Shown one piece after another: positions 1-56,678 of a stretch of 56,678 bases of DNA (positions are counted from its first letter, which is position 1; every line of letters begins with the position of its first letter). The notes beneath the pieces are model-generated. The model worked only from the letters and a program-made list of their open reading frames with translations, was not told the origin of the DNA and searched no databases. The DNA is from Anaerolineales bacterium (GTDB taxonomy: Bacteria; Chloroflexota; Anaerolineae; Anaerolineales; E44-bin32), in assembly GCA_004376895.1 (NCBI GenBank), contig SOIH01000118.1, positions 1 to 56,678 on the forward strand, written 5' to 3'. Both the position numbers and the translations under genes were made by a program.

Positions 1-354
1 TCAGGAAGCACTGCCTCCGGTCGCAGGCGCAGCCTGTGCTTTGAGGTTTGCGCGTTAAATCTCCCGCAGGGTACAAAAAGCTGCGTGAGGGTGAGTTGGC
101 TAATGGGCTTGAAATACGTTAGAGGCATGATGGATTTGTAACGATGTCAAGTTCAAGTAAGTGGTAGCGGATGCCATCACAGCGGTTCGTGACGTTCATT
201 GGTTTTGCTCCTTTAACACGTTGAATGAATGAGTTGTGATCCGGGGGTGGCAGCCCCAACGACAACCTATCCAACGAACAGGCTCCGACGCCTGCCGCGT
301 CTTAGTTAACGAATTGCAACATATCATCCCGTAATCGTGTAGTAATGTATAGGC

Positions 355-900
355 ATGGAAAATCCCTCCGACCGGAGCCTTGTACTCCGTACGAAGCGTG
401 GTGAGCTGGAGGCATATGGTGACTTGGTCCGACGCTATCAGGGCTCAGTCTTCAACGTATGCTATCGCATGTTGGGAGATCCGCATGATGCGGAGGATTT
501 AACCCAGGAGACTTTTATTCGCGTGCATTCTCGTCTTGACTCCTTTGATTGTGATCGCCCCTTTATCCCATGGGTGCGGAGGATCGCAGTGAATCTTTGC
601 CTGAACTATATCAACCGAAATCGGCGTTATGTATTACCGCTGAATGACGAGTTTGAACCGTCCGTTTCTAGGGAACGAAGCCCTGAGCGAGCTCAGGAAG
701 ATCATGAACGGAATGCATCGTTACGTCAGGCAATATGTTTGCTGCCGGCGCATTATCGAGCCGTGATCGAATTGCGGCACTTCCAGGAACTGAGTTATTT
801 GGAGATATCAAAAGTATTGAATATCCCACTCAGTGATGTGAAGAGTCATCTTTTTCGGGCTCGCAAATCCTTAGCACAAAGGTTATCAACGGATGTCTGA
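355..900 (+). CDS. ECF-type RNA polymerase sigma factor (sigma-70 family)
   Basis: 181 aa; region 2 'YRMLGDPHDAEDLTQETFIRVHSRL' and region 4 'LPAHYRAVIELRHFQELSYLEISKVLNIPLSDVKSHLFRARKSL' are typical of ECF sigma factors. Confidence 0.93.
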   Translation: MENPSDRSLVLRTKRGELEAYGDLVRRYQGSVFNVCYRMLGDPHDAEDLTQETFIRVHSRLDSFDCDRPFIPWVRRIAVNLCLNYINRNRRYVLPLNDEFEPSVSRERSPERAQEDHERNASLRQAICLLPAHYRAVIELRHFQELSYLEISKVLNIPLSDVKSHLFRARKSLAQRLSTDV

Positions 901-1480
901 AGATCGTAAGACTCATCTTGATGAATGGTCTTTGCAAGAGTATTTGGATGATGTACTCGCAGAGGACAGTCGTGAGAGGCTGGAAGTGCACCTTGTGGAA
1001 TGTGATGACTGCGCCACAAAGTTCGCGAGCTTGAAACACCTTTATTCAGAGATGGAGCGCCTGCCGGATGAGCCGTTGGCGCACGATCTCTCAGCGAGGG
1101 TCATCCGCTCCCTTACGCTGAAGGAGGATAGAAAGCCTCACTTGCACCGGGTATTGGCGGCTCAGCTTGCAGCCGCCATCATCGTGCTCCTCGCCATCTG
1201 GCCAAGAATCTCTCTTGAACTTGGAGGCAGGTATTCCCTTGTGCAGCTCCTCGAACCACTGCGAAAATTCGCGGAGCTATCCACACAGGGAATCCTTCTC
1301 GTGAGAGAGTTCCTCAACTGGATTTATGCTTCGTGGACCACCACACTTTCCATGCCGGCGATAGATTGGCCGATCACGGGACTTTCGCTCGCCTTGGCGG
1401 TCGGGGCGATGACATTGCTCTGGCTGTTGGGTAATGGACTTCTGCTCCGGGAGCCAGCGAATGGTCATATTCAGCAGTGA
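893..1480 (+). CDS. Anti-sigma factor with zinc-finger (zf-HC2-like) N-terminus and transmembrane segments
   Basis: 8-nt overlap with the sigma gene; 'HLVECDDCATKF' HxxxCxxC motif; hydrophobic segments 'LAAAIIVLLAIWPRI' and 'GLSLALAVGAMTLLWLLGNGLLL'. Confidence 0.85.
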   Translation: MSEDRKTHLDEWSLQEYLDDVLAEDSRERLEVHLVECDDCATKFASLKHLYSEMERLPDEPLAHDLSARVIRSLTLKEDRKPHLHRVLAAQLAAAIIVLLAIWPRISLELGGRYSLVQLLEPLRKFAELSTQGILLVREFLNWIYASWTTTLSMPAIDWPITGLSLALAVGAMTLLWLLGNGLLLREPANGHIQQ

Positions 1481-1588
1481 GGAACTCTCGTCATTTGCAG
1501 CCGAAGTGCTATTAGGAAAAGCAGGAATTAGCTTTGACCATTACTTACTAACACAAACATCAAAGGAAATCTTAAGGAGGCATACACA

Positions 1589-2107
1589 ATGAATGAACCG
1601 AATCTTCTTCTTATGCTGGTGGTTTTGATAGGCTTCTGCCTGGTTGCGTTCTTTATCACCCTCGAAGCGCTTTTCGGAGAGCTGGTAGGAGGTATTACGC
1701 GATCGGCAAAGGAAAAACCGGGCAAAGCCTTTTGGGTCGGATTGGTCAACACGGTCTTCTTGATTGCGATTGCGATGGGCTTGATGAGCCTGGCTGAAAT
1801 CTCTGTATTTGGCCTTGTGCTTGCTGTGCCAGGATTCGCCGTCGGTATTTTCGTCGCCGCGGGTATAGTTTTTGGCCTCGCAGGGATGGTGCGCTTGACC
1901 GCAGGGCTGGTGTTCCCGGGAAAAGAGGGGTGGAAGTCGCAAGCTTCAGGTGCCGGGGTGTTAATCCTGGCTTGCTTGGTGCCCTATATTGGCTGGTTCG
2001 GTCTTTTCCCCTATCTCAGTTTGCGTGGATTTGGAGCTTTTATCCTTCATCTCATGGAGCTCTACCGTGCGAACCGTATAAAGAAGCAGGAGGCGTCACT
2101 AGCCTGA
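1589..2107 (+). CDS. Multi-pass membrane protein of unknown function
   Basis: 172 aa, several hydrophobic segments; preceded by 'aaggagg' RBS; followed by a terminator-like hairpin. Confidence 0.75.
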   Translation: MNEPNLLLMLVVLIGFCLVAFFITLEALFGELVGGITRSAKEKPGKAFWVGLVNTVFLIAIAMGLMSLAEISVFGLVLAVPGFAVGIFVAAGIVFGLAGMVRLTAGLVFPGKEGWKSQASGAGVLILACLVPYIGWFGLFPYLSLRGFGAFILHLMELYRANRIKKQEASLA

Positions 2108-2176
2108 TTTGAGATTGCTAGACCTGAAGAAGTGCGTGCTTGATCCTTCAGAGCCAAGAGGTCGAAGTATTCGAAG

Positions 2177-2225
2177 ACCGCCTCGAACGACATGAGAGCA
2201 TGTCCCCGGGGCGGTTCTTTTCTTC
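2177..2225 (+). terminator. Nested hairpin terminator
   Basis: ACCGCC (2177-2182)/GGCGGT (2210-2215) enclosing GACATG-agag-CATGTC, followed by TTCTTTTCTTC. Confidence 0.6.
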
Positions 2226-2292
2226 ATATAATTTGCGGTTCTGATTGAGCAGGTTTATGGCGCGGCGCTTGCGGTATGGGCAGCATATCCTT

Positions 2293-3345
2293 CTACGGGT
2301 TGGGTTGATCTTGATCCCAAGCGAGGAATGCTTCAAGTATCTTCAAGTTCTGCCACAAATCGGTATCCTCATGATTGGTCAGTTCAATATCGACTGCTGC
2401 GATGCCTTGCAGTGAAGCCCAGTCGATGAGTTGACCGGTGTACTGGCAGCCAGTCTCAATTGGCGGGTAGGGGTAATCACTCACATTTGAGATGGCTTCC
2501 GCAAGGCTGATGGAAGCGGGATCCGGCGGCTGACCACCGGGGAAAATGCCCAGCACTGCGCTGTGGTAGGAGATCAACGATTCGATCTGGTATGTCAATA
2601 AGAAATTCATCAAAGTACGCGTTTCGGGTTCGGAAGCAGGATGGCTCCCACCTGAAACGTAGGTGTAGGTCCAACAACCCTCTAGAGGCCAGGTTGACTG
2701 CCAGTATGCAGGCCAGTTACGGTTAAGGTCAACGAGGTTCTCGTTGGCTCGGCCTTTATAACTATCCGATCTAGCTTCTCCATCGGGGTTAAGCGAGCGC
2801 AGGATGTACAGCGTGACTTTGGTTGGAATCAAATCCGGTTTCGCCGTGAGGACCTGGATCAGTTCATCTGCAAGTCGGATAGTGTTCCCTTCATAGCCGC
2901 CATGAATTCCGGCGACGATCATCCTCTGAGAATCGCCGGAACCGAATTGGAAGACCTCCAGATCCCGACCGGCAACGGAAGTGCCGATGGCGATTGGGCC
3001 GCGGAAGAATGGGCTTGGTGTCGGTGTAGCTGTTGGGGAAGAAGCCGGGGTGGGGGTTGCGACAGGCAGGTGAAGCGGCGTCGATTCCTGGGGAATTTTT
3101 GGATGAGAGTTCTGTTCGAGTTGTGCAAGCACAGTGGTGGAGGTAGGGAGGGGAGCCGATTGTATGCTTGAACACCCGCTGATCAGAAGGATGGAAAGCG
3201 TGATCACCATGGCCAGGAGATTACAGGCCGCATTTTGTGTTAGATGGCATGGTATGCAATCAGGTGAGGCAGTTTGAGTAGAAGTCGATATCATCATATA
3301 CTCTCTTTTTAGCATAGAAACTGCGAGATGTCTTCTCGCTGTCAT
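2293..3345 (-). CDS. M14-family zinc carboxypeptidase-like lipoprotein
   Basis: Lipobox-like 'LSILLISGCSS'; 'AGIHGGYEGNTIRLADELIQ', 'LRSLNPDGEARSDSYKGRANENLVDLNRNWP' typical of M14 peptidases. Exact start uncertain. Confidence 0.8.
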   Translation of the reverse strand: MTARRHLAVSMLKREYMMISTSTQTASPDCIPCHLTQNAACNLLAMVITLSILLISGCSSIQSAPLPTSTTVLAQLEQNSHPKIPQESTPLHLPVATPTPASSPTATPTPSPFFRGPIAIGTSVAGRDLEVFQFGSGDSQRMIVAGIHGGYEGNTIRLADELIQVLTAKPDLIPTKVTLYILRSLNPDGEARSDSYKGRANENLVDLNRNWPAYWQSTWPLEGCWTYTYVSGGSHPASEPETRTLMNFLLTYQIESLISYHSAVLGIFPGGQPPDPASISLAEAISNVSDYPYPPIETGCQYTGQLIDWASLQGIAAVDIELTNHEDTDLWQNLKILEAFLAWDQDQPNP

Positions 3346-3487
3346 GGACTCAGGTTCCCAAAATCGCGATTAATCTTTCTCCATCTTAACTTCACTAAGT
3401 GCTTACAAAATCCCTTCGATCCAGGTTAATGGTAGTCAAATCATTGGCCCTTTGCTACAATTGACGAGGTTAGCGTGATCGTTCTCT

Positions 3488-5572
3488 TTGACTGAGACAT
3501 TAATGCCTCTAAAGACTGGAAGCTTACTCCGCCATCGTTATCGCATAGAAGGTATCTTGGGCCAAGGTGGTATGGGGGCTGTATATAAAGCCTTCGATAT
3601 CAACCTCGGCGTCGCTGTCGCGGTGAAGGAAAACCTCTTCACGACGGAAGAGTATGCGCGCCAATTTCGCCGTGAGGCAACCATCCTGGCCAGTCTGCGT
3701 CATCCCAATATGCCGCGCGTCACGGATCACTTTGTAATCGAGGGTGAGGGACAGTATCTGGTAATGGACTTTATCAAGGGGGTGGATTTACGTGAGCGAC
3801 TCGAGAAACAAGGATCGATCTCTGAGGAGGAGGCACTGCCGTGGTTCCTCGAGACCTGCGATGCGCTAGCTTACCTGCACAGTCGGAATCCTGCGATCCT
3901 GCATAGAGATCTCAAACCCGGCAATGTCAAGATCACGCCAGATAATCGGGCAATGCTCGTTGATTTTGGTTTGGCGAAGATTGTTGAAAAAGGGAATGCA
4001 ACGACGACCGGGGCGAAGGCGATGACGCCGGGATTTTCGCCGCCCGAGCAGTATGGAACAGGGAAAACTGATTCGCGCACCGATGTGTATTCACTGGGCG
4101 CAACTTGCTATGCTGTTTTAACAGCAACGATACCTGAGGACTCACTAGAACGGGCGATGGGGCGTGATGAATTAACCCCCATTCGGAAACGGAACCCTAA
4201 GGTAAGCATCGCGCTTGGGGATGTGATATCCAAGGCGCTTGCTGTAGAACCATCAAAACGGTATCAATCCATCGCCGAATTTGCTTCAGCACTGCAGTCG
4301 GCATCTCGATCCAGGTACCCGACAGTAATTCGTGATTATCATAATCTGCAGCAAACTGTGGTTCCGACAGCCGTTGATGATACGGATGGTACAGAACCCG
4401 TAATCTCTCGTCGAATTCGAAAACGTAGCATCCCTAAATTATTAGTCGCTGGTTTAGCTGCGATAGCTGTTCTGATAGGGGTGTTCGTAACAATCCCTGA
4501 TCTTGGTTCGAAGCTGGTCGGGATCTTATCTCAACCTGCTTCCGCTACTTCTGATGGGGGCGAAACGATTGATCCTGGCGCTTCACCAACTCAAATTCTT
4601 GCTGTCCTTGCTGCGTCTTCAACACCGACATTGGCCGGGACGGACACGCCGTCTGCGGTTGCAGGTGAGGCGACAGCGACACCGTTTCCGCTGCCTACGG
4701 CGACGTCTACAGGCGGCGGGCTCGGTCAAATTGCATTCGCTTCCAACCGAGATGGTCAAGCGCAAGTCTATCTTATTAATATTGACGGAGAAGACATTAC
4801 ACAACTTACGAATAAAGGAGAGGGAGCTTGTCAGCCGGCCTGGTCACCAGCGGGTGATAAGCTTGTCTTCACTTCACCTTGCCGCGCTAACCAGGAGCAA
4901 TATCCGGGATCGAGTTTGTGGCTGATCGAGGTCGACCCCCTCGGCAATGCATCGGATCCTAGACAATTGCACACGGCTCCTGGGGGCGACTACGATCCTG
5001 CCTGGGATCCAAACGGCAATCGCATTGCTTTCACATCACTCCGGACCAATCGCCCACAAATCTTCACCATGGATCTTGACGGCGAGAATATCAAGAATCT
5101 CAATGACGATCTGGCCTACAACCGCCTGCCTGAGTGGTCGCCTACGGGGGCTCAAATAATCTTCGCGAGCTCACTAAGTGGGATAACTGAACTCTGGATC
5201 ATGCCCGCTCAAGGGGGTGAGGCCGAGAAGTTCTCTGCAGGCGACACACAACGAGACACACACGCGGCATGGTCACCGGATGGCAGTATTGTCCTGTACC
5301 AGCGTGTTGTGGGCGGGCTCTCTAGACTGGTCGTGGCGCCGTTCGAAGAAGCGGGGTATCGAGTAATCAGGGTTTGCCCTGAAGGACCACTTGCGTCACA
5401 GCCCATGGCGGAGCCAAGCTGGTCCCCGGACGGGCAGTGGATTGTGTTTGAAGCTTGGCCAGATGGTGAAAATCACAATATCGCCATCATCAGCGTGAAC
5501 TGTACGAATTACGGGGAGATAATATCTGACCCGCTTTTGGATTTCGACGCTGCCTGGCGTCCTTCCCCTTGA
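3488..5572 (+). CDS. Serine/threonine protein kinase with C-terminal TolB/WD40-like beta-propeller
   Basis: 'GQGGMGAVYKAFD', 'HRDLKPGNVKI', 'DFGLAK'; single TM 'LLVAGLAAIAVLIGVFVTI'; repeats 'IAFASNRDGQAQVYLINIDG', 'PAWSPAGDKLVFTS', 'AWSPDGSIVLY'. First residues may be over-extended. Confidence 0.92.
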   Translation: MTETLMPLKTGSLLRHRYRIEGILGQGGMGAVYKAFDINLGVAVAVKENLFTTEEYARQFRREATILASLRHPNMPRVTDHFVIEGEGQYLVMDFIKGVDLRERLEKQGSISEEEALPWFLETCDALAYLHSRNPAILHRDLKPGNVKITPDNRAMLVDFGLAKIVEKGNATTTGAKAMTPGFSPPEQYGTGKTDSRTDVYSLGATCYAVLTATIPEDSLERAMGRDELTPIRKRNPKVSIALGDVISKALAVEPSKRYQSIAEFASALQSASRSRYPTVIRDYHNLQQTVVPTAVDDTDGTEPVISRRIRKRSIPKLLVAGLAAIAVLIGVFVTIPDLGSKLVGILSQPASATSDGGETIDPGASPTQILAVLAASSTPTLAGTDTPSAVAGEATATPFPLPTATSTGGGLGQIAFASNRDGQAQVYLINIDGEDITQLTNKGEGACQPAWSPAGDKLVFTSPCRANQEQYPGSSLWLIEVDPLGNASDPRQLHTAPGGDYDPAWDPNGNRIAFTSLRTNRPQIFTMDLDGENIKNLNDDLAYNRLPEWSPTGAQIIFASSLSGITELWIMPAQGGEAEKFSAGDTQRDTHAAWSPDGSIVLYQRVVGGLSRLVVAPFEEAGYRVIRVCPEGPLASQPMAEPSWSPDGQWIVFEAWPDGENHNIAIISVNCTNYGEIISDPLLDFDAAWRPSP

Positions 5573-5793
5573 ATTTTCCGCTTGAATCTTTAAAACTGAC
5601 ATTCGTCTGGTTTTTTTAAATTAGGATAAGTGTCAGGTAGTCCAAGGCACGTCCGTACTTGAAGGTTGTCTGTTTTTTAGACCATAATCAGTGTGCAGAG
5701 ATGGTAAAGATACCTACTCTCACGGCTCGTAGAAGGTTGGATTGTGTGTCTTCACCGATCTACTTTAGTACAGGAATTTAAAAGGAGTGGAAT

Positions 5794-6672
5794 ATGACGG
5801 CAAAGATCATTGACGGAAAAGCAATCGCGGCTGAACTTCGCGAAGATGTCGCCAAAGGTGTGAAGGAATTAATCGCTGCAGGAGGCACTAAACCAGGGCT
5901 GGCCACAGTGCTTGTTGGTGATAATCCGGCATCCCATACCTACGTGCGCATGAAACGTAAAGCTAGCGCAAAGGCAGGTATTGAATCTTTTCACCATGAA
6001 CTGCCCGACGACACTTCCCAGGAAGAAGTCGAGAAACTAGTTCAAATGCTGAATGCAGATCCCAAGGTGCACGGAATCCTTGTCCAGCTTCCACTTCCGG
6101 CAGGTTTAGATGAGGAGCAGGTTCTGCGAACGATCAGCATCGAAAAGGATGTCGATGGTTTCCACCCAGTGAACATAGGGCGTCTGGCACAGAAGGGCCG
6201 CGAACCGCTCTTTGTCCCCTGCACCCCGGCTGGATGCTTGATCCTGCTGGAGAAAGCGGGAGCGCAGATAGAGGGAGCAAATGCAGTTGTTGTAGGCCGA
6301 TCGAACATCGTCGGTATGCCAGCCGCACTGCTGTTGGTGAAAGCCAACGCTACAACCACAATCTGCCATTCCCGCACGAAAGATCTACCCGCTGTCTGCC
6401 GCGAGGCGGATATCCTCATTGCCGCCATCGGTAGGGCAGAGATGATCCGTGGTGATTGGATCAAGCCCGGTGCATACGTAATTGACGTCGGTATGAATCG
6501 CGTTGATGATCCCAGCCGCGAGAGGGGGTATCGCCTGACGGGTGATGTAGCCTTCGACGAGGCCATGGAAGTCGCAGCAGCCATTACCCCCGTTCCTGGC
6601 GGTGTTGGCCCAATGACCATCGCCGGTTTGCTCGCTAACACACTCCGTTCTGCTCAACGCACTTTGCCCTGA
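5794..6672 (+). CDS. folD: Bifunctional methylenetetrahydrofolate dehydrogenase / methenyltetrahydrofolate cyclohydrolase
   Basis: 'PASHTYVRMKRKASAKAGI', 'VHGILVQLPLP', 'KDVDGFHPVNIGRL', 'PCTPAGCLILLEKAG', 'VVVGRSNIVGMPAALLL', 'ITPVPGGVGPMTIAGLLANT'. Confidence 0.97.
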   Translation: MTAKIIDGKAIAAELREDVAKGVKELIAAGGTKPGLATVLVGDNPASHTYVRMKRKASAKAGIESFHHELPDDTSQEEVEKLVQMLNADPKVHGILVQLPLPAGLDEEQVLRTISIEKDVDGFHPVNIGRLAQKGREPLFVPCTPAGCLILLEKAGAQIEGANAVVVGRSNIVGMPAALLLVKANATTTICHSRTKDLPAVCREADILIAAIGRAEMIRGDWIKPGAYVIDVGMNRVDDPSRERGYRLTGDVAFDEAMEVAAAITPVPGGVGPMTIAGLLANTLRSAQRTLP

Positions 6673-6694
6673 GCGCGAATCGTATATAAAAAGT

Positions 6695-6730
6695 ACTCGC
6701 CGGCCTATTAATGGGGCGGCGAGTTTGCTT
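6695..6730 (+). terminator. Hairpin terminator downstream of folD
   Basis: ACTCGCCG (6695-6702)/CGGCGAGT (6717-6724) followed by a T-rich stretch. Confidence 0.6.
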
Positions 6731-6771
6731 TAAGTGTGACAATTATCCGCTCTGGCTATGTTGTCTGACAA

Positions 6772-6800
6772 TTGACGCACTTAAGCGGTGATGATAGACT
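6772..6800 (+). promoter_or_regulatory. Sigma-A type promoter for the amidohydrolase gene
   Basis: TTGACG (6772-6777) - 17 nt - TAGACT (6795-6800); about 19 nt predicted 5' UTR with GGGAGGG before ATG 6826. Confidence 0.65.
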
Positions 6801-6825
6801 CGCCATGTCACTCCCGGGAGGGCTG

Positions 6826-8205
6826 ATGGCGACGCTATTAATCCGTAATGCCACGCTTCTAGTCACGATGGATGGTCAAAGGCGTGAGATCCCAAATGGG
6901 GGTTTTTACGCTGAAAACGGCTGGATCAAGCAGGTCGGTCCTACGGATGAGCTTCCCAAGAAAGCCGATGAAATCCTGAATCTCGATGGACATATCGTTC
7001 TCCCAGGTTTGGTCAATACACATCATCATCTGTACCAAACACTCACACGTGTTATTCCTCAAGCGCAGGACGCTGATCTTTTCAGTTGGTTAAAAACTTT
7101 ATATCCCATCTGGGCCGGACTCACCCCGGAAGCTATTCGTGTATCCACCCAGTTAGGTCTGGCTGAACTGGCATTATCTGGCTGCACGACGGCGTCTGAT
7201 CACCACTATATATTCCCGAACGACTGTCGACTCGATGATCAGATCGAAGCGGCTCAAACCATCGGCATACGCCTGCACGCCAGCAGGGGTTCCATGAGTC
7301 TGGGTGAAAGCCAGGGCGGGTTACCACCTGATGATGTTGTGGAGACGGAGGAGTTTATTCTCAGGGATACACAACGGGTGATCGAGACCTATCATGATCC
7401 CGATCCTGGAGCGATGACCAGGATCGTCGTTGCCCCTTGCTCGCCGTTCTCAGTTACGCCGGATCTCATGCGGGAGAGTGCAGCTCTTGCTAGATCTAGC
7501 GGCGTTCAACTCCATACGCACCTGGCGGAAACGTTGGATGAGGAATCATTTTGTGTAGACAAGTTTGGGCATCGCCCACTGGCATATGTTGAGATGCTGC
7601 ATTGGACTGGGGAGGATGTCTGGTTTGCGCATGCCGTCCATATCAACCCCGAAGAGGTCAATCGGATGGCGGATGGCGGCATGGGTGTGGCGCATTGCCC
7701 ATCATCCAACATGCGCCTCGCCTCAGGAATCGCGCCCATTCGCCGTTATTTATCTCGAGGGGTGAAAGTCGGCATCGGCGTTGACGGTTCCGCAAGCAAT
7801 GATAGTTCTCATCTGATCGCAGAAGCACGTCAGGCATTGCTGCTCTCGCGGGTTGGAGCCGCTGTAGCTCCAGAGATCGATGGCGAGGAACCATTGCTAA
7901 CTGCTCGTCAGGCTCTCGCTATGGCTACCGTCGGAGGGGCGGAGGTCTTGGGGAGGGATGATATCGGAGCCCTTCAAGATGGTATGTGCGCGGATTTCAT
8001 CGCCATGAAATTAGACCGGGTTGATTTTTCGGGCGCACTTCACGATCCATTAGCTGCGATATTATTCTGCAATCCTGTGCAGGTCGATTACAACTATGTC
8101 CATGGCCGGCCGGTGGTTTCAGACGGGAAGCTTCAGACCGTCGAACTTCCATCGCTGATAGAGACCCATAATCGCGTGGCATTAAATCTAGCAAATAGGG
8201 ATTGA
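6826..8205 (+). CDS. 8-oxoguanine deaminase / hydroxyatrazine-type amidohydrolase
   Basis: 'NTHHHLYQTLTRV', 'LFSWLKTLYPIWAGLTPEA', 'SGCTTASDHHYIFPND', 'LHTHLAETLDEE', 'HCPSSNMRLASGIAP', 'GVGIGVDGSASNDSSHL'-type motifs. Start moved to ATG 6826 because the longer ORF begins inside the promoter. Confidence 0.88.
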   Translation: MATLLIRNATLLVTMDGQRREIPNGGFYAENGWIKQVGPTDELPKKADEILNLDGHIVLPGLVNTHHHLYQTLTRVIPQAQDADLFSWLKTLYPIWAGLTPEAIRVSTQLGLAELALSGCTTASDHHYIFPNDCRLDDQIEAAQTIGIRLHASRGSMSLGESQGGLPPDDVVETEEFILRDTQRVIETYHDPDPGAMTRIVVAPCSPFSVTPDLMRESAALARSSGVQLHTHLAETLDEESFCVDKFGHRPLAYVEMLHWTGEDVWFAHAVHINPEEVNRMADGGMGVAHCPSSNMRLASGIAPIRRYLSRGVKVGIGVDGSASNDSSHLIAEARQALLLSRVGAAVAPEIDGEEPLLTARQALAMATVGGAEVLGRDDIGALQDGMCADFIAMKLDRVDFSGALHDPLAAILFCNPVQVDYNYVHGRPVVSDGKLQTVELPSLIETHNRVALNLANRD

Positions 8206-8244
8206 GGTATTGAATCCACATCTTGCATTGGGAAAGAGAGAAAT

Positions 8245-10041
8245 ATGGACCCTAATGGTTTGAGCGAATTGAGCCGATCACTCGTCGATGTTGCAATGGG
8301 CAGAAAACCAGCGGATGTCGTCATACGCGGCGGCCGCTGGGTTTGCGTTCAGTCCGGGGAGATACTCCCAGGATTCTCCGTTGCGATTTTGGGAGAACGC
8401 ATTGCCTTTGTGGGCCAGGACGCGAGTCATACCATCGGGTCTGAAACACAGGTAATCGAGGCAGAAGATCGATATATTGTCCCCGGCTTGTTGGATGGCC
8501 ATATGCATGTTGAGTCGGGCATGATCACTGTTGGAGAGTTTGTGCGCGCGGTAGCTCCACGCGGCACAACAGGGATGTTCATCGATCCGCATGAGATTGC
8601 AAATGTCTTCGGGCTTGAGGGTGTGCGCCTCATGGTAGATGAGGCGGCTGTGCAGCCTATTCATGTGTGGGTCCAGGTCCCATCTTGTGTGCCATCCGCC
8701 CCGGGCTTGGAGACACCCGGTGCTGTGATCGGACCCGAGGAAGTTGCAGAGGCGCTGTCCTGGCCGGGGGTCATTGGGTTAGGCGAAATGATGAACTTCC
8801 CGGGGGTCTTCAACAGCGACGAGAAGATGCACCTGGAGATGGCGGAAACCCGCGCTGCAGGAAAGGTCACGGGAGGTCACTATGCCTCGCTCGATCTGGG
8901 AACGCCGTTCCATGGTTACGTTGCCGGGGGGCCGGAAGATGACCACGAGGGAACCCGAATGGAGGATGCACTCGCGCGTGTTCGCCAGGGTATGAAAGTG
9001 ATGATGAGGCTCGGGTCAGCGTGGCACGACGTAGCGAGTCAGGTGCGAGCTGTTACGGAAGAGGGTCTCGACCCTCGCCATTTCCTCCTGGTCACTGATG
9101 ACAGCCACTCCGGGACCTTAGTGAATGATGGGCACATGGATCGTGTTGTGCGGCACGCAATCGAGCAGGGTCTGGAGCCGATCACCGCTATACAGATGGC
9201 GACACTCAACACCGCGGAGCATTTTGGCATCGCCGGCGATATCGGACAGATCGCTCCCGGGCGGTATGCAGACATCCTGCTAGTAGGTGAGCTGGAATCC
9301 TTTGATATTGATATGGTCTTTGCACGTGGCCGGCTCATCGCGGAGGAAGGTGAACTCCTGGTGGATATCCCCGATTTTGTATATCCACCTGAAGTGAAAG
9401 CCTCCGTCCGCCTTGGAAAAGAACTAAGCGCAGACGATTTTTCTGTCCATGTCGCAAAAGATGGTGTGTTTACAGTTAACGTCATCGGAGTCATTGAGAA
9501 CCAGGCTCCGACACAACATCTTAAAATGGAGATGAAGGCAGAAGGTGGAGCGATCGCGGTTGATATCAAGCAGGATCTTACCAAGGTCGCACTCGTAGAG
9601 CGGCATCAGGCGACGGGTGAAGTTCAAGTAGGGTTTGTCCACGGTTTTGGGTTCGATCGCCCCTGCGCCATCGCCTCAACCGTAGCGCATGATTCTCACC
9701 ATATGATCGTCGTCGGGACAGATGAGGCTGATATGGCCCTGGCCGCCAATCGGCTTGCGGAAGTAGGCGGCGGTCAGATCGTTGTTCGCGAGGGGGAAAC
9801 TGTCGCCTTGGTGGAGCTGCCGATCGCGGGCTTGATGTCGGAAGAACGGGCTGAGATCGTCGCCGAGAAGGCTGAACGCGTTCTCGATGCTTTTAAAGAA
9901 TGTGGCTGTAAGCTGAATAATGCCAATATGCAGCTCAGCCTTCTGGCACTCGTTGTTATTCCCGACTTGCGTATCTCCGACAAAGGTCTCGTTGACGTCA
10001 ACCGCTTTGAGGTTATTCCTGTGGTGGAAGGTGGGGAGTAG
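8245..10041 (+). CDS. ade: Adenine deaminase
   Basis: 'LDGHMHVESGMITVGEFVRAVAPRGTTGMFIDPHEIANVFG', 'VTDDSHSGTLVNDGHMDRVVRHAIEQG', C-terminal 'NVIGVIENQ...VALVERHQATGEVQVGFVHGFG'. Confidence 0.95.
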   Translation: MDPNGLSELSRSLVDVAMGRKPADVVIRGGRWVCVQSGEILPGFSVAILGERIAFVGQDASHTIGSETQVIEAEDRYIVPGLLDGHMHVESGMITVGEFVRAVAPRGTTGMFIDPHEIANVFGLEGVRLMVDEAAVQPIHVWVQVPSCVPSAPGLETPGAVIGPEEVAEALSWPGVIGLGEMMNFPGVFNSDEKMHLEMAETRAAGKVTGGHYASLDLGTPFHGYVAGGPEDDHEGTRMEDALARVRQGMKVMMRLGSAWHDVASQVRAVTEEGLDPRHFLLVTDDSHSGTLVNDGHMDRVVRHAIEQGLEPITAIQMATLNTAEHFGIAGDIGQIAPGRYADILLVGELESFDIDMVFARGRLIAEEGELLVDIPDFVYPPEVKASVRLGKELSADDFSVHVAKDGVFTVNVIGVIENQAPTQHLKMEMKAEGGAIAVDIKQDLTKVALVERHQATGEVQVGFVHGFGFDRPCAIASTVAHDSHHMIVVGTDEADMALAANRLAEVGGGQIVVREGETVALVELPIAGLMSEERAEIVAEKAERVLDAFKECGCKLNNANMQLSLLALVVIPDLRISDKGLVDVNRFEVIPVVEGGE

Positions 10042-10087
10042 GCTATCCGAAGATCGGTCCCTCGAGGCCGACAACGCGAGTGAAGAA

Positions 10088-10837
10088 ATGAGTGGAATGG
10101 AAATACGAGAAGAAACGAAACGCCGCCCTCTTTACCAAAGAACGGCAGATGCTCTTTCTGAGATCCTTGAGAGCGTCGAGCCAGGGACATACCTTCCGTC
10201 TGAACCAAAGTTAGCCCGCAGCCTTGGGGTTTCACGCGCCACGCTGCGCGAGGCGATGCGAATCTTCGAGCGGAAAGGGAGGATCGTACGCCGCCAGGGC
10301 GTAGGTACGTATGTGACTCAGCTACCTCATGTGATCGACACCGGGATCGAAACCCTGGAGAGTATCGAGCGGCTAGCCGATCGGATCGGCCTTGCTGTCG
10401 AGACGGGGGACCTAGAAATCCGTAAACGGACTGCGACAGAGGAAGAACTGAAGCGATTCAGATGGGAAAATGGCCTTCCGTTGGTCGAAATCTCGCGAGT
10501 GATCCTTGCTGAAGGCAGACCTGTCGCCTTCCTTATTGACATTCTTCCGGAAGAACATCTGCCTGCGGATATCAAATCGGGTAAATTCCGGGGTTCGGTC
10601 CTCGATGTCTTGCTTCAGCGAGATGAACCTGAACTGTGGCAATGTCTAACAGATATCACCGCAGTATCGGCCTCGCCGGAGGTAGCCCGTCACCTGAAGA
10701 TTCAGCGGGGGGATGCATTACTGTTCTTCGAGGCTTGGCTATATTCAAAAGAAGGAGAAGTTATCGACCACACATACAGTTATTTCTTGCCTGGCACCTT
10801 TCGCTTTTATATAAACCGTCGGGTGCCCTTAGAGTGA
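10088..10837 (+). CDS. GntR-family transcriptional regulator (HutC-like, UTRA domain)
   Basis: 'PLYQRTADALSEILESVEPGTYLPSEPKLARSLGVSRATLREAMRIFERKGRIVRRQGVGTYV' wHTH. The ORF-track start at 9920 overlaps ade by 122 nt, so ATG 10088 is preferred. Confidence 0.88.
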   Translation: MSGMEIREETKRRPLYQRTADALSEILESVEPGTYLPSEPKLARSLGVSRATLREAMRIFERKGRIVRRQGVGTYVTQLPHVIDTGIETLESIERLADRIGLAVETGDLEIRKRTATEEELKRFRWENGLPLVEISRVILAEGRPVAFLIDILPEEHLPADIKSGKFRGSVLDVLLQRDEPELWQCLTDITAVSASPEVARHLKIQRGDALLFFEAWLYSKEGEVIDHTYSYFLPGTFRFYINRRVPLE

Positions 10838-10860
10838 AGCAGAAGGGGTTTCTAAAATAA

Positions 10861-10895
10861 TGGGTTTATAAACCCACGAATATTCGATCATCGAA
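10861..10895 (+). promoter_or_regulatory. Candidate operator: perfect 16-bp palindrome plus adjacent 13-bp inverted repeat
   Basis: TGGGTTTATAAACCCA (10861-10876) and TTCGAT-C-ATCGAA (10883-10895) between the GntR gene and the carbamoyltransferase gene. Confidence 0.55.
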
Positions 10896-10914
10896 ATTGA
10901 GGAGGAGTAGATTC

Positions 10915-11868
10915 ATGCGCAGCTTTTCAGGACGAGACATACTTTCCTTAAAAGGATTTGAGAGGGAAGAGTATTTCCGAATTTTCGAAGTGTGTGACCG
11001 TTTGGCGCCGTTTGCGCGCGATAGACGCAATACAGATTTGCTCTCGGAGAAAACGCTTGTTACAGCTTTCTATCAACCCAGCACCCGAACCCGTCTGGCT
11101 CATGAAGCAGCGATGATCCGCCTGGGCGGGCAAGTGACGGGTTTTGCCGATGCAAAAATGACCCGTGCAGGGGATTTTTATCGAGAGTCCATCAAGGACA
11201 CTGTGAAAATGCTGGAGTTCTATGGTGATGTGATCGTGATGCGGCATTTCGAGCAGGGTGCGCCGCATGAGGCCGCGAAATGGGCTTCTATTCCGATCAT
11301 CAACGGCGGTGATGGCTGGGGGGAACACCCGACTCAGATTCTCACCGACCTTTACACCGTTCATCAGGAGAAAGGCCGTCTCGATGGACTCCGCTGGCTG
11401 GCTGTTGGCGATATGCGCATGCGAACGATGCACTCATTAGCCTATGGTCTGACCCAATTTGATTGTCCGATCACTTTCGTATCCCCCCCTGAGATGTCTC
11501 TCACGGATGAATTTAAAGAAGAGCTTAAACAATTCAGTCTCGATTTCACTGAGGCAGAGCATGTGGAACAAGCGATAAGTGAAGCAGATGTAATCTTGGT
11601 TGAGCCGGTCGTCCAGCCGGATTACACCAAATCCCGTGACGAACGAGACGGTGATGTCGGCTTGACACCCGCGAATTACAAGATCACGCGTGAATTGTTA
11701 TCCAGTAAAGCCAAGTCGGATGCAATTCTATTGCACTCCCTGCCGCGGATGGATGAGATTCCTCCCGATGTTGACGGCACACGTTGGTCTCGTTACTGGT
11801 TGGAAGCGTTCAATGGTGTGGTCATGCGCATGGGGCTGCTGGCATCCGTCCTCGGCGCAATGGAATGA
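10915..11868 (+). CDS. Aspartate/ornithine carbamoyltransferase family protein (PyrB-like)
   Basis: 'PSTRTRLAHEAAMIRLGG', 'GWGEHPTQILTDLYTV', 'HSLPRMDEIPPDVD'; GGAGGAG RBS before ATG 10915. Confidence 0.88.
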   Translation: MRSFSGRDILSLKGFEREEYFRIFEVCDRLAPFARDRRNTDLLSEKTLVTAFYQPSTRTRLAHEAAMIRLGGQVTGFADAKMTRAGDFYRESIKDTVKMLEFYGDVIVMRHFEQGAPHEAAKWASIPIINGGDGWGEHPTQILTDLYTVHQEKGRLDGLRWLAVGDMRMRTMHSLAYGLTQFDCPITFVSPPEMSLTDEFKEELKQFSLDFTEAEHVEQAISEADVILVEPVVQPDYTKSRDERDGDVGLTPANYKITRELLSSKAKSDAILLHSLPRMDEIPPDVDGTRWSRYWLEAFNGVVMRMGLLASVLGAME

Positions 11869-12055
11869 GGGTGTCGATTATCGGAAGCAAGAGGAACGAA
11901 ATAGATTGAGTCGAATAGCTGGTGAAGATAATAATTTGAGAGGTGAGTACAAACACCCTTGCTAAATCAGGAGACTCGATGATACATAAAGCTCACCTCA
12001 CGTCTGAACATGGGCGTAATTGACCCACAACTAAACGATAGGAGATGAAATATCC

Positions 12056-13036
12056 ATGCAAACAGATCTACGTGGAAGGGACCTCATTGGTGATCTCGAT
12101 TTTACCCGCGAGGAGGTCGAGACCGTTCTGGATGTAGCGTTTGATCTCAAGCGCAAGCGCGCGCTTGGAGAACCCCATCCTTACTTGAGAGATAAGGTCC
12201 TGGCGATGTTGTTCTTCTTCTCGAGCACCCGCACACGCGGTTCGTTTGAGGCGGGGATGGCTCAGTTGGGAGGGCATGCTGCTTTTATCGAATCGCGGAC
12301 AACCCAGATTTCTCACGGAGACACAGAGAAGGAGATGGGGGAGATCTTTGGCCGTTATTTCGATGGCATCGCGATCCGGCACGTCGATTGGGGGATCGGG
12401 AACCGGTATCTAAATCTGGTCGCTGAGGCCTCGCGCGAGCCCGTCCTCAACATGCAATGCGAGTTCTACCATCCATTCCAGATTCTGGCCGATCTCATGA
12501 CGATCATCGAGAAAAAAGGCAGGGATTTGCGGAGGAAGAAGATGGTAGTCTCCTGGGCATACGCATCCTCCTACTTGAAACCCGTTTCAGTGCCGCAGTC
12601 GCTCATCTTACAAATGCCCCGCTTTGGTCTCGATGTTGTTTTAGCCCATCCTCCGGAATTCAAATTGATGCCGGAGATCATGGATCAAGCGAAGGCCCAG
12701 GCGAAGAAATTTGGCACAGGGTTTGAGGTCGTCGATGATATGAATGAGGCGGTAAAAGATGCTGACATCGTCTATGCCAAGTCTTGGGGCCCTTTATTGA
12801 CGACGACAGATCCCGAGGAAGGGAAGAAAATCCAGGATAAGTATAAAGACTGGATCGCGGATGAGAAGAAAATGGGGCTGGCCAAAGCCGATTCTATTTA
12901 TATGCATCCCCTCCCCGCCGATCGTAACATCGAAGTCACGGATGGTGTTATCGACGGACCGCAAAGCGTCGTGTTCGACGAGGCAGAGAATCGTCTGCAT
13001 GCGCAAAAAGCCGTCATGGCGTTAACGATGCGCTAG
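12056..13036 (+). CDS. ygeW: YgeW-like knotted carbamoyltransferase
   Basis: 'SSTRTRGSFEAGMAQLGGHAAFIESRTTQISHGDTEKEMGE', 'LNMQCEFYHPFQILADLMTI', 'KKMVVSWAYASSYLKPVSVPQSLILQMPRFGLDVVLAHPPEF', 'DIVYAKSWGP', 'YMHPLPADR'. Confidence 0.82.
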   Translation: MQTDLRGRDLIGDLDFTREEVETVLDVAFDLKRKRALGEPHPYLRDKVLAMLFFFSSTRTRGSFEAGMAQLGGHAAFIESRTTQISHGDTEKEMGEIFGRYFDGIAIRHVDWGIGNRYLNLVAEASREPVLNMQCEFYHPFQILADLMTIIEKKGRDLRRKKMVVSWAYASSYLKPVSVPQSLILQMPRFGLDVVLAHPPEFKLMPEIMDQAKAQAKKFGTGFEVVDDMNEAVKDADIVYAKSWGPLLTTTDPEEGKKIQDKYKDWIADEKKMGLAKADSIYMHPLPADRNIEVTDGVIDGPQSVVFDEAENRLHAQKAVMALTMR

Positions 13037-13051
13037 TTTGGAGGACTGTGA

Positions 13052-14011
13052 ATGAGCAAATCAAGTGGAAGAAAAATTGCTATAGTCGCTGTTGGCGGCA
13101 ACTCTTTAATCAAAGATAAGCAGCATAGAACAGTTCCGGATCAATATGCGGCGGCGGGTGAATCTATGACCCATATCGCCGGCATGATCGAAGCGGGTTG
13201 GGATGTTGTCATCACGCATGGCAATGGCCCACAGGTGGGCTTCATCCTGCGCCGGGCTGAACTTGCGCTGCATGAGCTTCACCCCGTACCCTTGGATTCA
13301 TGTGGGGCTGACACGCAAGGCGCCATCGGCTATATGTTCCAGCGAGCGCTTTACAACGAATTCTTGCTGCGTGGGCTCGACAAGAAATCGGCAACAGTTG
13401 TTACGCAGGTCTTAGTCGACCGGAACGATCCTGCCTTTCAGAATCCAGCCAAGCCAATCGGTTCCTTCATGGATGAGGGGACCGCATCGGAACGGAGCAA
13501 GCAAGAAGGTTGGGCGGTCGTGGAGGATGCCGGTCGAGGTTGGCGGCGCGTTGTACCTTCGCCGTTACCTGTCCGCATCATCGAGCAGGATGCGATCCAG
13601 TCGTTGATCGAAGATGGTTTTGTGGTCATCGGTGTGGGTGGGGGTGGCATTCCCGTAGTTGAAGATGAGAACGGCGAACTCGTCGGGATTGAGGCGGTGA
13701 TCGATAAGGACTTCGCCTCAGCACTGCTGGCAAACAACATCCAGGCGGATCTGCTTTTAATCTCAACAGCAGTAGAGAAAGTCGCGCTGAATTTCAATAA
13801 ACCGGATCAGCAATGGATTGATCGGATGACTTTGGCTGAGGCGAAAAAGCATCTCGCCGATGGCCAATTCGGCGAGGGAAGCATGGAACCTAAGATTCGG
13901 GCTATTGTTGGCTTTCTAGAACGTGGTGGTAAGGAAGCCCTGATCACAGACCCTGTGAATATTGAGCTTGCTCTAGAAGGGAAAACGGGCACTCGAATTG
14001 TCACTTCATAA
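13052..14011 (+). CDS. arcC: Carbamate kinase
   Basis: 'IAIVAVGGNSLIKD', 'VITHGNGPQVGFILRRAEL', 'PLDSCGADTQGAIGYM', 'FVVIGVGGGGIPVVED', 'AVIDKDFASALLA', 'GSMEPKIRAIVGFLERGGKEALIT'. Confidence 0.95.
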   Translation: MSKSSGRKIAIVAVGGNSLIKDKQHRTVPDQYAAAGESMTHIAGMIEAGWDVVITHGNGPQVGFILRRAELALHELHPVPLDSCGADTQGAIGYMFQRALYNEFLLRGLDKKSATVVTQVLVDRNDPAFQNPAKPIGSFMDEGTASERSKQEGWAVVEDAGRGWRRVVPSPLPVRIIEQDAIQSLIEDGFVVIGVGGGGIPVVEDENGELVGIEAVIDKDFASALLANNIQADLLLISTAVEKVALNFNKPDQQWIDRMTLAEAKKHLADGQFGEGSMEPKIRAIVGFLERGGKEALITDPVNIELALEGKTGTRIVTS

Positions 14012-14117
14012 ACCGCAGAAGGCGGATAAACCATAAAGGAGGTGGTTCATCGTAAAAACGAGCAATGTTGTCAGCCGAAACTCATTCAAGGAAACACTAA
14101 ATTAGGAGGAGTTTGAG

Positions 14118-15332
14118 ATGTCACGAAGTATGGCGTTACGCCTAGCTGTTCTCCTTGCCCTGTTGGCTCTGGCACTTACAGCCTGCGGTGGGGAAGAGGC
14201 ACCGGAAGTTGTGGGCGGTTTCGAGATCCCAGTAGTGGAAGAAGGTATGTTCAATGTAGCCATGGTCCTGATTGGTCCTCACGACGATGGTGGCTGGTCC
14301 CAGGCGCACTTCGAAGGTTTGGAATATATCAAAGAGAATGTGCCGAACGTCCACATAGCCTATATCGAGAACGTGCCCGAGGGAGCCGACTCGGAGCAGA
14401 TTATCCGCAGCCTCTCGCGGAAGGGCTTTGACCTGATCTTCGGTACTTCCTTCGGCTACATGGACCCCATGGAGACTGTAGCTGATGAATTCCCGGATGT
14501 TATATATATCCACATCAGCGGATACAAGTCGAACACAACCAACTTCGGTAACCTGTTCGGGGCGATGGAGGATATGAAGTTCCTGGGCGGTATGGTCGCC
14601 GGCGCGCGGGCTAAGCTGGATGGAAATCCCAAGCTGGGCTACATGGCCACATTCCCTATCCCCGAGGAGATTCGTCTCGGGAATGCCATTGCATTAGGGA
14701 TGAAGCAAACCTGCCCGGAGTGCACGCTGGACGTGCGTTGGCTCAACACCTGGCATGATCCCATCATCGAGAAAGAGGCCGCAGCCTCGTTGTTCGATGC
14801 CGGTGCTCAGGTAGTGTTCACGGGTGCCGATACCCCTGCGGTTGCCGATGTAGCCCAGGAAAAGGGCAAATGGGGCGTCACCTATGACTGGTACGGCTCC
14901 TGCAAGATCGACGCCTGCCTGACCGCGCCCTACTGGGTTTGGGGACCGGTATATGCAGAGATCGCCGAGGGTGTGATCGATGGCACCTACGAAGTCGGCT
15001 GGCACTATTTCGAAGCAGACACGGGTGGCTTGGCTCTATTTGGCTTCATGGAGGGTGAGGAACTCACGCCTGGCATGAAAGATTTACCGCCTGAAGTCAT
15101 TGAAGAGGTACGAGACCTGATGGCGCAGATGCTGGCTGGTGAGTTCGACCGTTTCGATCTCTTCTCCGGACCGATCATCGACAATCAAGGGAATGTGATC
15201 GTTCCTGAGGGTGAGCAGTTCCAGTACGCCGATATCGATCAATTCCCACCAGGTGCTCCCGGACTGGAGTGCGAGTACTGCATGTACTGGTGGGCTGACG
15301 GCATCACCGCAGAGCTACCTTCGCTCGAGTAA
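14118..15332 (+). CDS. BMP-family (PnrA/Med-like) ABC transporter substrate-binding lipoprotein
   Basis: Lipobox 'LALALTACGGEE'; 'VAMVLIGPHDDGGWSQAHFEGLEYI', 'LIFGTSFGYMDPMETVADEFPDVIYIHISG', 'NLFGAMEDMKFLGGMVAG'. Confidence 0.92.
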   Translation: MSRSMALRLAVLLALLALALTACGGEEAPEVVGGFEIPVVEEGMFNVAMVLIGPHDDGGWSQAHFEGLEYIKENVPNVHIAYIENVPEGADSEQIIRSLSRKGFDLIFGTSFGYMDPMETVADEFPDVIYIHISGYKSNTTNFGNLFGAMEDMKFLGGMVAGARAKLDGNPKLGYMATFPIPEEIRLGNAIALGMKQTCPECTLDVRWLNTWHDPIIEKEAAASLFDAGAQVVFTGADTPAVADVAQEKGKWGVTYDWYGSCKIDACLTAPYWVWGPVYAEIAEGVIDGTYEVGWHYFEADTGGLALFGFMEGEELTPGMKDLPPEVIEEVRDLMAQMLAGEFDRFDLFSGPIIDNQGNVIVPEGEQFQYADIDQFPPGAPGLECEYCMYWWADGITAELPSLE

Positions 15333-15353
15333 TCTGTTCCCCCCATTTACTGT

Positions 15354-15385
15354 TGGGTCGGCGTTCTTGTCGGAGCGCCGACCCA
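15354..15385 (+). promoter_or_regulatory. Intercistronic hairpin between SBP and ATPase genes
   Basis: TGGGTCGGCG (15354-15363)/CGCCGACCCA (15376-15385), perfect 10-bp stem, 12-nt loop, no U-tract. Confidence 0.6.
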
Positions 15386-15423
15386 CAACTATAGACATTT
15401 AATCAAATTGCAAAGGTGGGAGG

Positions 15424-16995
15424 ATGACTGAAAACGTTAATGCTGTGGAGATGAGGGGCATTTCCAAACAATTTCCAGGGGTCTTAGCGAATGACCAGGT
15501 TGATTTCACCTTGCGGTCTGGTGAGATCCACGCCTTGTTGGGCGAAAATGGCGCAGGCAAGAGCACGCTGGTGAATATCCTCACGGGCTTGTATAGACCC
15601 GATGAAGGTACGATCCGGGTTAATGGTGTGTATGTCGAGCTGCGCTCCCCTCGAGATGCCATCAACCATGGGATTGGCATGGTCCATCAACATTTTATGC
15701 TCGTACCCACTCAAACTGTGACGGAAAATATCCTCCTGGGCCTTGATGAACCGCGCTTCAATATGAATTTATCTCATTATGATCAAATCATCTCCGACCT
15801 CGGGGAGCAGTATGGTCTCCAGGTCGATCCACGAGCAAGAATCTGGCAATTGTCCGTTGGTGAGCAGCAGCGTGTGGAGATTTTAAAGATGCTATACCGC
15901 GGGGCGAATGTGCTCATCATGGACGAGCCGACAGCGGTCTTAGCTCCGCAGGAGATTCAAGAACTGTTCATGACACTTCGGTCCATGATTGCCGAAGGGA
16001 AATCAATCATCTTCATCAGCCACAAGCTCGATGAAGTCATGGCTATTGCAGATCGGATTACGGTCTTACGCAAAGGGAAGCTTAGCGCAGAGGGTTTACG
16101 CACAAAAGATATTTCGAAGCAGGACCTGGCGCGTGAGATGGTAGGTCGCGATGTACTCTTTCAATTGAATAAGGTCGAGCAGACTCCTGGAGATACTGTT
16201 CTATCTGTAGAAGGGCTCAAGGCGATAAATAATAAAGGTATTCAGGCTTTGCGAGGCCTATCCTTACACGTTGCGGCTGGTGAGATCGTCGGCGTAGCCG
16301 GCGTTGCTGGCAATGGGCAAACGGAGTTGGCTGAAGCTATTACCGGTCTTCGCCCGATCACAGAAGGAAAAGTGATTGTGCATGGGCAGACCATCATTGA
16401 AGGAATCATGTCAGGGCAACGCAGATCGAAACATGTAAGACAGGTGATCGATGCGGGCGTTTCACACATCCCTGAAGATCGAACCCATGTCGGCACTGCC
16501 CCTAACCTCAGCATCACTGATAACCTGATCATGAAGGGGTATCGGCAACCGCCGATCGCGAGAGGGTGGTCCATTGACAGCATTTCTGCAAATACGCGAG
16601 CGGAAACGCTGCGTGAAGACTATGACATTATTGTACCGACAATAGATACACCCGCACGCTTGCTCTCGGGAGGAAATCTTCAACGCTTGATTCTGGCGCG
16701 CGAGATCTCCTGTGAGCCGAAATTGATGATTGCAATGCAGCCCACGCGCGGGTTGGACGTTGGGGCGATCGAATCCGTTCAACGCTTGCTGCTCCAACAG
16801 CGTGAGAATGGCGCTGCGATCCTTCTAATCTCGGAGGAACTGGAAGAACTTATCTCGCTCTCGGATCGTATTTACGTGATTTATGAGGGAGAAATCATGG
16901 GTGAGGTGAGGGAAGCTGACCCTGAAACATTGGGCCTAATGATGACCGGAACTCGGCAGAAGGATCTGGTCGAGACAAGGAAGGTGAGTCAATGA
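15424..16995 (+). CDS. Nucleoside/sugar-type ABC transporter ATP-binding protein (two ABC domains)
   Basis: 'LLGENGAGKSTLVNILTGLYRPDEG', 'QLSVGEQQRVEILKMLYRGANVLIMDEPTAVL', second domain 'GVAGVAGNGQTELAEAITGL', 'LLSGGNLQRLILAREI'. Confidence 0.95.
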   Translation: MTENVNAVEMRGISKQFPGVLANDQVDFTLRSGEIHALLGENGAGKSTLVNILTGLYRPDEGTIRVNGVYVELRSPRDAINHGIGMVHQHFMLVPTQTVTENILLGLDEPRFNMNLSHYDQIISDLGEQYGLQVDPRARIWQLSVGEQQRVEILKMLYRGANVLIMDEPTAVLAPQEIQELFMTLRSMIAEGKSIIFISHKLDEVMAIADRITVLRKGKLSAEGLRTKDISKQDLAREMVGRDVLFQLNKVEQTPGDTVLSVEGLKAINNKGIQALRGLSLHVAAGEIVGVAGVAGNGQTELAEAITGLRPITEGKVIVHGQTIIEGIMSGQRRSKHVRQVIDAGVSHIPEDRTHVGTAPNLSITDNLIMKGYRQPPIARGWSIDSISANTRAETLREDYDIIVPTIDTPARLLSGGNLQRLILAREISCEPKLMIAMQPTRGLDVGAIESVQRLLLQQRENGAAILLISEELEELISLSDRIYVIYEGEIMGEVREADPETLGLMMTGTRQKDLVETRKVSQ

Positions 16996-18125
16996 CGACC
17001 AAGCCTTCATTATTTGCTCAATACCGTGGTGGAGCACGGTTCCGTCTGCGGATGGAACCCCGCATGAAGCAACCGGGGTGGCTGGGATTAATCGTTTCGC
17101 TTGGTGCTGTAACCTTTGCATTGATTCTTGGCGGTATTGTGTTAATGCTCGTGGGAGGAGATCCCATCCGTGCCTATGCCTTCATGGCCAAGGCTGCCTT
17201 TGGTGGTATTGGCGTGTTCTCAGACACTTTGGTAAAAGCTACTCCGCTCATTCTCGTCAGTTTGGCGGCGGTTGTCGCTTTCAGGATGCGCCTGTGGAAT
17301 ATTGGCGCTGAAGGTCAATTCTACTTGGGTGCTTTCGGGGCAAGTTTAGTCGTGCTTACACCACTTCTTCCACCAGAGACTTCGCCATGGATAATGATCC
17401 CGGCGATGATGGTCATCGGTGCGCTCGCGGGCGCTTTATGGGGATTTATCCCTGGCTATTTGAAAGCGAAATACAACGTCAATGAAATCATATCGACGCT
17501 AATGATGAACTACATCGCTGTGGCGTGGAATAACTATTTCATCTTCGGTGTATGGTCCGAAGGTGGATTCCAGATGAGCCATCAGTTTCCCAAAACGGCC
17601 TGGCTGCCGCGACTGACGGATTACGCAGCCCAGGTGCCAACGTTTCGAGGGCTTACCATCCATCTAGGATTCGTCATAGCCTTGATTACCGCTGGGGTGG
17701 TGTGGTGGATCCTGTACCGCAGCCGGTGGGGGTATGAGATTCGCTTGATCGGAGACAACCCGCGCGCCGCTCGCTACGCGGGAATCAACATTGTGAGGAA
17801 CACGATCTTGGTGATGATGCTTTCAGGTGCATTGGCGGGGTTGGGCGGCATGTTGGAGATCTCTGGAGTTGTACACCGCCTTCAGGGGGCGATCTCCTCC
17901 GGCTACGGCTTCACGGGGATCATCATCGCCTGGCTGGCGAAACTCAACCCTATTTTGGTCGTTCCGATTTCGATTCTCTTCGGTGGACTGCTCCTGGCTG
18001 GCAGGGAGATCCAACCATCAGGTATTCCAACGCTCATCCAGGGGATCATCCTGGTCTGTCTGATTGGAAGTGATTTTTTGTTCCGCAATCGGATAAGGCT
18101 TGTACAAATCGGGCAGGAGGCGTAA
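16992..18125 (+). CDS. ABC transporter permease (BMP/nucleoside family)
   Basis: 'LWNIGAEGQFYLGAFGAS', 'YNVNEIISTLMMNYIA', 'IRLIGDNPRAARYAGIN', 4-nt overlap with the ATPase gene. Confidence 0.93.
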   Translation: MTTKPSLFAQYRGGARFRLRMEPRMKQPGWLGLIVSLGAVTFALILGGIVLMLVGGDPIRAYAFMAKAAFGGIGVFSDTLVKATPLILVSLAAVVAFRMRLWNIGAEGQFYLGAFGASLVVLTPLLPPETSPWIMIPAMMVIGALAGALWGFIPGYLKAKYNVNEIISTLMMNYIAVAWNNYFIFGVWSEGGFQMSHQFPKTAWLPRLTDYAAQVPTFRGLTIHLGFVIALITAGVVWWILYRSRWGYEIRLIGDNPRAARYAGINIVRNTILVMMLSGALAGLGGMLEISGVVHRLQGAISSGYGFTGIIIAWLAKLNPILVVPISILFGGLLLAGREIQPSGIPTLIQGIILVCLIGSDFLFRNRIRLVQIGQEA

Positions 18126-18127
18126 AC

Positions 18128-19096
18128 ATGGATCCAATCATCATCCTGCAAGCTGGCGTCGCCTCCGGAACGGTTCTTCTATTCGCTACCATCGGGGAGC
18201 TCTTCACCGAGAGGTCTGGGATATTGAATCTTGGCCTTGAGGGGATGATGCTCATCGGCGCCATGAGCGCTTATAAAACAGCCTTGGCGACAGGTGATCC
18301 CTGGCTTGGAATGTTCGTCGGGATGCTTTTCGCAGGCCTGCTGAGCCAGGTCCATGCACTAATCACGATCCAGTTCCAGGCTGACCAGGTTGTAAGCGGC
18401 CTGGCCCTGACCTTCCTCGGAACAGGCCTGAGCCTGGTTTTCGGCGAGGGGTTAAGCAAGGCTGGGGCGGTTGCCCTTTTACCCTCGTTTAGCATCCCAG
18501 GTCTGGTGAGCATTCCTTTTGTTGGCCCTATCATGTTTGAAAACCAAAGCGTGATGGTTTATCTGGGGTATCTGCTGGTTCCTCTCGCCTGGTATTACAT
18601 CAACCGCACACGGCCGGGGCTGCATCTGCGAGCGATTGGTGAGTATCCGGCAGCCGCGGATGCCTTGGGTATCAACGTAAACCGCTTGCGCTATTTCTAT
18701 GTATTGGTCGGCGGGATGCTCGCAGGTGTTGCCGGGGCGACGATCAGCCTGGCTGTTTCTCCGGGGTGGTTCAGCCATCTCACCACGTCCGGCCAGGGGT
18801 GGATCGCCATCGGGTTGGTGATTTTTGCACAGTGGGATCCGATTCGCGCAGCCGGAGGATCTTACGCTTTCGGCGCTCTCCGTCGAATGATCCTTGATAT
18901 CCAGGGACCGTTGAAGATTTTCGGCCTTCGGAATCCCTTCTATTACAACCCTTATTGGGGATTTTTCCTGCAGATGCTGCCCTATGCATTTACCATCGTC
19001 GTCCTCGTGATTGGCTCACGCGAGGCGATCCGCAAGCGCATGGGCGCTCCTGCAGCGCTGGCCTTGCCATATATCCGCGGTGAACGAGGGCTGTAG
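18128..19096 (+). CDS. ABC transporter permease (BMP/nucleoside family)
   Basis: 'FTERSGILNLGLEGMMLIGAM', 'LTFLGTGLSLVFGEGLSK', 'LRAIGEYPAAADALGINVNRLRY'. Confidence 0.93.
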   Translation: MDPIIILQAGVASGTVLLFATIGELFTERSGILNLGLEGMMLIGAMSAYKTALATGDPWLGMFVGMLFAGLLSQVHALITIQFQADQVVSGLALTFLGTGLSLVFGEGLSKAGAVALLPSFSIPGLVSIPFVGPIMFENQSVMVYLGYLLVPLAWYYINRTRPGLHLRAIGEYPAAADALGINVNRLRYFYVLVGGMLAGVAGATISLAVSPGWFSHLTTSGQGWIAIGLVIFAQWDPIRAAGGSYAFGALRRMILDIQGPLKIFGLRNPFYYNPYWGFFLQMLPYAFTIVVLVIGSREAIRKRMGAPAALALPYIRGERGL

Positions 19097-20377
19097 ATGG
19101 CGGACTTTACAGGCTATCGCTGTTCCATCTGTGGTCAGGAGTTCAGGCCAGACGATATTCAATATACCTGCCCGCATGACGGCGGGAATCTAGACGTGAT
19201 CCTGGATTACGATAGGATTCGTCGCGATGTCTCACCCGGTGACATCAGACATTCGCCGGAATCTTCCATCTGGCGATATTTGCCACTCCTCCCGGTACAA
19301 GACCCAGGGCATCTAGGGACTCCGTTGAGGGCAGTGGGTTGGACGCCGCTCTTTGATTTGCAGCCGATCGCTGGGAAATTAGGTCTTGGGAAACTCTGGT
19401 TGAAGGATGATGGGCGAAACCCCACCGCTTCTTTTAAAGACCGCGCCAGCGCCGTCGCCGTTGCCCGTGCGCAGGAGATCGGTGTGGATGTAATCGTTAC
19501 AGCTTCAACCGGCAACGCCGGCGCGGCGCTGGCAGGCATGGCGGGAGCGGCAAAGATGCCCGCCGTTATACTCGCCCCGAAGACGGCTCCACCGGCAAAG
19601 ATCGCGCAGCTCCTGATCTTCGGTGCACGTGTGGTCCTCGTCGAAGGCACCTATGATGATGCCTTTGATCTCACCATTCAGGCGGCGGAGCGCTTCGGCT
19701 GGTATTGCCGAAATACGGGTTTCAACCCGTTCACGGCCGAGGGAAAGAAGACCGCAGCTTTCGAAATTTGTGAGCAATTATCGATTGAAAGCGATGAAAA
19801 GAGCTCCAGAAAGGCGCGATGGCCCACGCCGGATGCTGTTTTCGTATCCGTTGGTGATGGGAACATCATCTCCGGTCTGCATAAAGGATTTAAGGATTTG
19901 TATGAATTGGGTTGGATAGACAAGATCCCGCGGCTTTATGGGATCCAATCTGAAGGATCGGCCGCGATTTATAACGCCTTCCAGGCTGGCTCGGAGGATA
20001 TCCAACCGGTGAGTGCAACTACCCTGGCGGATAGCATCTCGGTGGACTTGCCACGGGATGGTCTACGCGCCTTGCGAGCCGCAACGGAAACCGGCGGAGC
20101 TTACGTAGCAGTTCCAGATTCCGCCATTTTAGATGCGATTGCAGAGCTTGGTCGAGATGCGGCTGTATTCGCCGAACCCGCAGGAGCGGCTGCATATGCC
20201 GGGCTGTTAACCGCAGTTGAGAAGAAGCTCCTTGCAGAGGGAGACCGTGTCGTTGTGCTGAATACCGGCAATGGGTTGAAAGACGTGGCCCGGGCGATGG
20301 ATGCCGCCGGTGAGCCGCTTGTAATTGAACCGACACTCGAAGCACTCCAAAGTGCTTTGGATGCCGGGGTGAAGTAG
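19097..20377 (+). CDS. Threonine synthase-like PLP enzyme with N-terminal Zn-ribbon
   Basis: '[24 protein letters not shown]' Zn-ribbon; PLP site '[16 protein letters not shown]', '[15 protein letters not shown]', 'LNTGNGLKD'. ATG immediately follows the permease stop codon. Confidence 0.85.
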
Positions 20378-20388
20378 AACGGCGGAGG

Positions 20389-21363
20389 ATGAAGAGTATG
20401 ACGGAATCCGAGATCAACTTCTCTGTCGCAGTGCCAGTCTATAACGAAATCGAGTCGCTTCCGGAACTCTACAATCGGGTGAAGGCGGTATTGGATGACC
20501 TCGGTGAGCCATGGGAGCTTATTCTCATCGATGACGGATCGACGGATGGCTCCTCGGAGTGGATCGAAGCGATAAGCAAAGAAGATCCGCGTGTGAAACC
20601 GTTGATTTTCGCCCGGAATTTTGGGCATCAAATCGCCGTGACCGCGGGGATGGACTTCAGCCAGGGCCGCGCCGTGATCATCATGGATTCTGATTTGCAG
20701 GACCCGCCTGAGGTCATCTCCGATTTGATTGAGAAATGGCGCGAGGGCTATGAAATTGTGTACGCCGTGCGCACGGAGCGTGAGGGCGAAACCTGGTTTA
20801 AGAAATCAACAGCAGCCTTGTTTTACCGCTTGATCAACCGCATCACCGATGTTGAGATCCCGCTGGATACCGGGGATTTCCGGCTGATGGACCGGCAGGC
20901 TGTCGATGCGCTGACTCAAATGGGTGAGAGGCATCGCTTCCCTAGAGCCATGGCTGCGTGGGTTGGCTTCCGCCAGACCGGTGTGCCGTATAAACGCGCT
21001 GTGAGATTCGCTGGAGAGACGAAATATCCGTTTCGCAAAATGCTGCGGCTGGCGCTCAATGCCATCACAGGTTTTTCCTACTTTCCGCTCCAGATCGCGA
21101 CATACTTGGGCTTTTTCGCCGCGGGGGTGAGTATTGTCGCCATACCCATTGTGATTGCGTTTAGACTGGTTGGAAACCAGGCGTTTTTTGGCCAGGCAAC
21201 AACCTTGATCGCGGTATTATTTCTTGGAGGCGTACAGTTAATATCTCTTGGGATCCTCGGCGAATACATCGGTCGGATTTACGATGAAGCTAAAGGCCGA
21301 CCGCTCTATATCGTGCGGAAACCCATCAGTTTAGAAAACAAAAAATCATCCGAAGGAAGGTAA
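20389..21363 (+). CDS. Family 2 glycosyltransferase (DPM1/GtrB-like, two C-terminal TMs)
   Basis: '[19 protein letters not shown]', '[13 protein letters not shown]', '[14 protein letters not shown]', '[15 protein letters not shown]', C-terminal TMs. Confidence 0.92.
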
Positions 21364-21374
21364 CACGAAACATC

Positions 21375-22835
21375 ATGATTGATCTCACAATTAATAAAGA
21401 TAGGCTGGAGCAAACCATCGAGAGAATTCGGGAGCGCAATTTCATCATCCCAACTTTTGCGCAGATGAAAGCCCCAAGCATGATCCCTGATTCAATTAAA
21501 GAGAAGCTTCGTTCACTCGAGCTTTGGGATGTGACGCCAGAGAATCTCTTTCGTATTACCTGGAAGAATGAACCCACTCCGAAAGGTGGCGGTTACGGAG
21601 GTGTGAACTATCTGGAGATCCCGAGTTCACTAACCGGTGTGGATGCGCGTATCATCGCCCTGGTTGGAAAATGGATGCCGACGGGATCGCATAAGGTCGG
21701 TGCAGCATTCGGCTGCCTTGTGCCACCACTTGTGACGGGTCAATTCGATCCGACAACTCAGAAAGCAGTCTGGCCCTCGACAGGAAACTATTGTCGGGGA
21801 GGAGCATACGATTCATCCCTGCTGGCTTGTGAGTCGATCGCCATTCTCCCGGAGGGTATGAGCCAAGAACGTTTCGATTGGCTGTCGAATATTGCTGGAG
21901 AGGTCATTAAGACCCCCGGCACGGAGTCCAATGTAAAGGAAATCTTCGATAAATGCTGGGAATTGAGGTCATCAGGTGAAGATTTGATGATCTTCAACCA
22001 ATTCGACGAATTCGGTAACTACCTCTGGCACTATGAAATCACGGGACATGCGATGGAGGAAGTGCTTAAAAAAGAGCTTCGCCAAAATGACAACTACGCT
22101 GGGGTTGTGCTAACCACAGGGTCGGCAGGGACGATCGCCTGCGGGGATTATTTGAAGCAGATCTTCCCGACAAGCAGGATTGCTGCTGGTGAAGCCTGGC
22201 AGTGCCCAACCTTACTCGAGAACGGTTTTGGAGAACATCGCATCGAGGGCATCGGTGATAAACACGTTCCCTGGATCCACAATGTGAAGAACACCGATAT
22301 GGTCATCGCGTTGGACGATAACGTGATTGTCAACCTGGCCCGTCTTTTCAATGAGCCAGCAGGGCATAAGTACCTGGTTGAAAAAGGGGTACCCGAGGCT
22401 TTCATTGAGAACCTGGAGCTGCTTGGCTTTTCCAGCATCGCCAACCTCGCAATGGCGATTAAGTTTGCTAAGTACTATGAGCTGGGCGAAAACGACATCG
22501 TGCTTACAGTCTTTACCGATTCCATGGAACTCTATCAAAGCCGATTGAAGGAGATGCATGAAGAATTTGGTAAATATCAGGAGAAGGAAGCTGCAGCCCA
22601 CTTCGCCCGTGATCTGCATGGGCTAAAAACGGACCACATGCTGGAAACTCGTTATACAGACCGACGCAGGATCCATAACTTGAAATACTACACATGGGTC
22701 GAGCAGCAAGGTCGGACCTACGAGGAAATCATCGCCCAGTGGCACGATCGGGATTATTGGACCTCGATCCAGGCGCTTCTACCAAAGATAGATCAATTGA
22801 TTGTTGAGTTCAACGAGCGTGTTGGATTGATATAA
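21375..22835 (+). CDS. Fold-type II PLP-dependent enzyme (cysteine-synthase/beta-subunit-like)
   Basis: 'GSHKVGAAFGCLVP' (probable PLP lysine), 'WPSTGNYCRGGAYDSSLLA', 'GVVLTTGSAGTIACGDYLK'. Substrate unknown. Confidence 0.8.
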   Translation: MIDLTINKDRLEQTIERIRERNFIIPTFAQMKAPSMIPDSIKEKLRSLELWDVTPENLFRITWKNEPTPKGGGYGGVNYLEIPSSLTGVDARIIALVGKWMPTGSHKVGAAFGCLVPPLVTGQFDPTTQKAVWPSTGNYCRGGAYDSSLLACESIAILPEGMSQERFDWLSNIAGEVIKTPGTESNVKEIFDKCWELRSSGEDLMIFNQFDEFGNYLWHYEITGHAMEEVLKKELRQNDNYAGVVLTTGSAGTIACGDYLKQIFPTSRIAAGEAWQCPTLLENGFGEHRIEGIGDKHVPWIHNVKNTDMVIALDDNVIVNLARLFNEPAGHKYLVEKGVPEAFIENLELLGFSSIANLAMAIKFAKYYELGENDIVLTVFTDSMELYQSRLKEMHEEFGKYQEKEAAAHFARDLHGLKTDHMLETRYTDRRRIHNLKYYTWVEQQGRTYEEIIAQWHDRDYWTSIQALLPKIDQLIVEFNERVGLI

Positions 22836-22871
22836 AAACGTTTTTTCAAAGGGGACCCTTGTTGTGAAGGA

Positions 22872-22927
22872 AGGCGGATGTCCCATTCCATCGTCAGAAC
22901 GGAGTGTGGAACATCCGCCTGTTTTTT
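22872..22927 (+). terminator. Strong intrinsic terminator
   Basis: AGGCGGATGT (22872-22881)/ACATCCGCCT (22911-22920) followed by G-TTTTTT. Confidence 0.85.
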
Positions 22928-23005
22928 CTCGGGCATAATTGGTTGTGACCTTTACTTGGTATCCTGGAGACAGCCTGTCTCCTTACCTAACCTATATTGG
23001 GCGAG

Positions 23006-23506
23006 ATGGAAGAAATATATCCAGAAGATCTCATCCTGGTAGCGGTAATGAAGAACCCGCGTGATCTGGAGATCGCCAGAGTCTTGGGTTGGTACCGTAT
23101 CCCGGTTCAAACCTCACCGAAAACTGTCCGGGTCGATTGGATCGCCTTCTTTCTCACCTCGGCCTTCGGCGAGGAGAGATGGTCTGTGCGATACATCGCG
23201 AAGGTCCTGGGGCATGAGTTGTTAACGAGAGGGGAACTTCTACGGGAAGAAAGTGATCATCCCAAGGCAAATGAGCCATACTTCAAGATATTATTGGGTC
23301 CGCTGCTCGAACTGCCTAGACCAATCCCGGCGGAAAAATGGCGTCGTTTTACATTCCTTTACACGACAGGAGAGCGCTTGACGCAGGCGAATGATGTTCG
23401 TGATTTGCGAGTTCCCCCATCCGATGAGCGTGATCGTTTGTGGAAGCTCATCCGGGAGCGATTGGATAGTGATGATGGTTTCTCCGCATCGACTGTGCAA
23501 GGTTAG
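23006..23506 (+). CDS. Conserved-looking hypothetical protein
   Basis: 166 aa from ATG 23006 (ORF track uses an upstream TTG); coding-like composition; no family recognised. Confidence 0.6.
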   Translation: MEEIYPEDLILVAVMKNPRDLEIARVLGWYRIPVQTSPKTVRVDWIAFFLTSAFGEERWSVRYIAKVLGHELLTRGELLREESDHPKANEPYFKILLGPLLELPRPIPAEKWRRFTFLYTTGERLTQANDVRDLRVPPSDERDRLWKLIRERLDSDDGFSASTVQG

Positions 23507-23580
23507 GATGAAAAATAAAGTAACTCATTTGGGATGTATGAAACCTTGATTCATTCCCCCAGGAACAGAGAGGAAGAGGA

Positions 23581-25002
23581 ATGACGGCGATAATCATACG
23601 GTCTGGAACGCTGGTCACCGCCAGCGAAGTAATTCGAGCGGATTTGCTCATCCGCGATGAACGGATCGCAGCAATCGGAGAAGACATCGTCGCAGATGAT
23701 GCCGAAATCATCGACGCAGAGGGAAAGCTCGTTTTACCCGGTGGTGTCGACCCACACACGCATCTCGACCTGCCGATGTTCAATACGGTTTCCTCCGATG
23801 ATCACTACACAGGGCATAAGGCGGCCGCATTCGGCGGGACGACGACCGTGCTGGATTTTGTGCCGCAAGATCAGCCTACGCTGAGGCAGGCAATCGAACA
23901 TTGGCACCTCAAAGCGGATGAGAAGGCGGCGATTGATTTCGGCTTCCATATGAACATCACCAGCCTGGATGATGATGTCATGGCAGAAATCCCTGCGCTA
24001 CTCGACGAAGGGATTACGACAATAAAGGTGTTCACGGCCTATAACGGGCGCCTCAGACTCCAAGATGGAGAGATCTTCCGGGTTATGCGGCTGGGGGCAG
24101 AGCATGGCATGCTCACGATGTTGCATGCTGAGAATGGGGATGTGGTCGAGATCCTGACCAGTGAGGCGCTTGCGGCAGGGCACACCTCGCCTGAATGGCA
24201 CGCGCTCACCCGACCGTCTTGGGGCGCCGTTGAATCGGTCTTGCGGGGGATCGCGCTGGCAGAGCAAGCCGGATCGCCTCTCTATATCGTTCATGTCAAT
24301 ACAGCTGGTGGACTGGATCAGATTCGCTATGCGCGCCAACGCGGCTTACCGGTGATGGGGGAGACCTGCCCGCAGTATCTTTTCTTCACGATTGAGAATC
24401 TGCGAGGAGATGATGGCGCGAAATGGATTTGCTCGCCGCCGATGCGGACAGAGCAGGATAACGAAGCGCTATGGCAGGGGCTTGCGGATGGCGGATTCCA
24501 AACCATCGGGACGGATCATTGTCCTTTCTTCTATGATGGGACCAAACCAATTGAGTACGAGGGGAAGAGCGTTAAGATCCCCGGGAAGGAACTGGGCGCA
24601 AGTGACTTCACAAAAATCCCGAATGGACTTCCCGGTGTTGGGGATCGGATGCCGATCCTTTGGTCATATGGAGTCGGACAAGGGAGGATCACTCCCAACC
24701 AGTTCGTCGCGTTAACAAGCACGAACGCAGCGAAGATCTTCGGGCTGTATCCGCAGAAGGGCGCACTATTGCCTGGATCGGATGCTGACATCGTGATCTG
24801 GGACCCGGCGCGTGAAATAACCTACGGTGTGGAATTCGCCCGGCATCGTACGGATTACAATCTCTACGAAGGATGGCAATTGAAGGGGTACCCGGAGAAG
24901 GTGTTCCTGCGTGGGCATCTAATCGTAGATGAAGGCAAGTGGCAGGGTAAGGCTGGGATGGGGCATTTTCTCCATCGCCGTCCGGGCGGCGAGATTCTAT
25001 AA
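23581..25002 (+). CDS. hydA: Dihydropyrimidinase / hydantoinase (HyuA-like)
   Basis: 'GGVDPHTHLDLPMFN', 'DDHYTGHKAAAFGGTTTVLDFV', carbamylated Lys motif 'TTIKVFTAY', 'HAENGDVVEIL', 'TDHCPF'. Confidence 0.93.
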   Translation: MTAIIIRSGTLVTASEVIRADLLIRDERIAAIGEDIVADDAEIIDAEGKLVLPGGVDPHTHLDLPMFNTVSSDDHYTGHKAAAFGGTTTVLDFVPQDQPTLRQAIEHWHLKADEKAAIDFGFHMNITSLDDDVMAEIPALLDEGITTIKVFTAYNGRLRLQDGEIFRVMRLGAEHGMLTMLHAENGDVVEILTSEALAAGHTSPEWHALTRPSWGAVESVLRGIALAEQAGSPLYIVHVNTAGGLDQIRYARQRGLPVMGETCPQYLFFTIENLRGDDGAKWICSPPMRTEQDNEALWQGLADGGFQTIGTDHCPFFYDGTKPIEYEGKSVKIPGKELGASDFTKIPNGLPGVGDRMPILWSYGVGQGRITPNQFVALTSTNAAKIFGLYPQKGALLPGSDADIVIWDPAREITYGVEFARHRTDYNLYEGWQLKGYPEKVFLRGHLIVDEGKWQGKAGMGHFLHRRPGGEIL

Positions 25003-25007
25003 TGGTC

Positions 25008-25036
25008 TTGAAACGCGTCATCCCCGGTGCTAGAAT
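25008..25036 (+). promoter_or_regulatory. Sigma-A type promoter for the Mo-hydroxylase operon
   Basis: TTGAAA (25008-25013) - 17 nt - TAGAAT (25031-25036). Confidence 0.6.
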
Positions 25037-25042
25037 CGTTTA

Positions 25043-25148
25043 ACCTCGGATTGGTGGTCGTTCACAGGGTGGATCTGTGACCGGCGTTGAGCAGCCTCGC
25101 TCACCGTAAAGTGCCATCGGATCCTCGACCCTCTCAGTAGAAGCGAAT
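25043..25148 (+). promoter_or_regulatory. Structured 5' leader, possible Moco-riboswitch-like RNA
   Basis: About 106-nt leader with helices TCACAG/CTGTGA, TGAGC/GCTCA, GGTCG/CGACC and 'ACCGTAAAGTGCCATCGG', resembling the conserved GUAAAG..UUGCCACC segment of the Moco RNA motif. By-eye resemblance only. Confidence 0.4.
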
Positions 25149-26030
25149 ATGACTCTTTGGAAGAAGTATCTGCAGCCCTCAACCGTCGAAGATGTATTAA
25201 GAGCACTGGATGTGGAACCCGATCGCTCCGCTATCATCGCCGGTGGTACCGATCTTTTGCTCGATCTCCAGCAAGGCCGGCATTCACCGGTTAATACATT
25301 GGTCGATGTAATCCAAATCCCTGAAATGACGGCGATTCAGAAGCAGGATGGTTTTCTTCACATCGGCGCAGCTGTACCGCTTCATGAAATCGTTCTGGAT
25401 GTGAGCGTCCAGAATCACGCTCAAGGACTCGCCGAAGCGTGTGGTCTGATTGGGGGACCCCAGGTCCGTAATGTGGCAACGCTTGGAGGCAATGTTGGAC
25501 ATGCGCTGCCAGCTGGTGACGGGACGATCGCACTCATCAGCGTGCGGGCGGAAGCCCAACTCGCTTCTTCGGAGGGGCGAAGGTGGGCGCCTGTTGAGAT
25601 GCTCTTCGAGGGACCGGGTCGACCGAGCTTCGACCGCTCACGAGAGATCATTGTCGCTTTTCGCTTTCCGCTGCGCGGTGAAGGAGAAGGCTCGGCGTTT
25701 AAGCGGGTCATGCGGCCTCAAGGTGTGGCCATCGCGATATTGAACATGGGGATCTGGCTGCGCCGAGGAAGCAGCGGCAAAGTTGAGGATATTCAAATTG
25801 CTGTTGGACCTGCTGGCCCGCGGCCGCTGCGAGCGCTGAAGGCGGAGGCGGTCTTGCGCGGTCAATCTTTTGAACCTGCAAACAATCAGAGCGCGATTCA
25901 ACAGCTGCTGCAAGAAGTGAAATTGCGAACCAGCCCACACAGATCGACGAAAGCTTATCGGGAACATATCCTGCCGACGCTGTTCACTCGCACGCTAGCG
26001 GAAGCATGGGAACGGGCTGCGAGCAATTAA
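25149..26030 (+). CDS. Xanthine dehydrogenase FAD-binding (medium) subunit
   Basis: 'YLQPSTVEDVLRAL', 'IIAGGTDLLLDLQQG', 'GGPQVRNVATLGGNVGHALPAGDG'. Confidence 0.92.
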   Translation: MTLWKKYLQPSTVEDVLRALDVEPDRSAIIAGGTDLLLDLQQGRHSPVNTLVDVIQIPEMTAIQKQDGFLHIGAAVPLHEIVLDVSVQNHAQGLAEACGLIGGPQVRNVATLGGNVGHALPAGDGTIALISVRAEAQLASSEGRRWAPVEMLFEGPGRPSFDRSREIIVAFRFPLRGEGEGSAFKRVMRPQGVAIAILNMGIWLRRGSSGKVEDIQIAVGPAGPRPLRALKAEAVLRGQSFEPANNQSAIQQLLQEVKLRTSPHRSTKAYREHILPTLFTRTLAEAWERAASN

Positions 26031-26073
26031 GAATGAAACCTAAGTATTGGCCTTGGTCTGAGAGAGTAAAACG

Positions 26074-28854
26074 ATGAAATTTTGGTTAAACGGAGTAGAG
26101 AAGGAGATAGATGTTCTCCCCGGGGAGATGCTTTCTGATCTTCTCCGGTCCCGTCTTGGGATGACTGGCACGAAGATCGGGTGCGGCGAAGCGGAGTGTG
26201 GCGCCTGTACGGTTTTGATCGACGATGCCCCGATTCTCTCCTGTGTATACCCGGCAGCCCGGGCGGCTGGGCGAAAGATCTTAACGATCGAAGGATTGGC
26301 ACAGGATGGTCACTTGCACCCGCTGCAGGAGGCTTTCGTCCAATATGGTGCCTTGCAGTGTGGCTTCTGCATACCGGGACAGATCATGACCGCCGCGGCT
26401 CTTATAAAGAAGAACCCGAACCCCGGTGAAATGGAGATCCGGGATGCTTTGAAGAATACGCTCTGCCGCTGCGCCGGTTATCCAACGATTATCCTGGCCG
26501 TCCAAGCAGCCGCCAGAACAATGAGCACAGGTGATCCTATCCCTCCGCTGGAGTTAGAAGAATCGGAGGAAACAAAAGCGGTTGGTCATATACAGCCGCG
26601 ACCGGATTCCGTCGAGAAGGTGACCGGGACTGCTCGATTTGCCGATGACCTTCAATTCCCGGGCATGCTTGTTGGACGCGCATTACGGGCGGGAGTTCCT
26701 CATGCAATCCTTAAAAGGTTAGACATCCAGGCGGCGATCGACAGCCCAGGTGTATTGGCTGTACTCGTTGCGGAGGACATCCCCGGTGAACACAATCACG
26801 GTCTAGTTATTAAGGATTGGCCCACCCTCGTCGGCGTGGGCGAGAAAGTGCGCTATGTCGGTGACGCCGTGGCGCTCGTTGCCGCGGAGACACTTGATGA
26901 TGCAGAGAGAGCTTTGTCGTTGATCGAGATGGAGTTTGATCCGCTGCCGGTCGTCGTGGATCCGGTCTCTGCGTACGAAGCCTCAGCAGAGAAAGTCCAT
27001 GATGGCGGCAACCTACTAAAACATATCAAGGTTCGGAAGGGTGATGTGGACATTGGATTTGAAGGCGCGGATCTCAGCCTCGAAGGAGTATTTCACACCC
27101 CGCCTAACGATCACGTCTTCCTTGAGCCTGAATGCAGTATCGCTGTTCCCTTCGCAGACGGACGTATGGAAATTTATGTCGGTTCGCAGATACCGTATGC
27201 CGATCGAGAACAGGTGGCTCGCATCCTGGGCTTGCCGGATGAGCATGTGCGCGTGATCGGGACGCCGATAGGGGGTGGATTCGGCGGCAAGGAAGACATC
27301 GCCGGGCAGATCCATGCCGCTTTGCTTGCGAAAACCTGTGATCGACCCGTGAAGATCCTTTTCGACCGGCAGGAAAGTTTGCTTGTGCACCCCAAGCGAC
27401 ACGCAACGCAGATTCGCATCCGTATTGGAGCCAGACAGGATGGTACGTTGACGGCGGTCGAGACCGAGCTGTTCGGAGATACAGGTGCATATGCCTCCCT
27501 CGGGGAGAAAGTGATGACCCGAGCGACAACTCACTCGACAGGTCCATATAATATCCCCCATGTTCGGGCGGATTGCTTCGCCATGTACACCAATAACCCC
27601 CCGGCAGGCGCATTCCGGGGTTTTGGTGTAACGCAGTCATGCTTCGCAGTTGAGTCGCTCATGGATGAATTGGCGCATACACTTGATATCGATCCTGTCG
27701 AACTCCGGCGTACGAACGCACTACAAGTGGGTCATGTCACCAATACCGGTCAATTGCTGGGTGAAAGCGTTGGATTGCTGGAATGTATCGACCGGGTTGA
27801 AGACGAGCTTCGCAAGTTCTCTCCGGAAGGCAATCTATTCTCGGCGAAAATCGTTTCAGGACACCCCAACCGCCGCCGCGCTTGGGGCATCGCCGCAGGC
27901 TTTAAAAATACAGGGCTTGGCGGCGGGGCACCTGATAAAGCGTCAGCTGAGGTGGAGCTCTATCCCGATGGAACGGCGCAGGTGCGCACCTCCTCGGCGG
28001 ATATGGGGCAGGGGTTAATGACCGTCCTCCAGCTGATCGCTGCAGAGGAACTCACTCTTCCTCCTGATAAGGTTCATGTCTTACTCTCTGATACCGGTCT
28101 AACACCTGATGGCGGACCAACGACCGCCTCACGCCAAACTTATGTGACCGGAAATGCCGTGAGGCATGCTTCTGTAGTCGTCCTTCAGGCGGTTCGCTCA
28201 ACGCTGGCTGAGCGCTTTGATGTGCCACCGGCAACGATTCAATTCATCGAAGGGTTGGCTCATGTCGATGGAAAGCAGATAGAACTGGCTGAAACTATAG
28301 AGATAATGAAGGCTGCAGGACAGGAGCCGAAGGCACTTTATGAGTACTGGGCACCGGAGACCCAGCCGCTCGGAACGGGCGGGGATATGCATTTCGCTTA
28401 CTCGTTCGCCGTACAGGCTGCTGAGGTCGAGGTCGATCTTGATACAGGTGAGGTGCAAGTCCTGCGGGTCATTGCCGCTAACGATGTTGGACGCGTGATC
28501 AACCCACTAGGATTGAGAGGGCAGATCGAAGGTGGTGTGATGATGGGGCTCGGGAACGCGCTCACCGAGGAATTCATCGTTGAGGGTGGCTATGTTTTCA
28601 CCGATCGTATGGCCCGCTATCGCATGCCATCGATCGTTCAGGCGCCGGAGATCATCCCCATTGTCGTGGAACACCCTGCTACTGAAGGACCTTACGGAGC
28701 AAAGGGTGTGGGGGAAATCTCGAGCATCCCGACAACACCGGCGATAACGAATGCAATCAACAATGCTTGCGGCATACGAGTAAGTACGCTTCCTGTAGAT
28801 CAGGATTGGCTCGCCTTGGAATTGGCGAGGGCGGGAGGCGCAAATCGTGAGTGA
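26074..28854 (+). CDS. Fused [2Fe-2S] + molybdopterin-binding subunit of xanthine dehydrogenase-type Mo hydroxylase (XdhD-like)
   Basis: N-term 'GCGEAECGACTVLIDD', 'QCGFCIPGQIMTAAALI', 'CRCAGYPTI'; Mo domain 'GGGFGGKED', 'PAGAFRGFGVTQ', 'GAKGVGEISSIPTTPA'. Confidence 0.95.
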   Translation: MKFWLNGVEKEIDVLPGEMLSDLLRSRLGMTGTKIGCGEAECGACTVLIDDAPILSCVYPAARAAGRKILTIEGLAQDGHLHPLQEAFVQYGALQCGFCIPGQIMTAAALIKKNPNPGEMEIRDALKNTLCRCAGYPTIILAVQAAARTMSTGDPIPPLELEESEETKAVGHIQPRPDSVEKVTGTARFADDLQFPGMLVGRALRAGVPHAILKRLDIQAAIDSPGVLAVLVAEDIPGEHNHGLVIKDWPTLVGVGEKVRYVGDAVALVAAETLDDAERALSLIEMEFDPLPVVVDPVSAYEASAEKVHDGGNLLKHIKVRKGDVDIGFEGADLSLEGVFHTPPNDHVFLEPECSIAVPFADGRMEIYVGSQIPYADREQVARILGLPDEHVRVIGTPIGGGFGGKEDIAGQIHAALLAKTCDRPVKILFDRQESLLVHPKRHATQIRIRIGARQDGTLTAVETELFGDTGAYASLGEKVMTRATTHSTGPYNIPHVRADCFAMYTNNPPAGAFRGFGVTQSCFAVESLMDELAHTLDIDPVELRRTNALQVGHVTNTGQLLGESVGLLECIDRVEDELRKFSPEGNLFSAKIVSGHPNRRRAWGIAAGFKNTGLGGGAPDKASAEVELYPDGTAQVRTSSADMGQGLMTVLQLIAAEELTLPPDKVHVLLSDTGLTPDGGPTTASRQTYVTGNAVRHASVVVLQAVRSTLAERFDVPPATIQFIEGLAHVDGKQIELAETIEIMKAAGQEPKALYEYWAPETQPLGTGGDMHFAYSFAVQAAEVEVDLDTGEVQVLRVIAANDVGRVINPLGLRGQIEGGVMMGLGNALTEEFIVEGGYVFTDRMARYRMPSIVQAPEIIPIVVEHPATEGPYGAKGVGEISSIPTTPAITNAINNACGIRVSTLPVDQDWLALELARAGGANRE

Positions 28855-29473
28855 GGCGTTGAAATGGTTGGATTGGGCGCGCGAGATTCAATCCCTCGCT
28901 CACACAAGTTTGCACTATGCTCAGAACCCTTTTGAGACCTCGCGTGCTCAGCGGTTGTTAGAAATTGCATCAGAAATCGTGGCCGAGAATAGTGAGATGG
29001 AAGCCCAAGAGGTGCTAGTGGCGTTCACAGCGCAACCCGGCTACATAACACCGAAAGTCGATGTACGTGCTGCGGTGTTCCGGGACGGAGAACTACTGCT
29101 GGTGCGCGAAGCGATGGATGGCAGATGGACTTTACCTGGCGGTTGGGCTGATGTAGGCGAGACGCCCAGCCTGGCGGTTGAGCGTGAGGTTCAGGAAGAA
29201 ACAGGGCTGACAGTTCATGCCAAACGCCTCGTAGGTGTATACGATGCGAACCGCTTACCCGGGGAACTGCCGCTCTATCATGCCTACAAGCTGCTATTTC
29301 TCTGTGAACCGGGCGAGGGCAATCTGAAGCCAAGCGAGGAGACCTCTGAGGTCGCTTTCTTCCCGATTGATAAACTGCCTTCTTCACTCTCGAGCTATAG
29401 GACGACGCCGCGGCACATTCAGGATGCGATCGCCGCAAACCATGACCCAGATATTCCAGTAGTCTTCGATTAG
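28847..29473 (+). CDS. NUDIX hydrolase with N-terminal accessory domain
   Basis: Nudix box 'GGWADVGETPSLAVEREVQEETGL'; N-terminal 'WLDWAREIQSLAHTSLHYAQNPFETSRAQRLLEIASEI'. Confidence 0.92.
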   Translation: MSEALKWLDWAREIQSLAHTSLHYAQNPFETSRAQRLLEIASEIVAENSEMEAQEVLVAFTAQPGYITPKVDVRAAVFRDGELLLVREAMDGRWTLPGGWADVGETPSLAVEREVQEETGLTVHAKRLVGVYDANRLPGELPLYHAYKLLFLCEPGEGNLKPSEETSEVAFFPIDKLPSSLSSYRTTPRHIQDAIAANHDPDIPVVFD

Positions 29474-29483
29474 GGCGGAGGCG

Positions 29484-29829
29484 ATGATGTTAATTAAAAA
29501 CGCAAGAGTGGTCACATGGGATGAACCGAACGAGTCGGCTGCACCGCAGGGCACCGGCTTTCACATACATGTCGCCGAGCATGAGGCGGATGAAATTGAC
29601 TGTCTCGAAAAATCTGGCAAGAGAGTACCACTTGAATGATCATGGTATTCTGGGTGAGAAGATGATCGTCGCCCATGCGATTAATGTTAATGTACGCAAT
29701 GTGGAATTATTGGTTATAAGCAGGACGTGGGTCACGCATCAATCCCGTTTGAATTTGGACAATGGGGCTGGGCTGCTGAATTGCCATCCAATTCAGGTGG
29801 GTGGGGAACAAGGAACCGGTGTTATTTAA
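29484..29829 (+). pseudogene. Degraded SsnA/ATZ-TRZ-type aminohydrolase remnant
   Basis: Frame 1 (29484-29639): MMLIKNARVVTWDEPNESAAPQGTGFHIHVAEHEADEIDCLEKSGKRVPLE*; then shifted frame: 'HLNDHGILGEKMIVAHAINVNVRNVELLVISRTWVTHQSRLNLDNGAG'. Start and HIHVAE/AHxxHVN blocks are joined by a large deletion and a frameshift. Confidence 0.8.
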
Positions 29830-29846
29830 AAAAAAAGGGAGTAAGC

Positions 29847-30515
29847 ATGTCAGAGAAAATGATCCTTACACTGGCAATCATCGGCGGCACCGGAAAGCTT
29901 GGACCGGGGCTGGCGGCGCGCTGGGCAGGTGCGGGCTATCGCGTGGTTATCGGTTCGCGAAAAGCCAAGAAGGCGCGGCGGATCGCAGATGAACTGAATG
30001 AGACGCTTGGGATAGAGACAATTGTAGGTGTGGAGAACGCAGAAGCCGCAGCCCAAGCTGATATCTGCATCCTCACCGTGGAAGCAAGCGCACATGAAGC
30101 CATCGTCAATCAACTTAAGGGGGTCTTAGAGGGAAAAATCGTCGTCGATACAACAGCACGGGTCGATTTCAAGGATCCCCAACCGCCTGCACCTCCGGCA
30201 GCAGCGAGAATGGCGCAGGATCAGTTCGGATCGGAAGCGCGCGTCGTGGCGGCATTCCAAACGATCCCGGCTCATCGATTGAGCGAGGATCTGGATCAGC
30301 CGCTGGATCTGGACGTCCTCGTTTGTTCCGACGATCTGGAAGCTGCGCAAGAGGTGATCAAGCTCGCTGAAGGGGCGGAGATGAATGCTTTTTATGCCGG
30401 TGGGTTGGATAATGCGATTACCCTGGAGGGCATCTCGGCTCTGTTGATCAACCTGAATAAACATCACGATGTCAAAACCACGACGTTCAAGGTCTCGGGG
30501 CTGAACGCTGGATGA
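29847..30515 (+). CDS. npdG: NADPH-dependent F420 reductase-like protein
   Basis: 'LAIIGGTGKLGPGLAARWAGAGYRVVIGSRKAKKARRIADELNE', 'VDTTARVDFKDPQPPAPPAAARMAQDQFG', 'VVAAFQTIPAHRLSE'. ATG 29847 chosen; the upstream extension runs into the pseudogene. Confidence 0.88.
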   Translation: MSEKMILTLAIIGGTGKLGPGLAARWAGAGYRVVIGSRKAKKARRIADELNETLGIETIVGVENAEAAAQADICILTVEASAHEAIVNQLKGVLEGKIVVDTTARVDFKDPQPPAPPAAARMAQDQFGSEARVVAAFQTIPAHRLSEDLDQPLDLDVLVCSDDLEAAQEVIKLAEGAEMNAFYAGGLDNAITLEGISALLINLNKHHDVKTTTFKVSGLNAG

Positions 30516-31282
30516 GTCAGCAGCAGATGACCTTCACTGCACTGCCGGATATCCCTCTCATCCGACCGGGTGACGATCTCGTCGCGATTACTCTCGCGGG
30601 GTTGAGTGCCGCCGGGGTGACACTGCGCGATGGCGACGTGATCGTGGTCGGGCAGAAGATCATCTCAAAAGCGGAGGGGCGTTTCGTAGATCTGAAGCAG
30701 ATCCACCCCTCGCCCGAGGCGGATGCGCTTGCGGATGAGACCGGCAAGGACCCGCGACTGGTGGAGCTCATCCTGCGCGAGAGCGCGGAGGTCCTGCGCA
30801 AACGCGAAAACCTGATCATCGTGGATCACCGGTTGGGTTTTGTATGCGCTAATGCAGGGATCGACCGCTCCAATATCGAGGAGGAAAATGGTGACGAATG
30901 GGTCCTCCTCCTTCCGGAAGACCCTGAGATATCGGCCAGAGAACTGCGCGACGGACTTCAGACGGCAAGCGGGGTGGAGATCGGTGTTTTAATTAACGAC
31001 TCACACGGTCGGTCCTGGCGCATGGGGACGGTGGGGGTTTGCATCGGGGTGGCCGGGTTTCCTGCGGTAGTCGATCTGCGCGGCCAGAAGGATCTCTTTG
31101 GGTATACCTTACGCAGCACTGTGATTGGGCTTGCGGACGAAATCGCAGCAGGCGCATCCGCACTTATGGGGCAGGCGGATGAGAAATTACCGGTGATTCA
31201 CGTCCGTGGCTTACCATACCCACTGAGAGAGGGGTCACTATCGGAAATTCTCCGAGAGAAGGAATTAGATTTGTTTCGATAG
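30512..31282 (+). CDS. cofE: Coenzyme F420-0:L-glutamate ligase
   Basis: '[18 protein letters not shown]', '[22 protein letters not shown]', '[36 protein letters not shown]', '[22 protein letters not shown]'. Confidence 0.95.
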
Positions 31283-31432
31283 GTCAATTGGATGAAGATT
31301 GAAAAACGACAACCCTCCCTATTGTCCGTCGCCGGGTAGTCCACCTGAACGATGGAGACCGCGCGGGTTTGAAGACGATCTGTAAATCCCATCTTAGCAT
31401 TCTGGACGGAGTACGGAAAAGGAGCAATTAAT

Positions 31433-31831
31433 TTGAACGCAATCCCCGAATCGCACCGTGATTTGGTCACGGATGATAAGAAAGCATTTGCATCCCTTGC
31501 TACATTGATGGACGACGGTAGCCCTCAAGTGACGCCAGTCTGGTTCGATGTAGAAGGGGATTTTCTGCGAATAAATACCGTCAGAGGGCGCGTTAAAGAT
31601 AGGAATATGGCTTCGCGAGGGGAAGTAGCGGTTCTGATCATGGATCCTGAGGATCCTTATCGATATATTCACATCCGCGGGACCGTTGCCGCTGAGCGTG
31701 AGGATGATGCTGTCGAACATACACATTTACTCGCAAGGAAATACTTGGGCGTTGATAAGAATCCATGGCATGAGGGACAATCTCGAGTCATCTTCCTGAT
31801 TCGGCCAGACACCGTGAGCACGATGGGATGA
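31433..31831 (+). CDS. PPOX-class F420-dependent oxidoreductase (split-barrel)
   Basis: 'AFASLATLMDDGSPQVTPVWFDVEGDFLRINTVRGRVKDRNM', 'YIHIRGTVA'. Confidence 0.88.
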   Translation: MNAIPESHRDLVTDDKKAFASLATLMDDGSPQVTPVWFDVEGDFLRINTVRGRVKDRNMASRGEVAVLIMDPEDPYRYIHIRGTVAAEREDDAVEHTHLLARKYLGVDKNPWHEGQSRVIFLIRPDTVSTMG

Positions 31832-32442
31832 GCGAATCCACTTCGACGCTCTATCGCATTATCCAGGAGCGCCGCTCGATCCGCCGGTTTGATGGCTCTT
31901 CGATCCCGCCCGAAGTCCTCCAGCGCGTATTGGAGGCGGCGACGATGGCGCCATCTGCTCATAACCGGCAACCCTGGCGTTTCGTGATCATCACAACTAT
32001 GGAGGATAAGCGGTCCCTTGCGAATGCGCTGGGCGAACGGCTGGCCGAGGATAGGCTGGCCGATGGAGATGACCCCGGCCAGATCGAGAGGGATGTGGCT
32101 CAATCAATAGAGCGGATTTCTAACGCTCCGGTGGTGGTGATCGGCTGCCTATCGATGGAAGATATGGATATTTATCCTGATGAACGGAGGATCACAGCAG
32201 AATACAATATGGCGGTCCAAAGTGTATCCATGGCTGCACAGAACCTGCTTCTTGCAGCCCATGCTGAGGGCCTGGGTGCGTGCTGGCTGTGCGCACCACT
32301 CTTCGCTAAAGATTTAGTCCGGGAGGAATTGAGCCTTCCTGAGGGGTGGGAACCTCAAGGGTTGATCATACTCGGATATCCTGCGGAGGCGGGCCAGGGA
32401 CGCCCGCGCCGCCTAGTAGACGAAGTGTCAATATGGCGCTGA
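31828..32442 (+). CDS. Nitroreductase-family protein resembling the C-terminal FMN domain of FbiB
   Basis: 'IIQERRSIRRFDGSSIPPEVLQRVLEAATMAPSAHNRQPWRF', 'SVSMAAQNLLLAAHAEGLGACWLCAPLF', 'PEGWEPQGLIILGYPAE'; 4-nt overlap with the PPOX gene. Confidence 0.85.
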   Translation: MSESTSTLYRIIQERRSIRRFDGSSIPPEVLQRVLEAATMAPSAHNRQPWRFVIITTMEDKRSLANALGERLAEDRLADGDDPGQIERDVAQSIERISNAPVVVIGCLSMEDMDIYPDERRITAEYNMAVQSVSMAAQNLLLAAHAEGLGACWLCAPLFAKDLVREELSLPEGWEPQGLIILGYPAEAGQGRPRRLVDEVSIWR

Positions 32443-33386
32443 AGATCACAGCACTCGCTGGTGGAACGGGTGGAGCGAAACTCATAGATGGTCTGACCGG
32501 GTTATTGAGTCCGGAGATGCTGACCCTTGTAGTCAATACCGGAGATGATTTTGAGCATCTGGGACTCGCCATCTCACCCGATCTTGATACAGTGACGTAC
32601 ACATTGGCTGGTCTCGCTAATCCCCAGTCAGGTTGGGGTCGAACAGATGAGACCTGGAATTTCCTGCAAACGCTTAAGGAATTTGGAAGCCCGGTCTGGT
32701 TCCGGCTGGGGGATCGAGATTTGGCGCTTCATGTTGAGCGAACACGGAGGATGAAAGCCGGGCAATCCTTGAGTGAGGTGATCCGGACATTCCGCCGCAT
32801 ATTTGGTATTGCTCATGTCATTCTGCCAATGTCCGATGACCCAGTAAGAACGATCGTTGAGACGGATGATGGGGATATTCCCTTTCAGGAATATTTCGTT
32901 AAGCACTCACATGAACCGCAGGTGAAGGGATTTCGGTTTGAAGGCATCGAGCATGCAAAACCAGCGCCGGGATTCCTGCAGGCGATTGAGGATTCCGATG
33001 CTGTGATTCTCTGTCCTTCCAATCCTTGGGTTAGCATCGACCCGATCCTCGCTATAAGAGGTGTGCGCGAGGCGCTCGAGGGGAAAGTAACGGTGAGTAT
33101 ATCCCCAATCATAGGAGGCCAGGCTGTTCGTGGGCCAGCCGCGAAGATGTTCGCAGCTATGGGAATTGAACCCTCCGCCCGCGCAGTCGCTGAGCATTAC
33201 AGGCAGATCCTGTCGGGGATTTTGATCGACGAAGTCGACGCAGAGCTCGCTCCGGAAATTGAAGCCCTTGGGATTAGAGCCAAGGTCACGCATATATTGA
33301 TGATGACTCAACCCGATCGGAAAAGATTGGCGGAGGAAGTGTTGGCGTTTACAGCGGAGCTGATCGAAGCGGAGTCGCGGCAATGA
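32433..33386 (+). CDS. cofD: 2-phospho-L-lactate (or PEP) transferase
   Basis: 'ITALAGGTGGAKLIDGL', 'VVNTGDDFEHLGLAISPDLDTVTYTLAGL', 'GWGRTDETWNFL', 'LPMSDDPVRTIVETDDG', 'CPSNPWVSIDPIL'. Start ATG 32433. Confidence 0.95.
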   Translation: MALKITALAGGTGGAKLIDGLTGLLSPEMLTLVVNTGDDFEHLGLAISPDLDTVTYTLAGLANPQSGWGRTDETWNFLQTLKEFGSPVWFRLGDRDLALHVERTRRMKAGQSLSEVIRTFRRIFGIAHVILPMSDDPVRTIVETDDGDIPFQEYFVKHSHEPQVKGFRFEGIEHAKPAPGFLQAIEDSDAVILCPSNPWVSIDPILAIRGVREALEGKVTVSISPIIGGQAVRGPAAKMFAAMGIEPSARAVAEHYRQILSGILIDEVDAELAPEIEALGIRAKVTHILMMTQPDRKRLAEEVLAFTAELIEAESRQ

Positions 33387-34018
33387 CTCTTTGGGCGATT
33401 GTCCCAGTGAAACCTTTGCGGACAGCGAAGTCGCGTTTGTCCTCTGTATTGACCAGGGATGAGCGTGAGATATTGAGTCAACGGATGCTGATTAACACTC
33501 TCGATCTGCTTCGAGAGGTAAAAGAAATCGAGCGGACGCTTGTCGTCAGCCGCGATACTAAAGCGCTCTCGATCGCTCGGAAACATGGTGCACGGACGGT
33601 GGCCGAGAATGGTGCACCGGAATTGAACAATGCGTTGCTCCGGGCCACGGTTGTCGCCCAGCAGTACGACATAAGCGGGGTATTGGTCATCCCGGCTGAT
33701 CTACCTTTACTGAGTATGGACGACGTTGAAAAATTGATCTGCAGTGCCACAGATCCCCCCGTCGTGGTTATCGCCCCTGATCGTCGTGGCAGCGGGACCA
33801 ATGCATTGCTATCTTCCCCACCCGGTTTGATCGAGTATGATTTTGGCACCGACAGTTTTGAGCGACATGTCGCGCGTGCGAAGTCGGCAGGCGTACGACT
33901 TGTTGTATGTGAAAACCCATCCATCGGGCTTGATGTTGACCTTCCGGAGGATCTTGAATATCTGCGCGAAGGCTTTAATGTCGAATTCATTCAAGATTTA
34001 AAGGAGAGTCGCTCATGA
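33383..34018 (+). CDS. cofC: 2-phospho-L-lactate guanylyltransferase
   Basis: '[33 protein letters not shown]', '[18 protein letters not shown]', '[13 protein letters not shown]'. Confidence 0.94.
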
Positions 34019-35016
34019 GCCTGAATCGCGTTGGTTTATACCTACAGGATACCCACGATCTTCGGAGTGGGTTGGACACCATTCGATATGCGGAGGAGAA
34101 GGGGTTTGATGGAGTTTGGCAAGCAGAGTCGCGTCTTGTACGAGATGCGATTGTGCCGATGGCAGCTTATGCTGCTGTCTCAGAAAAAATAAAAGTTGGC
34201 TCAGGCGTGATCAATAATTGGACGCGTAACATTGGCCTTCTGGCTGCGACCCTTCTCACACTCGATGATCTGGCGCCGGATCGAATTATCTGCGGTATCG
34301 GGGCGTGGTGGGATCCTCTGGCGAAGAATGTTGGCATCGAACGTAAAAAACCACTCAAGGCGATGCGGGAAACTGTGGAGGTCCTGCGACGATTGCTCAA
34401 TATGGAGCGAGTGACCTTCCACGGCGAATTTCACCACGTGGATGGAATAGAACTCGACGTAGTCCATGGACGGCGCGAGGCTCGAAATGTACCAATTTAC
34501 ATCGGCGCTACTGGACCGAAGATGATGGAGTTAGCCGGAGTTATTTCCGACGGTGTAGTCATGAATTACTGTGTCCCACCGGATTACTCCGCTCGAATGT
34601 TAGAACACTTGGAGAACGGCGTGAAAAAGGCAGGACGTTCGCTCGATGATCTTGACCGCCCACAACTGGTCGTGTGTTCTATAGATCACGATGAAAACAA
34701 GGCTCTGGATAGGAGTCGAGAATTACTCACACAGTACCTTGCTCAACAACCGCACATCGCCAAGGCGAGTGGTGTATCTCAGGAGGTCGTGCAGGAGATC
34801 CAATCCATCCTCACTTGGCCTGCCACACACGAACAGATTCATAGTGCGAAACACCTGGTCCCGGATGAGTTGATTTCTCGGATAACCGCTTCCGGGACAC
34901 CTGAGCAAGCCAAAGCGAAGGTACAGGAGTACCTCGATCATGGCGCGACATGCCCAATACTTTATTCTGTTGGAGGGGATGTCAATCTTCTTATCGATAC
35001 CTTTAGCCCGTTGTAA
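34015..35016 (+). CDS. LLM-class F420-dependent oxidoreductase (Mer-like)
   Basis: '[20 protein letters not shown]', '[13 protein letters not shown]', '[17 protein letters not shown]', '[26 protein letters not shown]'; 4-nt overlap with cofC. Confidence 0.9.
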
Positions 35017-35037
35017 TAATTCCGGTAGGTAAGAGGA

Positions 35038-35101
35038 GGCAACGAAGAATCTCAACGATGTATATAAAAGTCACTGTGGTTGGGCGAGATTCTTCGTTGC
35101 C
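35038..35101. repeat. Perfect 16-bp inverted repeat (possible MITE/REP-like element or mRNA hairpin)
   Basis: GGCAACGAAGAATCTC (35038-35053) / GAGATTCTTCGTTGCC (35086-35101). Confidence 0.75.
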
Positions 35102-35190
35102 CCCCTCATCAGAATGACGATGCCGCGAGGAGCCTGAATAATTACTTAATAACAAAAAACCACTGTAGTAGGAAGAAAGGGAGAAGTCCA

Positions 35191-37695
35191 ATGAATAAAG
35201 ATCAATATGGTCCCGAGCTCATAATGACGGCCCATCAGTTCCAAGCGGAGCTTCTCCGCTGCGAGTACTGTGATGAGCAACCGTGCACGGCGGCCTGTCC
35301 CTGCGATTGTTCGCCCTTTGATTTCATCATGGCGGCTCGAGGAGGGAATCCTCCAGACATCAGGCGTTCAGCCGGCGAGGTAATGAGCAAAAATCCGCTC
35401 GGGGGTGTATGCGGGATGGTTTGCCCAGATACCCTTTGTATGGCTGCCTGCACCCACAAGCTCTTTGATGGAGCCATCAATATTCCCCGGGTGCAGGCGA
35501 CAATAGTCGAGATGGCGAAAAATCTCGGTGGAATCCCGAAGTTTTCAACCTCGAAAGCCAACGGAATGAAAGTTGCGGTTGTTGGCGGAGGCCCGGCTGG
35601 TCTCGCGGCTACTGCCTCCCTGGCGCAGATGGGATACGCCGTTGATATCTTCGATGCTCGTGATCAACTCGGCGGCATGATGACACTTATACCCGACCAC
35701 CGCCTCGACAAGAAGGTGATGGAGACGGATATTGATTTCATCCTGTCACTTGGGGAGATCTCAACGAAGCTGGGATCCAAGGTCGAGGAACCCAAGGATC
35801 TACTCGCACAGGGCTATGACGCTGTCTGTATCGCCGCCGGCCTCTGGGAACCGATCCACCTTGGCATCGAGAACGAAGATTTAGCCATATCGATGGTCGA
35901 TCTACTTGCAAGACCTGATGCTTACGATTTCGAGGGGCGTGTGGCGGTCATCGGCGGAGGCGCGACCGCTATAGATTGCGCCATCACTGCGAAAGGTCGA
36001 GGGGCAAAGAACGTCGAACTCTTCATGCTCGAGAAGCTCGCAGAGATGCCTCTTACCGCCAACGAACGGCAGGAATTGCTGGACTATGACATCGAGGTCA
36101 ACGGGCGAATTCGTGTAGGCAAGATCAATAAGGAAGGACAGGGCATCGGAGGAATCGAGACGATTAAGGTTCAGCTCCCGCAGGATAAATCCTTCACACC
36201 TGCTGATGTCCAAGATGTGAGTGGGACCGAGGGTGTCAGGACAGACTTCGATGCCGTAATCGTAGCGATCGGAATGCGATCTACACTTGCGATCGGTCAG
36301 ACCGAGGGTCTTTTCTATGCTGGTGACATGGCCGCCGGTCCGACGACTGTAGTCGAGGCATCCGCATCCGGCAAGAATGCGGCGGTCGAAATCGATGCCT
36401 ACCTGAAAGGCTTGAAGAAGCCTGTTGTTGAAAAGGCGACAAAGTCCTGCTTTACCTTGCCAGGCTTCGCCCCCGTACCGGTCTCCCTTGAGGCTGATTT
36501 CTTTGGCAGGCCGATCCGCTCACCTTACCTGCTTTCGGCTGCTCCACCCACGGACGGGCTGGAACAGATGAATATAGCTTACGAGGCTGGCTGGGCTGGC
36601 GGTGTACTGAAGACCGCTTTCGACAATATCCCGATCCACATTCCTTCCGAGTACATGTTCAGCTTCGGGCCCTACACGTACGCAAACTGTGATAACGTCT
36701 CAGGGCACTCACTCGATCGCTCCTGCAGTGAGATTGAGCAACTGGTAAAGCAATGGCCAGACCGGCTCACCATGGGCTCGACGGGCGGCCCGGTTACTGG
36801 GGATGACGAATCCGATGCTGCCGTGTGGCAATCTAATACGAAAAAACTCGAAGCAGCTGGTGCGATGGGTATCGAGTATTCCCTATCTTGCCCACAAGGC
36901 GGTGATGGGACCGAGGGTGACATTGTCTCTCAGAACGCAAAGCTCACTGCCAAGATCATCGACTGGATCATGGCGGTTGGATCCCCTGACATCCCGAAGC
37001 TCTTCAAACTGACCGCTGCGGTGACATCGATTGTGCCGATCCTGCGCGCCATCAAGGAGGTATTCGAGCGGTATCCTGACAAGAAGGGAGGGGTCACTCT
37101 TGCCAACACGTTCCCTACCCTCGCATTTCGATCGGCTAACGGTAATCGTGTGTGGGAAGAAGGCATCGTTGTTGGAATGAGCGGTGAGGGTGTCGCGCCG
37201 ATCTCGTACCTCACATTAGCGACGGCAGTGCCGGAGGGCGTGGCAATCTCAGGCAACGCCGGACCAATGGACTACAAGGCGGCCATGAATTTCCTGGCTC
37301 TTGGTGTCAAGACTGTCCAATTCTGCACGATTGTCATGAAACACGGGTATGGGATCATCGATGAAATCGAGTCTGGCACTGCGTATCTCATGCAGGAGCG
37401 TGGGATTAAATCCATCAAGGAACTCATTGGAATCGCTCAGCCCGATGCAATTACCGACTTCATGGATTTAACTCCGGTTAAAAAGGTCTCTTCCTTCGAC
37501 CACGACTTGTGCGTCTCTTGCGGCAACTGTGCTCGCTGTCCTTATCTAGCCATCGAACTCGACGATCGTGGACTTCCCACGTCAGATCCAGCGAAGTGCA
37601 TCGGGTGCTCAATCTGTGCGCTGAAGTGTTTCGTCGGTGCCATTACTATGCGAGAACGAACCCCTGAAGAGTTCGAGATATTGAAGGAACACTAA
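35191..37695 (+). CDS. Fused PreT-PreA-like (dihydropyrimidine dehydrogenase-like) Fe-S flavoprotein
   Basis: N-term 'CEYCDEQPCTAACPCDCSPFDF..NPLGGVCGMVCPDTLCMAAC', Rossmann 'VAVVGGGPAGLAATASLAQMGYAV', DHOD-like 'SPYLLSAAPPTDGLEQMNIAYEAGWAGGVLKT', 'FKLTAAVTSI', C-term 2x[4Fe-4S] 'CVSCGNCARCP..CIGCSICALKC'. Start ATG 35191. Confidence 0.9.
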   Translation: MNKDQYGPELIMTAHQFQAELLRCEYCDEQPCTAACPCDCSPFDFIMAARGGNPPDIRRSAGEVMSKNPLGGVCGMVCPDTLCMAACTHKLFDGAINIPRVQATIVEMAKNLGGIPKFSTSKANGMKVAVVGGGPAGLAATASLAQMGYAVDIFDARDQLGGMMTLIPDHRLDKKVMETDIDFILSLGEISTKLGSKVEEPKDLLAQGYDAVCIAAGLWEPIHLGIENEDLAISMVDLLARPDAYDFEGRVAVIGGGATAIDCAITAKGRGAKNVELFMLEKLAEMPLTANERQELLDYDIEVNGRIRVGKINKEGQGIGGIETIKVQLPQDKSFTPADVQDVSGTEGVRTDFDAVIVAIGMRSTLAIGQTEGLFYAGDMAAGPTTVVEASASGKNAAVEIDAYLKGLKKPVVEKATKSCFTLPGFAPVPVSLEADFFGRPIRSPYLLSAAPPTDGLEQMNIAYEAGWAGGVLKTAFDNIPIHIPSEYMFSFGPYTYANCDNVSGHSLDRSCSEIEQLVKQWPDRLTMGSTGGPVTGDDESDAAVWQSNTKKLEAAGAMGIEYSLSCPQGGDGTEGDIVSQNAKLTAKIIDWIMAVGSPDIPKLFKLTAAVTSIVPILRAIKEVFERYPDKKGGVTLANTFPTLAFRSANGNRVWEEGIVVGMSGEGVAPISYLTLATAVPEGVAISGNAGPMDYKAAMNFLALGVKTVQFCTIVMKHGYGIIDEIESGTAYLMQERGIKSIKELIGIAQPDAITDFMDLTPVKKVSSFDHDLCVSCGNCARCPYLAIELDDRGLPTSDPAKCIGCSICALKCFVGAITMRERTPEEFEILKEH

Positions 37696-37873
37696 TCAAG
37701 CTTTTAAGGAGAGATTTTGCAAAAGTATGCGTAGTATTAATGGGAAGAAAAAGATTGGCATAAGACACATGTACCCTTGGTGTTAATGTCGGTTTGATCC
37801 CATTCGATCATGAAAAAGTAACCGGCAAATGCTATCCGACGTTTCTTGGTTCATTATTGCAAAGGAGCTGTCA

Positions 37874-39193
37874 ATGACAATACGATTTGAGAATGGCATT
37901 GTTGCTACGTTGGGCAAGGATAACCGAGTCCTGTGGAACGGAACAGTCGTTACTGACGAGGATCGAATCGCAGCGGTTGGCGATGCAGCTGAGATGGCAG
38001 AACGATTTCCTGACGCTGAGGTTGTCGACTGCTCAGGTAAGATCGTTTTACCTGGTTTCATATGCGCCCACCATCACTTTTACTCGACCATGGCCCGCGG
38101 TATGGCTCCACCAGGGGAGCCGGCTTCCAACTTTGTTGAGATCCTTGAGCGGTTTTGGTGGAAACTCGACATGGCGCTCTCTGAGGAGGATATCACCCTT
38201 TCGGCCAAGATCCCTCTTATTGAGTGCATCCGCAATGGAACGACCACAATCATCGACCATCATGCTTCTCCCTCACACCGTGATGGGTCGCTTGACCTTA
38301 TCGAAGATGCGGTACGTGAGGCTGGTCTTCGAGCATCCCTTTGTTACGAGGTTTCGGATCGCAATATACCTGGTGGCGGGACCGCCGAGAACGAACGTTT
38401 CATCAAGAAGATCGGTAAGGGCGATGGCCAGATTGCAGCTATGATGGGTTTGCATGCATCCTTCACCGTATCGGACGAGACGGTTGAGACGTGTGTAGGG
38501 ATCGCCAAGGACGCTGGTGTGGGTTGTCACATCCACGTGGCCGAAGATCTTGCCGATCGGGAAGATTCCATAGCGAAATTCGGGGAACCTACGGTAAAAC
38601 GATTACACGGGCTTAAAGCAACTGGCGAACGTTCAATCTTCGTCCACTGTATTCATATTGACGAATCCGAGATGGATGTTCTCGCCGATACGAAAACAAT
38701 CGCAGTACACAACCCCGAATCGAACATGAATAATGCAGTCGGCGTTACCAAACTGCTTGACCTGCTTAAAAAGGGTGTGTTGGTTGGGTTGGGAACCGAT
38801 GGGATGTCCTCGGATATGCTTTCCCAGATGCGTTGCACCTATTTACTTCACAGGCTTGACAATAGGGATCCGCGTGTGGCTTTTATGGAGGCGCCGCAAT
38901 TGCTGCTGCAGAACAATGCTGAGATCTGCGAGCGCCAGTTTGGCATACGCTTGGGTGAGATCGCGGAGGGTCGTCCTGCTGATCTTGCCATCATCGATTA
39001 CCTGCCCCCTACGCCGCTTGATGAGACCAACTTCCTTGGACACCTCATTTTCGGTTTGGTAGATGCTACTGTCGACACGACAGTCTGTAAAGGAAAGATC
39101 CTGATGAGGGGTAAGAAGATACTCTCTCTTGACGAAGAACGCATCGCAGCCCGTTCACGTGAGCTTGCGCCGAAGATGTGGCAGCGTTTGTAA
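37874..39193 (+). CDS. ssnA: Putative aminohydrolase SsnA
   Basis: 'ICAHHHFYSTMARGMAPPGEPASNFVEILERFWWKLDMALSEEDI', 'HHASPSH', 'GCHIHVAED', 'VHCIHIDESEMDVLADT', 'HNPESNMNNAVGVTKLLDLLKKGVLVGLGTDGMSSDM'. Confidence 0.93.
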   Translation: MTIRFENGIVATLGKDNRVLWNGTVVTDEDRIAAVGDAAEMAERFPDAEVVDCSGKIVLPGFICAHHHFYSTMARGMAPPGEPASNFVEILERFWWKLDMALSEEDITLSAKIPLIECIRNGTTTIIDHHASPSHRDGSLDLIEDAVREAGLRASLCYEVSDRNIPGGGTAENERFIKKIGKGDGQIAAMMGLHASFTVSDETVETCVGIAKDAGVGCHIHVAEDLADREDSIAKFGEPTVKRLHGLKATGERSIFVHCIHIDESEMDVLADTKTIAVHNPESNMNNAVGVTKLLDLLKKGVLVGLGTDGMSSDMLSQMRCTYLLHRLDNRDPRVAFMEAPQLLLQNNAEICERQFGIRLGEIAEGRPADLAIIDYLPPTPLDETNFLGHLIFGLVDATVDTTVCKGKILMRGKKILSLDEERIAARSRELAPKMWQRL

Positions 39194-39298
39194 GGTATCT
39201 TCGATATTGAACTGAAATACCTTGATGCTGCGGGTTCCAAGGCGGGTGGATTACTGGAAGAGCCTGACTATCTGCAACTGAGGTTTGCTCTGTGGATC

Positions 39299-39844
39299 AT
39301 GGTTGGGAAAGAAAAGTTATTACTTTCTGACATGGATGATGGAATAATGGAAGACTCGGGAACCGAGACGAGATCGAGCATTGAAAATAAACAGCCGAAT
39401 TCTGCAAACTGCTTCGTTTGCGGCAGGGAGAATACAAATGGGCTGGGACTTTCTTTCTATGAGGTGGGTCCGGATGAAGTGACGGCGGAGGTCGTGATCC
39501 CGAGCCATTTCGAGGGGTACCCCGGTATTGTCCACGGCGGGATCGTAGCCGCGATGCTGGACGAGATAGCCGGGCGGGCTGTGCTTATAGGTGAGCATGA
39601 ACACTTTCGGCTTACGGCTAAGCTCGAAATCCGTTATCGGAAGCCCGTTCCGAGCGGTGAACCGCTGCGGTTGCGGGGCATTGTGGAACGGCGAAAGGGG
39701 CGCATTGCCTTCGCCCATGCCGAACTGAACCTTCCGGATGGCACGCTGGCTGCCGAAGCGCACGCGATGCTCACCGACCTTCCTGGATTACCCGTCGATC
39801 GAGATGAGCTGGAGTCGTTAGGCTGGAAGGTGGATCCAGATTGA
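39299..39844 (+). CDS. PaaI/hotdog-fold thioesterase family protein
   Basis: 'NCFVCGRENTNGLGLSF', 'GYPGIVHGGIVAAMLDEIAGRAVL'. True start may be ATG 39332 or 39347. Confidence 0.82.
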   Translation: MVGKEKLLLSDMDDGIMEDSGTETRSSIENKQPNSANCFVCGRENTNGLGLSFYEVGPDEVTAEVVIPSHFEGYPGIVHGGIVAAMLDEIAGRAVLIGEHEHFRLTAKLEIRYRKPVPSGEPLRLRGIVERRKGRIAFAHAELNLPDGTLAAEAHAMLTDLPGLPVDRDELESLGWKVDPD

Positions 39845-39869
39845 AGGCGATACGAAAAGAGGGAAGCTG

Positions 39870-40652
39870 ATGGGGTCGTTGAACTATCACCGCCCGAAAA
39901 CGATTAAAGAGACGCTCGCATTAATGGAAAAAGGAGTGCCGCTCGCCGGGGGGACTGCGCTGACACCACATCGCTACGATGTCGACGCTGTAATTGATCT
40001 ACAGGATCTTAAACTTGACGAGCTTAAAGTCGGGAAGTCTGAGATTCAAATCGGCGCAACGGTGAAACTCCAGGCCCTCATCAAGGCGCAAGGAGAACTT
40101 CCTCAGGCCCTCGCTCAAGCCTGCCGTCAGGAAGCCGCACTAAACATACGTAATATTGCCACTATCGGTGGTGCCGTGATGACAGGTGACGGCCGTTCTC
40201 CTTTGCTGACTGCGCTGCTTGCGTTGGATGCATCCGTTATAACCGAACCAGGGAATAGCTCGGAGCCATTGCAGAAATTATTGAAAACTAGAGACGGGAT
40301 GCGTAAGTCTCGCCTGATTATTGCTTTAGAAATGGTGCGTCCAAATCGAATGAACTATGAACAAGTTTCGCGTTCACCAGCAGATCGACCGCTAGTATGC
40401 CTTGCTGTCACTGAGTACCTGACTTCTAAAGGGAAGAGTCATGTGATCGCTGCTCTTGGAGGCTACGGTGAACGACCAATACGATTGACCAAGATGGAAG
40501 AAGCACTCGAAAAGGGCGCCAGCCTCGCGGATGCCGCGGCACTTGCGCAAAAAGCATATAACGATGCTGGTGATGCCTTCGCCAGCGCGGCGTATCGCGC
40601 TGAGATAGCTGGTATTCTCGCAAGGCGACTCTTGACGGAGGTGAAGGGTTGA
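39870..40652 (+). CDS. Mo-hydroxylase FAD-binding subunit (YgfM-like)
   Basis: 'YHRPKTIKETLALMEKGVPLAGGTALTPH', 'AALNIRNIATIGGAVMTGDGRSPLLTALLALDA'. Confidence 0.88.
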   Translation: MGSLNYHRPKTIKETLALMEKGVPLAGGTALTPHRYDVDAVIDLQDLKLDELKVGKSEIQIGATVKLQALIKAQGELPQALAQACRQEAALNIRNIATIGGAVMTGDGRSPLLTALLALDASVITEPGNSSEPLQKLLKTRDGMRKSRLIIALEMVRPNRMNYEQVSRSPADRPLVCLAVTEYLTSKGKSHVIAALGGYGERPIRLTKMEEALEKGASLADAAALAQKAYNDAGDAFASAAYRAEIAGILARRLLTEVKG

Positions 40653-43600
40653 TGATGATTTGTTTCACTCTCAATGGAACTCCGATTGAGATCAATGTGC
40701 CACCAGAGACAACCTTGCTCACGGCTTTGCGTGAGGAGCTGGGTATTTTCGGAGTCAAACACGGATGTGAAACTGGCGAATGCGGCGCCTGCACCGTGCT
40801 CTTTGACGGAGAACCTGTGAATAGCTGCGTCATGCTTGCAGTCCAAGCAGATGGGCATGAGCTCGTGACGATCGAGGCGCTGGGGGAGCATCCACAGTAT
40901 GGCTGGCGGAAAGGTAAAGGGCTTGATCCTCTGCAGCAGGCGTTCGTCGATACAGGAGCTATTCAATGTGGTTTTTGCACACCGGCGATGATACTCGCCG
41001 CACGCTCTTTATTAGAAGAAGAATCGAATCCAACTGAAGCTCAGGTTCGTGAAGTGCTTTCTGGCGTACTTTGCCGCTGCACCGGCTATATTAAACCCGT
41101 CCAAGCTGTTCTGCGCACCGCCGCTATCATGCGCGGGGAGTCTGTGGAACCTCTTGAAGCGCCACTTCCAGCCCCACCGGATCTATTCTTCCCGCCCGAT
41201 GATGTCGAAGAGTCCCGACCATTATTAGGATCGGATAGCCCTGAAATCGCAACGCAGATAAGCGTCATGCCTCGCATTCAAATTAACCCGAGGACTGAGC
41301 CCTATCAGACCGTGGGTTCCCCTGAGCCGAAAGTCGACGCGATCAAACTGGTCACAGGTAAGCCGGCTTTTACGGCGGATATTGAGATGCGCGGGATGTT
41401 GGTCGCGAAAGTCTTGCACAGCCCGGTCGCACACGCCCGGATCAAGCGCATAGATGCTTCCAAAGCTCGTTCGCTGCCTGGCGTGGCAGCCGTATTAACC
41501 TCGGAGGACATCCCCCGCGTGGCGTATTCCACTGCGGGTCAATCCGACCCAATCCCGGGTCCGCTCGATACATTCTCTTTAGACAACAAGGTGCGTTTCT
41601 TCGGTGACCGCGTGGCCTTCGTCGCGGCAGAGACTGAAGAGATCGCAGAGCAGGCTTTGCAATTAATCGAGGTGGAGTATGAACCATTGCCCGCAATCCT
41701 TGATTCAGCAGAGGCTCAAGCTGAAGGTGCGGTGCAAATCCATGACGAACCGGATTATGTGAATTTTGCTGACTCGGATCCCAGCCGAAATCTCGCCGCT
41801 CAGATCCACATTGACATCGGCGATGTAGAGCAAGGTTTTTCCGAAGCGGATCATATTTTTGAAGCCTCCTATGAGGTTCCAAAAGTAAGTCCGGCACATA
41901 TCGAGCCGCATGTTGTTGTGACTTACTGGGATGAGGATGATCGCCTCGTGATCCGTACCAGCACGCAGGTTCCCTTCCATGTGCGCCGTCAAATCGCGCC
42001 GGTTCTTAACCTGCCGGCGAAACGGATCCGGGTGATTAAACCGCGCATTGGTGGCGGTTTTGGCGGGAAACAGGAACTCTTGATCGAGGATGTGGCTGCG
42101 CACCTGACGATCGCAACAGGTCGACCGGTGCGTTTTGAATATACCCGTGCCGAGGAATTCTGGGGAGCACGAACACGCCATCCTATGCGCATCAGCATGA
42201 AGACGGGTGTAAAAAGTGATGGCACGATCACCGCCAATGAGATGCGCGTTTTGAGCGATACTGGCGCTTATGGCTGTCATGCCCTCACCGTCACCGGCAA
42301 TACCGGGCACAAGGCAATGGCGCTTTATGTGGGGGATGGTCCCTACCGCGAATCGCCAAACATTCGTTTCTATGCAGATATCGTCTACACGAACACCCCT
42401 CCCTCCGGCGCCTATCGAGGCTACGGTGTTCCGCAAGGTTTCTGGCCAGTTGAACGGCACATGGAACGCATCGTACGTGATTTGGATCTAGATCCTCTGC
42501 AGTTCCGGTTGAAGAACGCGTTGCGTGCTGGTGAGCTGCATCCTTTCAGCACTGCCTGGTCTGAAGGACGAGAGCCCATGCCTGAGATTATTAATACCTG
42601 TGGGTTGGAGGATTGCGTCCGGCAAGGTAAAGCTGGGGTGGTGTGGGGTGCGAAGTTCAAAAACCCGGAGTGGCATACCGTCGAGGGAAAACCTCATCTC
42701 CGGCGGGGGATCGGCGTCGCTTTAGTAATGCAGGGGACAGCTATCCCTTACCTCGACATGGGTGGCGCCAGTATCAAGATCAACGAAGACGGGTCTTTTA
42801 ATCTGCTTGTTGGTGCGACGGACCTGGGCACAGGTTCGGACACTGTCCTGGCTCAGCAAGCGGCTGAAGTCCTGGGTGTTCCTGTTGAAGATATCATCGT
42901 CTACTCTTCGGATACGGATTTCACCCCATTCGATAAAGGCGCATACGCATCGAGTACGACCTATATCTCCGGTGCGGCTGTTGTCGGCGCTGCCCAGAAA
43001 GTGTCGGATCGAATTCGCCACCGCGCAGCCCGCATGCTGGGCACGGAGGAAAAGGTGATCCAGCCGGATGATATTGTGCTGCGAGGTCGATGTGCTTGGT
43101 CACCCGATGGGCGATCCGTCACGTTGGAAGAGATTGCGCTCAACGCGCTGCATCACGAAGATCAGGAGCAGATTATGGGCGTCGATTCCTTTGTTTCTCC
43201 TGTCGCTCCGCCACCCTTCGCTGCTCAGTTTGCGGAAGTGACTGTCGACGTCGAGACCGGACAGGTGATCGTCGATAGTTTATTGATGGCTGTTGATTCA
43301 GGCGTGATCGTTAACCCACTGACAGCATCCGGACAGGTCGAAGGCGGCATGACACAGGCGCTCGGCTATGCCGTGTGTGAGGAAATGCTCTATGATGAAG
43401 AAGGTCGTCCTCGGGAGGTGGACTTCCGGGATTATCATATTTTCGCAGCGCATGAGATGCCTGAACTACATACGATCTTTGTGGAGACGTTTGAGCCATC
43501 CCATCCCTTCGGTGTGAAAGCTGTTGCTGAGATCCCGATGGACGGTGTTGCGCCAGCGGTTGCGAATGCGGTAATGGATGCCTGTGGTGCGGATGTGCTG

Positions 43601-43654
43601 GTTGCGCCTGTGACGCCCGAACGTGTATGGAGCGCCCTGAAGTCGCAAGAATGA
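40649..43654 (+). CDS. Fused [2Fe-2S] + molybdopterin subunit, selenium-dependent-type Mo hydroxylase (XdhD-like)
   Basis: 'HGCETGECGACTVLFDG', 'QCGFCTPAMILAARSLL', 'CRCTGYIKPVQAVL'; Mo domain 'IGGGFGGKQELLIED', 'PSGAYRGYGVPQGFWPVERHMERI', 'GVKAVAEIPMDGVAPAVANAV'. 4-nt overlap with the FAD gene. Confidence 0.95.
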   Translation: MMMICFTLNGTPIEINVPPETTLLTALREELGIFGVKHGCETGECGACTVLFDGEPVNSCVMLAVQADGHELVTIEALGEHPQYGWRKGKGLDPLQQAFVDTGAIQCGFCTPAMILAARSLLEEESNPTEAQVREVLSGVLCRCTGYIKPVQAVLRTAAIMRGESVEPLEAPLPAPPDLFFPPDDVEESRPLLGSDSPEIATQISVMPRIQINPRTEPYQTVGSPEPKVDAIKLVTGKPAFTADIEMRGMLVAKVLHSPVAHARIKRIDASKARSLPGVAAVLTSEDIPRVAYSTAGQSDPIPGPLDTFSLDNKVRFFGDRVAFVAAETEEIAEQALQLIEVEYEPLPAILDSAEAQAEGAVQIHDEPDYVNFADSDPSRNLAAQIHIDIGDVEQGFSEADHIFEASYEVPKVSPAHIEPHVVVTYWDEDDRLVIRTSTQVPFHVRRQIAPVLNLPAKRIRVIKPRIGGGFGGKQELLIEDVAAHLTIATGRPVRFEYTRAEEFWGARTRHPMRISMKTGVKSDGTITANEMRVLSDTGAYGCHALTVTGNTGHKAMALYVGDGPYRESPNIRFYADIVYTNTPPSGAYRGYGVPQGFWPVERHMERIVRDLDLDPLQFRLKNALRAGELHPFSTAWSEGREPMPEIINTCGLEDCVRQGKAGVVWGAKFKNPEWHTVEGKPHLRRGIGVALVMQGTAIPYLDMGGASIKINEDGSFNLLVGATDLGTGSDTVLAQQAAEVLGVPVEDIIVYSSDTDFTPFDKGAYASSTTYISGAAVVGAAQKVSDRIRHRAARMLGTEEKVIQPDDIVLRGRCAWSPDGRSVTLEEIALNALHHEDQEQIMGVDSFVSPVAPPPFAAQFAEVTVDVETGQVIVDSLLMAVDSGVIVNPLTASGQVEGGMTQALGYAVCEEMLYDEEGRPREVDFRDYHIFAAHEMPELHTIFVETFEPSHPFGVKAVAEIPMDGVAPAVANAVMDACGADVLVAPVTPERVWSALKSQE

Positions 43655-43732
43655 TCCCTTACGAGCGGCTGTACATAGTATGATTACAATCACACCCGGC
43701 GGCATCAACAAAAGGGGTGGAGTAGAGACGGA

Positions 43733-45076
43733 ATGAGCAGGATCTACGTCGTTGGACATGTTAACCCTGATACCGATGCTATTGCATCTGCGATAGGCTA
43801 TGCTTGGTTCCGGAATGCTAAGGGCGATGGCGAGGTAATAGCTGCTCGCGCCGGCCCAATTAACGCACAGACGGCATGGGTTCTCGACCGGCTGGAATTA
43901 TCCCCTCCTGAGTTTCTGGCTGATGCATCCCCTCGCTTCGAAGTTGTCGTTCATAGATATGACACCGTTACGCCGGAACAAACGCTGCGTGATGCGTGGA
44001 CGATCGCCAATCGAACAGGAACTGTAGCACCGGTTGTTGATTCGAATGGAATACCATTCGGTCTCATCTCGGGTTTCAGCCTGTTCCGATCCCTGAGTAA
44101 ATTGGTGGGACCAAGACTAGATTTCCGGGATATCCGCCTTCAGGAACTCTTCGATCAACCATGCAAGGAAGTGGCTGACACCGAGGTGCCGAAATTCCTC
44201 TCTAGTTCTCGGATACGCGAGGGACTCCCCAGAGTGCTGCGCGAAGAGCGAAATGATTTCTGGGTGGTTGATCAGGAGGGGCGTTATGTCGGTATATGCC
44301 GGCAGCGCGATTTACTAAATCCACCCCGGCTCCAGATTATTCTTGTTGATCATAATGAGGTAAGTCAGTCGATTCGATCATTGGATGAAGCCGATCTTCT
44401 TGAAGTCCTGGATCACCATCGCGTGAACAATCCGCCGACGCGGCTGCCTATTCGATTCCGTGTGGATCCTGTTGGGAGCACAAGCACGCTGGTCTCCGAA
44501 CGGATGGAGGACAATGGCATGAGCGCACCGCCCGCAATCGCCGGCTTGCTGCTTGCCGGTGTGTTCTCGGATACGCTTCGCCTAAACTCCCCAACAACTA
44601 CCGATCGCGATCACCGTGCGTGTGAGCGCCTTAGCCGGTGGGCTTTCGTCGGCGGTTCTCCATTGGAGAACGAGTCTACTGATAGCTTCGGTGAGGCGGT
44701 GCTTCAAGCAGCAGCCGGGCTCGCGTCACGTGAACCTGATGACATTGTTTCGAGCGATTTGAAAGTTTATGAATCTGCCGGATTAAAATTTGGGATTGCT
44801 CAGGCTGAAGTGACCGATCTTCATGAAGTGGATGATCATTTATCAAGACTTAATGAAGCGCTAGACAATCTCATCGATAAACGCAGATTGAGTTTTGCAC
44901 TAATCATGGTGACCGATATTGTAGACGGTTCAAGTCGAATTGTAATCCGCAGAGCTCCGGCGCTTCTTTATGAGCTGCCATATGAGCGTCTGCCAGATGA
45001 AACGTACGAGGCTCGCGGTGTGGTCTCTAGAAAAAAGCAGTTGGTTCCTGTAATTCTGGCGCTCTTGGAGGGTTAG
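43733..45076 (+). CDS. Family II (DHH) manganese-dependent inorganic pyrophosphatase with CBS domains
   Basis: 'IYVVGHVNPDTDAIASAIGYAWF', 'VLDHHRVNNPPTRLPIRFRVDPVGSTSTLVSERM', 'LLLAGVFSDTLRLNSPTTTDRD', internal CBS-like segments. Confidence 0.9.
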   Translation: MSRIYVVGHVNPDTDAIASAIGYAWFRNAKGDGEVIAARAGPINAQTAWVLDRLELSPPEFLADASPRFEVVVHRYDTVTPEQTLRDAWTIANRTGTVAPVVDSNGIPFGLISGFSLFRSLSKLVGPRLDFRDIRLQELFDQPCKEVADTEVPKFLSSSRIREGLPRVLREERNDFWVVDQEGRYVGICRQRDLLNPPRLQIILVDHNEVSQSIRSLDEADLLEVLDHHRVNNPPTRLPIRFRVDPVGSTSTLVSERMEDNGMSAPPAIAGLLLAGVFSDTLRLNSPTTTDRDHRACERLSRWAFVGGSPLENESTDSFGEAVLQAAAGLASREPDDIVSSDLKVYESAGLKFGIAQAEVTDLHEVDDHLSRLNEALDNLIDKRRLSFALIMVTDIVDGSSRIVIRRAPALLYELPYERLPDETYEARGVVSRKKQLVPVILALLEG

Positions 45077-45897
45077 TGGGTATCTACCAGACGCTGGCTG
45101 AGCTTGAGAACCGTGGTGGCGTTGCAGCACTGGCGACGGTGATCCGAACCCAGGGGGCAGTGCCGCGACGGGCGAGCAGCAAGATGATTATTTTCCCCGA
45201 TGGTTCCATTAATGGAACGATCGGTGGGGGTGAGATGGAAAGCCGTGTGATCATTGAAGCGCTTGAGTCGCTTGGCGAGGGGGTTGCGCGGACGGTTGTG
45301 TATGCCTTCCGTGATCCTGAAAAAGGCGATGTGGGCGTCTGTGGAGGCGAGGTAGAGGTGTTTATTGAACCGATCAAAGCCAATGAAACCATAATTGTAG
45401 TCGGTGGAGGTCATGTCGGGAAAGCCATCGTACATCTTGCCAAGTGGCTTGGGTTTCGTGTGGTTGTCGCCGATGATCGGCCGGATTTTGCTACTCCGGA
45501 AAATCTCCCGGAGGCCGACGCTCATTTCTCATGTTCCCTCAAGGAATTGCCAGAGCATGTTGACATCCATGAGGGTACCTACCTGGTCTTGACCACACGT
45601 GGAGTCGATGTGGATGTTGAGGGTCTACCGACGCTGTTGGAGACATCCGCAGCGTATATCGGGGTGATAGGATCGCGGCGTCGCTGGGAGACAACTGTGA
45701 AAACTTTGCTCGAAAGCGGTGTGCCGGAGGCTAAAATCGCCCGTGTTACATCGCCTATGGGACTAGAATTAAACGCTGAAACACCGGAGGAGATCGCAAT
45801 ATCCGTTCTGGCGGAGATTATCATGTTACGCCGCGGCGGAACTGGAGAAAAAATGGCATATTCGCCGAAACGCCCTCGCAAAGGGAAGGGCAGGTAG
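45076..45897 (+). CDS. XdhC/CoxI-family Mo-hydroxylase accessory protein
   Basis: GTG start overlapping the previous stop; 'GSINGTIGGGEMESRVI', 'GVCGGEVEVFIEP', 'IIVVGGGHVGKAIVHLAKWLGFRVVVADDRPDFA', 'YIGVIGSRRRW'. Confidence 0.92.
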   Translation: MGIYQTLAELENRGGVAALATVIRTQGAVPRRASSKMIIFPDGSINGTIGGGEMESRVIIEALESLGEGVARTVVYAFRDPEKGDVGVCGGEVEVFIEPIKANETIIVVGGGHVGKAIVHLAKWLGFRVVVADDRPDFATPENLPEADAHFSCSLKELPEHVDIHEGTYLVLTTRGVDVDVEGLPTLLETSAAYIGVIGSRRRWETTVKTLLESGVPEAKIARVTSPMGLELNAETPEEIAISVLAEIIMLRRGGTGEKMAYSPKRPRKGKGR

Positions 45898-45904
45898 ACG
45901 GAAT

Positions 45905-47338
45905 ATGTGGACGCGTTATTACACCCCTTCGACATTGCAGGAAGCCGTTGAACTGCTTGCAGCACACGGTGAGGGAGCTCGAATCGTCGCCGGGGCAACC
46001 GACCTGATCCTTGAATTGGAACGCGGACAACGCCCGGGTGTGGATATTTTGGTCGACATTTCACGCATCCCAGGCCAGGATCAGATTACGTTTGATGATG
46101 AAGGTTGGGTTCATCTTGGTCCTTTGGTGACGCACAACCATTGTGCTGGGTCAGAGCTTATTCAACAGAGGGCGTTCACGCTGGCGCGAGCCTGCTGGCA
46201 GGTGGGAGCACCCCAAATCCGCAACCGCGGAACGGTCGCCGGGAATATCATCACCGCCTCGCCAGCCAACGATGCCATCCCGCCGCTCATGGCGCTGGGA
46301 GCACAGCTCACTCTGCTCTCCGCGGATGGGGAACGCACAGTACCGATTGATGATTTCTACACCGGCGTCCGAAAAACAGTAATGAAGGATGGGGAGCTGA
46401 TGAGCGATATCGCCTTCCCAGCCCTCGCAGAAAATGCCAGAACAACGTTTGTCAAACTCGGATTGCGTAGAGCGCAGGCGATTTCGGTCGTAAACGCAGC
46501 TGTAGTGCTGTTGATAAAGGAAGGGCGGATTGAACACTCTGTAATCACGCTTGGCTCAGTGGCGCCGACGATCATCCACGCGACGGAGGCAGAGTCCTAC
46601 CTGACAGGAATGGAGCTTCAGCCCGATGTTATTGAGAAGGCTGCTGAACTCGCTGCGCTTGCAGCTCGCCCGATTAACGATTTACGGGGAAGCGCTGTAT
46701 ACCGCCAGGAGATGGTGCGAGTCTGCACACTCCGAGCGTTGCGTCAGATCAAGAATGACCGCGAGCGAGAGGGTTTCCCCGAGAATCCAGTGATGCTGCG
46801 GGGAAGGTCAGGATTTCATCCGGTTCAACCGCTCTCGAACTCCATGGAGCATCATCAAGACATGTTGATCGAGACAACCATCAACGGGAAGCCGCATAGC
46901 TTCAACAGCGGGTTTAATAAAACCCTCCTGCGTCTCTTACGTGAGGAAGGGGGTTTACCCGGTACGAAGGAGGGCTGTGCGGAAGGTGAATGTGGTGCAT
47001 GCACAGTTTATCTCGATGGTGTGGCGGTGATGGCTTGTATGGTACCTGCACCGCGGGCTCACGGGGCTGAGATTGTTACTATCGAAGGGCTTGGTCAGGA
47101 CGACAAGCTTCATCCTATACAGCAGGCATTTATTGAGGAAGGTGCAGTGCAATGCGGGTACTGCACACCGGGATTCTTGATGGCGGGGGCGAAACTATTC
47201 GAAGAACAGCCCGAGCCCGATCTTTCTTCGATCCAGCAGGCGATTACAGGAAACCTGTGCCGTTGCACTGGTTACTATAAGATACTCACTGCCTTCGAGC
47301 GTGCTGCCGAACTGATGCATCAGGGTTCTGAATCGTAA
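45905..47338 (+). CDS. Fused FAD-binding + [2Fe-2S] subunit of Mo hydroxylase (FAD first, Fe-S second)
   Basis: N-term 'YYTPSTLQEAVELLAAHGEGARIVAGATDLILELERGQ', 'GAPQIRNRGTVAGNIITASPANDA'; C-term 'GCAEGECGACTVYLDG', 'QCGYCTPGFLMAGAKLF', 'CRCTGYYKILTAF'. Confidence 0.93.
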   Translation: MWTRYYTPSTLQEAVELLAAHGEGARIVAGATDLILELERGQRPGVDILVDISRIPGQDQITFDDEGWVHLGPLVTHNHCAGSELIQQRAFTLARACWQVGAPQIRNRGTVAGNIITASPANDAIPPLMALGAQLTLLSADGERTVPIDDFYTGVRKTVMKDGELMSDIAFPALAENARTTFVKLGLRRAQAISVVNAAVVLLIKEGRIEHSVITLGSVAPTIIHATEAESYLTGMELQPDVIEKAAELAALAARPINDLRGSAVYRQEMVRVCTLRALRQIKNDREREGFPENPVMLRGRSGFHPVQPLSNSMEHHQDMLIETTINGKPHSFNSGFNKTLLRLLREEGGLPGTKEGCAEGECGACTVYLDGVAVMACMVPAPRAHGAEIVTIEGLGQDDKLHPIQQAFIEEGAVQCGYCTPGFLMAGAKLFEEQPEPDLSSIQQAITGNLCRCTGYYKILTAFERAAELMHQGSES

Positions 47339-47447
47339 TGAATCCCTTCCAATATCGTTGGGAGATGATTTAATAAAGGGTGTTCTCGGACGGGAGTTCA
47401 CCGCAAGAGTTCTCGGTTCTTAGCGAGCCGAGGAGGAGGAAGCCGTT

Positions 47448-47855
47448 ATGGGACGAGATTCCTACCGCTTTCGAGCACTCGATAAGGATCGGGAAAAACG
47501 GGAACGGTTAGATCCCAAGTGGAGAGGGGTGGGATTAATCCTCATTGCGCTCTTCGCCACTGCTGGTTATTTCTTCGCTTCTTGGTTTCTGCGCGCCAAT
47601 GCGGAGAATGGCTGGATCTACATACCGCGTGCTGCCCTTTATCCCAAATTCGCTCCCTTTCTGGGAGGCGGCCGGCTGATCATGATCATTGTGGCTTTCC
47701 TGTTCACACTCCTAACCTTCACGATTCTCAGCATTATCTACGCGATGGCCTTTCCTATTCGGCTGGGCGAAACAGATGCCCCGGTCGACCGGAAGGCTGA
47801 GCGACGTAAGAAGCGCAGGGAGCGTATCGAGCAAAGGAAGCGCAAGAAATATTGA
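47448..47855 (+). CDS. Small two-TM membrane protein of unknown function, basic C-terminus
   Basis: 135 aa; 'LILIALFATAGYFFASWFL' and 'LIMIIVAFLFTLLTFTILSIIYAMAF'; C-term 'KAERRKKRRERIEQRKRKKY'. Confidence 0.75.
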   Translation: MGRDSYRFRALDKDREKRERLDPKWRGVGLILIALFATAGYFFASWFLRANAENGWIYIPRAALYPKFAPFLGGGRLIMIIVAFLFTLLTFTILSIIYAMAFPIRLGETDAPVDRKAERRKKRRERIEQRKRKKY

Positions 47856-47864
47856 GGTTTGCAG

Positions 47865-49571
47865 ATGGATAGAACGGTGCCACGAACAGGCTCTGAAGAA
47901 ATTGAGCTTTATATGCGGACTTATTACTCGCTTTTACGTTCCACAATGGACGTGCGGGTGCGTTCGCTTGAGGAAGTGCATACGAATATGGGTTCATCTC
48001 TTCACCCGGATGCACGTTCCGAAGCGCCGGATACGTCGGCGCTTATATACAGTTCTCTTCGCCTTCCCCCTTGCATCGTGGATGTGGAGAGGGTTGTGCT
48101 TGGTCAAAGCCAGGCCGTCTTCGTAAACAAGGGTTTCGGGAATGTCGAGAAGTGGCACCCGGCTGTGGCGCAGGCTCGCCGTCGGAGGAGTTTCTTCGAT
48201 GGGAAAGATACACTTGCTTGCTACATCGCAAGCCGCTCAGACATCGACGATATGGTTCCGCTATTAACAGCCTACCAAATTGAGTGGAACAAATTTCATC
48301 GTCTATTACAAGGTGAACAAGTAAGAACATTTCTAACCGACCCGATCGATACGGATGAGGGGCTTGCAGTTCTGGCTGCCGGGCTGGCGATCAATACCGA
48401 CGATTTGAGGAGATTGCACGAGACCTGGGGGGAGTCGTTCTGGGCGATGCTCAGCGCAATCGCCTCGAAAGAGAAACGGTTAAATATCCGCCTCTTAGCA
48501 GGTTCGCTGAATGATTACCGCCAGGCGACCCATATCTGGTGGGAAGGTATCGAGGAAGCGATGCCTTCTATCCTGCAACGGCCGGTTTATTTCGTTTCCA
48601 GTAACGCCCACAGTATCGTTAACTTAATCAGCGGTTATGCCCTCCGCCATGAAGAAGAGCTTGTTCGTTACCTTCAGCAACCGGAGTGCCATGACCTCCT
48701 GGAAGAGTGGGAAGAGATCAAATCCAGACAGATCCCTTCCAGTCGGGAGAATTTCCTTTACTACACGCTCAAGAAGTATGTGAGATCGGACCATGGTAAA
48801 GATGCACATAGTCAACGCGCACAAGCCGAAAGAGAATCTGGGATCGTGCGCATTCAGAGCGAACATGCTTTCGACGTCGAGGCTCAACTTATCGAACTTA
48901 AACATATACGCCCTGAGTGGATCGACCCTCGGCTCCGACGTGAGGACCTCGATCGGCTCAAGGATTCTGACGCGATTGTTATGAACATCGACTATCCACT
49001 GGGGATGGCAGCTTACCTGATCCTCTCGCAAGCTGCTACACGGTTTGGAGAATTGCGCGGCGTTTACGTCATGGGTAAGGCGGCGACTCTGAACGGTGTC
49101 GTTGGCGACGTGATGGTCCCGGCAGTTATCCATGACGAGCATTCACGCAATACGTATCTCTTCGAGAATTCCTTCAGCGCTGCCGATCTTCGCGATGACC
49201 TGGTTTATGGAACTGTTCTCGACAATCAGAAGGCCGTAAGTGTTCTGGGTACATTCCTGCAAACGCCGCGCTACATGAATGTGTTCTATCGAGAGGGTTA
49301 TACGGACATCGAGATGGAGGCAAGCCCTTATTTATCGGCTGTGTATGAACTCTTCCGTCCAAAACGATATCCGATAAATGAGATCGTCAATCTGTATGGT
49401 CTGCCATTTGATCTTGGAATCCTCCACTATGCCTCCGACACTCCCTTGACCAGAGGGAAGAACCTGGGCGCTGGCTCGCTTTCCTATTTCGGTATGGATC
49501 CAACCTACGCTATAAGCATCGCATCTTTGCGACGCATATTCGACCTTGAATTGGAACGACAGAGATCGTAG
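47865..49571 (+). CDS. Uncharacterised protein with nucleoside-phosphorylase-like C-terminal motifs
   Basis: About 568 aa; C-term 'GVYVMGKAATLNGVVGDVMVPAVIHDEHS', 'GYTDIEMEASPYLSAVYEL', 'GILHYASDTPL' reminiscent of the PNP/UDP phosphorylase GDV(V)VP / ME / SD motifs. Confidence 0.7.
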   Translation: MDRTVPRTGSEEIELYMRTYYSLLRSTMDVRVRSLEEVHTNMGSSLHPDARSEAPDTSALIYSSLRLPPCIVDVERVVLGQSQAVFVNKGFGNVEKWHPAVAQARRRRSFFDGKDTLACYIASRSDIDDMVPLLTAYQIEWNKFHRLLQGEQVRTFLTDPIDTDEGLAVLAAGLAINTDDLRRLHETWGESFWAMLSAIASKEKRLNIRLLAGSLNDYRQATHIWWEGIEEAMPSILQRPVYFVSSNAHSIVNLISGYALRHEEELVRYLQQPECHDLLEEWEEIKSRQIPSSRENFLYYTLKKYVRSDHGKDAHSQRAQAERESGIVRIQSEHAFDVEAQLIELKHIRPEWIDPRLRREDLDRLKDSDAIVMNIDYPLGMAAYLILSQAATRFGELRGVYVMGKAATLNGVVGDVMVPAVIHDEHSRNTYLFENSFSAADLRDDLVYGTVLDNQKAVSVLGTFLQTPRYMNVFYREGYTDIEMEASPYLSAVYELFRPKRYPINEIVNLYGLPFDLGILHYASDTPLTRGKNLGAGSLSYFGMDPTYAISIASLRRIFDLELERQRS

Positions 49572-49638
49572 GGCACCGCAGGTCATCCACAAAGAGAATT
49601 TAAGGGTTGCTCGAAATAGTAATCACTTGGAGCGCTGA

Positions 49639-51861
49639 ATGTCTGTGATTGGAAAATCGATCCGGCGTGTCGACGCCGTAGGAAAAGTTACTGGAGAGAC
49701 CCTTTACCCAGGGGACATCAACCGACCCAACCAGGCTTATATGAAGATTCTCTTTGCGGGTCGACCTCACGCACACGTAACAAAGATCGATATAACCTCT
49801 GCTGAAGCCACCCCTGGTGTGCTAGCGGTCTTCACCGCTAAGGATGTGCCTGTAAACGAGTATGGTCTCATCATGCCCGATCAGCCTGTACTGTGTGGTC
49901 CGGGATCATCCAAGCCCTATACCGACCGGGTCCGTTTCATAGGTGACCAGGTCGCGCTGGTCATTGCAGACCAAGAAGCGATCGCCGCGGAGGCGGTCAA
50001 ACGCATCGTGGTGGAATATGAGGACTTGCCAGTGATTCTGGATCCACTGGAAGCGATGCGTGAATCAAGCTCCCTCATCCACCCAGACAGTGGAAGTAAT
50101 GTCTTTTGTCATTACCAGATTCGGAAAGGGGATCTTGAGGCAGGTTTTGGGGCGGCGGATGTGATCATCGAAGGTGAATACCATACACCTTCTCAAGAGC
50201 ATGCCTATCTGCAGCCAGAAGCGGGGATAAGTTATATCGATGAAGAAGGGCGAGTGACGATCGAAGCCGCTGGACAATGGACGCATGAAGACCAGGAACA
50301 AGTTGCCCACGCATTGGGGCTGCCGAGGGATCAGATCCGCGTGATCTACCCGGCGATTGGAGGGGCCTTCGGCGGGCGGGAGGATATGTCGATCCAAATC
50401 GTGCTGGCTCTCGCCGTCTATCGTTTGCACCAGCAAGGTATCGACAGACCGGTCAAGATCATCTGGTCTCGGGAAGAATCGATCCTAGGTCACCACAAGC
50501 GGCATCCTTTCATCTTGAGAACGAAATGGGGAGCCACGAAAGACGGTATTCTCACTGCTGCTGAGGTTGATGTAATCCAGGACGGCGGTGCATACGCATA
50601 TACATCCACCAAGGTCCTTGGGAATGCAACCCTGATGTGCACGGGTCCGTATGAGATTCCGAACGTGGAGGTAGATGCATATTCCGTCTATACAAATCAT
50701 ATTCCTGGCGGCGCCTTCCGTGGTTTTGGAGGACCACAGGGGGCCTTTGTAGCCGAGGGGCAGATGAATAAGCTGGCAGAAGCACTCGGGATCGATCCAG
50801 TGGAGATCAGGGTTCGGAACCTGCTGAGAGAGGGTTCTCTTCTCTCCGTGGGTACACCTTTGCCGAAGGGTGTAAGCATCGACAAAGTTGTTGAGAAGAC
50901 CGCAGAAAGAGCCGGTTGGAAACACACGGCGAGTGGTTGGAGCAGACCTGAACCAGAAGCCCATGCTGGCTCACAGGAGCCGTACATCCGGCACGGTGTA
51001 GGCTTCGCATGTGGCTTCAAGAATGTTGGCTTCTCGTTCGGTGCGCCGGAGCAGTGTTCAGCGGAGATCGAGATACATGGCGTGTCAGATATTGAGGAAG
51101 TCGTTCTGCATCACGCAGGAGCGGAAGTCGGGCAAGGGGCGCATACTGCGATGGTTCAAATGACCGCTGAGGCGGTCGGCGTCCCGATCGAGAAGGTTCG
51201 CTTGATCGTCTCTGATACGGCGCAAACCGCTGATTCGGGATCCGCATCCGCCTCGCGATTGACCTTCATGACCGGCAATGCGATCCGGGGTGCGGCTGAA
51301 GAAGCGCTGAAAAAGTGGAAGGATGAAGAACGACCGGCCATCGCTTTCTATCAGTACCGTCCGCCAGCGACGTCACCCTTTGACCCGAAAACGGGTAAGT
51401 CAGAACCCAATTTCGCGTATGGTTATGTCGCTCAGGCTGTATCGGTTGAGGTGGACACGGAGACCGGTGCAATACGTATATTGGAGGTTATCTCTGCTAA
51501 TGATGTTGGGCAGGCGATCAACCCACAGTTGGTTGAAGGACAGATCGAGGGTGCCGTCGTCCAGGCGATTGGCTATGCAGTTCTGGAGGATTTTCAACAG
51601 GAGGGGGGTTACGTCCAGACCGGTCAGCTCTCGACCTATCTCATTCCCACTGTATTGGACATCCCAGACAAGGTCGAATCGCTGATCCTTGAGTATCCTG
51701 ACCCTATTGGACCCTGGGGGGCGCGAGGGATGGCCGAGATGCCCTATATCCCATTGGCGCCAGCCGTTATCGCCGCGGTTCATGATGCACTCGGCACCTG
51801 GTTTGATTCGTTCCCACTAACGCCCGAGCGAGTCCTGCGAGGTATAGGAAAGATCCAATAA
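49639..51861 (+). CDS. Xanthine dehydrogenase-type molybdopterin-binding large subunit
   Basis: 'GGAFGGREDMSIQIVLALAVYR', 'IPGGAFRGFGGPQGAFVAEGQMNKLAEALGIDPVEIRVRNLLREGS', 'GPWGARGMAEMPYIPLAPAVIAAVHDALG'. Confidence 0.94.
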   Translation: MSVIGKSIRRVDAVGKVTGETLYPGDINRPNQAYMKILFAGRPHAHVTKIDITSAEATPGVLAVFTAKDVPVNEYGLIMPDQPVLCGPGSSKPYTDRVRFIGDQVALVIADQEAIAAEAVKRIVVEYEDLPVILDPLEAMRESSSLIHPDSGSNVFCHYQIRKGDLEAGFGAADVIIEGEYHTPSQEHAYLQPEAGISYIDEEGRVTIEAAGQWTHEDQEQVAHALGLPRDQIRVIYPAIGGAFGGREDMSIQIVLALAVYRLHQQGIDRPVKIIWSREESILGHHKRHPFILRTKWGATKDGILTAAEVDVIQDGGAYAYTSTKVLGNATLMCTGPYEIPNVEVDAYSVYTNHIPGGAFRGFGGPQGAFVAEGQMNKLAEALGIDPVEIRVRNLLREGSLLSVGTPLPKGVSIDKVVEKTAERAGWKHTASGWSRPEPEAHAGSQEPYIRHGVGFACGFKNVGFSFGAPEQCSAEIEIHGVSDIEEVVLHHAGAEVGQGAHTAMVQMTAEAVGVPIEKVRLIVSDTAQTADSGSASASRLTFMTGNAIRGAAEEALKKWKDEERPAIAFYQYRPPATSPFDPKTGKSEPNFAYGYVAQAVSVEVDTETGAIRILEVISANDVGQAINPQLVEGQIEGAVVQAIGYAVLEDFQQEGGYVQTGQLSTYLIPTVLDIPDKVESLILEYPDPIGPWGARGMAEMPYIPLAPAVIAAVHDALGTWFDSFPLTPERVLRGIGKIQ

Positions 51862-51863
51862 GC

Positions 51864-52682
51864 GTGGAAATTGAGAGACCGCTCATCATTGTTCGGGGTG
51901 GAGGTGACCTGGCGACAGGGGTCGCGGCGCGCCTGCATCGTTGTGGATTCGACATCATCGTACTCGAGATCCAGCAGCCCCTGGCTGTCCGGCGGCGCGT
52001 CGCCTTTGCTGAAGCTGTTTATACAGGAGAGGTCGAGGTAGGGGGAGTTCGGGGTGTCTTTGTCCCCGATTCAGAGCAAATCACACATCTTCGTACAGAG
52101 CGTGTCGTTCCGGTGCTTGTCGACCCTGCGGGAAACCTGAGTGCACAGATCAACGCATCAGCTCTGGTCGACGGACGCATGCTTAAAACTCCACCAGAGA
52201 CGACTCTAGATTCGTCCCTTTTCACGATCGGACTCGGACCGGGATTCACAGCCGGAGTCAACTGTCACGTAGTGATTGAGACCAACCGGGGGCACAATAT
52301 GGGGCGTGTTATCTGGCAGGGGAGCGCTGAGCCTGATACGAAAGTCCCGGAAGCAGTGGCAGGGTTCGACGTCGACCGGGTGCTGCGGGCACCGGTCAGC
52401 GGGCTTCTAGATGGCGGCAAGGAGATCGGCTCCATGATAAAAGCTGGAGATGAGATTGTCCGTGTCGGTGGTGTGCCGGTCGAAGCGCTCTTCGATGGCG
52501 CGCTGCGAGGGCTGGTGCATGACGGCGTGCGAATCGAAGCGGCGGCGAAAATTGGCGACCTGGATCCGCGCGGTGAACCATCCTATTGCTTCTCAATATC
52601 AGATAAATCACTCGCCGTCGGCGGCGGAGTGCTCGAAGCGCTGCTCTCACAGCCCCATATACGAAGATTGCTGAGCCACTGA
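51864..52682 (+). CDS. yqeB: YqeB-like selenium-dependent molybdenum hydroxylase system protein
   Basis: GTG start; 'IIVRGGGDLATGVAARLHRCGFDIIVLEIQQPLAVRRRVAFAEAVYTGEVEVGGV', 'TIGLGPGFTAGVNCHVVIETNRGHNMGRVIWQG'. Confidence 0.92.
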   Translation: MEIERPLIIVRGGGDLATGVAARLHRCGFDIIVLEIQQPLAVRRRVAFAEAVYTGEVEVGGVRGVFVPDSEQITHLRTERVVPVLVDPAGNLSAQINASALVDGRMLKTPPETTLDSSLFTIGLGPGFTAGVNCHVVIETNRGHNMGRVIWQGSAEPDTKVPEAVAGFDVDRVLRAPVSGLLDGGKEIGSMIKAGDEIVRVGGVPVEALFDGALRGLVHDGVRIEAAAKIGDLDPRGEPSYCFSISDKSLAVGGGVLEALLSQPHIRRLLSH

Positions 52683-52683
52683 G

Positions 52684-54018
52684 ATGGAATTGCCGAAAGC
52701 CCTGCGCATTTCTCCGGGGCAGATCGTGGCTTTCGTTGGCGCAGGTGGAAAATCTACGAGCATCCGTCGGCTGATCGAAGAGCTAACTCCTAAGACGCCA
52801 GTTCTCATCACGACAACCACAAAATTAGCGCTGGATCAAATAGATCTTGCTGTTCAACATATCATCCTTCGCTCAAAGGAGGATGTGAGGCTCTTCCCCG
52901 CGCTTCTTCATGAGCAAAGCTCCGTGATCGTAACTGGTGAAAGATGGTCCGAAGAGCCGAAGTGGACCGCGCCTCCGGAGGATTTGCTTTCGGCTCTGCT
53001 GCCATTGGCGGCTGCTTCGGGCGCTGTGGTTCTGATTGAGGCGGATGGCGCTCGAGGCTGCTCATTGAAAGCGCCAGCGGAGCATGAACCGGTCATACCT
53101 CAGTTTGTTGATCTCGTCGTGCCGGTGATGGGTCTTGATGTTATTGGGGCAAAGCTGGAAGGTGTTTTGGTTTATCGACCAGAACTGGTCAAAACATTAT
53201 TAGGCCTTCATAAAGGCCATATTATACTGCCAGCGGATCCGGCTAGGATCCTGGCGCACGAGAATGGAGCATTAAAAGCAGTGCCGCAAGGCGCACAGGT
53301 GCGGGTGATCTTGAATAAGGCTGAGACGCAAAAAGCGGTGGAGCAGGGACGTGAAATCGCCGAACTAACCCTGAAGACCGATCGCATCGAATCGGTCATT
53401 TTGGCGCAGGTGCAGCAAGTGGACCCGGTTGTGGAAGTTCATGGGCGGATTGCCGGGATAATATTAGCGGGAGGTGGATCGCGGCGATTTGGCCGACCGA
53501 AACTGTTGGAGTTTTGGGATGGTGAAGCTCTAATTCAAAGGTCAGTCCGGGCGGCGCGAGAGGCGGGGCTCGACCCGATTGTTGTTGTGCTCGGCGCAGA
53601 TGGGCCGGCTGTACGAGATGCGTTAGGTAAGATTCCGATTCAAATCACCAGCAACCCTGACTGGGCTGAGGGGCAGAGCAGCTCCGTGCGCGCAGGGCTT
53701 AAGATGCTGGCACCTAATGTTGATGGCGCAGTTTTCCTCCTGGCAGATATGCCTCTTGTTGATGCTGATCTTGTTAGCACTATGGTGGAGACCCATCGCA
53801 AGTCGTTAGAGCCGATCGTGGCGCCTTGGACTGGTGAGAGATGGGGAAATCCTGTTCTTTTCGACCGGGCGACGTTCGAAGCGCTGAGTCGGATTCGCGG
53901 CGATCAAGGGGGACGAACGTTATTCAAGAAATATTCTGTCGAAGCTGTCCCATGGGGACAGTCGGCGATGCTCGATATCGATACCCCTGATGATCTCGAC
54001 ACGTTCAGAGGGAGGTAA
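52684..54018 (+). CDS. Fusion: YqeC-like selenium cofactor protein (N-term) + MocA-like nucleotidyltransferase (C-term)
   Basis: N-term 'IVAFVGAGGKSTSIRRLIEEL', 'VLIEADGARGCSLKAPAEHEPVIP'; C-term 'GIILAGGGSRRFGRPKLLEFWDGEALIQRSVRAAREAG', 'LLADMPLVDADLVSTMV', 'WGNPVLFDRATFEAL'. Confidence 0.92.
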   Translation: MELPKALRISPGQIVAFVGAGGKSTSIRRLIEELTPKTPVLITTTTKLALDQIDLAVQHIILRSKEDVRLFPALLHEQSSVIVTGERWSEEPKWTAPPEDLLSALLPLAAASGAVVLIEADGARGCSLKAPAEHEPVIPQFVDLVVPVMGLDVIGAKLEGVLVYRPELVKTLLGLHKGHIILPADPARILAHENGALKAVPQGAQVRVILNKAETQKAVEQGREIAELTLKTDRIESVILAQVQQVDPVVEVHGRIAGIILAGGGSRRFGRPKLLEFWDGEALIQRSVRAAREAGLDPIVVVLGADGPAVRDALGKIPIQITSNPDWAEGQSSSVRAGLKMLAPNVDGAVFLLADMPLVDADLVSTMVETHRKSLEPIVAPWTGERWGNPVLFDRATFEALSRIRGDQGGRTLFKKYSVEAVPWGQSAMLDIDTPDDLDTFRGR

Positions 54019-54071
54019 CCGCAAAGCGAAGGTGAGTCCCTCTGTGATTGATGGAAGGACCACAAGCTGCG

Positions 54072-54101
54072 TTGCCCGGTTATTATCAGGGATGCTATAA
54101 T
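54072..54101 (+). promoter_or_regulatory. Sigma-A promoter of aspS leader
   Basis: TTGCCC (54072-54077) - 18 nt - TATAAT (54096-54101); predicted +1 coincides with ATG 54108. Confidence 0.7.
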
Positions 54102-54107
54102 CGTCGC

Positions 54108-54194
54108 ATGGTGGTCCAAGGTTCACGCTTACTGGTCCTGAACAACAACCCCGATCCGAATCGACATCGGGCGTGGGGTTCATTGATGAAGTGA
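54108..54194 (+). CDS. Leader peptide rich in Asn/Asp codons (MVVQGSRLLVLNNNPDPNRHRAWGSLMK), candidate attenuator ORF
   Basis: 28 codons + TGA read directly from sequence; Asn-Asn-Asn-Pro-Asp-Pro-Asn run at 54141-54161 just upstream of the antiterminator arm; not in the ORF track because of its size. Confidence 0.65.
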   Translation: MVVQGSRLLVLNNNPDPNRHRAWGSLMK

Positions 54195-54230
54195 ACGGAT
54201 TGTAGAATGAACCTGCCGCCGCCCGATGTC
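54163..54230 (+). promoter_or_regulatory. Antiterminator helix (alternative to terminator)
   Basis: GACATCGGGCG (54163-54173) is the exact reverse complement of CGCCCGATGTC (54220-54230). Confidence 0.75.
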
Positions 54231-54257
54231 ACCGAGACCGGGCGGTGTATTTTTTTT
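54217..54257 (+). terminator. Intrinsic terminator (attenuator) in the aspS leader
   Basis: CGCCGCCCG(AT)GTC-accga-GAC-CGGGCGGTG (with one G-U pair) followed by TA-TTTTTTTT (54250-54257). Confidence 0.85.
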
Positions 54258-54272
54258 CAGTATGGAGGCACG

Positions 54273-56045
54273 ATGCTTAAGACTCATGATTGCGGCGAGC
54301 TGAGATCAGATCATATAGGCGAACGTGTGACACTTGCCGGGTGGGTGAATCGACGTCGGGATCACGGTGGGGTGACGTTTATCGACCTGCGCGATCGCTC
54401 GGGGATTGCACAGATCGTCGCTAATCCAGAGATATCTCCTGAGGCGCATGAAACTGCAGTCGAGATTCGCAATGAATGGGTGCTGCAGATCGAGGGGGTT
54501 GTTCGAAGCCGACCGGAGGGAATGGTGAACCCTGATCTGCCTTCCGGTGAGATTGAGGTGGAAACCCAGAAGATTGTCGTCTTAAACCCTGCGAAAACGC
54601 CTCCGTTTGCGATCAACGAAGAGACGGAAGTCGACGAAATGGTCCGCCTGAAGTATCGATATTTGGACCTCAGGCGCGAGCGCATGAAGGGCAACCTAGA
54701 GCTTCGCCATAAAGTGGTCAAGTACATTCGTGATTTCCTCAGCGAACGCGATTTCTGGGAAGTGGAGACCCCGATTCTTTTCAAGACTACACCCGAGGGC
54801 GCACGGGATTACCTGGTTCCCTCCCGCGTTCACCCGGGGGAGTTTTTCGCCTTACCGCAATCGCCTCAGCAGCTCAAGCAGTTACTAATGGTTGCAGGTG
54901 TGGAGCGTTATTTCCAGATCGCCCGCTGTTTCCGTGATGAAGATCAGCGCGGAGATCGCCAACCGGAGTTCACACAGTTGGATCTCGAGATGTCCTTCGT
55001 CGATCGTGAGGACGTGATGGCGCTTTCGGAGGAGCTGTTCACCACAATGGTGGAGAAGCTGCTTCCTGAGAGAAAGCTGATGCACAAACCCTGGCCTCGG
55101 CTCTCTTATCGCCAGGCGCTAGAGCGCTTTGGGCGAGATGCGCCGGACATCCGTTTTGGGCTGGAACTGAAAGACGTGACGGATTTGGCGATGGAGTCGG
55201 GTTTCCAGGTGTTTGAAAAGGTGGTTGAGAAGGGCGGAGAAGTCCGAGGCTTAAATGTAAAAGGATCTGGGAGCTTCAGCCGGAAGGAAATCGAGGAACT
55301 GACAGCTTTCGTCTCGCAATTTGGAGCCAAGGGTTTAGCGTACCTGGCGCTTGATGAGAAAGGGGAGCATCGGTCTTCCTTTGCCAAGTTCCTAGCGGAG
55401 GATCGGATTAAGGCTTTGCTGCACAGGCTGGAAGCCGAACCCGGCGATCTACTCCTGTTTGTAGCCGATAAACCGGCGGTTGTCTTCGAATCCCTGGGGC
55501 GCTTACGCGTCCACCTCGGCGAGCGGCTGGGTTTGCTGGATCCGAAGATTCTCGCTTTCGCATGGGTGATCGATTTTCCCTTTGTGGGATGGAATGAGGA
55601 TGAGAAGCGTTGGGATCCGAGTCACCATCTCTTCACCGCACCGATGCCAGAGGACCTTTCGTGGCTAGACTCTGATCCCGGCAAAGCACGCGGTCAGCAA
55701 TATGACATGGTGCTCAACGGGTTGGAGGTTGGTGGTGGGAGCATCCGTATCCACGATCGAAAATTGCAGGAGAAGGTATTCGCTTTAATCGGTCTTGAGC
55801 CTGATGTCGCTCAGCAGCGATTCGGCCACATGCTTGAGGCTTTTGAATACGGGACTCCACCCCATGGCGGCATCGCGCCAGGGATCGACCGGCTCGTTCG
55901 CGTCTTTGCCGGAGAGGAACATATACGCGAGGTTATCGCCTTCCCGAAGAATCAAGCAGCGCGCGATGTCATGGCAGATGCCCCCTCACCGGCTGATCCT
56001 GATCAATTGAAGGAGCTTCATTTGAGGGTTATTGACGAGGATTAA
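54273..56045 (+). CDS. aspS: Aspartyl-tRNA synthetase, probably non-discriminating (Asp/Asn)
   Basis: 'GWVNRRRDHGGVTFIDLRDRSGIAQIV', 'RYLDLRRERMKGNLELRHKVVKYIRDFL', 'ARDYLVPSRVHPGEFFALPQSPQQLKQLLMVAG', 'FRDEDQRGDRQPEFTQLDLEMSFV'; GGAGG RBS before ATG 54273. 'RRRDHGG' carries the His typical of ND-AspRS. Confidence 0.97.
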   Translation: MLKTHDCGELRSDHIGERVTLAGWVNRRRDHGGVTFIDLRDRSGIAQIVANPEISPEAHETAVEIRNEWVLQIEGVVRSRPEGMVNPDLPSGEIEVETQKIVVLNPAKTPPFAINEETEVDEMVRLKYRYLDLRRERMKGNLELRHKVVKYIRDFLSERDFWEVETPILFKTTPEGARDYLVPSRVHPGEFFALPQSPQQLKQLLMVAGVERYFQIARCFRDEDQRGDRQPEFTQLDLEMSFVDREDVMALSEELFTTMVEKLLPERKLMHKPWPRLSYRQALERFGRDAPDIRFGLELKDVTDLAMESGFQVFEKVVEKGGEVRGLNVKGSGSFSRKEIEELTAFVSQFGAKGLAYLALDEKGEHRSSFAKFLAEDRIKALLHRLEAEPGDLLLFVADKPAVVFESLGRLRVHLGERLGLLDPKILAFAWVIDFPFVGWNEDEKRWDPSHHLFTAPMPEDLSWLDSDPGKARGQQYDMVLNGLEVGGGSIRIHDRKLQEKVFALIGLEPDVAQQRFGHMLEAFEYGTPPHGGIAPGIDRLVRVFAGEEHIREVIAFPKNQAARDVMADAPSPADPDQLKELHLRVIDED

Positions 56046-56055
56046 TGGTGAAATA

Positions 56056-56084
56056 TTGCCAACTAGAATTGAACGTGGTATACC
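56056..56084 (+). promoter_or_regulatory. Sigma-A type promoter of a candidate ncRNA
   Basis: TTGCCA (56056-56061) - 17 nt - TATACC (56079-56084). Confidence 0.55.
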
Positions 56085-56090
56085 AATGTC

Positions 56091-56262
56091 AGACCCTGCT
56101 GTGTTCGTGATGCAGCAAGAGGTTTTGAGCCAACACTTGATAAATGGGGTTCGTTGTCCGGTGGGTAACGCGATAGGCTTCGGCCAAGGCGAAAGTCACT
56201 GGTAGGATCCCGCCTGCAATAGCAGGTTCAAAATCAAGCAGCACACGGCATGGCGGGGCAGT
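56091..56262 (+). ncRNA. ssrS: Structured ncRNA candidate, 6S RNA-like architecture
   Basis: Long-range helix GGTTTTGAGCC (56121-56131)/GGTTCAAAATC (56225-56235); terminal stem CCGGTG/CACTGG, CGC/GCG, GGC-TTCG-GCC; small 3'-side hairpin CTGC-aata-GCAG; open 5' bubble; own promoter and terminator. No covariance search run. Confidence 0.5.
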
Positions 56263-56272
56263 AATTATTAAT

Positions 56273-56304
56273 AGCGGTGGAGATCTCTCCACCGCTTTAA
56301 TATT
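56273..56304 (+). terminator. Intrinsic terminator downstream of the ncRNA candidate
   Basis: AGCGGTGGAG (56273-56282)-ATCT-CTCCACCGCT (56287-56296), followed by TTAATATT. Confidence 0.75.
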
Positions 56305-56419
56305 AATCCGTCATGGTTATCCTGAGGTGAGTATCGATTTATAGATGAGGCCCCGGAACGGTGTCAAATCAATAGGTGTGGGGAATCAGCCAGGAAAAAA
56401 CACACTTATGTGGTTTGGC

Positions 56420-56448
56420 TTGCGGGCCATCTTAATCTCGGGTAGACT
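56420..56448 (+). promoter_or_regulatory. Candidate recA promoter
   Basis: TTGCGG (56420-56425) - 17 nt - TAGACT (56443-56448). Confidence 0.45.
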
Positions 56449-56500
56449 TCCGTAATTCCCAAGAATTCATCCTCAGCAACATATGACAAGGTTAGAAATT

Positions 56501-56678
56501 ATGGCGGGTGAGCGTGACAAGGCGCTGGAAGCTGCAGTAAACGAGATCAAAAAGCGCTACGGCGACGGCGCAGTGATGCGGCTGGGTGAAGCGCATCATC
56601 TGGAAGTGGAAGCGATTCCTACAGGCTCACTATCGCTCGACCTCGCGCTGGGCGTGGGAGGCATCCCCCGCGGGCGCG
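56501..56678 (+). CDS. recA: Recombinase RecA, 5' portion (truncated by window end)
   Basis: Translation from ATG 56501: [59 protein letters not shown]; in-frame alternative ATG at 56483. Confidence 0.93.

Follow-up and report, generated by a model that had tools for sequence, protein, structure and literature searches.

6S RNA is a small RNA by which bacteria restrain their main RNA polymerase. In Bacillus subtilis, the gene for 6S-1 RNA (bsrA) is flanked by aspS and yrvM and lies directly after aspS, and aspS read-through transcripts that contain 6S-1 have been recovered with sigma-A (PMC11077062). The product RNA that belongs to 6S-1 has the sequence GUUCGGUCAAAACU (PMC12005410). In Escherichia coli 6S RNA (ssrS), the 3' strand of the central bubble forms a hairpin with bases of helix P2 when P2 opens (PMC8876501). 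A literature search in a limited collection found no paper dedicated to 6S RNA in Chloroflexi or Anaerolineales.

Results

We compared the window, the whole 56,678-nucleotide stretch of Anaerolineales DNA analysed here, with Rfam and found that a single model matched at gathering thresholds. This was RF00013 (6S/SsrS), at positions 56090-56263 of the plus strand, with 74.9 bits (gathering threshold 46.4 bits), an E value of 5.4e-13 and coverage of model positions 1-187 of 187 (cmscan). The RNA probably starts near 56091. The genome's contigs contain only this one copy. Weak model matches of 21-30 bits on the minus strand were rejected as genes, being mirror matches of the rod. The 6S gene is flanked by aspS (54207-56045) and recA (start near 56483), both confirmed with NCBIfam. 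It starts 45-48 nt past aspS, has the same orientation as both neighbours and ends about 220 nt short of recA. The aspS protein shares 96-97% identity with its counterparts in metagenome-assembled Anaerolineales genomes, which places the window, itself part of a metagenome-assembled genome, in Anaerolineales (Chloroflexota). An earlier note, made from the letters alone, had proposed a 6S-like non-coding RNA between aspS and recA, and the full-length match bears this out. The note had also seen no open reading frame in the unit; indeed, no sense ORF of at least 60 aa lies between aspS and recA, and a mechanical ORF listing gave an antisense one of 67 aa (56089-56292).

In the Rfam alignment, the distal arm carries short insertions and deletions relative to the consensus, and a few non-canonical pairs occur in P1 and the distal arm; we counted these pairs against the assignment to 6S RNA. 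We also considered an RNA like Ms1, which would bind core polymerase instead of the sigma holoenzyme. Ms1 is described as structurally related to 6S RNA (PMC9130861). However, RF00013 is matched over its full length and the template for a product RNA is conserved (see below), and Ms1 has been described in actinobacteria, which makes an Ms1-like RNA exceedingly improbable.

Assignment to 6S RNA was further supported by the secondary structure. The fold of 56085-56310 has a free energy of -95.5 kcal/mol (z = -6.2), and none of 200 shuffled sequences was equally stable. An alignment of 30 homologues, the set also used for the promoter, terminator and template counts, gave a consensus of seven helices and 50 pairs, with 95.5% of cells paired. 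Both sides had changed with pairing kept in 21 of the 50 pairs, and in slid controls the paired cells dropped to 34-42% in every case. Compensatory change has therefore kept a helical arm on either side of a single-stranded central bubble. The earlier note had named the lack of a covariance match and of conserved helices among relatives as what would tell against its proposal; a match was found, along with 30 homologues that carry compensatory changes.

The closing stem, P1, is formed by 56094-56116 and 56238-56258 (all features are on the plus strand) and was recovered both in the folds and as helix 1 of the consensus, with 95.2% of cells paired and double changes in five pairs. Inside it lies P2, in which the 5' arm (56121-56131), beside the central bubble and on the strand that carries the product-RNA template, pairs with the 3' arm (56225-56235). 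P2 is the helix GGUUUUGAGCC/GGUUCAAAAUC, with 11 pairs including two G-U, and is supported by the consensus alignment (98.3% of cells paired) and by pairing probabilities of 0.63-0.99. The earlier note had described this 11-bp helix as the outer one; the helix exists, but it is P2, and the true closing stem had been missed. Similarly, the open 5' bubble of the note is present at about 56132-56144, although its GGGGUUC part pairs in the next helix. The distal arm (P3 and beyond, 56146-56211) comprises helices 3-6, in which 12 of 16 pairs have double changes, and contains the predicted GGC-UUCG-GCC cap at 56176-56185. The small hairpin that the note placed 3' in the bubble, CCUGC-AAUA-GCAGG, had likewise been seen correctly; it lies at 56213-56226, and its five pairs are kept in 30/30 homologues. 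This hairpin has GG 56225-56226 in common with P2.

Projection from the published B. subtilis product RNA (PMC12005410) predicted a product RNA 5'-GUUGGCUCAAAACC here, starting opposite C56134 on the 5' side of the bubble; its start would read GUUGGCUC. We found that 29 of the 30 homologues share the template C and that nucleotides 2, 3, 4, 5 and 8 of the predicted product RNA are invariant. When 8 to 14 template bases were blocked in silico, P2 opened partly or fully and the hairpin at 56213-56226 entered the minimum free energy structure. In the free form, GG 56225-56226 pair with CC 56130-56131, so that P2 and the hairpin exclude each other there, and both alternatives are possible in all 30 homologues. 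These predictions suggest that the P2/hairpin alternative works as a conserved switch, like those published for the release of 6S RNA (PMC8876501).

Next to the conserved structure, the gene has predicted signals for its own transcription. The earlier note had read a promoter TTGCCA-N17-TATACC, and the letters are as it gave them: a -35-like TTGCCA at 56056-56061, a 17-nt spacer and TATACC at 56079-56084. However, the -35 hexamer is weak and its sequence variable, and the conserved part is an extended -10 element, TGG-TATA (TG then TATACC, 56076-56084). The motif TGnTAw begins 12-17 nt ahead of the start of the 6S match in all 30 homologues, with the T, G, T and A columns invariant. Since the -35 position varies, the signal has the appearance of an extended -10 promoter; it was not picked up by a generic sigma-70 scan. 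In order-level relatives (L012, L022, L044, L058 and others), CTACC or CTACTCA often stands at the -35 position, some 35 nt ahead of where the RNA starts, where TTGnCA is common in the window's family; CTACC/CTACTCA is possibly a lineage-specific promoter element.

At the other end, an intrinsic terminator stem-loop lies at 56273-56296, with ten pairs, seven of them G-C. The strong terminator of the earlier note is borne out as a stem-loop, but the U tract past it (TTAATATT) is poor and interrupted in the window's own genome, which we counted against the 6S assignment; same-genus relatives have longer T runs past the same stem. A terminator-like hairpin was found 3' of 22 of the 30 homologues. 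The hairpin sequences differ between lineages, as would be expected if selection acts on the function and the DNA has not simply been inherited.

To see how widely the gene occurs, the window's genome and 60 relatives were searched. A 6S match was detected in 44 of the 61 genomes, 39 of them above the gathering score. A model built from the 30 homologues (R1) also matched in 5 of 18 genomes in which the Rfam model gave no or only a weak match, although one of the five (G058) was marginal. Within the window's own family, the genomes without a match have incomplete aspS loci. In six of them (G005, G010, G014, G016, G020 and G024) aspS was not found either. The G004 contig stops 15 nt after aspS and the G021 contig 132 nt after it, whereas a genus-mate has 6S 774 nt past the gene; G023 holds only the N-terminal part of aspS. 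G006 has a partial 6S cut by a contig end. These absences look like assembly gaps, and since they go with missing, truncated or contig-end aspS, we counted them in favour of the 6S assignment. On the other side, three order-level genomes with aspS (G031, G046 and G056) gave no detectable 6S, which was counted against it. In a phylum sample, 35 of 151 genomes matched the Rfam model under strict filters; the rest are not proven to be without 6S.

The position after aspS also recurs, in several Chloroflexota families. Among the closest genomes, 48 of 80 aspS loci have 6S downstream in the same orientation, at distances of 47 nt to about 3.3 kb, and aspS directly precedes 6S in phylum-level loci L141 and L142 and class-level locus L121 as well. 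An asnS-like gene often lies between the two in one set of loci; in L079 and L088 this place is taken by an ORF that resembles glutamine synthetase by eye. The recA gene adjoins 6S mainly within the family of the window, and elsewhere the downstream genes vary or lie on the opposite strand. A general coupling to recA was rejected, as recA was seen downstream only in members of that family.

These neighbourhoods bear on another reading, that the element is a long leader or trailer, a cis-regulator of recA or the terminal part of the aspS mRNA, with a chance resemblance to 6S. Its place on the same strand, 45-48 nt past aspS and about 220 nt before recA, would fit such a role, as would the recovery of aspS read-through containing 6S-1 with sigma-A in B. 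subtilis (PMC11077062). However, recA is not the next gene in most homologues, where downstream genes are variable or on the opposite strand; the homologues have their own conserved -10 and terminators; and the match to the 6S family is full-length. We consider a leader or trailer very improbable, and 56090-56263 is almost certainly this genome's 6S RNA gene; like others of its family, the RNA would mimic a promoter, bind the holoenzyme and be released by way of a product RNA.

Three aspS loci of other Bacillota were inspected. In Listeria and Paenibacillus (one aspS locus each), the interval from aspS to rarA gave no 6S match even with E relaxed to 1; the Acetoanaerobium aspS locus had no 6S match at the gathering score. 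An ancient aspS-6S linkage general in Bacillota was therefore rejected; the linkage is not general there, and the presence of aspS beside 6S in both groups may be an old trait or a coincidence.

Elsewhere in the window, a gene at 52684-54018 (plus strand) encodes a 444-aa protein with a YqeC-type domain (residues 14-229) and a MocA-like nucleotidyltransferase domain (258-438) that scores below its own cut-off. A YqeB gene (51864-52682) directly precedes it. The two read as genes for the maturation of a selenium-dependent molybdenum hydroxylase.

Discussion

Sequence and structure together identify the element as 6S RNA, an ordinary gene of a known kind and a genuine gene in an uncultured Anaerolineales bacterium. 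It shares with RF00013 the full-length covariance match, the rod with a central bubble, the 3'-side hairpin and the conserved template strand, and differs by nothing past ordinary sequence divergence. The predicted product GUUGGCUCAAAACC is similar to the published GUUCGGUCAAAACU of B. subtilis 6S-1, and aspS adjoins the gene in both. Unlike in 6S-1, the hairpin here draws bases from the 3' strand of P2 once the template is blocked, which is partly closer to the E. coli type, and no bubble-collapse helix is predicted. The likeness to E. coli 6S lies in a 3'-bubble hairpin that draws on P2 bases, although with the template blocked it has six pairs here and nine in E. coli (PMC8876501).

From the family we infer promoter mimicry, polymerase binding, a product RNA, release and a role in stationary phase. 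Transcription of the RNA would begin at an extended -10 promoter of its own and end at the intrinsic terminator. As a rod with a central bubble it would mimic a melted promoter and bind the housekeeping sigma-RNA polymerase holoenzyme, lowering transcription as growth slows. When nutrients return, the polymerase would use the 5' strand of the bubble as template, starting at about C56134, and make a short product RNA (GUUGGCUCAAAACC...). This product would open P2 and free its 3' strand for the CCUGC/GCAGG hairpin, and the polymerase would be released.

The recurrent linkage to aspS is the only mildly interesting point about a gene that is otherwise ordinary. The order of the two genes might be old and kept because aspS read-through feeds or tunes 6S RNA, which we regard as unlikely; if true, it would tie polymerase silencing to the translation machinery. 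The gene is of the sort that annotation of proteins alone overlooks, and the recurrent aspS neighbour and the predicted product RNA offer simple handles for 6S in divergent genomes. With these homologues, a well-supported set of 6S RNAs is now documented for Anaerolineales (Chloroflexota).
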